A stretch of 40,074 nt of DNA from a virus. The notes beneath the pieces were generated by a model. The model searched no databases. It saw nothing but the letters and a program-made list of their open reading frames with translations, and was not told the origin of the DNA. The translations under genes and the position numbers were made by a program. Each line of letters opens with the position of its first letter. Position 1 is the first letter of the stretch. The DNA lies in the IMG/VR virus record IMGVR_UViG_3300034145_000025, positions 1-40,074 of that record. One strand, written 5' to 3'. Positions 1 to 40,074 of this stretch are shown piece after piece.

Positions 1-288
1 TCAACCCTCCTTTTTCTCTGCCGCCGATTCGCCGCCGGCGGCGGTGCTGGTGACGATCCAGGACGGATCGGGAAGGCCGTTGTCGTAGGGCGCGAAGGTG
101 AAGGCGGCGCCGGTGGCGGCGAGCCGGCTGGCGGCTTCCTCAAATTCCTCGCGCTCGTGCCGCGACACGATCAGCGTCTCGCCCACCGCCATTCGGCCGA
201 GATAGCGCAGGGCGCTCGCCAGCCCCTGTTCCCGCGCCCGCGCAAGGTTCGCCGCACCGCGCGCCTGTATCTCGCCAAGCTCCTTCAC
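1..288 (-). CDS. Hypothetical protein, last gene of the leftward operon
   Basis: 95 aa, GTG start at 288 with only a weak AAGGCGG ribosome site upstream. The protein is Ala/Glu/Arg-rich and mostly helical to about residue 60 (EREEFEEAASRLAATG), then has a short loop-rich tail ending in charged residues. I do not recognise a family. Its first eight codons (VKELGEIQ) are nearly identical to the start of a 21-codon ORF at 662-727, so the two share a recent common origin. A 77-bp space with no visible signal separates it from the BrnA-like gene upstream. The stop codon is the first three bases of the window, so nothing can be said about what lies further left. Confidence 0.6.
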   Translation of the reverse strand: MKELGEIQARGAANLARAREQGLASALRYLGRMAVGETLIVSRHEREEFEEAASRLAATGAAFTFAPYDNGLPDPSWIVTSTAAGGESAAEKKEG

Positions 289-365
289 TTTGCCGCCTTG
301 TGCTTCCCGATGTGGTGAATGAACCGGATTTGGCTGGCTTCACCGTTCCGCGCGCCGGGCGCAGA

Positions 366-665
366 TTAGCGCGCCTTCGGTACGGTGGCTATGTAGCGCT
401 GAAGCACCTCGCCGATCCGCGTCTGCCACCCGGCACCGCCGGCGCGAAAATGCGCGATGACTTCGGGCGGGAGGCGCAAGGTTACCTGCTGCTTCGGCGC
501 ATCGCCAACGGTGGGGCGGCCACGTTTGGTGAGCGTGCCGGTCGCCTGGCGGACGACCTCGCCGGCAAGTGAAAACTCCGCGCGACCCCAAGCTTTCTCC
601 GGCCACTCGGACGCGTCATCCGGATCGACCCAGTTGCTGTCCATTTCGTGTTTTCGCTCGGTCAT
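366..665 (-). CDS. BrnA-like antitoxin-family protein (orphan)
   Basis: 99 aa starting MTERKHEMDSNWVDPDD. The WVDPDDA segment near the start, the linker TKRGRP, and the C-terminal QVTLRLPPEVIAHFRAGG followed by GWQTRIGEVLQRYI match the BrnA family. In that family the C-terminal half is a ribbon-helix-helix DNA-binding domain, and the protein neutralises the RNase toxin BrnT and represses its own operon. The ATG at 663-665 was chosen because GGGAGAG lies just upstream; it overlaps the stop of the 21-codon ORF before it (ATGA). No BrnT-like gene is next to it: the upstream protein has none of the BrnT motifs. It may therefore work as a stand-alone regulator or as an antidote against a host BrnT; both are inferences. 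Confidence 0.8.
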   Translation of the reverse strand: MTERKHEMDSNWVDPDDASEWPEKAWGRAEFSLAGEVVRQATGTLTKRGRPTVGDAPKQQVTLRLPPEVIAHFRAGGAGWQTRIGEVLQRYIATVPKAR

Positions 666-727
666 CGCGCTCTCCCAAGTCCATGGCGCTCCGCACCGTG
701 CCCCTGTATCTCGCCAAGCGCCTTCAC
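662..727 (-). CDS. 21-codon ORF, possible remnant of a duplicated gene
   Basis: GTG-start ORF of 21 codons (VKALGEIQGHGAERHGLGRA + R). It overlaps the upstream stop by GTGA and the BrnA-like start by ATGA, the joint type used throughout this operon. Its first 8 codons match those of the gene at 1-288 at 7 of 8 residues and almost base for base, then the similarity fades. It also contains the ribosome site of the BrnA-like gene. It could be a truncated copy left by a BrnA-cassette insertion, or simply a coupling leader. Too short to call as a functional protein. Confidence 0.35.
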   Translation of the reverse strand: MKALGEIQGHGAERHGLGRAR

Positions 728-924
728 CCTGCCTGCCTCCTGTCAGCCCGCTGCCATTCGGCGCGGATGACGATGTGGCGATCGTCGACCAGTGTGCAGT
801 GCCATATCGTCGCGGCCGGGTCGGCACCGTCCCTGCGCACCCTGTCGGCAATCGTCACCTTCATCCGCTGCTGCCGGTCGAGAAACCCCTCAACGGGCCC
901 GGTTATGAAAAAATAGCGCGTCAC
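724..924 (-). CDS. Small hypothetical protein
   Basis: 66 aa with a GTG start at 922-924 that overlaps the upstream stop (GTGA) and a strong GGAGAAGGG ribosome site immediately before it. The sequence reads as one compact alpha/beta unit: MTRYFFITGPVEGFL, a basic middle (RQQRMKVTIADRVRR) and a strand-rich end (HCTLVDDRHIVIRAEW). No family recognised. It sits where a BrnT toxin might be expected beside BrnA, but it lacks the BrnT signatures (N-terminal WD..K...N..KH and the C-terminal R.ISAR), so that reading is not supported. Confidence 0.6.
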   Translation of the reverse strand: MTRYFFITGPVEGFLDRQQRMKVTIADRVRRDGADPAATIWHCTLVDDRHIVIRAEWQRADRRQAG

Positions 925-1223
925 CCCTTCTCCCTCTCCGCACGGTGGCGCGCATCCATCGCCATGTCGTGGAGGCGCTGCATGCAGTATGTGTCCGCTT
1001 CCTTGACGCCGTGCGTAGCGATGAAGCTCCGCATCCGGAGCAACACCACCCGCTCCGCTGCCTCCTCCGCCGCCTTCGCTAGCTTTCGAAGATCGAAGCG
1101 GCCATCAAGAACAACATCCTCCGGCGCTTCATCCAGATCGACGTAGTTCCCGCTTTGGCTCTCCATCACCAGACTTTCGGTTAACGCGGCAAGCACGGCA
1201 TCGGGCAGCGTTTCGTGGCTCAA
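921..1223 (-). CDS. Hypothetical acidic helical protein downstream of integrase
   Basis: 100 aa. The start is TTG at 1221-1223: an AAGGAG ribosome site sits 7 bases upstream, and the TTGA overlaps the integrase stop, which together outweigh the usual preference for ATG. The next internal ATG is codon 20 (MESQSGNYVDLDEAPEDV). The N-terminal half is acidic; the C-terminal half is an amphipathic helix region (LRKLAKAAEEAAERVVLLRM) with a basic end. No family recognised. Hairpin copy 1 (1242-1260) lies just upstream of its ribosome site, within the integrase 3' end, so its translation may depend on ribosomes finishing the integrase. Confidence 0.6.
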   Translation of the reverse strand: MSHETLPDAVLAALTESLVMESQSGNYVDLDEAPEDVVLDGRFDLRKLAKAAEEAAERVVLLRMRSFIATHGVKEADTYCMQRLHDMAMDARHRAEREKG

Positions 1224-2560
1224 CTTCTTTCTCCTTCCCGGCGCAAAGTACCACTTTGCGACGATCCTCTGGCATGGCTCATCGCGATCGCGCGCGCCGC
1301 CATGCCGGTGGTGCGGGGCATGTAGGTGTCGAGGATGCGCTTGGTTTCGTCGAGATTATGGCCGGTGATCGCCGCGATCAGATGATCGGGAAGGGCAAGC
1401 TCGCCCTGGTGAACCACGGCGGTGCGGCGGAAGTCGCGATATTGAAGCCCGGCCATTTCCACCGCCGCCTCGCTTGCACCGGCCTTTTCGGCGCGCGCGA
1501 TCGCCGCGGCGCGAAGATCCGCGAAGCGGCGGATGAAGCGGGTTTGCCCCGCCCGGATGTTGGGAAAGGACCAGGGGCGGATTTCATGTTCTTCATCGAA
1601 CAACAAGGTGGCGAGGCCGAAGCCGCGCGCGCGGGCGATTTCCGCCTCGATACGGGCGCGCGTCAGCCCGACGACCGGCACCTCCACCCACCGCTTGCCC
1701 TTGTTCTGGCGAAGCCGGATGCCGCGGACGTCGTGGGGCACATAGCCGGCCCGCCCCGCCAAGGCCGGCACCGGCACCGCGGACAGAGCCTCGAACACGT
1801 CGGCGTCCATCTTGTGGCGGGGGATTTCGACCCATTGGGTCTGCATCAGCTTGAGCAGATCGGCTTCGCGCTGCCCGATCTGGAAAGCGAGGTCGACGGC
1901 GAGCTGCAGCGAGGGCTGGCCGTCTGCGGTGGCGAGAAGCCATTCGCGGGCGTCCGGGCTCCATATCTGGTCGCGCGGCGCCGGCGCGGCGAGCTTGAAA
2001 TCGTCGAAGGGATTGCTGCCCCGGGCGATCAGGCCCTCGCCTTCGGCGAAGCTGAACAAGGTTCGGGCGACGCGCAAGGTGGCATGGGCGGTGGTGTGGC
2101 GCACTTGCCCCTTCCAGCGGCCGCTTTTCGCGGGCTTCATCAGCGCGTCGCGAAGCACCGCCACCCGCTGGGGCGTGATGGCGCTGAGCGGCGCGTCGCC
2201 GCCCCATTTCTCCAGCGTCTTGAACTTGGTTTCATATTCGCGCTGGGTGGAGGCTTCGATGCTGGTGCCGGGACGCTTGACGCTTGGATAGCCCTTGGCC
2301 CGGTACCGCTCGATCAGGGCGCCGAGCGTGCCGCCGCGCAATATCTTTTTCACTTCGCGCGGCTTGGCGCCGCCGCGCAGCCATGTCTCGATTTCGGCAT
2401 TCTGCGCGGCGGCGAGGGCGATCGCGGCAACGGGATCGGCGCCGAGCGCCTTGCCCTTCCACCCCGCCTTGCGCTGCTTGGGCGTCGGTTGCCAATAATA
2501 GCGGACGCCGCCGGCGGTGTTCTTGGGCGTCATGCCGGGCGGGAGATCGAGCTTAGCCAT
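1220..2560 (-). CDS. int: Tyrosine-type site-specific integrase
   Basis: 446 aa, typical length for a phage integrase of the lambda/P4 superfamily, which joins phage and host attachment sites through a covalent DNA-tyrosine intermediate. A SAM-like core-binding domain spans about residues 75-185 and the catalytic domain about 195-420. Catalytic residues visible: R231 in IGQREADLLKL, the second arginine in YRDFRRTAV (378-379), H401 in ITGHN and Y413 in ILDTYMP. The usual HxxR histidine is replaced (R-D-F-R). The ATG at 2558-2560 overlaps the previous gene by 8 bases. Its ribosome site GGGGGA is the 3' arm of hairpin copy 2. The last codons (QSGTLR) are encoded by hairpin copy 1. No attP core is identifiable here. 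Confidence 0.95.
   Translation of the reverse strand: MAKLDLPPGMTPKNTAGGVRYYWQPTPKQRKAGWKGKALGADPVAAIALAAAQNAEIETWLRGGAKPREVKKILRGGTLGALIERYRAKGYPSVKRPGTSIEASTQREYETKFKTLEKWGGDAPLSAITPQRVAVLRDALMKPAKSGRWKGQVRHTTAHATLRVARTLFSFAEGEGLIARGSNPFDDFKLAAPAPRDQIWSPDAREWLLATADGQPSLQLAVDLAFQIGQREADLLKLMQTQWVEIPRHKMDADVFEALSAVPVPALAGRAGYVPHDVRGIRLRQNKGKRWVEVPVVGLTRARIEAEIARARGFGLATLLFDEEHEIRPWSFPNIRAGQTRFIRRFADLRAAAIARAEKAGASEAAVEMAGLQYRDFRRTAVVHQGELALPDHLIAAITGHNLDETKRILDTYMPRTTGMAARAIAMSHARGSSQSGTLRREGERS
1242..1260 (-). repeat. Hairpin family, copy 1
   Basis: CGCAAAGTACCACTTTGCG on the plus strand: 8-bp perfect arms around ACC. Leftward sense has AAAGTGGTACTTT and codons QSGTLR, the integrase C-terminus. 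It ends 19 bases before the TTG start of the next gene and just before its AAGGAG ribosome site. Confidence 0.85.
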
Positions 2561-2744
2561 CGACGTCGTCCCCCAAAGTGGTACTTTGGGGGAGGGGGGA
2601 CCGCTGCGCTTGCTCTAGCGCTTCACAGATGGCGATTAGCGCGTCGCTTGACCTCCCCTCCCGGTGGAGCCGCCGCAGCAGCGTATCGAGCGGCACGACA
2701 GCGGGGCCATGGCGATCGAGCAGTTGGCGGGTGCGATCGGTCAT
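2553..2744 (-). CDS. Small hypothetical protein upstream of integrase
   Basis: 63 aa beginning MTDRTRQLLDRHGPAVVPL. The ATG overlaps the upstream stop (ATGA) and follows GGGAGAGAGGGA. The protein is two predicted helices (LDTLLRRLHREGRSSDALIA, then AICEALEQAQ) followed by a short tail PQSTTLGDDVDG whose QSTTLG is encoded by hairpin copy 2. It runs 8 bases into the integrase gene, so the two are translationally coupled. Position directly before int suggests a role in integration control, such as a small partner of Int, but no family is recognised. Confidence 0.6.
   Translation of the reverse strand: MTDRTRQLLDRHGPAVVPLDTLLRRLHREGRSSDALIAICEALEQAQRSPLPQSTTLGDDVDG
2570..2592 (-). repeat. Hairpin family, copy 2, over the integrase ribosome site
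   Basis: 10-bp perfect arms CCCCCAAAGT (2570-2579) and ACTTTGGGGG (2583-2592) around GGT. In the leftward RNA the 3' arm contributes the GGGGG of the integrase Shine-Dalgarno, 10 bases before its ATG. Sense codons PQSTTLG are the end of the preceding gene, so a ribosome finishing that gene would open the hairpin. Confidence 0.88.
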
Positions 2745-3043
2745 TCCCTCTCTCCCTGTTCGCCAAGCGCGGCGCGGATGCCTTGGCCCAGGCGCCCGAC
2801 GTGTTGGCGGTGTTCGACGAGCAGTTTCAGCGTATCGCGCAGGATGCGATCGGTGACCGGGCGGTTGCGGTCGCCGCCCTCCGTTGCCCAATAGCGGGCG
2901 GTGCGATCGGAGACGCCCATGCGCTCGGCATAGACCTGGGCACCGACCAGGTGCATCGCCCGCTTCACCAGCGCGGAGCGCATCGCGAGGTTGTTTTCGG
3001 GCAAAGGCGCGGTGGACATTCGGGGGTTCATCCTTGCTGCCAT
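2741..3043 (-). CDS. Putative HTH DNA-binding regulator of the integration genes
   Basis: Up to 100 aa. The core contains a helix-turn-helix-like segment, GAQVYAERMGVSDRTARYW (about residues 34-52), followed by a helical C-terminus (ILRDTLKLLVEHRQHVGRL). This fits a small phage regulator. Three in-frame starts exist (3043, 3031, 3019). The first coincides with the predicted start point of a promoter covered by a 14-bp perfect inverted repeat (3037-3069), so a leaderless start at 3043 or a start at 3031 is likely. The repeat at its own promoter suggests autoregulation. It overlaps the next gene by ATGA. Not a recognised named family. Confidence 0.65.
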   Translation of the reverse strand: MAARMNPRMSTAPLPENNLAMRSALVKRAMHLVGAQVYAERMGVSDRTARYWATEGGDRNRPVTDRILRDTLKLLVEHRQHVGRLGQGIRAALGEQGERE

Positions 3044-3069
3044 AGTTCCGTAAACCGGAACTATGGCAG
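3037..3069 (-). promoter_or_regulatory. 14-bp inverted repeat over a probable integration-operon promoter
   Basis: Perfect arms CTGCCATAGTTCCG (3037-3050) and CGGAACTATGGCAG (3056-3069) with a 5-base centre. On the minus strand a good -35 (TTGACC, 3075-3070) is followed 17 bases later by a weak -10 (TACGGA, 3052-3047). This would start transcription at about 3043, the first possible start codon of the HTH gene. The repeat covers the space from just after the -35 to the start codon, the classic place for an operator. The -10 is poor, so the promoter is less certain than the repeat itself. Confidence 0.55.
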
Positions 3070-3079
3070 GGTCAAGGCC

Positions 3080-3433
3080 TTAGTGGTCGAGGTCTCTTAC
3101 GGTCTCGTCGGTACGCCCCCGCTGGCGCCAGTCCACCGCCTGATCGAAGGCAGCGAGGCATTGAGTGAGGAAGGCGGCAAGCATGAAATCGGGCGTGTTG
3201 GAGCCGTTCTCCATGCTGTGCTTGTTGATCAAGCCGGCGAGGTCTGCGCAAAAGGCGCCGTCTTTCGCGGCATCGCGCGGCGGAAGGAAGGCGGGCGGCA
3301 GCTCTACCGGCACATTGGTGAATTGTTCGGTTGACCAATAAAGGCCGGGCTGAGCGAAGCGGCCGGGCTCCGCCCACCAGATGGTGCGGCCGTCAAGCTC
3401 GCCTACCTTTTGCATCTGCGCGTCTGCTGACAT
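3080..3433 (-). CDS. Hypothetical protein
   Basis: 117 aa, ATG at 3431-3433 preceded by AGGAG at a good distance. The sequence has a strand-rich N-terminal half (DGRTIWWAEPGRFAQPGLYW) and a helical second half with FMLAAFLTQCLAAFDQAVDW. No family recognised. Unlike most genes here it does not overlap its upstream neighbour: an 89-bp gap with two hairpins precedes it. It ends 36 bases before the HTH gene's promoter repeat, so it is probably the last gene of its transcription segment or is read through into the int genes. Confidence 0.65.
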   Translation of the reverse strand: MSADAQMQKVGELDGRTIWWAEPGRFAQPGLYWSTEQFTNVPVELPPAFLPPRDAAKDGAFCADLAGLINKHSMENGSNTPDFMLAAFLTQCLAAFDQAVDWRQRGRTDETVRDLDH

Positions 3434-3460
3434 TGGGGGTTTTCTCCTGTGTGCGATGCA

Positions 3461-3514
3461 GGCGGCGGGGACAATGCCTGAACCCCGCCGCCCGGTTGGG
3501 GCTGAATGCCCCGA
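3461..3514. repeat. Two adjacent hairpins in an intergenic gap
   Basis: First hairpin: 10-bp perfect arms GGCGGCGGGG (3461-3470) and CCCCGCCGCC (3483-3492), 12-base loop. Second: GGGGC (3498-3502) and GCCCC (3508-3512), 5-base loop. Together they fill the gap between the genes at 3523-3762 and 3080-3433. Neither is followed by a T run on either strand, so they are not ordinary intrinsic terminators. They could stabilise the upstream mRNA end or partly terminate. Confidence 0.6.
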
Positions 3515-3522
3515 ACGGCGAT

Positions 3523-3762
3523 CTAGAGCGGGTCGCGGAAGGTGGTGGGGACGCCGTTCAGGCGGTCGATCGACGCAGGGTGCAAGTCGCTAATACCGGA
3601 GCGACTGACCGCCCATTGTCCATCCCAGCCATCGAAAGTGAAGGTCCGCTTCAAGCCGAGGCAGCGGGTGACGCGGATGCGGTCACCCGGCTTCAGCACC
3701 GCCTTCGCCCGTTCCACCGCGCGGCGGTTCTCCGCCGCCTGCGCTTCGCTGACGCGGCTCAT
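3523..3762 (-). CDS. Small hypothetical protein
   Basis: 79 aa from the ATG at 3760-3762, which overlaps the upstream stop (ATGA). An N-terminal helix (VSEAQAAENRRAVERAKAVL) leads into a strand-rich segment, KPGDRIRVTRCLGLKRTFTF, resembling a small SH3-like barrel; the KPGDRIRVT pattern is common in such folds. No named family. The ORF could be extended upstream, but the extension is arginine-rich out-of-frame translation of the neighbouring gene. Confidence 0.6.
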   Translation of the reverse strand: MSRVSEAQAAENRRAVERAKAVLKPGDRIRVTRCLGLKRTFTFDGWDGQWAVSRSGISDLHPASIDRLNGVPTTFRDPL

Positions 3763-4097
3763 GCGGGCACCGCGTCGGCGGCGGCGCGCATCGCGTTCTC
3801 GATCGCTTCCTTGATGGCGTTCTCGCATTCATTCCGCAGCTTGGCGAGGTTACGTTCCGCTTGCTCGATCGAGGATGCGAAGTCCGCCTTGATGCGCTTG
3901 ATGGCGCCAACAAACGCCGCCGCCTCCTCCTCGCTTCCAAAGCGGCCGAACGTCTCCCCTGGCAAGCAGTGGGTGGCGTTGCCGTGCCGGTCGCGACCGT
4001 AGTAGCGCCCGCGGCGCCCGGCCTTCTCCGACGTGACGGCCATGACTTCGTACATGCCGAAGTCGCGTTTGATGGTGTAAAACAAGGCAGGCTTCAC
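3759..4097 (-). CDS. Hypothetical protein with coiled-coil tail
   Basis: 112 aa starting at GTG 4095-4097, chosen because AGGAAGGA lies upstream and the codon overlaps the previous stop (GTGA). Residues 1-60 are a small strand-rich domain (VKPALFYTIKRDFGMYEV, then GRYYGRDRHGNATHCLPGET). Residues about 70-112 are one long charged helix (AAAFVGAIKRIKADFASSIE and onward) likely to form a coiled coil. Function unknown. Confidence 0.6.
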   Translation of the reverse strand: MKPALFYTIKRDFGMYEVMAVTSEKAGRRGRYYGRDRHGNATHCLPGETFGRFGSEEEAAAFVGAIKRIKADFASSIEQAERNLAKLRNECENAIKEAIENAMRAAADAVPA

Positions 4098-4777
4098 GCT
4101 GCAATTCCTTCCTGGGGGGCAAAGCCGAAGCGGCGGGCGGCGGCGAGGTAGAGGGCATCGAGATATTGATTGTAGGCGCGGGCCGTTGGATCCTTTGCAA
4201 ACGCCTCTGCTTCGGCGGCTTGTTGGGCGGCGGTGGACCATTCGAGGCGGGCGGCGCGATCTCCCGCATCGGCGGCCCGGCGCTGCCAATCCTCGCGTGC
4301 CCACATCCAAGCCCGGATCATGGCGGTGCGCTCCTCGCGATCCGTGACGCCGTTGAACACGTCGTCCGCGGTGAACATGTCGATCCAGTAGCGCCAGTGC
4401 ACGGCTTCAAGCCGCTCCATCCTGCGCGCCGCCTGCGTGCCGTCCATGCGGCGCGCCTCCACCTGCCCCGGCCAGGCGTTGCGGCGGATGGCGAGTTCGC
4501 GGCGCAGCTCCCGCACCTTGGCCTCGAAGGGGAGGGGGTGACCGCCGGGCGGCGCCGCGCCGGCGATGTCGGCGCGGATCGCCTGCAACAGCAGCACGTG
4601 GCGCTCGGCTTCGCGGCCGGTCATCCGCCGTTGCTCGATAAACACCGGGTAGGAGCGGGCGCGAACGGCAAGCTCCTCATCCAGCTCGAGCAGATATTCG
4701 CCGGCCGGCACCGCGAACGGCGGACGCTGGGACAGCGGCGACATCATGGGGAAATCGAAGGTGAGGGGGCCGGTCAT
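4094..4777 (-). CDS. Hypothetical protein with an internal duplication
   Basis: 227 aa, ATG overlapping the upstream stop (ATGA). Two related helical segments follow each other: ELAVRARSYPVFIEQRRMTG (from about residue 35) and ELAIRRNAWPGQVEARRMDG (from about residue 94). Each continues with a helix of the pattern A.R....L.A. This repeat pattern, with R.Y/W P..V..RRM, is familiar from many small phage proteins of unknown function. The C-terminal third is helical and Ala/Glu-rich with several Trp residues (MIRAWMWAREDWQRRAAD). No enzyme motif is seen. Confidence 0.65.
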   Translation of the reverse strand: MTGPLTFDFPMMSPLSQRPPFAVPAGEYLLELDEELAVRARSYPVFIEQRRMTGREAERHVLLLQAIRADIAGAAPPGGHPLPFEAKVRELRRELAIRRNAWPGQVEARRMDGTQAARRMERLEAVHWRYWIDMFTADDVFNGVTDREERTAMIRAWMWAREDWQRRAADAGDRAARLEWSTAAQQAAEAEAFAKDPTARAYNQYLDALYLAAARRFGFAPQEGIAA

Positions 4778-5082
4778 TGCCTCGGCTCCCCAAGACCGGC
4801 GGTGAAAGCGGCGCGGATGCCGTTCTCAACTTGGTCCCAGCTAAACACTGGGCCGTTGCGTTCGTCCTGACGCTGCTTGCGTATCTCGGTCATGCAGCGT
4901 TCCACCGTCTCCTCGTCCGTGAGGGATGCGATCAGATTGGCAGCTTCGCGCATGTCTTTGGACGCAACGGCTCCTTTGCCAGCGACCACTTCAATGTCGT
5001 CGGCATAGGCGCGCAAAGCAGCAGGCAAGCCTTCCCGCTCCCGTAGCGTCTGCACCGGCTCATGCTGTGGCGCGTCAGTCAT
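4774..5082 (-). CDS. Small hypothetical helical protein
   Basis: 102 aa from the ATG at 5080-5082 (MTDAPQHEPVQTLRERE), overlapping its upstream neighbour by 8 bases. Mostly helical and acidic: LPAALRAYADDIEVVAGKG, KDMREAANLIASLTDEETVE and a C-terminal SWDQVENGIRAAFTAGLG. It reads as a real, moderately conserved phage early protein, but no domain is recognised. The longer upstream reading is out-of-frame coding of the next gene. Confidence 0.6.
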   Translation of the reverse strand: MTDAPQHEPVQTLREREGLPAALRAYADDIEVVAGKGAVASKDMREAANLIASLTDEETVERCMTEIRKQRQDERNGPVFSWDQVENGIRAAFTAGLGEPRQ

Positions 5083-5203
5083 CGTCGTCGTCCAGATCGG
5101 TGACGCCGGGTTTGCAGACGACCGTGTAGCCGACAACGCTATGTTCGCTCGGGCCTTTGCCGCAAAGTTCGCAGATGCGTGGCTGCTGTTCTTCATTTTG
5201 CAT
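5075..5203 (-). CDS. Very small zinc-ribbon-like protein
   Basis: 42 aa, MQNEEQQPRICELCGKGPSE and onward, ending in a run of five Asp. ATG at 5201-5203 with AGGAG upstream. A CxxC knuckle (CELC) and one later Cys (VVCKPG) could bind a metal, alone or as a dimer. It overlaps genes on both sides. Small acidic zinc-knuckle proteins are common early phage products that bind host enzymes; that role is only inferred. Confidence 0.5.
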   Translation of the reverse strand: MQNEEQQPRICELCGKGPSEHSVVGYTVVCKPGVTDLDDDDD

Positions 5204-5507
5204 CGGTGTTCTCCTGTGCTGCGAGGGCGTGTTGTTTGCGTTCCCACGCTTCGAACATGGCTTCACGATTGCGGTCCCATGCTTCCGCGCGGCGATCATC
5301 TTCATCGTCGGTCGGCGGGGGTGGCATCGGAAGCCAAGCGGTCGGCTCGCTAACCGGGTGCAGCGGCGCGTTCGACGGGCTGAAATACCCCATCCATCGC
5401 CCGCCGGCATGGCCCCGGCTTCCCATGTAGCCCGTTACCCAATGCCCGATGTGCGGCCAGAATAGCAGGATGCGGGTGCCGTCGCGTGGCGCGCTGTCCA
5501 TCCCCAT
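5193..5507 (-). CDS. DUF551-like phage protein
   Basis: 104 aa. The start MGMDSAPRDGTRILLFWP, the middle RWMGYFSPSNAPLHPVSEP and WLPMPPPP match the DUF551 pattern (SAPKDGT.ILL / W.P.P.PP) frequent in phage early regions. The C-terminal 35 residues are a charged helix. The ATG at 5505-5507 is preferred over the one two codons later because GGGAGGGGAG lies directly upstream and it forms a TGATG joint with the upstream stop. Function unknown. Confidence 0.7.
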   Translation of the reverse strand: MGMDSAPRDGTRILLFWPHIGHWVTGYMGSRGHAGGRWMGYFSPSNAPLHPVSEPTAWLPMPPPPTDDEDDRRAEAWDRNREAMFEAWERKQHALAAQENTDAK

Positions 5508-5881
5508 CACTCCCCTCCCTGTGCTGCGATTGCCCGCAGGGAAGCGCCGCGGTCGATGCGCTCGATTTCGGCAACGGCAAGTGCGGCGGAGCGAACTAGG
5601 TCCGAGCGCCGATCCTTCGGCTTCCACCAATGCTTCGCCCATGGCCAGAACAGAGCGGACCCATTCTTGAACTTCGGCATCGCTGTCTCGACGCCGCCGC
5701 CAGACAAAGCGTAGCAACCCGCCGCTCGTGCTAGTTGACCGTCGGCGTGCGCGTCGTCGTGTTCCAGTGTCCAGCCTTCGACTTCGGTTTGTCGGCGGCG
5801 TTCAGCGGCGACTTCGGCAAGCACCTTGTCCGTCGCCGCTTCCTCGCGAGACGCGAGGGCGTTGAGGTCAGTCTTGTGCAT
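5507..5881 (-). CDS. Conserved phage protein with EGWT..HDD motif
   Basis: 124 aa. The motif ERRRQTEVEGWTLEHDD, followed by G.LA.AA.CYA, is widely shared by small phage proteins of unknown function; I recognise the pattern, not a named family. After it come a Trp-rich stretch (ALFWPWAKHWWKPKDRR) and a helix (LVRSAALAVAEIERIDRG). The Asp/His-rich motif could be a metal site. The ATG at 5879-5881 has GGGAGG six bases upstream and is better supported than the one at 5911. Confidence 0.7.
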   Translation of the reverse strand: MHKTDLNALASREEAATDKVLAEVAAERRRQTEVEGWTLEHDDAHADGQLARAAGCYALSGGGVETAMPKFKNGSALFWPWAKHWWKPKDRRSDLVRSAALAVAEIERIDRGASLRAIAAQGGE

Positions 5882-5914
5882 GGGTGCCTCCCGGTTGGTG
5901 GGCGAGGGCATTTT

Positions 5915-6163
5915 TCATGCCCTGTCTCCCGCAAGCGTGGCAGGATCGAAGGGGACGATGCCGCTGACCACGGCGTAGGCGACAAGCTGAGCGGTGGTGC
6001 GCGCGCCGACGCGGCGGCGGGCACAGCGCAACACTCCGTCCACCGAAGCGATGTTGCGGCCGTCAAGCTCCGCGATCGCGCCAAGCGACTGCCCTTCCAG
6101 CAACCCCGCAATCACCTCGCGCTGCCGCCGCGTCAAAAGCCCAGGCCCTCGGTGGCAGCCCAT
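5915..6163 (-). CDS. LuxR/GerE-type HTH protein
   Basis: 82 aa that is essentially one LuxR C-terminal helix-turn-helix domain: LTRRQREVIAGLLEGQS, LGAIAELDGRN, SVDGVLRCARRRVGARTTA. It has no receiver or autoinducer-binding domain, so it is probably a constitutive DNA-binding regulator like other minimal GerE-type phage proteins. The ATG overlaps the preceding stop (TAATG). Possible targets are phage late control or host promoters; the sequence does not say which. Confidence 0.8.
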   Translation of the reverse strand: MGCHRGPGLLTRRQREVIAGLLEGQSLGAIAELDGRNIASVDGVLRCARRRVGARTTAQLVAYAVVSGIVPFDPATLAGDRA

Positions 6164-6528
6164 TAGCCTTCTTCCCGGCTGGCCTTGCCGATGTCAGCCG
6201 ACACCCGATCGTGCGCCGCCAGCCCCAGCCCCAAAGCGATTTCCACCTTGAGCAGGGCTTGCTGGCGGCGTTCCAGCGAAACACTGTCCAGCAGTTCCAG
6301 CGCCGCGTTGAGGCGGTCGCGGGCTTCTTTGACCAATTGCTTCACCGGGAGGCGCAGATCGGCGGCGCGGCTGTGGCCGTGCTTGACCGCTTGTTCGATC
6401 CGCCGGTCGATCGCGGCGCGCACCGCCGGGCCGGAGACGGCGTTGATCAGCTCGTCCAGATCGAGGAGGCGGGGGAGCGGGCTGTCGTTCAAAGTGGTAC
6501 TTTGGACGAAGGGGGTTTCGGCGTTCAT
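6163..6528 (-). CDS. Hypothetical helical protein
   Basis: 121 aa, overlapping neighbours at both ends. Predicted all-helical (LLDLDELINAVSGPAVRAAI, QLVKEARDRLNAALELLDSV). Codons 8-14 (VQSTTLN) are hairpin copy 3, placed 18 bases after the start codon, where a stable structure could slow early translation. No family recognised. Confidence 0.6.
   Translation of the reverse strand: MNAETPFVQSTTLNDSPLPRLLDLDELINAVSGPAVRAAIDRRIEQAVKHGHSRAADLRLPVKQLVKEARDRLNAALELLDSVSLERRQQALLKVEIALGLGLAAHDRVSADIGKASREEG
6485..6509 (-). repeat. Hairpin family, copy 3
   Basis: CAAAGTGGTACTTTG (6490-6504) extended by TCGT (6485-6488) and ACGA (6506-6509) across one T/G mismatch. It lies in codons 7-15 of the gene at 6163-6528, and sense codons read VQSTTLN. 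Confidence 0.85.
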
Positions 6529-6803
6529 GGGAGCGGCTTCCCTTCCGAGTCGATCAGCTCCACGTCATCCGGCGATATGCCGCCGACGCGCAGGGCCTGT
6601 AGGCAGTGGGAGCATTCGTCGGCCTGGAAGGTGAGTTTGTCCCAGCGGACCGAGGATGCGCGCACGCGGCCAAGCGCCCCGGCGCCAACAGCGACGTAGC
6701 CGTTTTTGAAGCTCCTGCGGGTGCGCACCCGCAGGCCGTTGTGGGGGAAGTCGGCAAGGCGCTTCGGCCACGACTTTTGCCAGCGGGTACGATCCACGCT
6801 CAT
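6525..6803 (-). CDS. Hypothetical protein
   Basis: 92 aa. Basic N-terminus (RWQKSWPKRLADFPHNGLRV), a strand-rich middle and one CxxC (CSHC, about residue 64-67) followed by a short acidic tail. It is the first gene after a 136-bp gap that holds two hairpins, and its ribosome site is poor (CAGGTG). It may start a sub-segment of the operon or be read through. No family recognised. Confidence 0.55.
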   Translation of the reverse strand: MSVDRTRWQKSWPKRLADFPHNGLRVRTRRSFKNGYVAVGAGALGRVRASSVRWDKLTFQADECSHCLQALRVGGISPDDVELIDSEGKPLP

Positions 6804-6852
6804 GCCCGCACCTGTGCAATTGCGATGGAACCGGGCGGCGGGACTAGCGTTT

Positions 6853-6934
6853 CAACGCCATAGCTCCTCCCCCCCAGGAGCGCCCCATAGAGCCCGCCGC
6901 GGTAGAACAATGCCGCGGCGGGCTTTTTGTTTTT
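6853..6934 (+). ncRNA. Candidate plus-strand small RNA ending in an intrinsic terminator
   Basis: Between two leftward genes the plus strand carries a hairpin GCTCCT (6863-6868) / AGGAGC (6875-6880) with a C6 loop. Ten bases later comes a perfect 12-bp stem (6890-6901 / 6913-6924) with TTTTT-G-TTTTT. Two hairpins ending in a T tract, with CTCCTCCC (6864-6871) in the first, resemble anti-Shine-Dalgarno small RNAs known in alphaproteobacteria (cuckoo RNAs). No plus-strand promoter is evident, so this is a candidate only. On the other strand the same bases read GGGAGGAGCTATG and could be a ribosome site for a 5-codon leader. Confidence 0.3.
6890..6934 (+). terminator. Strong intrinsic terminator facing rightward
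   Basis: Perfect arms AGCCCGCCGCGG (6890-6901) and CCGCGGCGGGCT (6913-6924), 11-base loop, then T5-G-T5 (6924-6934). The T tract is on the plus strand only, so it stops rightward transcription although all genes here run leftward. It would protect the leftward operon from antisense transcription, or end a plus-strand small RNA. On the leftward RNA it is a strong hairpin without a U tract. Confidence 0.85.
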
Positions 6935-6939
6935 GCGGA

Positions 6940-7206
6940 TCATGATACGTCCGCCGCCAGAAGGACGATCTCGTAAATCTCCTCCTCACCAATTGTCTCA
7001 TAGGTGAGGCGAAGCCCCACGACCCGGAAGTCATTGCCAAGCTCGCCTTGATCAGCAGCGGCGACGCGAACGGTGGTGTCGGGATCGAAGCGCCCGCCGG
7101 TGCGCTCGGTGATCTGCGCCTTTGCATCCATGATCGCATCCGCAATTTCTTGGTAGCCGTAGAGGTCGCTCCACTCGTCGACGATCTCGATATCAGGCTC
7201 GCTCAT
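6940..7206 (-). CDS. Hypothetical acidic protein
   Basis: 88 aa, strongly acidic: MSEPDIEIVDEWSDLYG at the start, then ADAIMDAKAQITERTGGRF and a strand-rich end (RLTYETIGEEEIYEIVLLAA). The ATG overlaps the upstream stop (ATGA), with GGCAGGCAGGG before it. The acidic surface could mimic DNA, as in many small phage inhibitors, but that is only a guess from composition. Hairpin copy 4 lies 19 bases upstream of the start, and the terminator hairpin follows the stop. Confidence 0.6.
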   Translation of the reverse strand: MSEPDIEIVDEWSDLYGYQEIADAIMDAKAQITERTGGRFDPDTTVRVAAADQGELGNDFRVVGLRLTYETIGEEEIYEIVLLAADVS

Positions 7207-7460
7207 CCCTGCCTGCCTCCCCGGCCCAAAGTCGTACTTTGGGACGATGGAAATGCGGCGGGGCCGAGATCAGCGGCCCCGCCGCAGGTGCCCGGCGCGA
7301 AAGGGAGCAAAGCGCCGGAAGCGGGAAGTTCGATGCGCACCATGCCGCGCCCGCAGGCGCGGGCCCGCAGATATTCGCGCGGCGTGAACCAGGTGACCCG
7401 CGCCGGAGCGCGCCCCCTCGACACCGCTCGGGACAGGCTCCGGAAGAAGCGGCCGATCAT
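7203..7460 (-). CDS. Hypothetical basic protein with hairpin-encoded tail
   Basis: 85 aa. Basic N-terminus MIGRFFRSLSRAVSRGRAPA, then a strand-rich stretch (VTWFTPREYLRARACGRG). The last third is Gly/Ala/Pro-rich and encoded by two back-to-back hairpins (7255-7285 and copy 4 at 7225-7243), so the ancestral gene may have ended earlier. GGGAGG at 7 bases supports the start, and ATGA overlaps join it to both neighbours. No family recognised. Confidence 0.5.
   Translation of the reverse strand: MIGRFFRSLSRAVSRGRAPARVTWFTPREYLRARACGRGMVRIELPASGALLPFAPGTCGGAADLGPAAFPSSQSTTLGRGGRQG
7225..7243 (-). repeat. Hairpin family, copy 4
   Basis: CCCAAAGTCGTACTTTGGG on the plus strand: 8-bp perfect arms, centre CGT. 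Leftward sense reads S-QSTTLG in the 3' end of the gene at 7203-7460. It stops 19 bases before the next start codon (7206). Core AAAGTNNTACTTT shared with the other copies; outer three pairs are C/G. Confidence 0.85.
7255..7285. repeat. 12-bp stem hairpin next to copy 4
   Basis: Perfect arms GCGGCGGGGCCG (7255-7266) and CGGCCCCGCCGC (7274-7285), 7-base loop, lying in the 3' part of the gene at 7203-7460, 11 bases before hairpin copy 4. No T tract on either strand. The pair of hairpins looks like a structured intergenic segment that the reading frame now runs through. Confidence 0.7.
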
Positions 7461-7765
7461 GGACGTGCCTCCCGTTCAACGGTTTCCGCCGAACTGATGA
7501 TCGCTTCACCGATCGCGCGCGCTTCCGCGGGGTCCATTGCGACGTAAAAGCCGAGGTGGCGCAGGTCCGGCTCCAGCGTCAGCGCCATGAAGACCATGAC
7601 GAAGTGCCCGGCAACATGCTGGGCGTCGCCGGTCGTGATGTTTGTGCATTGCATCGCCGCAACCGTGGGGCCATTCGGGATGGCGAACGGGAACATGCCT
7701 AGGTTCGGGCATTCGGCCGTTTCTTCCGCATAGCCGGGGCGCTGGTAGCTCGGTACGCTCTTCAT
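7457..7765 (-). CDS. Hypothetical phage protein
   Basis: 102 aa, ATG overlaps the upstream stop (ATGA). The pattern is MFPFAIPNGPTVAAMQCT, then strands (HFVMVFMALTLEPDLRHLGF) and a helix (AEARAIGEAIISSAETVE). It reads like a single alpha/beta domain in good codon use, but I cannot name a family. Confidence 0.6.
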   Translation of the reverse strand: MKSVPSYQRPGYAEETAECPNLGMFPFAIPNGPTVAAMQCTNITTGDAQHVAGHFVMVFMALTLEPDLRHLGFYVAMDPAEARAIGEAIISSAETVEREARP

Positions 7766-8169
7766 GCGGCTTCCCTTTCGGCGGCTTCTTCGGCGCGGGC
7801 ATCGCGGCGGGCGAGCGTCAGGAGACGGCCCCGGACGCTGTTGCTTTTGCGGTCCAGGCGGCGCGCGATCTCGCCGATCTTCACGCCTCTCATGTCGAGG
7901 ACGCGGAGCAGCGCGTCGTCCGCCTCGCTATAGGGGCGAACGACGTGCCCGTTGCGCTGGTACGCCGCGCTTTTCTGGTGCGGCCTGCCGCGCAGCCGCG
8001 GCGGCGCGTCGGCGCCGTTCTTCATGCACTGCCAGTTGATCGCCGAGCCGCTGATCTTCGTGCCGGCGGCGGTGAAATGCTCGGCGATCCGCTTGGGGCT
8101 CCAGCCCCGCTCGCGAAGCCGGCACATCTCCTCGATCTGCGTATCGCTCAAGATCCGCGAGCCGCTCAC
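7762..8169 (-). CDS. Putative DNA-binding protein with two HTH segments
   Basis: 135 aa from GTG 8167-8169 (GTGA overlap with the upstream stop). Residues about 8-45 look like a resolvase-type HTH: LSDTQIEEMCRLRERGWSPK, then RIAEHF. Residues about 80-125 look like a second, Myb/SANT-like unit: YSEADDALLRVLDMRGVKIG, then EIARRLDRKSNSVRGRLL. The GxxxxxIAxxLxRxxxSV pattern is the one seen in small bacterial and phage Myb-like regulators. Likely a transcriptional regulator or DNA organiser; its target is unknown. Confidence 0.65.
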   Translation of the reverse strand: MSGSRILSDTQIEEMCRLRERGWSPKRIAEHFTAAGTKISGSAINWQCMKNGADAPPRLRGRPHQKSAAYQRNGHVVRPYSEADDALLRVLDMRGVKIGEIARRLDRKSNSVRGRLLTLARRDARAEEAAEREAA

Positions 8170-8486
8170 GCCGCCTGCTCCGTCACGGAGCGGAAGTGGT
8201 CTAGGATGAGGCGCTTCTCAGCTTCCAGCTTTTGAAGATCGATCTCGAAATGCTTGGCGAGCAGCTCCTCCGTGGTGAGGGCGGCGGAGACATAGCGGGT
8301 GCTGTACCCGTTCTCCAGGCGCTCACAGATTTCGTAGCCCTGCTCCTCCAGCCACTCCACAAAGCTGCCGACGATCTGGTTGGCGCCGTACAGCGCCTTG
8401 ATCCGGTTGTGCTCGGGCGTGGCCGGGGGTGCCCCGGCAGCCGGAGCAGAAGGAGCGGCAGCGACTGCGCCGGGTGACGTTGCCAT
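8166..8486 (-). CDS. Hypothetical protein with Ala/Pro N-terminus
   Basis: 106 aa from the ATG at 8484-8486 (GGGGAGG upstream, TAATG joint). The first 24 residues are an Ala/Pro linker (MATSPGAVAAAPSAPAAGAP). The remainder is a compact helical unit, NRIKALYGANQIVGSFVEWL to the end, with an acidic C-terminal helix. No known domain. The upstream extension is arginine-rich out-of-frame coding and was rejected. Confidence 0.6.
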   Translation of the reverse strand: MATSPGAVAAAPSAPAAGAPPATPEHNRIKALYGANQIVGSFVEWLEEQGYEICERLENGYSTRYVSAALTTEELLAKHFEIDLQKLEAEKRLILDHFRSVTEQAA

Positions 8487-8932
8487 TATGCCGCCTCCCC
8501 GAATTGCAGCGCGGAGGCATCGAGCTTGTTGGCCCATTCGGCGGCTTCGGCGTCGGCGTCGGCGGCGGCGTGGGTGGGGAAGGTCTGGTCGAACCAGGCA
8601 AGCACGGCGGCGAGCGGCCAGCGGCTCGTTTTGCACACGGCTTGCGGGGTGCCGCCGATCAGCTCGCCCTTCAGCTTGCGGAAGCCCAAGGGCGCCGGAA
8701 AGCCGCGCGTCCGCATCAGTTCGCGCACAAGGTCGACCAGGGTGCGGATCGCGGCGTCGCGCCGGCCGAGGCGGCGGGCGATGAAATCGAGCCCGACATC
8801 GCGCTGCGCGACCGGGCCGCTGTGAACAAGCGCCACCGTCTCCCGCCGCGGCGCGGGGGTGGGGCAATCAACACGTGGGTTGAAGGGACGCCGCGGCGAG
8901 AGAGCGGGCAGCGATGCAGGGAGGCCGTTCAT
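8486..8932 (-). CDS. Hypothetical protein, possible winged-helix DNA binder
   Basis: 148 aa from the ATG at 8930-8932, which overlaps the stop of the upstream zinc-ribbon gene (ATGA). The middle is helical (AAIRTLVDLVRELMRTRGFP). It is followed by a segment ending in SRWPLAAVLAWFDQTFP, reminiscent of the R-W-x-x-x-x-V-x-x-W end of AlpA/excisionase-like winged helices. If correct it could be a regulator or excisionase partner for the integrase; the match is weak and the gene lies far from int. Confidence 0.5.
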   Translation of the reverse strand: MNGLPASLPALSPRRPFNPRVDCPTPAPRRETVALVHSGPVAQRDVGLDFIARRLGRRDAAIRTLVDLVRELMRTRGFPAPLGFRKLKGELIGGTPQAVCKTSRWPLAAVLAWFDQTFPTHAAADADAEAAEWANKLDASALQFGEAA

Positions 8933-9087
8933 TGGGCCACCGCCTGCGGCTCGCCGCAATATGTGCAATTTCGATACGGGCCATTGGGCCCATGGAAGGT
9001 GTGGCCGAGGCCACGCTTACCGCAAGTTGGGCAGATGCCCTTTTCGCGCTTGGCGCGCTTGGCGCCTGGTAGGGGGTGAGTAGACAC
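8929..9087 (-). CDS. Small double zinc-knuckle protein, first gene of the leftward operon
   Basis: 52 aa. GTG start at 9085-9087 with GCGGAGG eight bases upstream. Two CxxC pairs, ICPTCGKRG and NCTYCGEP, spaced about 22 residues apart, form a probable four-Cys zinc ribbon. The basic stretch GAKRAKREKG precedes them. It is the promoter-proximal gene, about 30 bases downstream of the predicted leftward promoter -10, so it should be among the first products made on induction. Nucleic-acid or host RNA polymerase binding would fit but is not shown. Confidence 0.65.
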   Translation of the reverse strand: MSTHPLPGAKRAKREKGICPTCGKRGLGHTFHGPNGPYRNCTYCGEPQAVAQ

Positions 9088-9119
9088 TGACGGCCTCCGC
9101 AGGAAATCCTGTGAAGGCG

Positions 9120-9149
9120 CTTATGTTCGCGATTTGCTTACACTGTCAA
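9120..9149 (-). promoter_or_regulatory. Leftward early promoter
   Basis: On the minus strand TTGACA (9149-9144) is followed after 18 bases by CATAAG (9125-9120). The -35 is a perfect consensus and the -10 matches TATAAT at four positions. It faces the zinc-knuckle gene at 9087 and the whole leftward operon. Operators lie on both sides of the -35, and the lower one spans the spacer up to the -10, so repressor binding should block it. Confidence 0.7.
9125..9141. promoter_or_regulatory. Repressor operator, left site 2
   Basis: GTTCGCGATTTGCTTAC, 13 of 17 bases identical to the perfect palindromic site at 9989-10005. It overlaps the spacer and last -10 base of the leftward promoter. Its centre is 32 bp (three helical turns) from the other left site, which would suit cooperative binding. 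Confidence 0.65.
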
Positions 9150-9156
9150 CAACAAA

Positions 9157-9173
9157 GTTAGCGATGCGCTTAC
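9157..9173. promoter_or_regulatory. Repressor operator, left site 1
   Basis: GTTAGCGATGCGCTTAC, 15 of 17 bases identical to the site at 9989-10005. It lies just upstream of the leftward -35 and overlaps the final codons and stop of the membrane-protein gene that is transcribed with the repressor. Confidence 0.75.
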
Positions 9174-9577
9174 AGCGAAATTTCCTGATTTCCGAACATC
9201 CGGAGGGCAAACAGGGCGGAGACAGTGACCAAGATGAGGATCGGCGCGGCCGTTTCTAACGCACCCATGCGCTTTGTTACCAGGGATCGCCCTTCCTCCG
9301 TTTTCGGGAGCGCCACGGCAAGTGACGCAACGAGCAAGGGCGCGAGGAGGACTGCCGCCGGTAGGATGAAAAGAATTACCCAAAGGCCGAAATATGCGCT
9401 CCCCAGCCACATAGCCGCGAGAAAAGCAGGCCATTTCGAGATTGTTCGAACAACGTACCAGAGTGCGCCATGCGGTGGCGCCGGGCCCCAGGCACCGGCG
9501 AAAGCGCGGGCCACGGAGATTTGCGCTACCATCAGCGTTAACGCCGTAACGACCAGCAATGCGGCGACAGCTGACAT
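9170..9577 (-). CDS. Four-helix membrane protein made with the repressor (exclusion candidate)
   Basis: 135 aa, joined to the repressor gene by TAATG, so it should be expressed in the lysogen. Hydrophobic segments: residues about 2-22 (VAALLVVTALTLMVAQISVA), two close helices around 48-90 (FLAAMWLGSAYFGLWVILF, then PAAVLLAPLLVASLAVAL) and about 110-126 (PILILVTVSALFALRMF). Between the last two is a basic loop (TEEGRSLVTKRM). No enzymatic motif and no family recognised. Membrane proteins co-transcribed with a prophage repressor are often superinfection-exclusion or lysogenic-conversion proteins; that role is inferred from position only. Its stop codon lies inside a repressor operator. Confidence 0.7.
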   Translation of the reverse strand: MSAVAALLVVTALTLMVAQISVARAFAGAWGPAPPHGALWYVVRTISKWPAFLAAMWLGSAYFGLWVILFILPAAVLLAPLLVASLAVALPKTEEGRSLVTKRMGALETAAPILILVTVSALFALRMFGNQEISL

Positions 9578-9918
9578 TATGCCGCCGATGCAGCGTCCTC
9601 GGTGCGATAAGGAATGAGCGCTTCCGTGACCCGCTCAACGCTACGCTGCTGGTCCGGCGTTGCCGCCCGATAGCGCGCAATGATTTCCCGTTCCGCATCC
9701 GAGAGGTGGAGCGGATTGTCCTTCAGGGTCAGGAGATCGGCCGGCATCACGCCAAGGGCGGGCGCTATTCTGCGCATCCACTCAACCGTTAGCTGGATAT
9801 TGCCACGCTCCAAATCCGAGATTTGCGGTTTCGAGCAGCCGACTGCGATCGCAAGGGCATCCTGCGACAAACTCTTCGCGGCTCGAAGCTCACGGATCCT
9901 GTTCGGATAATCCGACAT
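9577..9918 (-). CDS. CI-type prophage repressor, short form
   Basis: 113 aa from the ATG at 9916-9918. Residues about 7-62 are a classic XRE/lambda-type helix-turn-helix domain: IRELRAAKSLSQDALAIAVG, CSKPQISDLERGN, then MRRIAPALGVMPADLL. Only about 45 further residues follow (DAEREIIARYRAATPDQQRS and tail), so the LexA-like self-cleaving peptidase domain of lambda CI is absent. It would hold lysogeny by binding the GTNAGCGATNCGCTTAC sites. No clear ribosome site precedes it, so leaderless or weak translation is possible. It lies back-to-back with the Cro-like gene, the standard switch arrangement. Confidence 0.9.
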   Translation of the reverse strand: MSDYPNRIRELRAAKSLSQDALAIAVGCSKPQISDLERGNIQLTVEWMRRIAPALGVMPADLLTLKDNPLHLSDAEREIIARYRAATPDQQRSVERVTEALIPYRTEDAASAA

Positions 9919-10014
9919 AGCCGTAAGCCGTATGATTTGCGCGGACACAAAAACAGGCGCTAATCCCCGAACATTGGATTGTAAAGATGTAAGCGATCCG
10001 CTTACAGTCTTTTC
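9919..10014. promoter_or_regulatory. Repressor/Cro intergenic control region
   Basis: 96-bp divergent gap. On the rightward side -35 TTGTAA (9979-9984), 18-base spacer and -10 TACAGT (10003-10008) would start transcription near 10015, the A of the Cro-like ATG. A perfect operator GTAAGCGATCCGCTTAC (9989-10005) fills the spacer. A weaker half-matching site (GTAAGC at 9923-9928) lies just upstream of the repressor start. No convincing repressor promoter hexamers were found, though transcription must start here. Confidence 0.7.
9989..10005. promoter_or_regulatory. Repressor operator, right site
   Basis: GTAAGCGATCCGCTTAC: 7-bp perfect arms GTAAGCG / CGCTTAC around ATC, the best copy of the operator family. 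It sits between the -35 and -10 of the rightward promoter, so a bound repressor should exclude RNA polymerase. Confidence 0.8.
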
Positions 10015-10320
10015 ATGTCCGAAGCCGCCCACCCCCTGCGCGCCTGGCGCCTCAGCCAAGAGCCCAAGCTGACGCTTGACGCGGCGGCCGCCGGCGTCGG
10101 AACGTTTCGCGGCACGTGGTACGACTGGGAAACCGGACGGCGCATCCCGGATCGCAGCTACATGGCAAAGCTCTATCGCTACACCGGCGGCGCCGTCACC
10201 CCCAACGACTTCTACGAGCTGCCCGATCTCGGCACGTTGTCGCTCGACCTTCGCGAGCCTGCGCCTTCTGCGCCGCTCCTCGACGCGGTTGCTGCAACGA
10301 AACTTGAGCACGCGGCATGA
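10015..10320 (+). CDS. Cro-like HTH repressor
   Basis: 101 aa. Residues about 6-70 form the phage Cro/Cro-like HTH seen in many proteobacterial prophages: LRAWRLSQEPKLTLDAAAAG, TWYDWETGRRIPDRSYMAKL, then YRYTGGAVTPNDFYELPD. The WYDWE.G.RIP...YM..LY.YT pattern is characteristic. The C-terminal 30 residues are a flexible Pro/Ala tail. There is no Shine-Dalgarno, and the predicted transcription start coincides with the ATG, so the mRNA is probably leaderless. First gene of the rightward transcript; expected to shut down the repressor promoter after induction. Confidence 0.85.
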   Translation: MSEAAHPLRAWRLSQEPKLTLDAAAAGVGTFRGTWYDWETGRRIPDRSYMAKLYRYTGGAVTPNDFYELPDLGTLSLDLREPAPSAPLLDAVAATKLEHAA

Positions 10321-10496
10321 GCGCGCTGAACCATTACCCATCTGGTTCTCCACGGAAGAACGGCGCTCAACCCCCACCAGGCCGAGTCGCCGTGGGGGCA
10401 AGGTTTCACCGCGCACCTTGCTGGGAGATTAACAAAAACGGACATTGTTCGCTCCGTTTCGGCGTTTTCGGCAAGATACGGGAAGTTCGGGCGTGA
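10317..10496 (+). CDS. Small hypothetical protein after Cro
   Basis: 59 aa, overlapping the Cro-like gene by ATGA and the next gene by GTGA. Basic, with a Pro-rich middle (GAQPPPGRVAVGARF) and a C-terminal NGHCSLRFGVFGKIREV. Two small inverted repeats (10371-10398, and GCAAGGT/ACCTTGC after it) lie inside it, so this stretch may instead be a structured leader with attenuator function. Coding call rests mainly on the overlapping start and stop signals. Confidence 0.4.
   Translation: MSALNHYPSGSPRKNGAQPPPGRVAVGARFHRAPCWEINKNGHCSLRFGVFGKIREVRA
10371..10398 (+). repeat. Hairpin downstream of Cro, possible early terminator or attenuator
   Basis: CCCCCAC (10371-10377) and GTGGGGG (10392-10398) with a 14-base loop. 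A second inverted repeat GCAAGGT / ACCTTGC follows at once. No T tract follows. The position right after cro is where lambdoid phages carry a regulated terminator, so attenuation of the rightward transcript is possible. Confidence 0.4.
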
Positions 10497-10687
10497 CCGC
10501 CTCGGACCAAACCCGGCGTAACCGCGTCACCGCCGGCAAGAAAGCCGCCGCGACCGTCAAGGCGCGGCGGGTGCAGCGCAACGACCGGTTCGGGCCGGAA
10601 GGCAGCCACCGCGGCTCAACGCCGGTGGAGTGGGATTTCGCGGGTGTGCTGGCGCGGCTTCGCGCACGCCAGGGACAGGGAAGCTAG
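10493..10687 (+). CDS. Small basic hypothetical protein
   Basis: 64 aa from GTG 10493 (GTGA overlap). Very basic N-terminal half (RRNRVTAGKKAAATVKARRV) followed by GSHRGSTPVEWDFAGVLARL. The basic region could bind nucleic acid. No family recognised. The gene is followed after two bases by the small membrane protein. Confidence 0.5.
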   Translation: MTASDQTRRNRVTAGKKAAATVKARRVQRNDRFGPEGSHRGSTPVEWDFAGVLARLRARQGQGS

Positions 10688-10689
10688 AG

Positions 10690-10872
10690 ATGCGTCCGGG
10701 GGGACTTTCCGACATTCTGGTGACGATCGCGGAGCCGGTGGGCGCCGTGATCCTCCTTATCCTGTTCGCCCGCATCGGCGCGGTGATCAGCGCCGGCATC
10801 GATCAGTTGTTCGACCGGCGGTGGAGCGACGTTGCCGGCGAACCGCCGCACGTTCCGGATGACGTGCAATGA
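10690..10872 (+). CDS. Small single-span membrane protein
   Basis: 60 aa from the ATG at 10690 with GGGAAG upstream. One hydrophobic helix, about residues 9-34 (ILVTIAEPVGAVILLILFAR and IGAVISAGI), then a short soluble tail (FDRRWSDVAGEPPHVPDDVQ). It overlaps the next gene by ATGA. An early small membrane protein could act at the host envelope; nothing more specific can be read. Confidence 0.6.
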   Translation: MRPGGLSDILVTIAEPVGAVILLILFARIGAVISAGIDQLFDRRWSDVAGEPPHVPDDVQ

Positions 10873-11453
10873 GCGAGTGCGGCTTCCTGGCACACGATCC
10901 GGCGCGCGGGCGCAGCCTTGCCGCGCGGCTTGCCGAATGGCGGGCAGCGGCGCCGATGCTCACGTCTACACAGGATGCCTTGTTCGGCGTTGGCGACGAA
11001 ACCTTGCAGCGCATCGAGCGCGGCGAGGTGGAGCCGGAGCCGGAGCTTGCCGAGCGTATTCAATCCGTTCTGGACCATTATCAATCCATTCCGGTGCGTT
11101 TCTCCTCAGGGGGAGCATCGGCGCCGTTCGCGAGTGCGTCCCTCCCGGGCGAAGCGAATGGCGGGGGCGCCGCAGCCCACCCAGCGAAGGCGCGCAACCC
11201 AGGCGCCCCTTCACGCGGCGCCCCGCTTCATTTCCCCGACGCCCCCGTTTCTCCCCAAGCCCACCCCGGCCGCCCCAGCTTCACGCTGGAAACGCCCGAC
11301 GAAGGCGGCGCGCACGTCAACATGCACCTTGGCGGGCGCGTCTTTCCGCTGCCCTTGCCGGTGGCGCAGTCGATCGCCGCCGACCTGTTTCTTCTGCTCA
11401 GCCTTGCCGCCGAGCCGAACCTGTTCCGCACCGCCGAAAGGGTGAGCCGATGA
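10869..11453 (+). CDS. Hypothetical protein with HTH-like N-terminus
   Basis: 194 aa. Residues about 15-70 (LAARLAEWRAAAPMLTSTQD, then GVGDETLQRIERGEVEPEPE) resemble an XRE-type HTH. A long Pro/Ala/Gly-rich linker (about 80-135) follows, then a strand-rich C-terminal part (HVNMHLGGRVFPLPLPVAQS). ATGA overlaps at both ends. Could be a regulator with a separate effector domain; confidence in the HTH is low. Confidence 0.55.
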   Translation: MSECGFLAHDPARGRSLAARLAEWRAAAPMLTSTQDALFGVGDETLQRIERGEVEPEPELAERIQSVLDHYQSIPVRFSSGGASAPFASASLPGEANGGGAAAHPAKARNPGAPSRGAPLHFPDAPVSPQAHPGRPSFTLETPDEGGAHVNMHLGGRVFPLPLPVAQSIAADLFLLLSLAAEPNLFRTAERVSR

Positions 11454-11707
11454 ACCTTACTGCCCAGGACCTTTTGCGCGCCATGGCGCCCGCCGAAAAC
11501 ATCGCGCCGGTGGTGCCGGACAACGACGTCGATCTGCCGGACGGCCCCTGCAACGGGCTTCTGGTGACGGCGGCGGGCAATCTCAGCCTGGTCGCGGCGG
11601 GCGGCGGCGCAAGCGGCACCTTCGCGGTCGCGGCCGGGCAGCTCGTCCCGGTGCGCGTCGCCCGCGTCCTTGCCGCCACCACCGCCGCCCTTCTGGCGCT
11701 CTATTGA
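11450..11707 (+). CDS. Spike-base-like protein (RCAP_Rcc01079-type)
   Basis: 85 aa. The pattern DVDLPDGPCNGLLVTAAGNL, then LVPVRVARVLAATTAALLAL + Y, matches the small spike base protein family known from the Rhodobacter gene transfer agent region and many alphaproteobacterial phages: LPGGPCRALYV..AGD, a strand-rich middle, and PVRV.RV.ATGTTA..I.ALY at the end. Such proteins are virion tail/spike parts, so its place in the early region before the primase is odd. It overlaps the previous gene by ATGA. The family match is from memory of the pattern; fold and role should be tested. Confidence 0.65.
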   Translation: MNLTAQDLLRAMAPAENIAPVVPDNDVDLPDGPCNGLLVTAAGNLSLVAAGGGASGTFAVAAGQLVPVRVARVLAATTAALLALY

Positions 11708-11708
11708 A

Positions 11709-11887
11709 ATGGCGCAAAGTAATACTTTGAGCCAGAAGGCTGGGGGGGGGGGCGAAAGCCTTCCGCGCGGTCGATCGAGCGGCAGGAGGGCCTGGCTTAT
11801 GCCCGCGCGTGGCGCGTGCGGATGAAGCCCTATTTCGATGCCCTGTACGGGCCGGAAGCCTGCCCCTCGTGCGGCAAGGCGCGCTGA
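11709..11887 (+). pseudogene. Small gene with frame broken at an 11-G tract
   Basis: ATG at 11709 gives MAQSNTLSQKAGGGGE and stops after 38 codons. If the run of 11 G (11742-11752) had 12, the frame would continue into RSIERQEGLAYARAWRVRM, then KPYFDALYGPEACPSCGKAR, and stop at 11887, two bases before the next gene. That downstream frame has high GC at third positions and a CxxC knuckle, so it is the real coding frame. The gene is either broken, mis-sequenced, or read by slippage on the G run. Hairpin copy 5 covers codons 1-9. Confidence 0.5.
11711..11733 (+). repeat. Hairpin family, copy 5
   Basis: CAAAGTAATACTTTG (11715-11729) extended by GGC (11711-11713) pairing with GCC (11731-11733) across one G/A mismatch. 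It begins on the third base of the start codon of the small gene at 11709; sense codons read AQSNTLS. Four bases separate it from the stop of the spike-base-like gene. Confidence 0.85.
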
Positions 11888-11888
11888 G

Positions 11889-12356
11889 ATGATCGGCCGC
11901 GGCCTTTCCCTTTCCTCCGTGGCGGGGCGGCGCGTGGCGGCGGCGGCAGCGGCGCTTGGCGGTGAATTGTGGGCGCAGCCGGGGCTGGACGCGTCGGCGG
12001 GGCTGCTTCTGCAAAGCGCAACGGTGGCCAACGGCGTGGTCAAGCTGACCTATAACGGCAGCGGCAGCGCATTGTCGCTGGTGCGCTGCACGTCGCCGGA
12101 AGGCATTGCGGCCGGCGACACGTTGCGTGTGACGATCGACGTGCCGTTGTTTGTCGGGCCGGCACCGATCGCGGTCAGAAACGGATCGTCCACTTCGCCC
12201 CCGATGCTCAGCGTCACCGCCGCCGGCCAGTTCAGCGTCGATTTCATCGCCACCGGAAGCTCCAGCTTTTTCTGGATTACCTCCGGCACCGCCAACAGCG
12301 AGGGGCCGAACGGCTCCGAAGTCACCGCCCTTTCGATCCGCAAGGTGCTTGGATGA
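11889..12356 (+). CDS. Beta-rich protein, possible virion or carbohydrate-binding module
   Basis: 155 aa from the ATG at 11889. After a helical, Ala-rich start (VAGRRVAAAAAALGGELWAQ) the sequence is a continuous run of strands: LLLQSATVANGVVKLTYNGS, TLRVTIDVPLFVGPAPIAVR, FSVDFIATGSSSFFWITSG. This resembles a jelly-roll carbohydrate-binding module as found in tail appendages. It lies beside the spike-base-like gene, so the two may form a small appendage cassette in the early region. It overlaps the primase by ATGA. Family not certain. Confidence 0.55.
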   Translation: MIGRGLSLSSVAGRRVAAAAAALGGELWAQPGLDASAGLLLQSATVANGVVKLTYNGSGSALSLVRCTSPEGIAAGDTLRVTIDVPLFVGPAPIAVRNGSSTSPPMLSVTAAGQFSVDFIATGSSSFFWITSGTANSEGPNGSEVTALSIRKVLG

Positions 12357-13519
12357 GCGAGCGGCACGCAATCGACATCAAGGAGCTTGCCCGGATGCTG
12401 GACCAGCATGCTGCGAGCCTTGCGCCCGAATTGCTGCCCAACGGCCGGGCGGAGGGCATGTTCTGGCGGACGTCCAACGTCGCCGACATTCCCACCGGCA
12501 AATTCAGCCTTGCCGTCAACCTTTCGGGAGACAGGATCGGCATGTGGACCGATTTCGGCGCCGCCCGGGGCGCGCCCGACAGGTCCGGCGACATGTTGAA
12601 GCTGGTGGCGGTGACGCGGTTCGGCGGCGATATCCGCGAGGCGTGCAAGTTCGCCCGCTCCTACCTCGGGCTTGACGGGCTTGACCCCGGGCGGCTCGCG
12701 GTGCGGCGCGCGGAAGTGTCGCGTGTGCAGAAATCAGCGGACGACAAGGCGAAGAAGACGGCCGACTGGATGCGCCGCAAGGCCCAGCAAATCTACCTCG
12801 ATCCGCGGGCGGTGCCGATCGAGGGCACACCGGCGGAGGATTACCTTGCCAACCGGGCAATCGACCTTTCGGTGCTTGGGCGGGTGTCGCGGGCGCTGAA
12901 GTTCCACCCGGCGGTGTTGTGCAAGGAAGCCAATGCCGAGCTACCCTGCCTGATCGCCGCGGTGGTGAACGGCGAGGGTCATCAAATCGCGACGCACCGC
13001 ACCTGGCTTCAGCGCACCGCGCGTGGCTGGATGAAGGCGGACCTTGAAGAACCAAAGATGTGCCTCGGCAAGGCGGAGGGCGGCTATATCCCGCTTCACA
13101 AGGGCGCGTCCGACGCGACGTTGCGCCACGTGCCGACGGGAACCGACATCCACGTCTCGGAAGGGATCGAGGACGGGCTGACGGTCGCCAGCGCAGATCC
13201 CGACGCGCGGGTGATCTGCGCCATCTGGCTCGACAACATGCACCATCTGCCGCTCCCCAATCAGATGGGCGCGCTGGTGCTGATCGGCCAGAACGACAAG
13301 CCCGGCAGCGACGCCGAGCGGGCGATGGGGAGCGTCATCGCGCGGCACCAGGAGGCGGGGCGGGTGGTGAAGCATCCGAAGCCTCCGGCCCCGTTCAAGG
13401 ATTTCAACGAAATGGCGCAAGCGGCGCAGGCTTCGCGCCAAAGTGATGGCGCTGGCGCTGCCTCCCCCGGAGGCAGCTTTGGAACCAGCGCCATTTTGGC
13501 GCGGGCGGGTGCCGCGTGA
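12353..13519 (+). CDS. TOPRIM-domain DNA primase
   Basis: 388 aa. The N-terminal part carries MWTDFGAARGAPDRSGDML, close to the 'WxDF.....GGD...L' strand-turn of phage primases. The middle has LPCLIAAVVNGEGHQIATHR and GYIPLH, typical of the primase-helicase region before TOPRIM. The TOPRIM-type segment follows: HVSEGIEDGLTVASADPDAR (catalytic Glu) and LIGQNDKPGSDAERAM in place of the usual D-x-D loop. No zinc-finger cysteines precede it, so template recognition may differ from DnaG. It should prime replication for the helicase two genes on. The last 30 residues are Gly/Ala-rich and encoded by a large hairpin. Confidence 0.8.
   Translation: MSERHAIDIKELARMLDQHAASLAPELLPNGRAEGMFWRTSNVADIPTGKFSLAVNLSGDRIGMWTDFGAARGAPDRSGDMLKLVAVTRFGGDIREACKFARSYLGLDGLDPGRLAVRRAEVSRVQKSADDKAKKTADWMRRKAQQIYLDPRAVPIEGTPAEDYLANRAIDLSVLGRVSRALKFHPAVLCKEANAELPCLIAAVVNGEGHQIATHRTWLQRTARGWMKADLEEPKMCLGKAEGGYIPLHKGASDATLRHVPTGTDIHVSEGIEDGLTVASADPDARVICAIWLDNMHHLPLPNQMGALVLIGQNDKPGSDAERAMGSVIARHQEAGRVVKHPKPPAPFKDFNEMAQAAQASRQSDGAGAASPGGSFGTSAILARAGAA
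13435..13502. repeat. Compound 27-bp hairpin at the primase 3' end
   Basis: Nested perfect arms: outer GCGCCAAA (13435-13442) with TTTGGCGC (13495-13502); middle ATGGCGCTGG (13446-13455) with CCAGCGCCAT (13485-13494); inner GCTGCCTCC (13457-13465) with GGAGGCAGC (13469-13477), loop CCC. Bulges are GTG on the left and seven bases on the right. It encodes the primase C-terminal tail and ends 14 bases before the next start codon. No T tract, so not a simple terminator. Confidence 0.85.
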
Positions 13520-13782
13520 GCGCCGAGCTCCTCCACGACCTTGCCCGGGTGAAGGCTGTATTACAGTTGCGCTCGCTCGCTCTAATCGTCGGCGCGCCGC
13601 GCACCAGTTCCCCGCAGTCTCCGGATACCGACCGAAGGCTGAGCATTGCGGGATTGAAGGATGCCTTCGGGAGGCAGTCGGTCGATACCCTCAGAGCCGA
13701 ACGTGGACGCCCAGGTGTAGGCGTGACAGCCGGAGAGACGGCACCTCACTCCAACCGCACCGTCGATTGGGGAGAAGCGTGA
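13516..13782 (+). CDS. Hypothetical protein
   Basis: 88 aa from GTG 13516 (GTGA overlap with the primase), ending in a TGATG joint with the next gene. The first 26 residues (MSAELLHDLARVKAVLQLRS + LALIVG) form a helix in good codon use. The remainder is Arg/Ser/Thr-rich and less convincing (PRTSSPQSPDTDRRLSIAG). AT content is higher than in neighbours. Only moderate support as a gene; the stretch to 13943 may be a partly decayed or structured spacer between the two replication genes. Confidence 0.4.
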   Translation: MSAELLHDLARVKAVLQLRSLALIVGAPRTSSPQSPDTDRRLSIAGLKDAFGRQSVDTLRAERGRPGVGVTAGETAPHSNRTVDWGEA

Positions 13783-13943
13783 TGAGCTGGCGCCTCCACC
13801 CCATCCTCCTGTTCGTCGGTGCGGCGCTCGCGTCGCGCGCGGGCTCTAGCCCCGTGCCCGGAAACGTGGCACAACACGGCACCCCCGCTTCGGGCTTCCA
13901 TGAAAGTAATACTTTCATGGGGTCTCAATTCGAGGCGCTGTGA
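13782..13943 (+). CDS. Short ORF with N-terminal hydrophobic helix
   Basis: 53 aa, MSWRLHPILLFVGAALASRA then GSSPVPGNVAQHGTPASG and HESNTFMGSQFEAL. The start overlaps the upstream stop (TGATG), and its own stop forms TGATG with the helicase start. The first 18 residues could be a signal anchor. Hairpin copy 6 encodes HESNTFM, 20 bases before the helicase ATG, so translation of this ORF would open that hairpin and couple to the helicase. Confidence 0.4.
   Translation: MSWRLHPILLFVGAALASRAGSSPVPGNVAQHGTPASGFHESNTFMGSQFEAL
13898..13920 (+). repeat. Hairpin family, copy 6
   Basis: 10-bp perfect arms CCATGAAAGT (13898-13907) and ACTTTCATGG (13911-13920) around AAT. Outer pairs CCATG/CATGG differ from all other copies. 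Sense codons HESNTFM. It lies 22 bases before the helicase start codon at 13943. Confidence 0.88.
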
Positions 13944-15850
13944 TGGCGGCGGGGGGCAAGCAGGGACTGGGCGATATCGCCGCCGCGCTCGGCAGTGCCG
14001 AGGTGGTGCCGATCAGCGCCCGCGCGGCCGGCGCCGCGAAGCCGCGCAAGCCGTCGCGCTTCGGCGATGCGCCGCCCGATCGCGGCGAGCCGCCGGTGCT
14101 GAAGCAACGGCTTCCCGACAATTGCCCGGTGGTGCCGCTCGGCACCTATAGCGGCCTTTATTATTATTTGGATGAGCTTGGCCAGATACGCGAGCTCAAG
14201 CCCAAGGAGCATGAGAAAAAGAACCTGGAGAGCCTGTTCGGGCGCCAGTCGCATCTGTGCGAGGTATTGTGGCCGCGCTACGCCGCCAAGCCGGATGAGG
14301 AAACCGGCGAGCCGGTTATCAACGGCTGGAAACCGGAAGTGGCCGGCCGCGACCTCATGGCGGCGTGCGCCGACCGGGGCATCTGGCGCGCCCAGGGGCG
14401 GGTGCGCGGCGCCGGCGCCCATCGCGGCGACAGCGGCGAGCTGATCCTCCACTGCGGCGACAAGGTGTGGGCGCAGTGGGGCGACGGCGCCTGCTACAAG
14501 GATCCCGGGCTTCACGGCGAGCATGTCTATCCCGCTTCCGAGCGGACGCCGCGCTTCGCGGCGCGGGGCGTCGGCAGCGACGCAGGGCAGCGCTTGCTGC
14601 ACGTGCTTTCGACGTGGCGCTGGGAGCGGCCGAGCATCTGGAACGGCGAAAGCTGGGAATGGGGCGTCGATCCGATGCTGATGCTCGGCTGGATGTCTCA
14701 CGCGACGATTTGCGGGGCACAGGACTGGCGCGCGGCCGCATGGCTGACCGGCGGCCGCGGCACCGGCAAATCGGCCTTGCAGAACCGCATCATCAAGCCC
14801 TTCTTCGGACGCAACGGCCTGCTTCAGGCGCAGAATGCGTCGGAGGCCTATATCCGCCAGCTGCTCGGCATGCGCACCTTGCCGGTGGCGCTGGACGAGC
14901 TGGAGGCGAGCGCCGACAACCGCAAGGTGCAGGCGATTATCGAGCTTGCCCGCATCGCGTCCTCCGGCGGCACGATCGGCCGCGGCGGGCAGGATCATAA
15001 TCCGCACGAATTCACCGCCAATTCGGCGTTCCTTTTTTCTTCCATCCTGACGCCGCCGCTTGCGCCGCAGGACAGGAGCCGCATCGCCATGCTGGAGCTG
15101 CGCGAGTTCGAAGCGGGCGACAAGCCGCCGGTGATCGAGCCCGGGGAAATGGAGGAGATCGGCCTTGCCGTCCGCCGGCGGATGGTGGACGGATGGGACC
15201 GGCTCGAGGAAACGATCGAGCGCTACAAGACGTGGCTCGGCCAGTACGGCCACGACGCGCGAATGCAGGATCAGTTCGGCACGCTTCTCGCCTGCGCGGA
15301 CCTGGTGCTGTTCGACGATTTGAGCGACGACCAGAGCTATTATCAGGCTTGGGCGGCGCGGCTGGATGCCCGCAACCTCGCCGAAAAGGCCGAGGACGAG
15401 AGCGAAGGCGAGCTTGCCGCGCGCCATATCGGCACAAGCGCCGTGCAGGCGGTGGGCGGAGCGGTGCCGGAGACGGTTTCCGCCTTCCTGCACCGCGCGG
15501 CCGGCAACGACATCACCGACAGCGGCGTCGATACGGCGCGGCGGCGGCTGGAAACGATGGGCCTCAAGCTCATTTCGTCGTGGCTGGACGGGGAGGGGGT
15601 GCGCCGCGTCGGCCGGCCCGTGCCCGACAATCCGGACAAGCCGCTTTTCGTGGCGGTGGCCAACAAGCATCGCGGCCTGGACGCGCTGACCCGCGACACC
15701 CGTTGGTGCGGCGGCGTGTGGAGCCAAGCGCTGAAGCGCCTCAAGGGCGCGGTGCCCAAGCACAACGTTAAGATTGCACACAGGAACGAATGGTGCGTGC
15801 TGGTGCCGGTGAGCTTCTTCGCCTCGATCGGCGAGGGGGAGGAACAATGA
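13943..15850 (+). CDS. Phage replicative AAA-type helicase
   Basis: 635 aa from ATG 13943 (one codon earlier is GTG; TGATG joint favours ATG). Residues about 1-240 form an N-terminal region with YYYLDELGQIRELKPKEHEK. The ATPase core has Walker A TGGRGTGKS (269-277), Walker B LPVALDELEAS (D318-E319), and a later SSILTPPLAPQDRSRIAMLE with likely sensor and arginine-finger residues. This order fits superfamily-3/AAA phage helicases that pair with a separate primase. The C-terminal domain (about 510-635) has a winged-helix look. With the TOPRIM primase upstream it makes up the replication module; polymerase must come from the host. Confidence 0.75.
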   Translation: MAAGGKQGLGDIAAALGSAEVVPISARAAGAAKPRKPSRFGDAPPDRGEPPVLKQRLPDNCPVVPLGTYSGLYYYLDELGQIRELKPKEHEKKNLESLFGRQSHLCEVLWPRYAAKPDEETGEPVINGWKPEVAGRDLMAACADRGIWRAQGRVRGAGAHRGDSGELILHCGDKVWAQWGDGACYKDPGLHGEHVYPASERTPRFAARGVGSDAGQRLLHVLSTWRWERPSIWNGESWEWGVDPMLMLGWMSHATICGAQDWRAAAWLTGGRGTGKSALQNRIIKPFFGRNGLLQAQNASEAYIRQLLGMRTLPVALDELEASADNRKVQAIIELARIASSGGTIGRGGQDHNPHEFTANSAFLFSSILTPPLAPQDRSRIAMLELREFEAGDKPPVIEPGEMEEIGLAVRRRMVDGWDRLEETIERYKTWLGQYGHDARMQDQFGTLLACADLVLFDDLSDDQSYYQAWAARLDARNLAEKAEDESEGELAARHIGTSAVQAVGGAVPETVSAFLHRAAGNDITDSGVDTARRRLETMGLKLISSWLDGEGVRRVGRPVPDNPDKPLFVAVANKHRGLDALTRDTRWCGGVWSQALKRLKGAVPKHNVKIAHRNEWCVLVPVSFFASIGEGEEQ

Positions 15851-16134
15851 ACGCCGTCCCTGCCGTGACGTCGATGCTGCTTGCCGATCTTCACCAGATC
15901 GCGCTCCGCGAGAACCTGACGCCTTGCGATCCCTGGGAAGGCGGGCCGGACGTGTTTCCGGAGCATCCGGACGGCGTGGCGCGTGTGGTTGTCCTGCGGC
16001 TCGACGGGACGCTGGAGACGCAGGCGGTCGACGACAGCCTGGATTGGGCAACGGTTGCGGGCTTCCGCTTCGAGACGCCGTGGGGCCTGCCGGTCGAGGC
16101 GTTCGACGTCGACGATTACGAGGGTGGGCTGTGA
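15847..16134 (+). CDS. Small acidic protein after the helicase
   Basis: 95 aa, ATG overlapping the helicase stop (ATGA). Pattern: MLLADLHQIALRENLTPCDP, then strands ARVVVLRLDGTLETQAVDDS and an acidic end (FDVDDYEGGL). Possibly a replication accessory, given the coupling to the helicase, but no family is recognised. Confidence 0.6.
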   Translation: MNAVPAVTSMLLADLHQIALRENLTPCDPWEGGPDVFPEHPDGVARVVVLRLDGTLETQAVDDSLDWATVAGFRFETPWGLPVEAFDVDDYEGGL

Positions 16135-16730
16135 TGGCCTTCGCTGCCCGCGCCCGCGCCCGTGATAGTTCCGGTCAGCGGAACGGAGGCCCTTCGCCTC
16201 GCACTCCTGTTTGCCGTCTGAAAAGACCTATGCGGACAGCCTTGGCGACGCGGAGCGGCGGCGAGGCGGTGCGTCCGCATTCCGCATCCGTCTCCACCGC
16301 AGGAGGCGTCATCCTAGCACCGCCCAGGGGAGCCCACGAAAGTGGTACTTTCGTGGGTAAACCCGCGCCCGCGCCCGCTGTGTCTTTGCCCGTGCCCGCG
16401 CCCGTGCCCAATGGCTTCATTCAGGAGCGGCGCGCGAAGCCGTTTCAACCGGGGCGCGGGGGTGAAACCGCGTTTGAAACCGGGTTTGAAACGCCTAGAC
16501 CGTTGATAAAGCAGCGAAATCGGCGCGCGTTTCACGGTTTCACCGCCACGCGCCCGCGTAAACATGTGTGCACACGCGCCCGCGCACATGTGAGAACAAC
16601 CATCTATAACTTTGAAACCCGTGAAACTTTGAACCTAAATGGCGGACTTCCGCCGTTTTTCGGTTTCGCCGCGCGTTTCATCGCCGCCGCCGCGCTTGAA
16701 ACGAATAAAATAGGGGGCGGAAATGGCTGA
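16134..16730 (+). CDS. Doubtful 198-codon ORF over a regulatory region
   Basis: An open frame from ATG 16134 (TGATG with the gene before) to 16730, overlapping the terminase small subunit start by 8 bases. Composition is poor for a protein: Arg/Pro/Ala repeats (ARARARD, PAPAPAVSLPVPAPVP) and repeats derived from DNA motifs (ETAFETGFETP). An intrinsic terminator at 16641-16660 lies inside it. Most likely the first part may be translated at best and the rest is a control region. Listed so the frame is not mistaken for a confident gene. Confidence 0.2.
   Translation: MAFAARARARDSSGQRNGGPSPRTPVCRLKRPMRTALATRSGGEAVRPHSASVSTAGGVILAPPRGAHESGTFVGKPAPAPAVSLPVPAPVPNGFIQERRAKPFQPGRGGETAFETGFETPRPLIKQRNRRAFHGFTATRPRKHVCTRARAHVRTTIYNFETRETLNLNGGLPPFFGFAARFIAAAALETNKIGGGNG
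16146..16410 (+). repeat. GCCCGC/GCCCGT short-repeat clusters
   Basis: Runs of the hexamer GCCCGC or GCCCGT occur at about 16146-16163 and again at 16362-16410, either side of hairpin copy 7. A related G-rich version (GGGGCACGGGGCACGGGC) occurs on the same strand at about 17644-17662, before the terminase large subunit. Repeats like these can form G-rich structures on one strand; no function can be assigned from sequence. Confidence 0.55.
16333..16357 (+). repeat. Hairpin family, copy 7
   Basis: 11-bp perfect arms CCCACGAAAGT (16333-16343) and ACTTTCGTGGG (16347-16357) around GGT; the longest stem of the family. In the frame of the doubtful ORF it reads AHESGTFVG, the same frame as all other copies. 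It is the last copy before the virion genes. Confidence 0.88.
16442..16702. repeat. Cluster of ten TGAAAC/GTTTCA hexamers upstream of terminase
   Basis: TGAAAC at 16463, 16475, 16487, 16613, 16622 and 16697; GTTTCA at 16442, 16529, 16537 and 16675. Ten hexamers in 261 bp against about 0.1 expected by chance in random sequence. Several share the longer form TTTGAAAC. An imperfect inverted repeat ACATGTGTGC / GCGCACATGT (16562-16591) lies in the middle. Placement just upstream of the terminase genes suggests binding sites for a regulator of late transcription, terminase (pac/cos) or replication initiation. Confidence 0.75.
16641..16660 (+). terminator. Intrinsic terminator before the terminase genes
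   Basis: GGCGG (16641-16645) pairs with CCGCC (16650-16654) around ACTT, then G and T5 (16656-16660). A short but well-formed rightward terminator, 63 bases before the terminase small subunit. It would separate the early/replication transcript from the virion transcript, implying either read-through (antitermination) or a separate late promoter after it. Confidence 0.6.
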
Positions 16731-17313
16731 GCCGACCGGCGTTGAGGCCGTCGCCGCAGCCGCCCTGACGCGCTCCAAGGAACTGCTGGCCAGTGAGCGA
16801 GCTCAGGAGCTTCGCCAACTCGACCTGCTCGCCGTGCCGGATGCGGAGGCGCTGGCCGATGCCCGCGAGGCACTTGGTGCGGGGGCGCCGCGGGATGCGG
16901 TGGTGGCGGAGGCGCGCCGGCGCGGCCGTCCGCCTGGTGCGAAGAACAAGCGGACCGACGACTTCGCCAAGTGGCTGCTTCAGTTCGGCCCGCATCCGGG
17001 GCTTACGCTGATGCGTGTCCAGGGCATGCCTACCGAGCAGCTAGCGGAGGTAGAGGGCTGCAAGCGGATCGAGGCGCTGGATCGGCAAATCAGGTGCGCT
17101 GAGGCGCTGCTGCCGTACTTCGAAGGGAAGAAGCCGGTGGCGATCGACATGACGGCGCGGGGCGATTTCCGCCTGGTGCTGGGCAAGATCGAGGGCGCTG
17201 GCGAGGCCGGAATGGGCGGGGCGCGCGAGCTGAAGCTGTTGCCGGGGATTGCGGAGCCTGATTTCGAGGAAAATCAGGGACTTAGCGCCGACGAAGATGG
17301 AGCGTCGGAATGA
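16723..17313 (+). CDS. Terminase small subunit-like protein
   Basis: 196 aa, ATG 16723 with GGGGGCGG upstream. A helical N-terminal half (ALTRSKELLASERAQELRQL) leads to a basic DNA-binding-like motif RRRGRPPGAKNKRTDDF. After it comes the segment AKWLLQFGPHPGLTLMRV and EALLPYFEGKKPVAIDM. The GRPPGAKNKRT and LLPYxxxKKPVAIDM elements are typical of small terminase subunits of podoviruses, which recognise the packaging site. The acidic C-terminus (FEENQGLSADEDGASE) could contact the large subunit, which is encoded one gene on. Confidence 0.7.
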   Translation: MAEPTGVEAVAAAALTRSKELLASERAQELRQLDLLAVPDAEALADAREALGAGAPRDAVVAEARRRGRPPGAKNKRTDDFAKWLLQFGPHPGLTLMRVQGMPTEQLAEVEGCKRIEALDRQIRCAEALLPYFEGKKPVAIDMTARGDFRLVLGKIEGAGEAGMGGARELKLLPGIAEPDFEENQGLSADEDGASE

Positions 17314-17741
17314 GTGCGTCGGAGCGGATGGTGCAAGCCTTTGCAGTTGCTGCGTTTTCGTGCGTGGGGCAGAAGCTTCCGAAGCTGATAGCCGCTGCCT
17401 CGCTGGCCTGCGCCGCCGCACTGCCGGCGAGCTGCACGGCCGCATTCGCCGCGCCGATCGAGGCGGAGGGGGGGCGTCCCCCCTTCACCGCGCGCCTCTC
17501 CCATATGGCCAGTGCGCGCCAGCATTTTGAAAATTTCGCCGAAATCGGCTTCGCCGCCCGCCTCCCTCTCCTGATCGCCCCAGCGGGCGCCGGATCAAGC
17601 GGAAACGCGCGGAGCCAAGGCCGCGAACTGAGGTTGGTGGGCCGGGGCACGGGGCACGGGCGTGGGCTCGAGCGCGCCGGGAACGCCTATGGACCCGGCG
17701 CGGGCGCTCTCGCTTCGAAGAGAAGGGGCGCGGGGGTATGA
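17310..17741 (+). CDS. Hypothetical protein between the terminase genes
   Basis: 143 aa, ATGA overlap with the small subunit and another with the large subunit, which supports coding. The first 50 residues contain a hydrophobic, Ala/Cys-rich stretch (LIAAASLACAAALPASCTAA) like a lipoprotein signal or membrane helix. The rest is Gly/Arg/Ala-rich and low-complexity (GRGTGHGRGLERAGNAYGPG). The DNA also has a GGGGGG-CGT-CCCCCC hairpin (17469-17483). Could be a real accessory gene or a spacer holding the packaging site; the evidence is balanced. Confidence 0.35.
   Translation: MSASERMVQAFAVAAFSCVGQKLPKLIAAASLACAAALPASCTAAFAAPIEAEGGRPPFTARLSHMASARQHFENFAEIGFAARLPLLIAPAGAGSSGNARSQGRELRLVGRGTGHGRGLERAGNAYGPGAGALASKRRGAGV
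17466..17486. repeat. G/C hairpin between terminase genes
   Basis: GAGGGGGGG (17466-17474) pairs with CCCCCCTTC (17478-17486), including one G-T pair, around a 3-base loop CGT. Same loop size as the AAAGT hairpin family but no shared core. No T tract follows. Confidence 0.55.
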
Positions 17742-19354
17742 GCGATCATAACGGCGATCTGGATGTCGTCACGATCGGAGAGGCAGGGCCTGTCGCCGCT
17801 TCCTTCGAAGCGAGCCGCGCCTTCATCTCCGGCATAATGGGCCCGGTGGGCGGTGGCAAGAGCATCGCGTGCAGCAAGAAATGCTTGCGGGAGGGCGCGA
17901 AGCAGGGCGGCAAGCGGGACCGCAACGGCGTGCTGTGGCGCAAGGCCCGCGGCGTTGCGATCGGCAAGACCTACCCGATCATCGACAAGAACCTGTTGCC
18001 GACCTGGTTCCGCGTGGTGCCGAAGGAGATCGGGCATTATTCGGGCAACAGCCCGCGCACCCATCGCATTCAGCCGGTGCTGGCGGAGGATGAGCACGGC
18101 AAGCCGACCGAGATGCTGGACCTCACCATGGAGTTCCGCGCGATCGGCGACCACAGCGTTGAAGAAGCGCTGAAGGGCCTCGAAGTCAATTTCGCGTGGC
18201 TTTACGAGATGGACACGCTGCCGGAGACGTTGTGGGCGTTCCTCACCGGGCGCGTGGGGCGCTTTTCCGACATCGGCATGGCGAACCAAGTGGTCGATCC
18301 GATGATTTTCGGCGACTTCAACGCGCCCGACATCGACAATTATTGCTACAACCTCTTTGTCGATAAGCAAATCGACGCGGAGGTGCTGAAGGCACTCGAG
18401 GAGGATTTGCAGGGACGGAGGTTGATCGACTTTTTTCCACAGCCGGGCGCTCGCCACCCCCAGGCGGAGAATATTCCGAACCTGCCCAAGGGCTATTACG
18501 CCCGCCAGATCGCGCTAGCGCCGTCGAAAAACTACATCGACAGAATGATCGACAACAAGTTCGCGCCGGTGCGGCACGGACAGCCGGTGTTTCCGGAGTT
18601 CGATTTCGAGCGGCATATCGCCCGCGAGCCGATCCCCTACGATCCCGCGCGCAAGCTGATCGTCGGCATGGATGCGGGGCTGACGCCGGCGGCGGTGTTC
18701 GTGCAGCGCTCCAGTCTTGGCCAGCTCCGCGTGCTTGCCGAGCTCGCGGTGTTCCCCGGCGAGGAGGAAACTATGGCGCGCGTCGGGGCCACGCGCTTCG
18801 CCCAGGTGTTGAAGCGCTTCATTGTCGAGAATTTTCCCGACGCCTGGGCGTTGCGCGACCTGAACGGGGCGATGCTTGGCGAAGACGGCGGAATAGAATT
18901 CTGGTGCGATCCGTCAGCGAAGGATGGCACCGACAAAAGCGGCAATGAGGGTAGCTGGTTGGAGATTGTCCAAGGGCAGCTCGGCCGGCGCATTCGACCG
19001 GCGCATACCAACAAGCTCCACATCCGCCTGGAAGCGGTGCGCAAGCCGATGATGCCCGGTTCGGTGCTGGACGGCGGGCAGCCCGCCTTCCTGATGTCGC
19101 CCTCGTGCAAGATCCTGCGCAAGGGTTTCCTCTCCGGCTACCATTACCAGAAGGTAGCGGTGGGCGACGGCACAGGCCGGTTCAACGTCGAGCCCAACAA
19201 GAACATGTTCAGCCACAGCCAGGACGCCCTGCAATATGCGGCAATGGCCGACGGCGTGGCCGTCGCCGAAATCCTTGGCCGAGACCCCCGGCGGCGCCGT
19301 GGGAGCGCGCGCCGCGTGGACAGCGGAAACGATCATTTTGCGGGAGAATTCTGA
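17738..19354 (+). CDS. terL: Terminase large subunit
   Basis: 538 aa, near the length of podovirus large terminases. N-terminal ATPase: Walker A GPVGGGKS (35-42), Walker B VNFAWLYEMD with catalytic E157. C-terminal RNase-H-like nuclease: LIVGMDAGLTPAAVFVQ with D312, and HSQDALQYAAM with D496 as metal ligands. It pumps DNA into the procapsid through the portal and cuts it at packaging ends. The start overlaps the preceding stop (ATGA), and it is joined to the next gene by TGATG. The basic C-terminal tail (DPRRRRGSARRVDSG) could contact DNA or the portal. Confidence 0.95.
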   Translation: MSDHNGDLDVVTIGEAGPVAASFEASRAFISGIMGPVGGGKSIACSKKCLREGAKQGGKRDRNGVLWRKARGVAIGKTYPIIDKNLLPTWFRVVPKEIGHYSGNSPRTHRIQPVLAEDEHGKPTEMLDLTMEFRAIGDHSVEEALKGLEVNFAWLYEMDTLPETLWAFLTGRVGRFSDIGMANQVVDPMIFGDFNAPDIDNYCYNLFVDKQIDAEVLKALEEDLQGRRLIDFFPQPGARHPQAENIPNLPKGYYARQIALAPSKNYIDRMIDNKFAPVRHGQPVFPEFDFERHIAREPIPYDPARKLIVGMDAGLTPAAVFVQRSSLGQLRVLAELAVFPGEEETMARVGATRFAQVLKRFIVENFPDAWALRDLNGAMLGEDGGIEFWCDPSAKDGTDKSGNEGSWLEIVQGQLGRRIRPAHTNKLHIRLEAVRKPMMPGSVLDGGQPAFLMSPSCKILRKGFLSGYHYQKVAVGDGTGRFNVEPNKNMFSHSQDALQYAAMADGVAVAEILGRDPRRRRGSARRVDSGNDHFAGEF

Positions 19355-19659
19355 TGAGTGCAGTCGGCAAAATCGTGAGCAACGCCTTTACCGGCTTCTT
19401 CACCGGCGGTCCCCTTGGCGCGATCGCCGGCGCGGGCGCCGGCCTGATCGGCGCGGTGTCCGGAAAAAAGGGCAAAGGGTCGAAACAGGCGGGGCCCTCG
19501 ATCCTGATGCCGCGCGGCATCACCCGCAACGATGCGGTGGACGCCCGGATGCGCGACGACGAACGCCGTAAGCGGCGGGGTGTCGGCGCAAACATCCTTA
19601 CCGGCGGATCGGGCGCGGAGGCGCGCACCCCAGGCGGCAAGGTGCTGCTGGGGCAGTAG
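19354..19659 (+). CDS. Small virion assembly protein (T7 gp7.3-like)
   Basis: 101 aa. A glycine-zipper stretch (PLGAIAGAGAGLIGAVSG, about 20-38) is followed by a basic half with RRGVGANILTGGSGAE and GGKVLLGQ at the end. The R-rich segment followed by ILTGG...LLG at the C-terminus is the pattern of small tail-assembly proteins near the portal gene in T7-like podoviruses. Joined to terL by TGATG. Probably a minor virion protein; the family call rests on pattern and place. Confidence 0.55.
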   Translation: MSAVGKIVSNAFTGFFTGGPLGAIAGAGAGLIGAVSGKKGKGSKQAGPSILMPRGITRNDAVDARMRDDERRKRRGVGANILTGGSGAEARTPGGKVLLGQ

Positions 19660-19709
19660 TTCCGAAACACGGCACACAAGCAACACCAAGCAACTGAAAG
19701 GAAACAGAA

Positions 19710-20336
19710 ATGTCGGAAGATAATAATAATACTTCGGAAGTCGGCAACGGCGCGTTCACCGCTTCCCTGCTCGCCAACCTCGATCTGTCGGTTCCGGAGA
19801 TCGAAAAGGTTATCGCCGAAGCCAGCCCGCCGTTCAGCCGCGCGCAGTTGAGCTTCCTGCTTGGAGCCGAGAATGCGGGCAAGACCCGTAAAACGGCGGT
19901 GACGGTGCTGCAGAACGCGATCGACGCGCTGGACGCGGCGGATAAAGCGGCAGCGGAAGCGGCTGCACGTGCCGCTGCGGAGGAAGCCGACGCGAAGCGG
20001 GCGGCGTTCGGGCGGGGCGTTGCCCTTGCCGAGGGCGCCGATCCGGTGGCGGCGGCGCGCACCGGCGGCACGTTCCTGGTGCTTGGCGATGGTCAGCGCG
20101 AAATTGCGGGTCTCAGCCGTATCGACGCCAAGCCGGACCATTTCAGCGTCGCCGGCGGGCGCGTCATGTACGGCCGCCCGATCCGCATCTCCGGCGCCGA
20201 CGCCAAGGTGATGCTGCACAACGTCGCGCTGCTGGACGAAGAAGGCGTGGTGCACGCCGTGTGCGAAATCCCCGGCGGGCTCCAGCTGGGCGGCCGCGAC
20301 GTCGAACTTCCCGCCGGAAGCCTCATTTTCGGCTGA
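19710..20336 (+). CDS. Hypothetical protein upstream of portal
   Basis: 208 aa. ATG 19710 with AAAGGA eight bases upstream. The N-terminal half is helical, with a long Ala-rich coil (ADKAAAEAAARAAAEEADAK). The C-terminal half is strand-rich (GGTFLVLGDGQREIAGLSRI, HAVCEIPGGLQLGGRDVELP). Such a coil plus beta domain suggests a structural or assembly protein. An A/T-rich leader of 50 bases precedes it, where a promoter could lie. No family recognised. Confidence 0.65.
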   Translation: MSEDNNNTSEVGNGAFTASLLANLDLSVPEIEKVIAEASPPFSRAQLSFLLGAENAGKTRKTAVTVLQNAIDALDAADKAAAEAAARAAAEEADAKRAAFGRGVALAEGADPVAAARTGGTFLVLGDGQREIAGLSRIDAKPDHFSVAGGRVMYGRPIRISGADAKVMLHNVALLDEEGVVHAVCEIPGGLQLGGRDVELPAGSLIFG

Positions 20337-20405
20337 TGTGTAAATCGGCGGGGGCGGCAAAGGATGCTGCTCCCGCCCAGTGTAAACCGGGGCGGGGAAG
20401 CAGGT

Positions 20406-22055
20406 ATGAAATACGACGTTGAAACGATCCTGCGGCAGCAAGCGCAGATGGAGAGCGGGCGGAGCCTGTTCGATGCGCAGTGGCTGGAGGTCGCGGAGCG
20501 CGTGCTTCCCCGCCAGGCGGACTTCCTTGGCGCCGGGGCGGTGGCCGGAGGGAAGCGCGGGGCGCGCATTTTCGATGAACATGCGATGCTTGCGCTCGGC
20601 CACCATTCGGCGACCTACGAAGGCTTCCTGATCCCGCGCGGTTCGTTCTGGATGGCGCTCACCGCCGCCGACGAAGCGTTGATGAAGAACCGGCGGGTGG
20701 CGGAATGGTATGACGACAAGACGCGCCAGCTGTTTCGGCTGCGTTACGCCCCCAAGGCAGGGTTCCAGAGCCAGATCCACGAAAGCTTCGACAGCCTTGG
20801 CGCCTTCGGCAATCAGGCGCTGTGGATCGACGGGTTGAAGGGGCTGAATCACACCCCCACCGGCTTGTTCTACCGCTCCATTCATATCGGCGAAATCTGG
20901 GTCCGCACCAACTTCCAGGGGCGGGTGGACCGTACCAACCGCAAATTCACCTTGGAAGCGCGGCAGGCGGTGCAGATGTGGGGCGACAAGGCCCCCGAAT
21001 GCGCGCTGAAGGCGATGAAGGACGGCAAGGAGGGCGAGCAGCACGAATATATTCATGCGCTGTTCCCGCGCGCCGACGCCGATCCGGAGCGGATCGACGG
21101 CCGCGGGCTTCCGGTCGGCAGCATGTACATTGCGGTGAACGGCAAGCAGCTGATCGAGGAAGGCGGCTACCGGAGCATGCCGCTGGTCTATTCGCGCTAC
21201 GAAACCAGCCCGCGCGAGGATTATGGACGCGGGCCGGGCATGAAGGTGTTGCCGGCGGTGAAGGCCTGCCAGGCGATGATGCAATCGCTCGTGCGCGGGG
21301 TCCAGCTCGGGCTGGAGAAGCCGATGGGCGCGCCGCACGAGGATGTCGTCGGCACCGTCGAATTCAAGCCGCGCGGGATCACTTACGGCGCGATCGGCGA
21401 GGACGGCCGCAAGCTGGTGCAGGCGATCTACGAGGAAGGCGACATCGCCTCTGCTCGCGATCTGCTGAACGACGTGCACAGCCGGATCGACGAAGCGTTT
21501 CTGAAGCATCTGATGCCCGTCGGCGAGGAGCTGAAAAGCCACGTTTCGGCGTCGGCGTTCATGCAGCGGGCGGGCGAGCGGGGCATCATCCTGTCGCCGG
21601 TGATGAGCCGGCAGGAAACCGAATTGCTCGACCCGATGACCGAGCGCGAGCTCGACATCATGGCCGATATGGGCCTGCTGGACGATATGCCGCCCGAGGT
21701 GAAGGAAGCGGGCGGCGCGTTCGCGATCCGGTACGACAATCCGCTGTCGCGGATGCAGCGTGCCGAACAGGCGGCGGGCTTCTTCCGGACGTTTGAAGCG
21801 GCGGTACCGGCGCTCAACATCAAACCGGAAATCGTCGACAATTTCAATTTCGACGTGGCGATCCCGGAGCTTGCCGAGATCAATGCGGTGCCGGTGCGCT
21901 GGATGGCCGACCCGAAGAAGCTGCAGGCGGCACGCGCCGTCCGCAAGCAGGAGCAGGAAACGGCGCAGGCCCTTGCCGCCGCTCCGGACATCAGCGGTGC
22001 CGTAAAGAACATCGCCCAAGCCGAGGCGCTGAGCGGTGGAGGCGCACGTGTCTGA
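20406..22055 (+). CDS. Portal / head-tail connector protein
   Basis: 549 aa, close to T7 gp8 (536). The start MKYDVETILRQQAQMESGRS, then QWLEVAERVLPRQADFLG, is typical of the head-tail connector family of T7-like and BPP-1-like podoviruses. The following region with GSMYIAVNGKQLIEEGGYRS, LVYSRYETSPREDYGRGPGM and the C-terminal KQEQETAQALAAAPDISG fit the same family. It forms the dodecameric ring through which DNA is packaged and ejected. ATG 20406 follows GGGGAAGCAGG; an upstream extension from 20364 lacks support. Confidence 0.92.
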   Translation: MKYDVETILRQQAQMESGRSLFDAQWLEVAERVLPRQADFLGAGAVAGGKRGARIFDEHAMLALGHHSATYEGFLIPRGSFWMALTAADEALMKNRRVAEWYDDKTRQLFRLRYAPKAGFQSQIHESFDSLGAFGNQALWIDGLKGLNHTPTGLFYRSIHIGEIWVRTNFQGRVDRTNRKFTLEARQAVQMWGDKAPECALKAMKDGKEGEQHEYIHALFPRADADPERIDGRGLPVGSMYIAVNGKQLIEEGGYRSMPLVYSRYETSPREDYGRGPGMKVLPAVKACQAMMQSLVRGVQLGLEKPMGAPHEDVVGTVEFKPRGITYGAIGEDGRKLVQAIYEEGDIASARDLLNDVHSRIDEAFLKHLMPVGEELKSHVSASAFMQRAGERGIILSPVMSRQETELLDPMTERELDIMADMGLLDDMPPEVKEAGGAFAIRYDNPLSRMQRAEQAAGFFRTFEAAVPALNIKPEIVDNFNFDVAIPELAEINAVPVRWMADPKKLQAARAVRKQEQETAQALAAAPDISGAVKNIAQAEALSGGGARV

Positions 22056-22392
22056 CGCCAGCTATTTCCAGGACGATCTGGTTGAACGGCTGCGCGCGCG
22101 GGCACGGCTTGTCGGCAGCCGCCTTCGCGCCCTGTTCGCCTTTCACAACGCCTATCAGCGCGCCTTGCTTGGGCCGGACGGGAAGCTGACGCCCCAGGCG
22201 GCGGCGATGCTGCGCGACCTTGCCGGCTTCTGCGGCGCCGACGCCAGCCCCTACCATGACGACGCGCGCCGCCACGCCCTGATGGAGGGGCGGCGGCAGG
22301 TTTGGCAGCGCATCGAGCGCGGCCTGCGCCTCAATCACGCAAAGCTCGAGGAATTGAAGAAACAACTCGAAGAGGAGAATGACGATGAGTGA
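22048..22392 (+). CDS. Bbp19-like phage protein
   Basis: 114 aa from GTG 22048, chosen because GGAGG lies six bases upstream; a longer GTG start at 22036 also exists. It overlaps the portal gene's end. Pattern LRALFAFHNAYQRALLGPDG, then QAAAMLRDLAGFCGADASPY and HALMEGRRQVWQRIERGLRL matches the small Bbp19-type proteins next to podovirus portals (R.VL.DLARFC...... GRREVW.RI). Role unknown, presumably head assembly. Ends in an acidic coil (EELKKQLEEENDDE). Confidence 0.75.
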   Translation: MSDASYFQDDLVERLRARARLVGSRLRALFAFHNAYQRALLGPDGKLTPQAAAMLRDLAGFCGADASPYHDDARRHALMEGRRQVWQRIERGLRLNHAKLEELKKQLEEENDDE

Positions 22393-23200
22393 CGCCACCC
22401 CCACCCCAAGCCCGCCGCCGCCCCCGCCGCCGCCCGCACCGGCACCGCCGGAATGGACCGGCCAGCTTCCGGAGGAGCTGCGCGGCGACGCCAATCTGGT
22501 GCGCTTCTTTCGCGACGATCCGGCGGCAACGGTTGCCGAGCTGGGCCGCGGCTATATCGAAACCAAGAAATTGGTCGGCGCGGGTAAAATCGTCCTGCCC
22601 AAGGGCGACGATGACGCCGATGGCTGGAACGCCGCGTTTACCGCGCTCGGACGGCCGGCAAAGCCGGAGGATTATGCGTTCCCGACATTGAAGGATGGCG
22701 AGACCAGCCCGTTGGTCGATGCGTTCCGCCCTGTCGCGCACGATATTGGTCTGCTCCCCCAGCAGGTGGCGCGGCTGGACACGTGGATGAAAGAACAGGC
22801 CGACGCGGCGGAGGATCAGGCCGCGAAGGCGAGCGTCGCAGCCGTGGATGCGCTTAAGACCGAATTCGGCGACAAATGGCCCGAAGCAGAGGGCCACGCG
22901 AAAGCTGCTGCCCGCGCCTTCGACCTCTCGGATGAACTTGCCGACAAATTGTGCGAAAAGCTTGGGGATGCGGAAGCGATCAAGCTGTTCGTCAACATCG
23001 GCAAGAAGATGGGGGAAGGCGGCACGTTCCGGCATGGCGACAATGTTCCAGTGGAGGGGGTCGAAGCCGACCCGCAGGCGCAGCTCGATCGTCTTCAGGC
23101 TGACAAGGCTTGGCGCGAGAAGCTGGACGCCGGGGATGCGGCGACCGTTCAACAGCGGCGCAACATCATCGCCGCTATCGCCGCGCAAAAGCAGGGTTGA
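22385..23200 (+). CDS. Capsid scaffolding protein
   Basis: 271 aa from ATG 22385 (GAGGAG about 7 bases upstream; an ATG six bases earlier is too close). It begins with a Pro-rich linker (SDATPTPSPPPPPPPPAPAP), then EWTGQLPEELRGDANLVRFF, and long charged helices, ending with a helix-turn region (LQADKAWREKLDAGDAATVQ). Place just before the capsid gene, acidic helical character and length all fit T7 gp9-like scaffolds, which shape the procapsid and leave before DNA entry. Confidence 0.8.
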   Translation: MSDATPTPSPPPPPPPPAPAPPEWTGQLPEELRGDANLVRFFRDDPAATVAELGRGYIETKKLVGAGKIVLPKGDDDADGWNAAFTALGRPAKPEDYAFPTLKDGETSPLVDAFRPVAHDIGLLPQQVARLDTWMKEQADAAEDQAAKASVAAVDALKTEFGDKWPEAEGHAKAAARAFDLSDELADKLCEKLGDAEAIKLFVNIGKKMGEGGTFRHGDNVPVEGVEADPQAQLDRLQADKAWREKLDAGDAATVQQRRNIIAAIAAQKQG

Positions 23201-23451
23201 CGCGCGACTCACGATTTGAGACTTTGCGCACGGCGGACCACCGGGGGGAGGTCCGAAAGGCATCCGCCAATCTCCCCACCCTGTCCGGACTTCCCGTTCC
23301 TTGAACGGCCCCGGCTGACGCGCAGCCAAAGAGCTGCCGCCGATGCGGGCGATAAGCGCTAGAGCGGCCCGGCTGACGGGGCTCCGGGGGAGCCCTTGCC
23401 GACTTCCCGATCGAAACCAGAGCAACATCTGTTTTCATCGGGGGAAGTATT
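23201..23451 (+). promoter_or_regulatory. Capsid gene leader region
   Basis: 251 bp without a gene, the longest gap in the virion module. It holds GGGCTCC-GGG-GGAGCCC (23379-23395) as a small hairpin, an imperfect direct repeat (CGGCCCCGGCTGACG at 23306-23320; CGGCCCGGCTGACG at 23365-23378), and a strong ribosome site GGGGGAAG before the capsid ATG. No clear promoter hexamers. A role in boosting capsid expression is likely but not shown. Confidence 0.5.
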
Positions 23452-24378
23452 ATGGGCATGTCAGCCGTCGAAACCACCCGCACGGTCACTTACGAGGCCA
23501 ATGTCGGGCTCCAGCTCCAGCAGACGCAGCCGAAGATCGCAGGCTTCGCGGCGCAGGGTTCACACGTCGGGCCGAAAGTTCAGCTTGAAGACCTTTTCGG
23601 CGCCGCAACGCCGCAGGACAAGGATACGCGCAACGGCACCACCAAGACCAGCGACCTGGATATCACCCGGCGCTGGCTGGCGAAGCCGAAAGAGCGCTAT
23701 TTCAACCATTATATCGACAATGACGACACGCTGGAAACCAGCATCGACCTCAAGGGGCCATATACGATGGCCGGCGCGGCGACGATCCAGCGCGTCAAGG
23801 ACGAAGCCTGGTTGCTCGGCTACTACAAGCCGGCCATCACCGGCGAGGAAGGCGCAACCTCTGTGCCGTTCAAGGCTGCGAACGTTCTGCCGGTCGCGAC
23901 CGGCGGCGGCGGAACCGGCCTGACCATCGCCAAAATCATGGCGGGCCTCGAAATCCTGCGCGGCAACCACGTCGACCTGGACGTGGAAAAGCCGGTCATC
24001 CCGGTGACGTCGAAGCAGATCACCGATCTGCTGAAGCAGATCGAGATCACCAGCACGGATTTCAACCCGCGCGACAAGCAGGCGCTTCAGGAGGGCATCG
24101 TTCGCGAAATCCTAGGTTGCCTGTTCGTGCCGATCGAGTTCGGCAACGCGGCGTCGTTCAAAAAGGCCGCGCCCCTGACGCTCGACGGGAACGGCGACCG
24201 GCTGGTGCCGATGTTCGTGCCTAGCGGCATGCATCTCGGCACGTGGCAGGCTCTGCGCGCCCATGTCGGCCAGCGCTGGGACATGGAGGGAAGCTGGCAG
24301 ATTTTCGCCGGCACCACCGTGGGCGCGACCCGCATGAACGAGGACAAGTGCCTCCTTCTCACCTGCAAGGAAAACTGA
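23452..24378 (+). CDS. Major capsid protein
   Basis: 308 aa. The order MSAVETTRTVTYEANVGLQL, then DLDITRRWLAKPKERYFNHY, LETSIDLKGPYTMAGAATIQ and VPSGMHLGTWQALRAHVGQR is typical of the phage capsid group found after scaffolds in BPP-1-like podoviruses. It would adopt the HK97 fold and build the icosahedral head. It stands alone with a long leader before it and a hairpin after it, as expected for a highly expressed gene. Start at 23452; a second ATG two codons later is also possible. Confidence 0.9.
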   Translation: MGMSAVETTRTVTYEANVGLQLQQTQPKIAGFAAQGSHVGPKVQLEDLFGAATPQDKDTRNGTTKTSDLDITRRWLAKPKERYFNHYIDNDDTLETSIDLKGPYTMAGAATIQRVKDEAWLLGYYKPAITGEEGATSVPFKAANVLPVATGGGGTGLTIAKIMAGLEILRGNHVDLDVEKPVIPVTSKQITDLLKQIEITSTDFNPRDKQALQEGIVREILGCLFVPIEFGNAASFKKAAPLTLDGNGDRLVPMFVPSGMHLGTWQALRAHVGQRWDMEGSWQIFAGTTVGATRMNEDKCLLLTCKEN

Positions 24379-24389
24379 GGCCACCGGAC

Positions 24390-24413
24390 GGCGGGCACGC
24401 GCGAGTGCCCGCC
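24390..24413 (+). repeat. Hairpin after the capsid gene
   Basis: Perfect 9-bp arms GGCGGGCAC (24390-24398) and GTGCCCGCC (24405-24413), 6-base loop, 12 bases after the capsid stop. No T tract, so it probably protects the capsid mRNA 3' end or reduces read-through rather than ending transcription. Confidence 0.6.
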
Positions 24414-24464
24414 GCGAGGATAGCTTCAGCCGTTGACGGCAAAGCGTTTTGAAGGAGAAAGAGC

Positions 24465-24884
24465 ATGGCGGAGCATAACAGCGTGCAGGCGGCGGCAAAG
24501 GCCGCCGGCAAGAAGCTTGACGGTGCGATCAACGGCGGTTCGCTTCGCCGCTTCCAGGTGGACGTGAACCTTGCCGCCCAGGCGAGCGGCGACACGATCA
24601 ACCTTCTCACCTTGCCGCGCGGCTATCGCTTCGCGTACGGCGTGCTGAACAGCGACACTTCGCTTGGCGCGTCCACGCTGGCGATCGGCGTTGCGGCAGA
24701 CCCGGCGAAATTCCGCGCCGCCGCCATCTTCACCGCCACCGACACTCCGACGCTGTTCGGCAAGCAGGCGCCGACCCGAGAAGCCGAAGGCGACGAACAG
24801 GCGATTATCGCCACGGTCGGCGCGGCGGCACTGCCGGGCGCCGGCAATCTGACGATCGACATTTACGCTTCCGAGCGCGGTTAA
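24465..24884 (+). CDS. Head decoration-like protein
   Basis: 139 aa, ATG 24465 with a strong GAAGGAG site. After a helical lead (NSVQAAAKAAGKKLDGAING) the sequence is almost all strands: LRRFQVDVNLAAQASGDTIN, LPRGYRFAYGVLNSDTSLGA, and GAGNLTIDIYASERG at the end. It fits a small beta-rich virion protein directly after the capsid, such as a capsid decoration or cement protein. That role comes from position and fold character only. Confidence 0.65.
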   Translation: MAEHNSVQAAAKAAGKKLDGAINGGSLRRFQVDVNLAAQASGDTINLLTLPRGYRFAYGVLNSDTSLGASTLAIGVAADPAKFRAAAIFTATDTPTLFGKQAPTREAEGDEQAIIATVGAAALPGAGNLTIDIYASERG

Positions 24885-24899
24885 GCCGCGCGCGGAGGG

Positions 24900-24945
24900 G
24901 GAGGGCGCCGCCATTTGCGGGGGTAGGTGAGAGGCGCCCTCCTTT
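24900..24945 (+). terminator. Possible terminator after the head genes
   Basis: GGAGGGCGCC (24900-24909) and GGCGCCCTCC (24933-24942), perfect 10-bp arms with a 23-base loop, then TTT (24943-24945). The T tract is short, so termination may be partial. It lies between the decoration gene and the tail adaptor gene, a sensible place to lower tail expression relative to capsid. Confidence 0.5.
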
Positions 24946-24970
24946 CCCAATCTAGCCCAAGGGGGGCCTG

Positions 24971-25564
24971 ATGGCCACTACGCCGTCCCGCACAGGCATT
25001 GTGAACCTTGCGCTTACCCGCATCGGCACCTCCCGGCGCATCTCCAGCCTTGACGAAGCTTCGCCGGTGGCGATCGCCGCCAGGGAGGTTTTCGATCCGG
25101 CGTTGCGCGCGGTGCTTGCCGCCCACCCCTGGAACTTCGCCTGCCGCCGCGTGGCGCTGCCCGCCGCGGACAATGCGCCCGCTTTCGGCTATGCCCGCCG
25201 CTTTCCCTTGCCGGGCGAATGCCTGCGCTGGCTGCCGCCGGAGCGCGACGAAGACACCTACTTCGAAGGGGAAGAAGAAGGCGGCGCGATCCTTACCAAC
25301 AGCGATGCGCCGCTGCCGGTGCGATTTATCGCACTGGTGGAGGATGCGGCGCTGTGGAGCCCAGAATTCGAGCAGGTGCTCGCCTATCGCATTGCGCTTG
25401 AACTGGCGCTGGCGCTGACCGCGCTCGCCGAGGTCAGCCGGTTGAGCGAGGAAGGTTATCTTCGCGCCTTAAGCGAGGCCAAACGCCTCGACAGCCGCCG
25501 CACCCGGCGGCCGGAGCGCAACACCGGCAACGACGGCTTCACCTGGTTGGACGGGTACCGGTAA
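24971..25564 (+). CDS. Tail adaptor (T7 gp11-like tail tubular protein A)
   Basis: 197 aa, T7 gp11 being 196. The order ALTRIGTSRRISSLDEASPV, LAAHPWNFACRRVALP, FPLPGECLRWLPP and SPEFEQVLAYRIALELALAL is the signature of this adaptor family, including the HPWNFA motif. It joins the portal to the tail nozzle. ATG 24971 follows GGGGGGCC. TAATG overlap links it to the nozzle gene. Confidence 0.9.
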   Translation: MATTPSRTGIVNLALTRIGTSRRISSLDEASPVAIAAREVFDPALRAVLAAHPWNFACRRVALPAADNAPAFGYARRFPLPGECLRWLPPERDEDTYFEGEEEGGAILTNSDAPLPVRFIALVEDAALWSPEFEQVLAYRIALELALALTALAEVSRLSEEGYLRALSEAKRLDSRRTRRPERNTGNDGFTWLDGYR

Positions 25565-27948
25565 TGGGCCGCGCCACTCCGATGCAGGCGAGCTTCAACG
25601 CCGGCGAGATTTCCCCCTTGATGATGGGGCGGCTCGACCAAAGCGTTTACTCCATCGCAGGGCAGGCGATGGAAAATTTCGTGCCGTTGATCCAAGGGCC
25701 GATGCTGAAGCGCTCCGGCCTTCGCCACGTCGCCACCGCCAAGGGTCCGTGCCGGCTGATCGCGTTCGAGCCGTTCGTGACCCAAGGCTATGTGATCGAG
25801 GCCGGAGCGGGCTATTTCCGCTTTTTCACCAACAATGCGCAGATCCTGTCGGACGGCGGCGCGCCGTACGAAGTGAGCGCGCCCTACAGTTACGCCCAGG
25901 CGCTTGAACTGGACCATGCCGCCTCGGGAGACGTGGTGTATTTGGTTCACGGCAGCCACGCGCCGCGCGTGCTTTCCCGAACCGGCGCCGAAAGCTTTTC
26001 CCTCTCCCTGCTCGCCCTGAGCGGCGGGCCGTTCGACGACGACAATAGCGATGAAGCCGTGACCGTTTCGGCGAGCGCGTCCACCGGCGACGTGACGCTT
26101 TACGCAAGCGCCGACATCTTCCAGGCGGGGCATGTCGGCGGGCTGTTCAAAATGGAGGCGCGCGATCTTGCCTCCGTGCCGATGTGGGAGCCGGACATCA
26201 GCGTAGCCGCGGGCGAACAGCGCCAGTGGGACGGCAAGGTTTACCTGAAGGTGGGCGGAAAGGACCGCACCGGCACCGTGCCGCCGATCCACGCCGACGG
26301 AGTAGAGTGGGACGGCATGGGCTCCGGCACCCGCGTGGACGGAAGCACCGCGGCCGGCGGCTGCCAATGGCTGTACGTGCATGACCGGTACGGTATCCTG
26401 AAGATCACCGGCTTTCAAACCGCGCGAAAGGTCGCGGCGACGGTGATCCGCCGCTTGCCGAACAACGCGGCGGCGGCGAACAGCTACCAGAACCCGATCG
26501 GGTACGAGCCGCCTTACACCGGCGGGGTGACAACCGGCGGGCGAACCTTTTACCAGCGGTACACGATCGACGAAGACCTCAACGGCGAGGTCACCTTCAA
26601 CGAAGCTTCGGGCGATTACACGCCGCCGGGTGGCGGGCTGGACTATGCGACGCCGGGCACGTGGCGCTGGGCCTTTGGCGCTTTTTCCGAAGCCAAGGGG
26701 TGGCCGGAGAAGGTCTATGTCTGGAATGAGCGGCTGATCTTCGCGCGCGGATCGACGCTCTACGCGTCGGTTGTCGGCGCTTATACCGACTTTCGCGAGC
26801 GCAACGAAAGCGGCGAGATCACCGCCGACATGGCATTCCGCGCCCGCCTTGCGTCGCCCAATGCGATCCGCTGGCTTGCCGGCGACGAGCAGCTGTTGAT
26901 CGGAAGCGCAACCAAGGAGCATGTCGGCGGCGCGATGGCCAATGGCGGCATCGCCGGCCCCGGAAACTTCAAAGCACCGCCGCAAACCGATTTCGGATCG
27001 GCGGCGGTAAAGCCGGTCAGTGTGGGCGGGCGCATCCTTTTCGTCGAAAAAAGCGGCCGGCGGCTCCACCAGCTCGACTTCGCGTTCGACCGGGACCGGT
27101 TCGACGCGCCGGACCTGACCGTAATGGCCGAGCATGTCACCCGCAGCGGCGTCCGCTGGCTGGCGCGGCAAGCGGCGCCGCATAGCCTTGTCTGGGCCGG
27201 AATGGAGGATGGCGGCCTTGCCGCAATGGCCTATTCGCCCAAGGAAGAAGTCAAAAGCTGGTGCCGCTGCCCGCTTGCCGAGGGAAGCAGGGCGCGGTGG
27301 GGCGCCTGCATTCCCGATCCGGACGGGCGGCTCGATCAATTGTGGCTTGCCGTGGAGCGCGCCGGATCGTGGCAGATCGGCTTTTTGGAGGCGTTTTGGG
27401 AAGCGGGGAACGATCCCGCCGACGCGTTTCACGTGGACCATGGCATGTCCTACCAAGGGCCGGCGGTAAGCACGATCGTCGGCGGGCTGGAGCACTTAGC
27501 CGGAGAAACGGTGCGGGTGCTTGGCGACGGCCGCGACCTTGGCGGCTTTTCGGTGAACACAAGCGGCGGGATCGACGAGCTGGGCGGAAAATATTCGAAG
27601 ATCCACGCGGGCCTGCCGTTTCGCGCTTATTTCAAGTCGCTCCGGATCGAAGCGGGCGGCGACGACGGAACGGCGCAAGGCAAGATCAAGCGCATTTCCC
27701 ACCTTGTGCCGCGGCTCTTGGACACGGCCGGGCTGCGCGTGCGCGTGCAGGGCGGAGAGTGGATGGAGATCGATCCGCTGCAATTCGGCGGATTGCTCGA
27801 CACCACGCCACCCTTGTTCACCGGCGACTGGTCGCTGGAGACGATCGGAGACTATGATCGGGACGGGCAGGTTGAAGTGGAAAGCACCGCACCGCTCCCT
27901 GCCTGCCTGCTGGCGCTGACGCCGACCGTCAAGGTTGGTTCGCGATGA
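25564..27948 (+). CDS. Tail nozzle protein (tail tubular protein B-like)
   Basis: 794 aa, T7 gp12 being 794. The start MQASFNAGEISPLMMGRLDQ, then AMENFVPLIQGPMLKRSGLR, is a well-known phage tail-tube pattern (FNAGE.SP...GR.D...Y..G...NF.....G...RRPG). The rest is strand-rich with LIGSATKEHVGGAMANGGIA and RRLHQLDFAFDRDRFDAPDL. Together with the adaptor it forms the short tail tube to which the spikes attach. Overlaps the next gene by ATGA. Confidence 0.88.
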   Translation: MGRATPMQASFNAGEISPLMMGRLDQSVYSIAGQAMENFVPLIQGPMLKRSGLRHVATAKGPCRLIAFEPFVTQGYVIEAGAGYFRFFTNNAQILSDGGAPYEVSAPYSYAQALELDHAASGDVVYLVHGSHAPRVLSRTGAESFSLSLLALSGGPFDDDNSDEAVTVSASASTGDVTLYASADIFQAGHVGGLFKMEARDLASVPMWEPDISVAAGEQRQWDGKVYLKVGGKDRTGTVPPIHADGVEWDGMGSGTRVDGSTAAGGCQWLYVHDRYGILKITGFQTARKVAATVIRRLPNNAAAANSYQNPIGYEPPYTGGVTTGGRTFYQRYTIDEDLNGEVTFNEASGDYTPPGGGLDYATPGTWRWAFGAFSEAKGWPEKVYVWNERLIFARGSTLYASVVGAYTDFRERNESGEITADMAFRARLASPNAIRWLAGDEQLLIGSATKEHVGGAMANGGIAGPGNFKAPPQTDFGSAAVKPVSVGGRILFVEKSGRRLHQLDFAFDRDRFDAPDLTVMAEHVTRSGVRWLARQAAPHSLVWAGMEDGGLAAMAYSPKEEVKSWCRCPLAEGSRARWGACIPDPDGRLDQLWLAVERAGSWQIGFLEAFWEAGNDPADAFHVDHGMSYQGPAVSTIVGGLEHLAGETVRVLGDGRDLGGFSVNTSGGIDELGGKYSKIHAGLPFRAYFKSLRIEAGGDDGTAQGKIKRISHLVPRLLDTAGLRVRVQGGEWMEIDPLQFGGLLDTTPPLFTGDWSLETIGDYDRDGQVEVESTAPLPACLLALTPTVKVGSR

Positions 27949-28379
27949 CCGACATCATTCAGCTCCAGCCCCGCCTGGTCGCGGACCTGAAGCTTCAGGG
28001 CGCGCAATTGGGGGAGGTGCCGAAGGACGGGCTGGTGACCCACGCACACCGTATGTGCCAGCGCGGCCCCGCCTTTGCGGTGCTTGCGGCGGACGGCCGG
28101 ATGGTTGCCGCGGGCGGGTTGAGCGAGAACCATCCCCATTACGCCACCGCCTGGGCGATGCTTGGCGACGACGCCGGCGAGGCGATGACGGCAATCACCC
28201 GCGCGGTCCGCAGGGTGCTTGCCGCCGGCGCCTATGCCCGCGTCGATACCACGGTGCGCAGCGACTTCGTACAGGGGCAAAGGTGGGCGCGGATGCTTGG
28301 CTTCGCCAGAGTGGGAACGATGCATAAATGGGGGGCGGACGGGTCCGACCACGATCTTTACGAAAGGGTGACCCGATGA
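27945..28379 (+). CDS. Internal virion protein A-like (T7 gp13-type), GNAT-like fold
   Basis: 144 aa (T7 gp13: 138). Place between the nozzle and gp14-like genes is the T7 order. A GNAT-like arrangement is visible: GPAFAVLAADGRMVAAGGLS, AMTAITRAVRRVLAAGAYAR, then VQGQRWARMLGFARVGTMHK. The R-W-x-x-x-L-G-F-x-x-x-G pattern is the acetyltransferase C-terminal half. T7 gp13 has the same kinship; whether it acetylates anything is unknown. Overlaps the next gene by ATGA. Confidence 0.75.
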   Translation: MTDIIQLQPRLVADLKLQGAQLGEVPKDGLVTHAHRMCQRGPAFAVLAADGRMVAAGGLSENHPHYATAWAMLGDDAGEAMTAITRAVRRVLAAGAYARVDTTVRSDFVQGQRWARMLGFARVGTMHKWGADGSDHDLYERVTR

Positions 28380-28918
28380 GCGTCGATCCGATGAGCATTG
28401 CGACACTTGCCAGCACCGGCCTTTCCGCCTTTGGAGCGATCGGGGAAGGCAAGGCCGCCTACAGGGCCGGCATGTACGACGCCGCCGTTTCCGACGAAAA
28501 TGCACGGTTGACGACGCTGGAAGGGGCCTTCGAAGAAGGCCGCATCCGGCGCGAGGAGCGGGCGCTATCCGGGGAGGCGATGGCGGCGATGGGCGCTTCC
28601 GGCGTCATGCTCGGCACCGGTTCGGCGCTCGAGCTGCTTCGCGAGAATGCCTATCTTTCGGAGATGGACGCGCTGACGGCGCGCTGGAACGCGGCCGGGC
28701 AGGCCCGAGGCTACCGGATGGACGCCGAGCGCGCCCGCGCCGGTGCAAGAGATGCGCGCCGGGCGGGGTATATGCGGGCGGGCACCGCCATTCTCTCGGG
28801 CGCCAGCCAGGCGTTCAGCGCATCGCGGCTGGGCAAAGCCGGGAGTGCCGTTCGCGCCGCATCCGCGCCGCGCACGTCCTCCGGCCTCAGCATGCCGGTT
28901 CCGGCGGGGAGGGGTTGA
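28376..28918 (+). CDS. Internal virion protein B-like (T7 gp14-type)
   Basis: 180 aa (T7 gp14: 196) starting MSVDPMSIATLASTGLSAFG. Long Ala/Arg/Glu helices (EGRIRREERALSGEAMAAMG, WNAAGQARGYRMDAERARAG) with a glycine-containing hydrophobic start, the usual composition of gp14-like ejection proteins that form a pore in the host outer membrane. The ATG overlaps the previous stop, and the next ATG overlaps its own stop (TGATG). Confidence 0.8.
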   Translation: MSVDPMSIATLASTGLSAFGAIGEGKAAYRAGMYDAAVSDENARLTTLEGAFEEGRIRREERALSGEAMAAMGASGVMLGTGSALELLRENAYLSEMDALTARWNAAGQARGYRMDAERARAGARDARRAGYMRAGTAILSGASQAFSASRLGKAGSAVRAASAPRTSSGLSMPVPAGRG

Positions 28919-31002
28919 TGGCGGGACCGTTCGGTTATCAGCAGCAAGTCGCGCCGCGGGCGATGCCGTTGCCCGGCGGGCGCGGCGTCGGCTTCGGGAG
29001 CCAAACGGCGGCGGCGGTTGGACAGCTAGGCGAGGCGCTTGGCGATGCGGCCGAGCGGGAACGGAAGGTTCGCGAATACGAGGCGGACGCCGCGGCGCGC
29101 GTCGCGGAAATCGAGGACCAGCGCAATCTCGCGCGCGGCGCTTCCGAGGCGGCGGTGCGCTATGCCGAAATGCAGGCGCGCGTGGGTGCACGGGAAGCCG
29201 AGCTTCGGGCGGCGATGCCCGAGGGCGGCGAAGGCTATGAGGACGCCCTGTTTTCCGCCTATGACGAAGAACAGGGCGGTTTTGTGGAGACGCTCGCCGA
29301 CGAACGGCTGCAGCAGCGTTTCCTGCCCCTGCTCGCCGAAAATCGCGGCAACCTCGCCGTGCGCGCGAAGGTGGCGGTGCTGGATGCAAGCGCCGACAAG
29401 GCGAAGGTCGACGCCGAGAAGATGGCCGATCTGTTCGGCAATACGTTGCGCACCAACCCCGATCCCGCACAACGCGATAATTTCCTAAGCGCAATCGACG
29501 CCTTCGTCGATGCCCAGTCGTTGCCGCAAACCGCGAAAAAGGCGGTGAGGGCTGCGCTTCGCCAGAAAGTGATCATCGGCCAGTGGAGCGGCGTCAACGA
29601 CCGCGATCCTCAGGCGGCGCTGGATTGGATTGCCACCGGCGACCTGGACGCGGACATGACGCCCGAACAGCTCCAGGCGATGCGGGGGCAGGCGGAGAGC
29701 GGCATCAACCGTCTGCGGGTCGAAGCCGAGCGCGCGCAGCGCCTCGCCGACGCGGCCGCCAAAGCGGAGCTGGACGAGTTCAAGGAGGATGCGCGGGTCG
29801 CGATCGAGGACGTCGGCAACGGGGTTGAGGTGAACCCGGCGGAGCTCGCCGACAAGGCGCGAATGGCGCGCGAAGCCGGGGACGAACGGCTCGCCCAGGA
29901 CCTGGACGAGGCGAGCGCGCGGGCGGCGGTGACGGTGAAGTATACCGGCGCAAGCACCGCCGAACTCAACGCCGCCCGCCGCGAGATCGAGCAAAGCAAC
30001 AACTGGCGCAGCGACCGCAAGCTGGTGGCGTCGCACAGCCAGCTCGGCACGCTGATCGACCGGCAGACGCGCCGGGCGAGCGAGGACAAGCTTGGTCTCT
30101 ACATCGAGCATGGCGGCGCGAAGAACCTTCCCGCCTTCAACCTGTCCGATCCTTCCGCGGTGCGCCGCTACTTCGCGGTGGGCGACGCGGCGGCGAAGAA
30201 ATATGGCGGATCGCCGCAATATATGCCGGAGGACGTGGCGGCGCCGTTGCGCGAAGCTTTCAAGAAGGGCGGCGCGCTCGAGCAATTCAAGCTCATTCAA
30301 AACATGGCTGCTTACGGCTCAGTGCGGGGCAAACATCTGATGCGGCAGATCGCGCCGTCCGAGCCTCGTTACGCCGTGCTGGTCGATCTCGCCGCCATGC
30401 GAAATCGTGCGGTCGGGCGAGAGCGCGTGCAGGAAACGCTGAACGGGTGGGAGCAGATCAAGGCAAACCCGAAGCTCATCGACGGGGGCAAGATGCAGGC
30501 CGACGTGGATGCCCTCTACGGCACAGCCCTAAGCGCCCTGGACGGCCAAACGAAGCTCGGTTTGCGCAGCGTTGCCGAGGGCCTGTACGCCAACGAAATC
30601 GCGCGCTCCGGCGGCTCCGCCTACAATCGCGACCTGTGGCTGAAATCCTACCGCGAAGCGATCGGTGAAGCGGGTGACGGAACCGGCGGCGTCGGCAAGG
30701 CCGCGAACGGCAAGCCCATGCTGTTGCCGCGCGGGGTGAGTGAGAAGGATTTCCACCACGTGCTTTCGCGGGCAGACGGCGAGATGATCCAGAATGCGGC
30801 TTACGGAGGCCGCGACGCGCCCTTGTGGGGCGAGCAGCGGATGACGCCGACCCAGTTCAAGAAGCTGATGCCCGTGATGGTGAGCGACGGCATCTATGCG
30901 TTCAGGTCCGGGAGCGGCTTCGCCATGTCGCAGTCGAACCCGAGCCGCTATTTCATGCTCGACATCCGCGCGCTGGGCGGCGCGCAGGCCGGCGGCAAGT
31001 AG
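28918..31002 (+). CDS. Internal virion protein C-like (T7 gp15-type)
   Basis: 694 aa from ATG 28918 (TGATG joint; a TTG three bases earlier also opens the frame). T7 gp15 has 747. Mostly long amphipathic helices and coiled coils (ERERKVREYEADAAARVAEI, INRLRVEAERAQRLADAAAK), ending in a globular part with LLPRGVSEKDFHHVLSRADG and MTPTQFKKLMPVMVSDGIYA. In T7 this protein builds the periplasmic channel during DNA entry. Position and character support the call. Confidence 0.8.
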   Translation: MAGPFGYQQQVAPRAMPLPGGRGVGFGSQTAAAVGQLGEALGDAAERERKVREYEADAAARVAEIEDQRNLARGASEAAVRYAEMQARVGAREAELRAAMPEGGEGYEDALFSAYDEEQGGFVETLADERLQQRFLPLLAENRGNLAVRAKVAVLDASADKAKVDAEKMADLFGNTLRTNPDPAQRDNFLSAIDAFVDAQSLPQTAKKAVRAALRQKVIIGQWSGVNDRDPQAALDWIATGDLDADMTPEQLQAMRGQAESGINRLRVEAERAQRLADAAAKAELDEFKEDARVAIEDVGNGVEVNPAELADKARMAREAGDERLAQDLDEASARAAVTVKYTGASTAELNAARREIEQSNNWRSDRKLVASHSQLGTLIDRQTRRASEDKLGLYIEHGGAKNLPAFNLSDPSAVRRYFAVGDAAAKKYGGSPQYMPEDVAAPLREAFKKGGALEQFKLIQNMAAYGSVRGKHLMRQIAPSEPRYAVLVDLAAMRNRAVGRERVQETLNGWEQIKANPKLIDGGKMQADVDALYGTALSALDGQTKLGLRSVAEGLYANEIARSGGSAYNRDLWLKSYREAIGEAGDGTGGVGKAANGKPMLLPRGVSEKDFHHVLSRADGEMIQNAAYGGRDAPLWGEQRMTPTQFKKLMPVMVSDGIYAFRSGSGFAMSQSNPSRYFMLDIRALGGAQAGGK

Positions 31003-31003
31003 A

Positions 31004-33898
31004 ATGCTTGGCGATCCTTATGACAGCCCGACGCCGGAAAGCCTGCAGAGCCGGATGGCCGGCGCGCCGAAGGCGGAAGGGCCGGACCCCGGATTTTTCG
31101 GATCGGTAGCGCTCGGCTTCCGGCAAGGGGGCGTTCAGGAGGATTGGGGGCTTAACCAGGTCAACCACGAAGGCCGCGCCTATGAGGCGATCCGCAAGGC
31201 GCTGGAGGAACGCGGCCACAAGGTTCCGCACATGAACCTGCAGATCTGGCGCGGCGCCAATTCGGGGCATCGGGCGCTTTCCTACCCGGAGCAGCGGGCG
31301 CAGGCGCAAGCCTTCTGGACCGCGCTTGCCGCCGAGCGGAAACGCGATCCGCATTTTCTGCCCGAATTCGGCGACGTGGCGGATTACAAGAGCCTAGGCG
31401 CGCACGTCGCCGCGAAGCGGCGCGAGGAGACGGAGCGCCTGGGCAGGCAATTGGAAAGCGGCTCCACCATCGGAAGCTTCATCGGGCAGCTTGGCCACGG
31501 GCTCACCGATCCGACCAGCTACATTCCGCTTGGCGGCGCCACCAAAGCTTCGGGTCTGGCGCGGCAGATATTAAGCACGGCGGGCCGCGAGGCGGCAGCC
31601 AATGCCGGCATGACGGTGGCGCTTGAACCCTTTGTGCGGGAAGACGCGAAGCGGCTCGGCATTGAACGCGGGGCCGGCGATCTGCTGCGCGACGCGGCGA
31701 CATCGGCGGTGGCGGGCGGCGTCATCGGCGGCGGCGTGAAGGCAGTGGAGATCGGCGCCGGGCGGCTTGGCGATCGGCGAAAGCAAGCCGGCACCGCGGC
31801 CGACCGGGACGCAATCGGGGCGCTGGACGCAGCGGTGCCGCCCGACTTGCGGACGCCGGACGAACGGGCCGCGCGGCACGTGGTGGAGCGGGAAGCGGAG
31901 GTGCGGGAGGCGTCGCCCTTTCTAAGCAGCGTCGCCGGCGACGACGAACATCATTCCAGGCTGGAAGCGGCCTTGTGGAAGGCAACGGAACAGCCGGCAG
32001 CCGCTGTTCCACGTGCAGCGCCCCCGCCCGCGCCAAAGGTCACCCGCTCTTCCCTGCTTGCCAACAGCGCCGACGCGGCGAAGTTTCGAATGCCCGCGCG
32101 CGAACAATTGAAGGCGCGTATCCGCGGCGTTGAAAGCGGCGGCAACGACCGGGCGAAAAATCCGGGCAGCTCGGCAAGCGGCCGGTACCAGTTCACGATG
32201 GACACGTGGCTGAGCTACTACAAGCGGCGCTACGGTAAGGGCAAAGCGAGCAACGCAGACATTTGGGCGAAGCGCTTCGACGGCGACCTGCAGGAAGTTC
32301 TGATGAACGATCTGCTCGCCGACAACGCCAAGGCTTTGCGCGACGCGGGGCAGCCGGAGACGGCGGGAAGCCTATACCTTCTCCACTTCGCCGGCGAGGC
32401 AGGCGGGCTGAAGATCCTGCGCGCCGCGCCGGACACGCCGATCGAGCGGCTGATGACGCCGGCGGCGATCAAGGCCAACGGATTTCTGCGCGGCAAGACG
32501 GCGGCCGATGTTATTGCCTGGGCGGACGGCAAGATGGGTGCACGCGGCGAAACGGCGGGCGTGCCTGACGGGCGCGCGACCGACACACCCGATGCGCCGC
32601 TCCCCGATCTGCCGGAGATCGACCGGGGCGTGGTGCCGGTGAGCTTCGCCGCGCGGGCCGATTGGCTTGACGATCTCGACCTCCCTATCCTGCGCGCCGA
32701 GCTGTTCGGAACGCCGGAGGAGCATGCCCGCGCCCAGCTTGCCGTGTGGCGGGAGCGCGACGCGGAGGAGGGCTTTGCCGAGCTGGTGGACGATCCGCCG
32801 GAGCCGCGGCCGGCGGTGACGGTGCGCGACCGCCCGGCGGGGGCGCCACGGCGAAGCGGCCCCGCAGACATCTTGCGCGAAATCGCCGACGCCGGCGGCT
32901 TGCTCGACAATGAAGGCCACGATCTGGCGGCGGGCAGAGGCGTGCCGAAGTTCCAGCTTGGAACAGGGTCCATCATCCGGAAGGACGGCGCGGCCGGCGC
33001 CAAGAGCCTGGACGAGATGGGCGAATATCTGTGGGGGCGGGGATGGTTCGGACCGCCGGAAACCACGCCGCGCCCCCGCGCCGACGACGTGCTGGAACTT
33101 GTTGAGCGGGGGGTGCGAGAGAAGGTCTATCGCCCCGACGACGCCGCCGATGCCTTGGACGCCGCGGCGCGCGCGCGGGCGCCAAGCGAGGAAGAAGCGC
33201 TTGCCGAGCTTCAGGAGACGGCGCTTGAGATGGGCGCCGAGCTGGACGCGGAAACGCTGGACGATGCGCTGATGCGCCGCGCCGGCGGCGCCGCGCCGGA
33301 GGATGCGGTTGCCGAGGCGGTTGAAGCGGCGCGCTTCCGCGATCTCCAACCGGCGGCAACGCTTGCCCGGTTCGACGATCCCGACGGGGAGGCGGCGCAG
33401 GCGCTGGTGGCCAGTTTGGAGCATGACTTGCGGATGCAGATAGAGGCGGCCGTCGACGATCGCACCCTCCCCTTTCTAGCCGAGTTCGAGCGGATCGGCG
33501 TTGATGAACTTATTAGAATACGCATTCGCGACAACGCGCCGGCAGGTTTCGATATTGGCGGCTTTCTGGCCGAGCAGGAGGTGTCGGTCCGGCAGATGAT
33601 TGCAGAGCAGCGCGCGATCCCCATTAGCAGCTTGCTTGGCCAAATTCGGCACGCAGAGCTGGATGCGCTCGAAGCACGTCTTGACCGCAAGCCTGAGCAG
33701 CGGAGGGCTTCCGATGCTGCTAACGACCCTCGCAGCCATGGTGAGGCAGAGCCGGCGCGGTTACCCGTATGGGCCTTTGTGGATGAGGAGGGTGAAGTAA
33801 CGCTAACTGAGCGGCTTGACGAACTGAACGGCGATCTAGCCGCCGTCGATGAAATGCGCGGGTGCATGGCGCCGCCGGTGCGGGAGGCAGCCGAATGA
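31004..33898 (+). CDS. Ejection protein with lytic transglycosylase domain (gp16-like, part 1)
   Basis: 964 aa from ATG 31004. A glycine-rich, membrane-like stretch occurs near residues 228-245 (TSAVAGGVIGGGVKAVEIGA). Around residues 365-510 is a lytic transglycosylase fold: KARIRGVESGGNDRAKNPGS with probable catalytic E377, SASGRYQFTMDTWLSYYKRR, and GSLYLLHFAGEAGGLKIL. It would cut peptidoglycan locally for DNA entry. In T7 gp16 this domain is at the N-terminus; here it is in the middle. The last 450 residues are acidic, helical and partly disordered. Overlaps the next gene by ATGA. Confidence 0.82.
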   Translation: MLGDPYDSPTPESLQSRMAGAPKAEGPDPGFFGSVALGFRQGGVQEDWGLNQVNHEGRAYEAIRKALEERGHKVPHMNLQIWRGANSGHRALSYPEQRAQAQAFWTALAAERKRDPHFLPEFGDVADYKSLGAHVAAKRREETERLGRQLESGSTIGSFIGQLGHGLTDPTSYIPLGGATKASGLARQILSTAGREAAANAGMTVALEPFVREDAKRLGIERGAGDLLRDAATSAVAGGVIGGGVKAVEIGAGRLGDRRKQAGTAADRDAIGALDAAVPPDLRTPDERAARHVVEREAEVREASPFLSSVAGDDEHHSRLEAALWKATEQPAAAVPRAAPPPAPKVTRSSLLANSADAAKFRMPAREQLKARIRGVESGGNDRAKNPGSSASGRYQFTMDTWLSYYKRRYGKGKASNADIWAKRFDGDLQEVLMNDLLADNAKALRDAGQPETAGSLYLLHFAGEAGGLKILRAAPDTPIERLMTPAAIKANGFLRGKTAADVIAWADGKMGARGETAGVPDGRATDTPDAPLPDLPEIDRGVVPVSFAARADWLDDLDLPILRAELFGTPEEHARAQLAVWRERDAEEGFAELVDDPPEPRPAVTVRDRPAGAPRRSGPADILREIADAGGLLDNEGHDLAAGRGVPKFQLGTGSIIRKDGAAGAKSLDEMGEYLWGRGWFGPPETTPRPRADDVLELVERGVREKVYRPDDAADALDAAARARAPSEEEALAELQETALEMGAELDAETLDDALMRRAGGAAPEDAVAEAVEAARFRDLQPAATLARFDDPDGEAAQALVASLEHDLRMQIEAAVDDRTLPFLAEFERIGVDELIRIRIRDNAPAGFDIGGFLAEQEVSVRQMIAEQRAIPISSLLGQIRHAELDALEARLDRKPEQRRASDAANDPRSHGEAEPARLPVWAFVDEEGEVTLTERLDELNGDLAAVDEMRGCMAPPVREAAE

Positions 33899-36309
33899 GC
33901 CTGATCAATTGCATTCCGGGGCTGGTCGAAGCCGGCAAGCTGACGCCGAAGCAGGGCAAAGCGGCGGAGGAGGCGTATGAGCGTCACTTCAAGCGTCTGT
34001 CGCGCGACATGGGGCCGGCTGCGGCGGCGGCGGAGGCAAGCGAGGCAGCGCTCAACGAACTCGCTTATGCGGCGCGGCAGGGGAAGCGGCAGGAATTGCT
34101 GGCGGCGAAGGCGCGGCGCGACCGGGACGCGGACCTTGCAAGCTATAAGGGCGAGAGCCGCGCAAAGGCGGCAATGGCGCTGTTCGATCATGACGGCAGG
34201 GCTCCGTACCTCAACGTCGAAGCGTTGCGCAAAACAGTGGTGGGCCGCGCCCATGCGATGATGGACGGCATTCTTGCCCGCCACAGCCGCAACCTGGTGG
34301 GTGAGGTGCGCGACAAATCGGGGCTGAACGACATCGTGCGCGAGCTGTTCGGCGAAGCCACCGGCAATGTGTCGGCGCGCGAAATGGCCGACGCCTTTAC
34401 CCGCACCGCCGATTATCTGCGCCAGCGCTTCAACGCGGCGGGCGGGTCGATCGGCAAGCTTGAAGGGTGGGGACTGCCGCAAAGCCACGATCCGCTCAAG
34501 CTTCGGGAAGCCGGGTTCGAGGCATGGCGCGAGACCATTCTTCCCCTGCTTGCCCGCGAGCGGATGATCGACAATGCCACCGGGGCGCCGTTCGCCGCCG
34601 ACGCGCTGGACGACGTGCTGCGGGAGGTGTTCGACACGATCCGCACCGAAGGCTGGTCGAAGCGCGAGGCGAGCGGGGCGGGCGGTGGTGGCAAGAAGCT
34701 CGCCAACCAGCGCGCCGACCACCGTTTCCTCCACTTCCGCGATGCCGCCGCCTGGATGGAATATCAGGACCGGTTCGGCGGCTCCAACGCGTTCGACGCG
34801 ATGATCGGCCACATCGAAAGCATGGCGCGCGACATCGCCCATATGGAGCTGCTTGGCCCGCACCCGGCCGCGACGGTGAAATGGCTTCAGCAAAGCTTGC
34901 TGAAAGCGGCGTATGAGGGCGACGGCAAGGGCATCGACACTGCGAAGATCAGCTCAAGGTTTTTGCAGCAGCTCTTTGAAGTGACCTCCGGAACGCTCAA
35001 CGCGCCGGTTTCCAGCAAATGGGCGCGTCGGTTCGGAACGGTGCGCTCGCTTAACGTCGCGCAGATGCTTGGGAGCGCTACGCTTTCGGCAGTTACCGAC
35101 GTCGGCTTCCAGGCGGTTACACGCGCTTTCAACGGTTTGCCCCTCACCGGCGCGGTGACCGGCTATGTGAAGCTGCTCAATCCGGCCAACGCCGCGGACC
35201 GGCAGGTGGCGGTGCGGCTTGGCCTGATTGCCGAGGAAGCGGCGAAGCTCGGCGCAGGCCAGCAGCGCTACCTGGGCGAAAGCATCGGCCACGAACGGTC
35301 GCGGCGGCTTGCCGACTTCGTGTTGCGTTCCTCGGGGCTGTCAGCATGGACGCAGGCGGGCCGCTGGGCGTTCGGCATGGAAATGCTGGGAAAGCTCGCC
35401 GACGAGCGCGGCAAGGGCTTTGACGGGCTCGATAGGGGTCTCAGGGGCGCGCTGGAGCGCTATGGGATTGACGCGGAGGGGTGGGACACCATTCGCGCCT
35501 CGGAGCCCTACCAGCACGAAGGCGCGGCCTTTCTGCGGCCGGAGGACGTGGCGGATGCCCGGCTCGCCGATAAGCTTCACGCGATGGTGCTGACCGAGAC
35601 CGAATATGCGGTGCCGACCGCAAGCGTACGCGGCCGGGCTCTTACGACCAAGGATGAACCGGGGACCTTCTGGGGCGAAGTCAGCCGCAACATGTTCCTG
35701 TTCAAGGGCTTCGGCGTGTCGGTGCTGCTCAATCATGGGGGCAGGATGATGGAGCTGCGCGGCGGCGGTCGGGCCGCTTATGGCGCTGGGCTTGTGATCA
35801 CCACCACCCTGCTTGGAGCGCTGGCGATGCAGCTAAAGGAAGTCGCCAAGGGACGCGACCCGCTGCCGATCGTGGATGAAGACGGTGAACCGAAAGGTGA
35901 GTTTTGGTTTCGCGCACTTCTCCAGGGCGGCGGCTTCGGGATCTTCGGCGACTTCGCCGCGGCGGGCACCAGCGAGCGGAGCGGAAGCCTGCAGGAAGCG
36001 ATTCTTGGGCCGGGCGTCGGCATGGCGGCGGACACGGCGCGGCTCGCCTCCGGCAACATGGAAGAAGCGGCCTATGCCAAGCGCTACACGCCGGTAGGGT
36101 CTTCGCTCTGGTACGGGCGGCTTGCCTACGAACGGCTGTTCATTGACGAACTTCGCCAATGGAGCGACGAGGATTATGCCTCGAGCTGGGAGCGGATGGA
36201 AAGCAAGGCGGACGAGGCGGGACAGGGGCTGTACTGGCGCCCCGGCGAATGGACGCCGGAGCGGGCGCCGGAGCTCGGAACCGCCTTTGCCGAGCCGCCG
36301 CAAGAATGA
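33895..36309 (+). CDS. Large ejection protein (gp16-like, part 2)
   Basis: 804 aa from ATG 33895. Long helices with many charged residues; ITTTLLGALAMQLKEVAKGR includes a hydrophobic helix near residue 640. Conserved-looking segments: SLINCIPGLVEAGKLTPKQG at the start and PVGSSLWYGRLAYERLFIDE near the end. The RYTPVGSS-W-Y-RLA-ER end resembles the C-termini of large podovirus internal proteins. Together with the preceding gene it likely carries out what the single gp16 does in T7: forming the inner-membrane part of the channel and pulling DNA in. Confidence 0.72.
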   Translation: MSLINCIPGLVEAGKLTPKQGKAAEEAYERHFKRLSRDMGPAAAAAEASEAALNELAYAARQGKRQELLAAKARRDRDADLASYKGESRAKAAMALFDHDGRAPYLNVEALRKTVVGRAHAMMDGILARHSRNLVGEVRDKSGLNDIVRELFGEATGNVSAREMADAFTRTADYLRQRFNAAGGSIGKLEGWGLPQSHDPLKLREAGFEAWRETILPLLARERMIDNATGAPFAADALDDVLREVFDTIRTEGWSKREASGAGGGGKKLANQRADHRFLHFRDAAAWMEYQDRFGGSNAFDAMIGHIESMARDIAHMELLGPHPAATVKWLQQSLLKAAYEGDGKGIDTAKISSRFLQQLFEVTSGTLNAPVSSKWARRFGTVRSLNVAQMLGSATLSAVTDVGFQAVTRAFNGLPLTGAVTGYVKLLNPANAADRQVAVRLGLIAEEAAKLGAGQQRYLGESIGHERSRRLADFVLRSSGLSAWTQAGRWAFGMEMLGKLADERGKGFDGLDRGLRGALERYGIDAEGWDTIRASEPYQHEGAAFLRPEDVADARLADKLHAMVLTETEYAVPTASVRGRALTTKDEPGTFWGEVSRNMFLFKGFGVSVLLNHGGRMMELRGGGRAAYGAGLVITTTLLGALAMQLKEVAKGRDPLPIVDEDGEPKGEFWFRALLQGGGFGIFGDFAAAGTSERSGSLQEAILGPGVGMAADTARLASGNMEEAAYAKRYTPVGSSLWYGRLAYERLFIDELRQWSDEDYASSWERMESKADEAGQGLYWRPGEWTPERAPELGTAFAEPPQE

Positions 36310-36351
36310 GGTTGGCGGCAAGCCCGGCTTAGGCTAAGCTTCGCGCCACAT

Positions 36352-36396
36352 ACCCCTGTTCGCGCCCGGCCATGCCGCGCGCAGCGGGGGTTTTTT
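36352..36396 (+). terminator. Intrinsic terminator one base before the tailspike start
   Basis: ACCCCTGTT (36352-36360) pairs with AGCGGGGGT (36383-36391), including two G-T pairs, extended by CGCGC/GCGCG with one bulged C, then T6 (36391-36396). The tailspike ATG is at 36398. Its only plausible ribosome site (GCGGGGG) lies in the 3' arm, so the structure could both stop transcription and hide the start. Placement suggests regulated read-through into the tailspike and lysis genes. Confidence 0.75.
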
Positions 36397-36397
36397 C

Positions 36398-38710
36398 ATG
36401 GTCGTCACTACCGGAACGATCGGCGCGGCGGGGGCCTTCAACGGCGTCTCCACCGGTTTTCCCTTGTCCGGTCTTCACTTCCTGGACGCCGCCGACCTGC
36501 GCATCGCGTTCGTCACCGCGGCGGGCGCCACAGCGGCGAAGGTGCTTGGCGACGATTACACGCTGACCGGCAACAGCCGGACAGGTTCGGCGACGCTGCA
36601 CGTGCCGCTGGCCAAGCAAAGCGGCTTCACCGGCTGGCGGGCGGACCGCGAAACCCAGATCAAGCAGGACGTGCGGTTTTTGTCCGGCACGGGGGCACCG
36701 GCGGAGGCGCAGGAAAAGCAGCACGATCGGCTTGCGATGGTGCTTCAGGAAATGCGGGGGTTCTTCAGCCGCATGTTCCTTGCCCCGCCGGGCGACACGC
36801 TTCCCGTTCTGCCGCCGGCGGCGTTGCGCAAATCGAAGCTGCTCGGCTTCAACGCGCTTGGCGCGCTGGCGTTGTTCGCACAGGCGGACTTCAAGGGCGA
36901 TAAAGGCGATCAGGGCGACAAGGGGCCGGTGGGCGGCGGCAACACCATCGGCTTCCAGGTCGACGATTATTGCACGGAAAACACGCCCGCCGGGAACATG
37001 GCCGGCTTCGCTGCCCTGTCCGCCGCGATCAACGAAGCGGGCGGCGGCGTTGTCGATTTCACGCCCGGCAAGGAATATCTGCTCGGCGATCAGACGTTTC
37101 GCGCTTCACCAGTGGGCGTTCTTTACAACTGGCTTTCCGCCCAGGCGGTTGCCAACGAAGCCGCCTACGGGCTCAAGCTGGTGGGCTGCACCAAGGCCGT
37201 GGTGGTGCGCGGCAACGGCGCGCAGCTCAAAACGGCGCCCGGCCAGCGTTACGGCGTGTTCAACAACGACGGTTCGCCGAAGAACGACATTGACGGCCCC
37301 GGCCTGGCGACGCCGCTTCACGCCTTCGTGCACCTCGAAAACTGCACCGGGAAGATCACCGTCGAAAATCTCGACATCGACGGCAATATCCAGAACCTGA
37401 TCATCGGCGGCCCCTTCGGCGATACCGGCATCCAGATCCCGTTCACCGGGCTCAACATCCAGAATTGCCCCGGCGGCGTATTGTGCGAAAACCTCAATGT
37501 CGTTCGCTGCGGCCTTGACGGCCTGCACTATGACGGACCCGCTTTGGACGATGCGGCGACGATCGAGCAAGCGATCTTCAATAACTGCTCGTTTCTTCAT
37601 AACGGCCGCAACAACACCTCGCTGGTGGGCGGCAAGGGCCCCGTTTTCAACAGCTGCAAATTTAACGGCTCGGGCACCAACGAGGACGGCACGCCCGGCC
37701 CTGTCGCATCCAACCCCGGCGCCGGCGTCGATCAGGAGGCCGAGGGCGGCAAGGCGGTGCGCGGCGCCGTTTACAACGTTTGCGAATTCGTCGGGAACCG
37801 CGGCCCTAACTTTATTGCCGACAGCGGCACCGACGTAAACGATACGCAGCTCAACTATTGTACGCTGATCGGCACCACCAATTATGCGGCCTGGTTCAAC
37901 CGGCCCGGCTTCCGCATCAATGGGGGCAAGATCGTGGGAACGGTTGTGTTCGCCTGGAGCGGACTGCCGGCGAGCCCGTTCGATGCGGCGGCGTTCGCCG
38001 GCGTCAGGTTCACCAACGATCCGGCGCACAGCCCCATGGGAACGGTGTACCAGGTCAACAACCTCTTCCTGGAAAGCGTCGGCGGCTACGTCCGCTTCGA
38101 CGATTGCCTGTTCGATTATCTCGGGCTGCCGGGCAGCATCTCGTCCAACGGCTCCACCGATGAAACCCGGTTCCACAATTGCACCATCCAGTCGCGCGGC
38201 GGGACGCTTACCCTGTACGGGCGGTTCAGCGGACGAACGGTGTTCCGCGAAAGTGGCACCGGCCAGGTCAACGTGCCCGGCGGCGGCAACGTCATCGTCG
38301 GCCGCGCCAATCTCGGCCATGCCGAAGATGCGTGGGAGCTGATCGACGCCAACAACGCCCGCATTCTTTACCCCGCCACCATAGACCGATCGGGCAACGT
38401 GCTGTGGACGGACACGATCGGCGACGAAAGCAAGACGATCGAGCCGGGCGGCGCGGCCATGCACCAGTTGGCCAATGCCGAGCTGACGGCCGACCGGACC
38501 ATTACGCTCGGCACCGCCGGCACTGCCCAGGGCTTCTACCCCGCCGCGCCGCGCCTCGGGCAGGAATTCCATTTCACACGCACCGGGGGCGGCGCCTTTC
38601 TTCTCAACATCGCCGCCACGAGCGGCACCAAGGCGCTGGCGCAGAACACGTGGGCGCGGTTCCGGTACCGTCTGGCAGGCTGGCAGATCGTCTCCAGCGG
38701 TTCGTTGTGA
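36398..38710 (+). CDS. Tailspike with beta-helix domain
   Basis: 770 aa. Residues 1 to about 150 match the T7-type tail-fibre attachment domain: VTTGTIGAAGAFNGVSTGFP at the start, RIAFVTAAGATAAKVLGDDY, and REMQ-like coil LAMVLQEMRGFFSRMFLAP. A short collagen-like linker (KGDKGDQGDKGPVG) lies near residues 165-178. The next 450 residues show right-handed beta-helix repeats (LENCTGKITVENLDIDGNIQ, FNNCSFLHNGRNNTSLVGGK), as in capsule- or exopolysaccharide-degrading tailspikes. The C-terminal 120 residues are a beta trimer-like tip. It should bind, and perhaps cleave, a surface sugar of the host; no catalytic triad could be identified with certainty. Confidence 0.85.
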   Translation: MVVTTGTIGAAGAFNGVSTGFPLSGLHFLDAADLRIAFVTAAGATAAKVLGDDYTLTGNSRTGSATLHVPLAKQSGFTGWRADRETQIKQDVRFLSGTGAPAEAQEKQHDRLAMVLQEMRGFFSRMFLAPPGDTLPVLPPAALRKSKLLGFNALGALALFAQADFKGDKGDQGDKGPVGGGNTIGFQVDDYCTENTPAGNMAGFAALSAAINEAGGGVVDFTPGKEYLLGDQTFRASPVGVLYNWLSAQAVANEAAYGLKLVGCTKAVVVRGNGAQLKTAPGQRYGVFNNDGSPKNDIDGPGLATPLHAFVHLENCTGKITVENLDIDGNIQNLIIGGPFGDTGIQIPFTGLNIQNCPGGVLCENLNVVRCGLDGLHYDGPALDDAATIEQAIFNNCSFLHNGRNNTSLVGGKGPVFNSCKFNGSGTNEDGTPGPVASNPGAGVDQEAEGGKAVRGAVYNVCEFVGNRGPNFIADSGTDVNDTQLNYCTLIGTTNYAAWFNRPGFRINGGKIVGTVVFAWSGLPASPFDAAAFAGVRFTNDPAHSPMGTVYQVNNLFLESVGGYVRFDDCLFDYLGLPGSISSNGSTDETRFHNCTIQSRGGTLTLYGRFSGRTVFRESGTGQVNVPGGGNVIVGRANLGHAEDAWELIDANNARILYPATIDRSGNVLWTDTIGDESKTIEPGGAAMHQLANAELTADRTITLGTAGTAQGFYPAAPRLGQEFHFTRTGGGAFLLNIAATSGTKALAQNTWARFRYRLAGWQIVSSGSL

Positions 38711-38720
38711 GGGGCGGCCG

Positions 38721-38954
38721 ATGATTTTCGAGCCTGGTAAAACCTACAGCGACGGCCGGAGCCGCCGGTTCGTGCTCGCCGTCGAGGGCGGGATCATTCG
38801 TTATTGTTTCCCGCTGTCGCGGTGGCGCACCTTTGCCGAGCCCGTTGCCGATTTCCAGGCATGGTTCGGAACAGGCGGCGAGGACGGCCCGGTGCCGCTC
38901 TGGCCCGCCGATGCGATCGCCGCGCAGCAAGCGGGCGGCGAGGCCGGGGCATGA
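38721..38954 (+). CDS. Small hypothetical protein after tailspike
   Basis: 77 aa, ATG 38721 with GAGGGGCGG upstream. Strand-rich: MIFEPGKTYSDGRSRRFVLA, GGIIRYCFPLSRWRTFAE, then an acidic loop and an Ala/Gln tail. The short beta unit next to the spike gene could be a spike chaperone or a further appendage part. No family recognised. Overlaps the next ORF by ATGA. Confidence 0.6.
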   Translation: MIFEPGKTYSDGRSRRFVLAVEGGIIRYCFPLSRWRTFAEPVADFQAWFGTGGEDGPVPLWPADAIAAQQAGGEAGA

Positions 38955-39055
38955 GCGCGATGACGCCGCTTCGCTCCGGACAGGCACGCTATTTTTTGAG
39001 GTGCCGGGAGGACGCGCGGCGTCGGCGGCCGAACATGGGGGTGGGTTATGGCTGA
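38951..39055 (+). CDS. 34-codon ORF before the holin-like gene
   Basis: MSAMTPLRSGQARYFLRCRE and a short basic tail, 34 codons, with ATGA overlap upstream and 8-base overlap with the holin-like start. Coding is suggested only by the overlapping joints. It may instead be a translated leader that sets holin expression. Confidence 0.35.
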   Translation: MSAMTPLRSGQARYFLRCREDARRRRPNMGVGYG

Positions 39056-39284
39056 GGTCGATATAGCTGCGTTCGGCGGCGTGCTTGCGCAGCTCGGGCT
39101 GGCGGGCTTTCTTCTCAAGGTGCTGCTCGATCGGGACAATGCCGACCGCGCGGAGCGGGGGAAGCGCGAGGAACTGGACCGCGAGGAGCGGCGCGAGCGG
39201 GTGGAAACCGACAAGGCGCAGATCGTCGCCTTCACCTCGCTAACGGAAGCGGTTCGCCACCTCACCGAAAAGACCGCGCCGTGA
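39048..39284 (+). CDS. Holin-like small membrane protein
   Basis: 78 aa. One N-terminal membrane helix (AFGGVLAQLGLAGFLLKVLL, about 8-27), then a highly charged coil (ADRAERGKREELDREERRER) to the C-terminus. Size, single helix with a charged tail, and place just before a cell-wall enzyme fit a holin or similar lysis-timing protein. A spanin role is less likely because no second partner or lipobox is present. GTGA overlap with the next gene. Confidence 0.6.
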   Translation: MAEVDIAAFGGVLAQLGLAGFLLKVLLDRDNADRAERGKREELDREERRERVETDKAQIVAFTSLTEAVRHLTEKTAP

Positions 39285-39466
39285 AGGCCGAATATTCGGT
39301 GGAGGGGCCAAAGGCGCTCCGCTTGGCAGCCGAGGATTTGGCGGACGCCTGCTCGGACCTGTGTTGCCGCGTCGGCATCCGCACCAGCCTGCGCGCCGCC
39401 TACCGAAGCACGTTGGGCGAAGGGGTGAAGCCGGAGGAACGGGAGCTGCTTCGGCGGCTCGGCTGA
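39281..39466 (+). CDS. Small hypothetical protein in the lysis module
   Basis: 61 aa from GTG 39281 (GTGA overlap). Pattern KALRLAAEDLADACSDLCCR, then SLRAAYRSTLGEGVKPEERE. One helix carries three Cys (CSDLCC). No hydrophobic segment or lipobox. Placed between holin-like protein and hydrolase; unknown role. Confidence 0.5.
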   Translation: MKAEYSVEGPKALRLAAEDLADACSDLCCRVGIRTSLRAAYRSTLGEGVKPEERELLRRLG

Positions 39467-39480
39467 CAAAGGGGATTGCC

Positions 39481-40074
39481 ATGATGTTACCGCCAAGCCG
39501 CCCGCGGCTCTCGCTTTCCGAACTGCTCGCCATGGTCGCGCCGCTGGGCCTGACGCCGGCAAGCGATCCGGTGTTCGTTGTCGGGGTGCGCGGCTATTAT
39601 GCCGACACGATGGGCGCGCCGGGGCGCAACGACCGCGGCCTGTACGACGATGCCCTGTTCCTGGTCTCGCCATCCCTGTTCGCCGCCTATAACGGCAACA
39701 CCGATCCGAGCCGCACCCGTGCGGGCAGCGGTACGGGCGCAGCGAAGGGCATGGCGACGCTGAAGCCGGGCCTGTGGCGGGTGCACCGCTTCGACAAGCA
39801 CAAGGGCCAGTATCAGGCGCTTTGCCAGCGCGCCGGGCCGGTAACCGTCACCCGCGACGGCGCGGCCGGCGATTACGCCGACACCGGGATGTTCGGCATC
39901 AACATCCATCGCGGCGGGCACGGCACCACCTCAAGCGAGGGCTGCCAGACGATCCCGCCGGGGCAGTGGGACAGCTTCATCGCGTCCGCCGTCGATCAGG
40001 CGAAACGCTACCATGGCGACAAGTGGAGCCGGACAACCATTCCGTATGCGCTGATCGATCCGGCGCGGCGGTGA
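39481..40074 (+). CDS. Presumed cell-wall hydrolase with L,D-transpeptidase-like motif
   Basis: 197 aa, ATG 39481 with AAAGGGGA upstream. The pattern VRGYYADTMGAPGRNDRGLY, GMATLKPGLWRVHRFDKHKG, then NIHRGGHGTTSSEGCQTIPP is shared by proteins at the lysis position of several podoviruses. The last segment, H143, S152 and C155 in H..(8)SSEGC, resembles the H...S.GC active site of YkuD-type L,D-transpeptidases. It has no signal peptide, so it would depend on the holin-like protein. I infer peptidoglycan peptide cleavage at lysis; it is not a lysozyme or amidase by any motif I can see. The stop codon ends the window. Confidence 0.6.
   Translation: MMLPPSRPRLSLSELLAMVAPLGLTPASDPVFVVGVRGYYADTMGAPGRNDRGLYDDALFLVSPSLFAAYNGNTDPSRTRAGSGTGAAKGMATLKPGLWRVHRFDKHKGQYQALCQRAGPVTVTRDGAAGDYADTGMFGINIHRGGHGTTSSEGCQTIPPGQWDSFIASAVDQAKRYHGDKWSRTTIPYALIDPARR

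Follow-up and report, generated by a model that had tools for sequence, protein, structure and literature searches.

Mirrored arrays of a changeable short word near the helicase and terminase genes of tailed phages as proposed replication origins

Iteron origins that are read by a domain of the helicase itself are known from SaPI and SCC elements, and matched swaps of initiator and origin are known from PLE. Satellite P4 provides a further iteron origin of the first kind; its alpha protein, with the ori/crr iterons, combines helicase, primase and origin binding. In SaPI, the C-terminal domain of Rep recognises an iteron origin located directly downstream of the rep gene, Rep is thought to bind as two hexamers, and the isolated C-terminal domain of Cch2 binds downstream iterons (PMC7581432). 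In the Vibrio cholerae PLE, the DNA-binding domain of the initiator RepA and the origin co-vary and are swapped together, and the origin-directed nuclease Odn of ICP1 selects for origin change (PMC8263062).

The locus described here resembles the SaPI Rep/ori systems (SaPIbov1 and SaPI5) in that a self-loading initiator helicase of related fold (8tch, 7ola, 7om0) is encoded near a putative short-repeat origin; the C-terminal reader was shown in SaPI and is proposed here. In contrast to SaPI, the carriers are tailed phages of Sphingomonas and others, a separate Toprim primase is present in the window, and about 12 sites form a rigid mirror with a GC-alternating centre beside terS. SCCmec Cch provided the closest full-length fold match to the helicase, but the Cch2 site consists of three iterons in 23 bp, without a 12-site mirror array. 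PLE RepA is a RepA_N initiator without a helicase that uses three semi-palindromic iterons of ~30 bp, and two specificity groups are known there versus 16 or more here. P4 alpha, as it is generally described, may be likened to the system in the window, except that it unites in a single protein what two genes, one for the primase and one for the helicase, encode in the window; the more distant relatives phi1422, MQ-4 and PBb002 look like fused primase-helicases encoded by a single long gene.

In the open-access literature, no description was found of the array, of a mirror of 12 rigidly placed sites whose word varies, or of the alternating centre. The genome paper of phi1422 lists repeat regions for other phages only, and the phi1422 array is not in its table. 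Judged on this literature, the array type is apparently undescribed, which is a provisional statement.

The array in the window and its surroundings

The window, i.e., the whole stretch of DNA analysed, is a virus record 40,074 bases long. Because it encodes an integrase, a CI/Cro-type repressor, a primase, a helicase, a terminase-like pair and a podovirus-type connector (Table 1), the phage is temperate and podovirus-like. Family searches gave no match for either the 114-aa gene between the helicase and the array or the terS-like gene. An AT-hook-like stretch, RRRGRPPGAKNK, was observed in the terS-like protein (residues 65-76, window 16915-16950), and GRPxG stretches resembling it were also seen in the terS-like proteins of relatives.

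Table 1. Features of the window and their coordinates (other loci are named where they apply)
Feature	Position	Strand	Remarks
Window	1-40,074		virus record
Integrase	1220-2560	-	
CI/Cro-type repressor	9577-10416	-	
Toprim DNA primase (DUF7146 + Toprim_3)	12353-13519	+	family matches
AAA+/SF3-type initiator helicase	13940..15850	+	GTG start; proposed array reader
Helicase C-terminal winged-helix-like domain	residues about 513-623		modelled
114-aa gene between helicase and array	15790..16134	+	codon score.173
TGAAAC iteron array, proposed replication origin	16442..16702		reverse-complement symmetric; exact sites at 16442, 16463, 16475, 16487, 16529, 16537, 16613, 16622, 16675, 16697
Left flank site	16442..16447	-	TGAAAC on - strand
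Left outer triple	16463..16492	+	TGAAAC at 16463, 16475, 16487; 12-bp spacing
Left inner pair	16529..16542	-	sites 16529 and 16537; 8-bp spacing
Symmetry centre (about 16577)	16543..16612		
Alternating purine-pyrimidine tract ACATGTGTGCACACGCGCCCGCGCACATGTG	about 16559-16592		at array centre
A+T-rich side of array	16596..16640		candidate unwinding element
Right inner sites	16613..16635	+	TGAAAC at 16613, 16622; one-mismatch TGAACC at 16630
Terminator-like hairpin AAATGGCGGACTTCCGCCGTTT	16637..16658	+	weak
Right outer sites	16663..16680	-	one-mismatch GTTTCG at 16663, GTTTCA at 16675
Right flank site	16697..16702	+	
Conserved 22-bp element GAATAAAATAGGGGGCGGAAAT	16703..16724	+	downstream of array; overlaps terS start in window
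22-bp element in relatives	L005 2032-2053; L009 10625-10646		
Small-terminase-like gene (terS)	16723..17313	+	assigned by position
Terminase large subunit	17738..19354	+	tblastn to BcepC6B TerL 31.9%, E 2e-43
Podovirus-type head-tail connector	20364-22055		

The original prediction described a 588-bp control region with ten TGAAAC/GTTTCA sites at nearly a hundred times the random density. All ten exact sites were found, and their density was 96x that of the rest of the window, where 7 copies occur; GTTTCA ranked first among all hexamers of the window for local clustering. However, the sites fill 261 bp and not all 588. The array contains about twelve sites when one-mismatch sites are counted, and these fall at further positions of the layout found in the family (see below); the third site of the right outer triple is missing.

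An open frame across the region (16134-16730, ATG to TGA, 198 codons) overlaps both neighbouring genes and had been regarded as a by-product of composition. Its codon-usage score was -0.118 (+0.23 to +0.39 for accepted large genes), and GC was flat over the three codon positions (.64/.63/.61). Therefore, the frame reads as non-coding, and a coding gene across the region was ruled out, in agreement with the prediction.

Other predicted elements were also present. Three GCCCGC/GCCCGT runs were found (16146-16163, 16367-16378 and 16388-16405); runs of GCCCGY/GCCCAY lie to the left of the array both in the window and in L007 (8057, 8085), and in both a common block, GCGGACAGC..GACGCGGAGCGGCG, flanks them. 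The hairpin said to occur here as copy 7 is the dyad AAAGTNNNACTTT at 16339, one of seven copies in the window (1245, 2575, 6491, 7228, 11716, 13903 and 16339) where none was expected by chance. The outer flanks of the copies differ and are mostly still complementary (CCCCC/GGGGG, CCATG/CATGG, CCCACG/CGTGGG), and among the loci of relatives that were compared, the dyad was seen only in L036 (2 copies). It may act as an operator for a repressor or form a hairpin in RNA. Inverted repeats were present in the region as well. With regard to the predicted terminator, the hairpin exists, and a similar one occurs in L003, L005, L006 and L008, but such matches barely exceeded those in shuffled sequences (4 versus 2.1 expected).

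The 22-bp element that follows the array (consensus GAATAAAATAGGGGGCGGATAT) was found with 0-6 mismatches in 42 of 102 loci, the control minimum being 8, and in many relatives it sits 0-100 bp downstream of the array. Its interpretation as a ribosome-binding site was rejected since, in the clade with the word AGAACC, terS does not begin until about 600 bp further downstream.

Recurrence and geometry of the array in relatives

Single-sequence searches with TerL and with the helicase gave one relative each and none in the genome-contig set. Relatives were gathered by scanning two collections for the pattern of the 22-bp element and by applying helicase profiles to viral contigs. The profile scans yielded 106 helicase-homologue loci, and in 97 of these a two-strand array of 7-13 sites within 330 bp was detected. 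When the array was masked, only 6 of the 106 loci scored, and composition was therefore excluded as the source of the array.

The TGAAAC array itself was absent from the relatives, and the homologous gaps that were inspected carried other words on both strands: GGTAACA together with GGTAGC (L002), GTGTAGC (L004), AGAACC (L005 and L008), CGGGAACC (L006), TTGGGAAC (L007) and GTAACG (L009). The type of L007 also occurs in S. oligoaromativorans (L039), and that with GTAACG in S. parapaucimobilis (L038). The 111 array calls, some of which came from the same or near-identical contigs, yielded 48 best hexamers; these formed 24 groups when one-base register shifts were merged and 16 groups when two-base shifts were merged. 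Failure of related phages to conserve the hexamers had been named in advance as a refutation. The word does change, yet array, spacing and mirror symmetry are nearly always kept. Since the geometry is conserved and the word is not, conservation of the hexamer was the wrong test.

In its canonical form, the layout is < >>> << (centre) >> <<< >, that is, a flank site, an outer triple, an inner pair and the centre, followed by the mirror image. Sites are spaced by 11-12 bp in the outer triples and by 8 bp in the inner pairs, the triple and the pair are separated by ~40-44 bp, and the centre spans 52-112 bp. All 12 sites are present in L011 and L024 (AGAACC) and in L113 (TAGCAG), at about -120, -110, -99, -88, -48 and -40 and at +40, +48, +88, +99, +110 and +120. 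A mirror mate on the opposite strand within 3 bp was found for 420 of 705 sites, compared with means of 254 after strand shuffling and 119 after gap shuffling, two sites per array being symmetric by construction of the centre. An alternating purine-pyrimidine centre of about 40 bp was common to 64 loci (alternation.85-.88 versus.50 in the background), and the A+T content of the family peaks at +40 to +80 from the centre, on the terS side (.61-.65). The alternating tract is Z-DNA-like; in phi1422, A+T takes its place.

The array was located at a median of 213 bp downstream of the helicase gene and up to 5.6 kb from it, with genes often intervening. A terS was detectable in 85 loci, and in these the end of the array was -33 to 709 bp upstream of this gene. 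In L099, the array stays with terS, upstream of the primase and helicase genes, which have moved. Five loci that bear the helicase (L044, L046, L061, L063 and L086) had no clear array in the stretch examined; their arrays may be truncated or degenerate, or another origin may be used.

The array was also found in distant isolates. Bdellovibrio phage phi1422 has 12 GGTAAC sites with mirrored spacings (9, 10, 14, 64, 8, 89, 8, 64, 14, 10 and 9) and an A+T-rich centre. This array (about 14007-14311 of the record) fills a 337-bp gap right behind the primase-helicase gene, and TerL starts at 21819, about 7.5 kb away. In Acinetobacter phage Acjo_20, the primase-helicase gene is closely preceded by 11 GTTACA sites, and terS is at the opposite end of the record. 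In MQ-4, a GGTAAC/CGTTAC array lies 1.6 kb behind the primase-helicase gene, and partial arrays lie near the S-H1 and KLER1-1 genes. No array was found in the 11.6-kb stretch of Bordetella phage PBb002 that was scanned. Where primase and helicase form one long gene, as in distant isolates, the link between array and terminase is broken.

The helicase and covariation of the word with phage proteins

The helicase was modelled with AF2 from a 52-sequence alignment (pLDDT 88). Over 416 residues (model 56..632), the best near-full-length match of the model was SCCmec Cch (5dgk, Z 15.9, rmsd 5.6), followed by the SaPI5 primase-helicase (7om0, Z 15.0); SaPIbov1 Rep (8tch, E 8e-6), 7ola and vaccinia D5 were matched as well. 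By structure match, the protein encoded in the window therefore has the Rep/Cch fold and belongs to the AAA+/SF3-type helicases. At the sequence level, a PDB search with the helicase retrieved no SaPI or Cch chain, and DUF927 matched 4 of the 52 members only (best E 3e-4). The C-terminal domain was modelled with helices and paired strands and is winged-helix-like; taken alone, it gave only a weak fold match, namely TcpK, which binds DNA (Z 4.6).

Covariation was studied with a continuous measure of word similarity and partial correlation controlling for identity of the helicase core. Word similarity correlated with helicase residues 561-636 in set 1 (.36, p.001) and in the pairs involving new independent loci (.22, p.014). 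The corresponding values for TerS were.07 and -.03 (n.s.); at a looser identity cut-off (.45), TerS reached.20 in set 1, which was weaker than the helicase, and lacked significance in the new pairs. The word also correlated with helicase residues 60-240 and, less consistently, with the primase; no correlation was found for the ATPase core (241-395). A binary test of same versus different word with helicase residues 560-636 gave p.009 and.0085 in set 1 and p.32 in the second set, and the continuous measure was weighed as moderate evidence only. Prediction of the word from the nearest neighbour succeeded in 12-20 of 44 cases for all proteins, TerS being the lowest, and indicated no clear reader.

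The word thus travels more with the replication proteins than with TerS, to a moderate degree. Because helicase residues 60-240 and the primase also track the word, covariation does not single out the C-terminal domain. This domain is probably the reader, as the modelled structure and the precedent of known systems favour it more than covariation alone does.

Function of the array

The original prediction offered three readings of the region: a replication origin, a packaging recognition site and a binding array for a late activator. The first of these was the best supported, packaging through TerS was a weaker rival and the late activator gained no support. There is good reason to regard the region as an iteron-type origin of phage DNA replication. 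This reading is favoured by the recurrence of the array with this helicase family, by the fixed mirrored layout under changing words, by the Cch-like fold of the helicase, by the closer tie of the word to replication proteins than to TerS, and by the arrays beside the primase-helicase genes of phi1422 and Acjo_20. As in SaPI and SCC elements, an array of short iterons lies near the gene of an initiator. Most likely, about twelve copies of the short word, mirrored round a central tract, would make up the origin, and the self-loading AAA+ helicase of the phage would bind them through its C-terminal winged-helix-like domain. Two helicase rings would assemble head-to-head, one per mirror half, and open the A+T-rich side, and the neighbouring Toprim primase would prime two forks, so that replication would most likely start bidirectionally. 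GC skew, proposed as a check for an origin, showed no switch at 16.5 kb in the window. Counting against an origin is the position of the array, just upstream of terS in the clade of the window and often separated from the helicase. The missing skew switch, the binary word test that failed in the second set, the weak fold match of the C-terminal domain and the lack of an array in the scanned stretch of PBb002 also weigh against this reading.

This constant proximity to terS, together with L099, where array and terS stand together apart from the helicase, is the best argument that the array is a pac/cos-type packaging initiation site bound by TerS. The array stays near terS even when genes part it from the helicase, and the conserved 22-bp element adjoins the array. 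Nevertheless, such a site is unlikely, considering that the word does not co-vary with TerS. The word of L049 differs from that of L008, L091 and L096 although their terS are 69-76% and their terL 79-81% identical, and L009 and L021 share their word with L052 and L056 although the terS are 31-33% identical. Moreover, packaging is one-directional and ill matched by mirror symmetry, and the arrays of phi1422 and Acjo_20 are distant from the terminase genes.

That the array serves as an operator for a late activator or repressor of the terminase and structural operon is less probable still. The late genes do come after the array, a Cro/CI-type repressor is encoded in the window, and TGAAAC is similar to some promoter -35 boxes. 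However, outside the array, TGAAAC occurs at only 7 scattered places in the window, a sigma-70-like promoter was not found in the region, a 12-site mirror that persists through changes of word is unlike an operator, and the same layout occurs beside the primase-helicase genes of phages with other late operons. A partition or centromere-like (parS-like) site, or an artefact of composition, is the least credible reading. TGAAAC is half of the consensus ParB site, and simple GC repeats are abundant in the region, but no ParA or ParB was found among the window genes scanned, and the converging half-sites are at least 21 bp apart, so no parS palindrome is formed. The words in relatives are unrelated, and the masked controls rule out composition.

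If the array is regarded as a replication origin, a likely origin is pointed out in about a hundred phage genomes, including isolates such as phi1422. It is conceivable, and is suggested here only tentatively, that the origin is a geometric scaffold on which all ~12 words and their reader switch together, giving each lineage a private replication code under the pressure of conflict, with the alternating centre as an added structural switch. Such conflict could arise from origin-directed nucleases, satellites and co-infecting phages that steal initiators. Co-change of initiator and sites has so far been studied in few origin types, e.g., the two PLE groups. If the suggestion is true, the ~100 helicase-word pairs would constitute a natural data set on how winged-helix readers come to recognise a different DNA word, and these many protein-word pairs may show how an initiator and a dozen sites shift their specificity together on an unchanged architecture.
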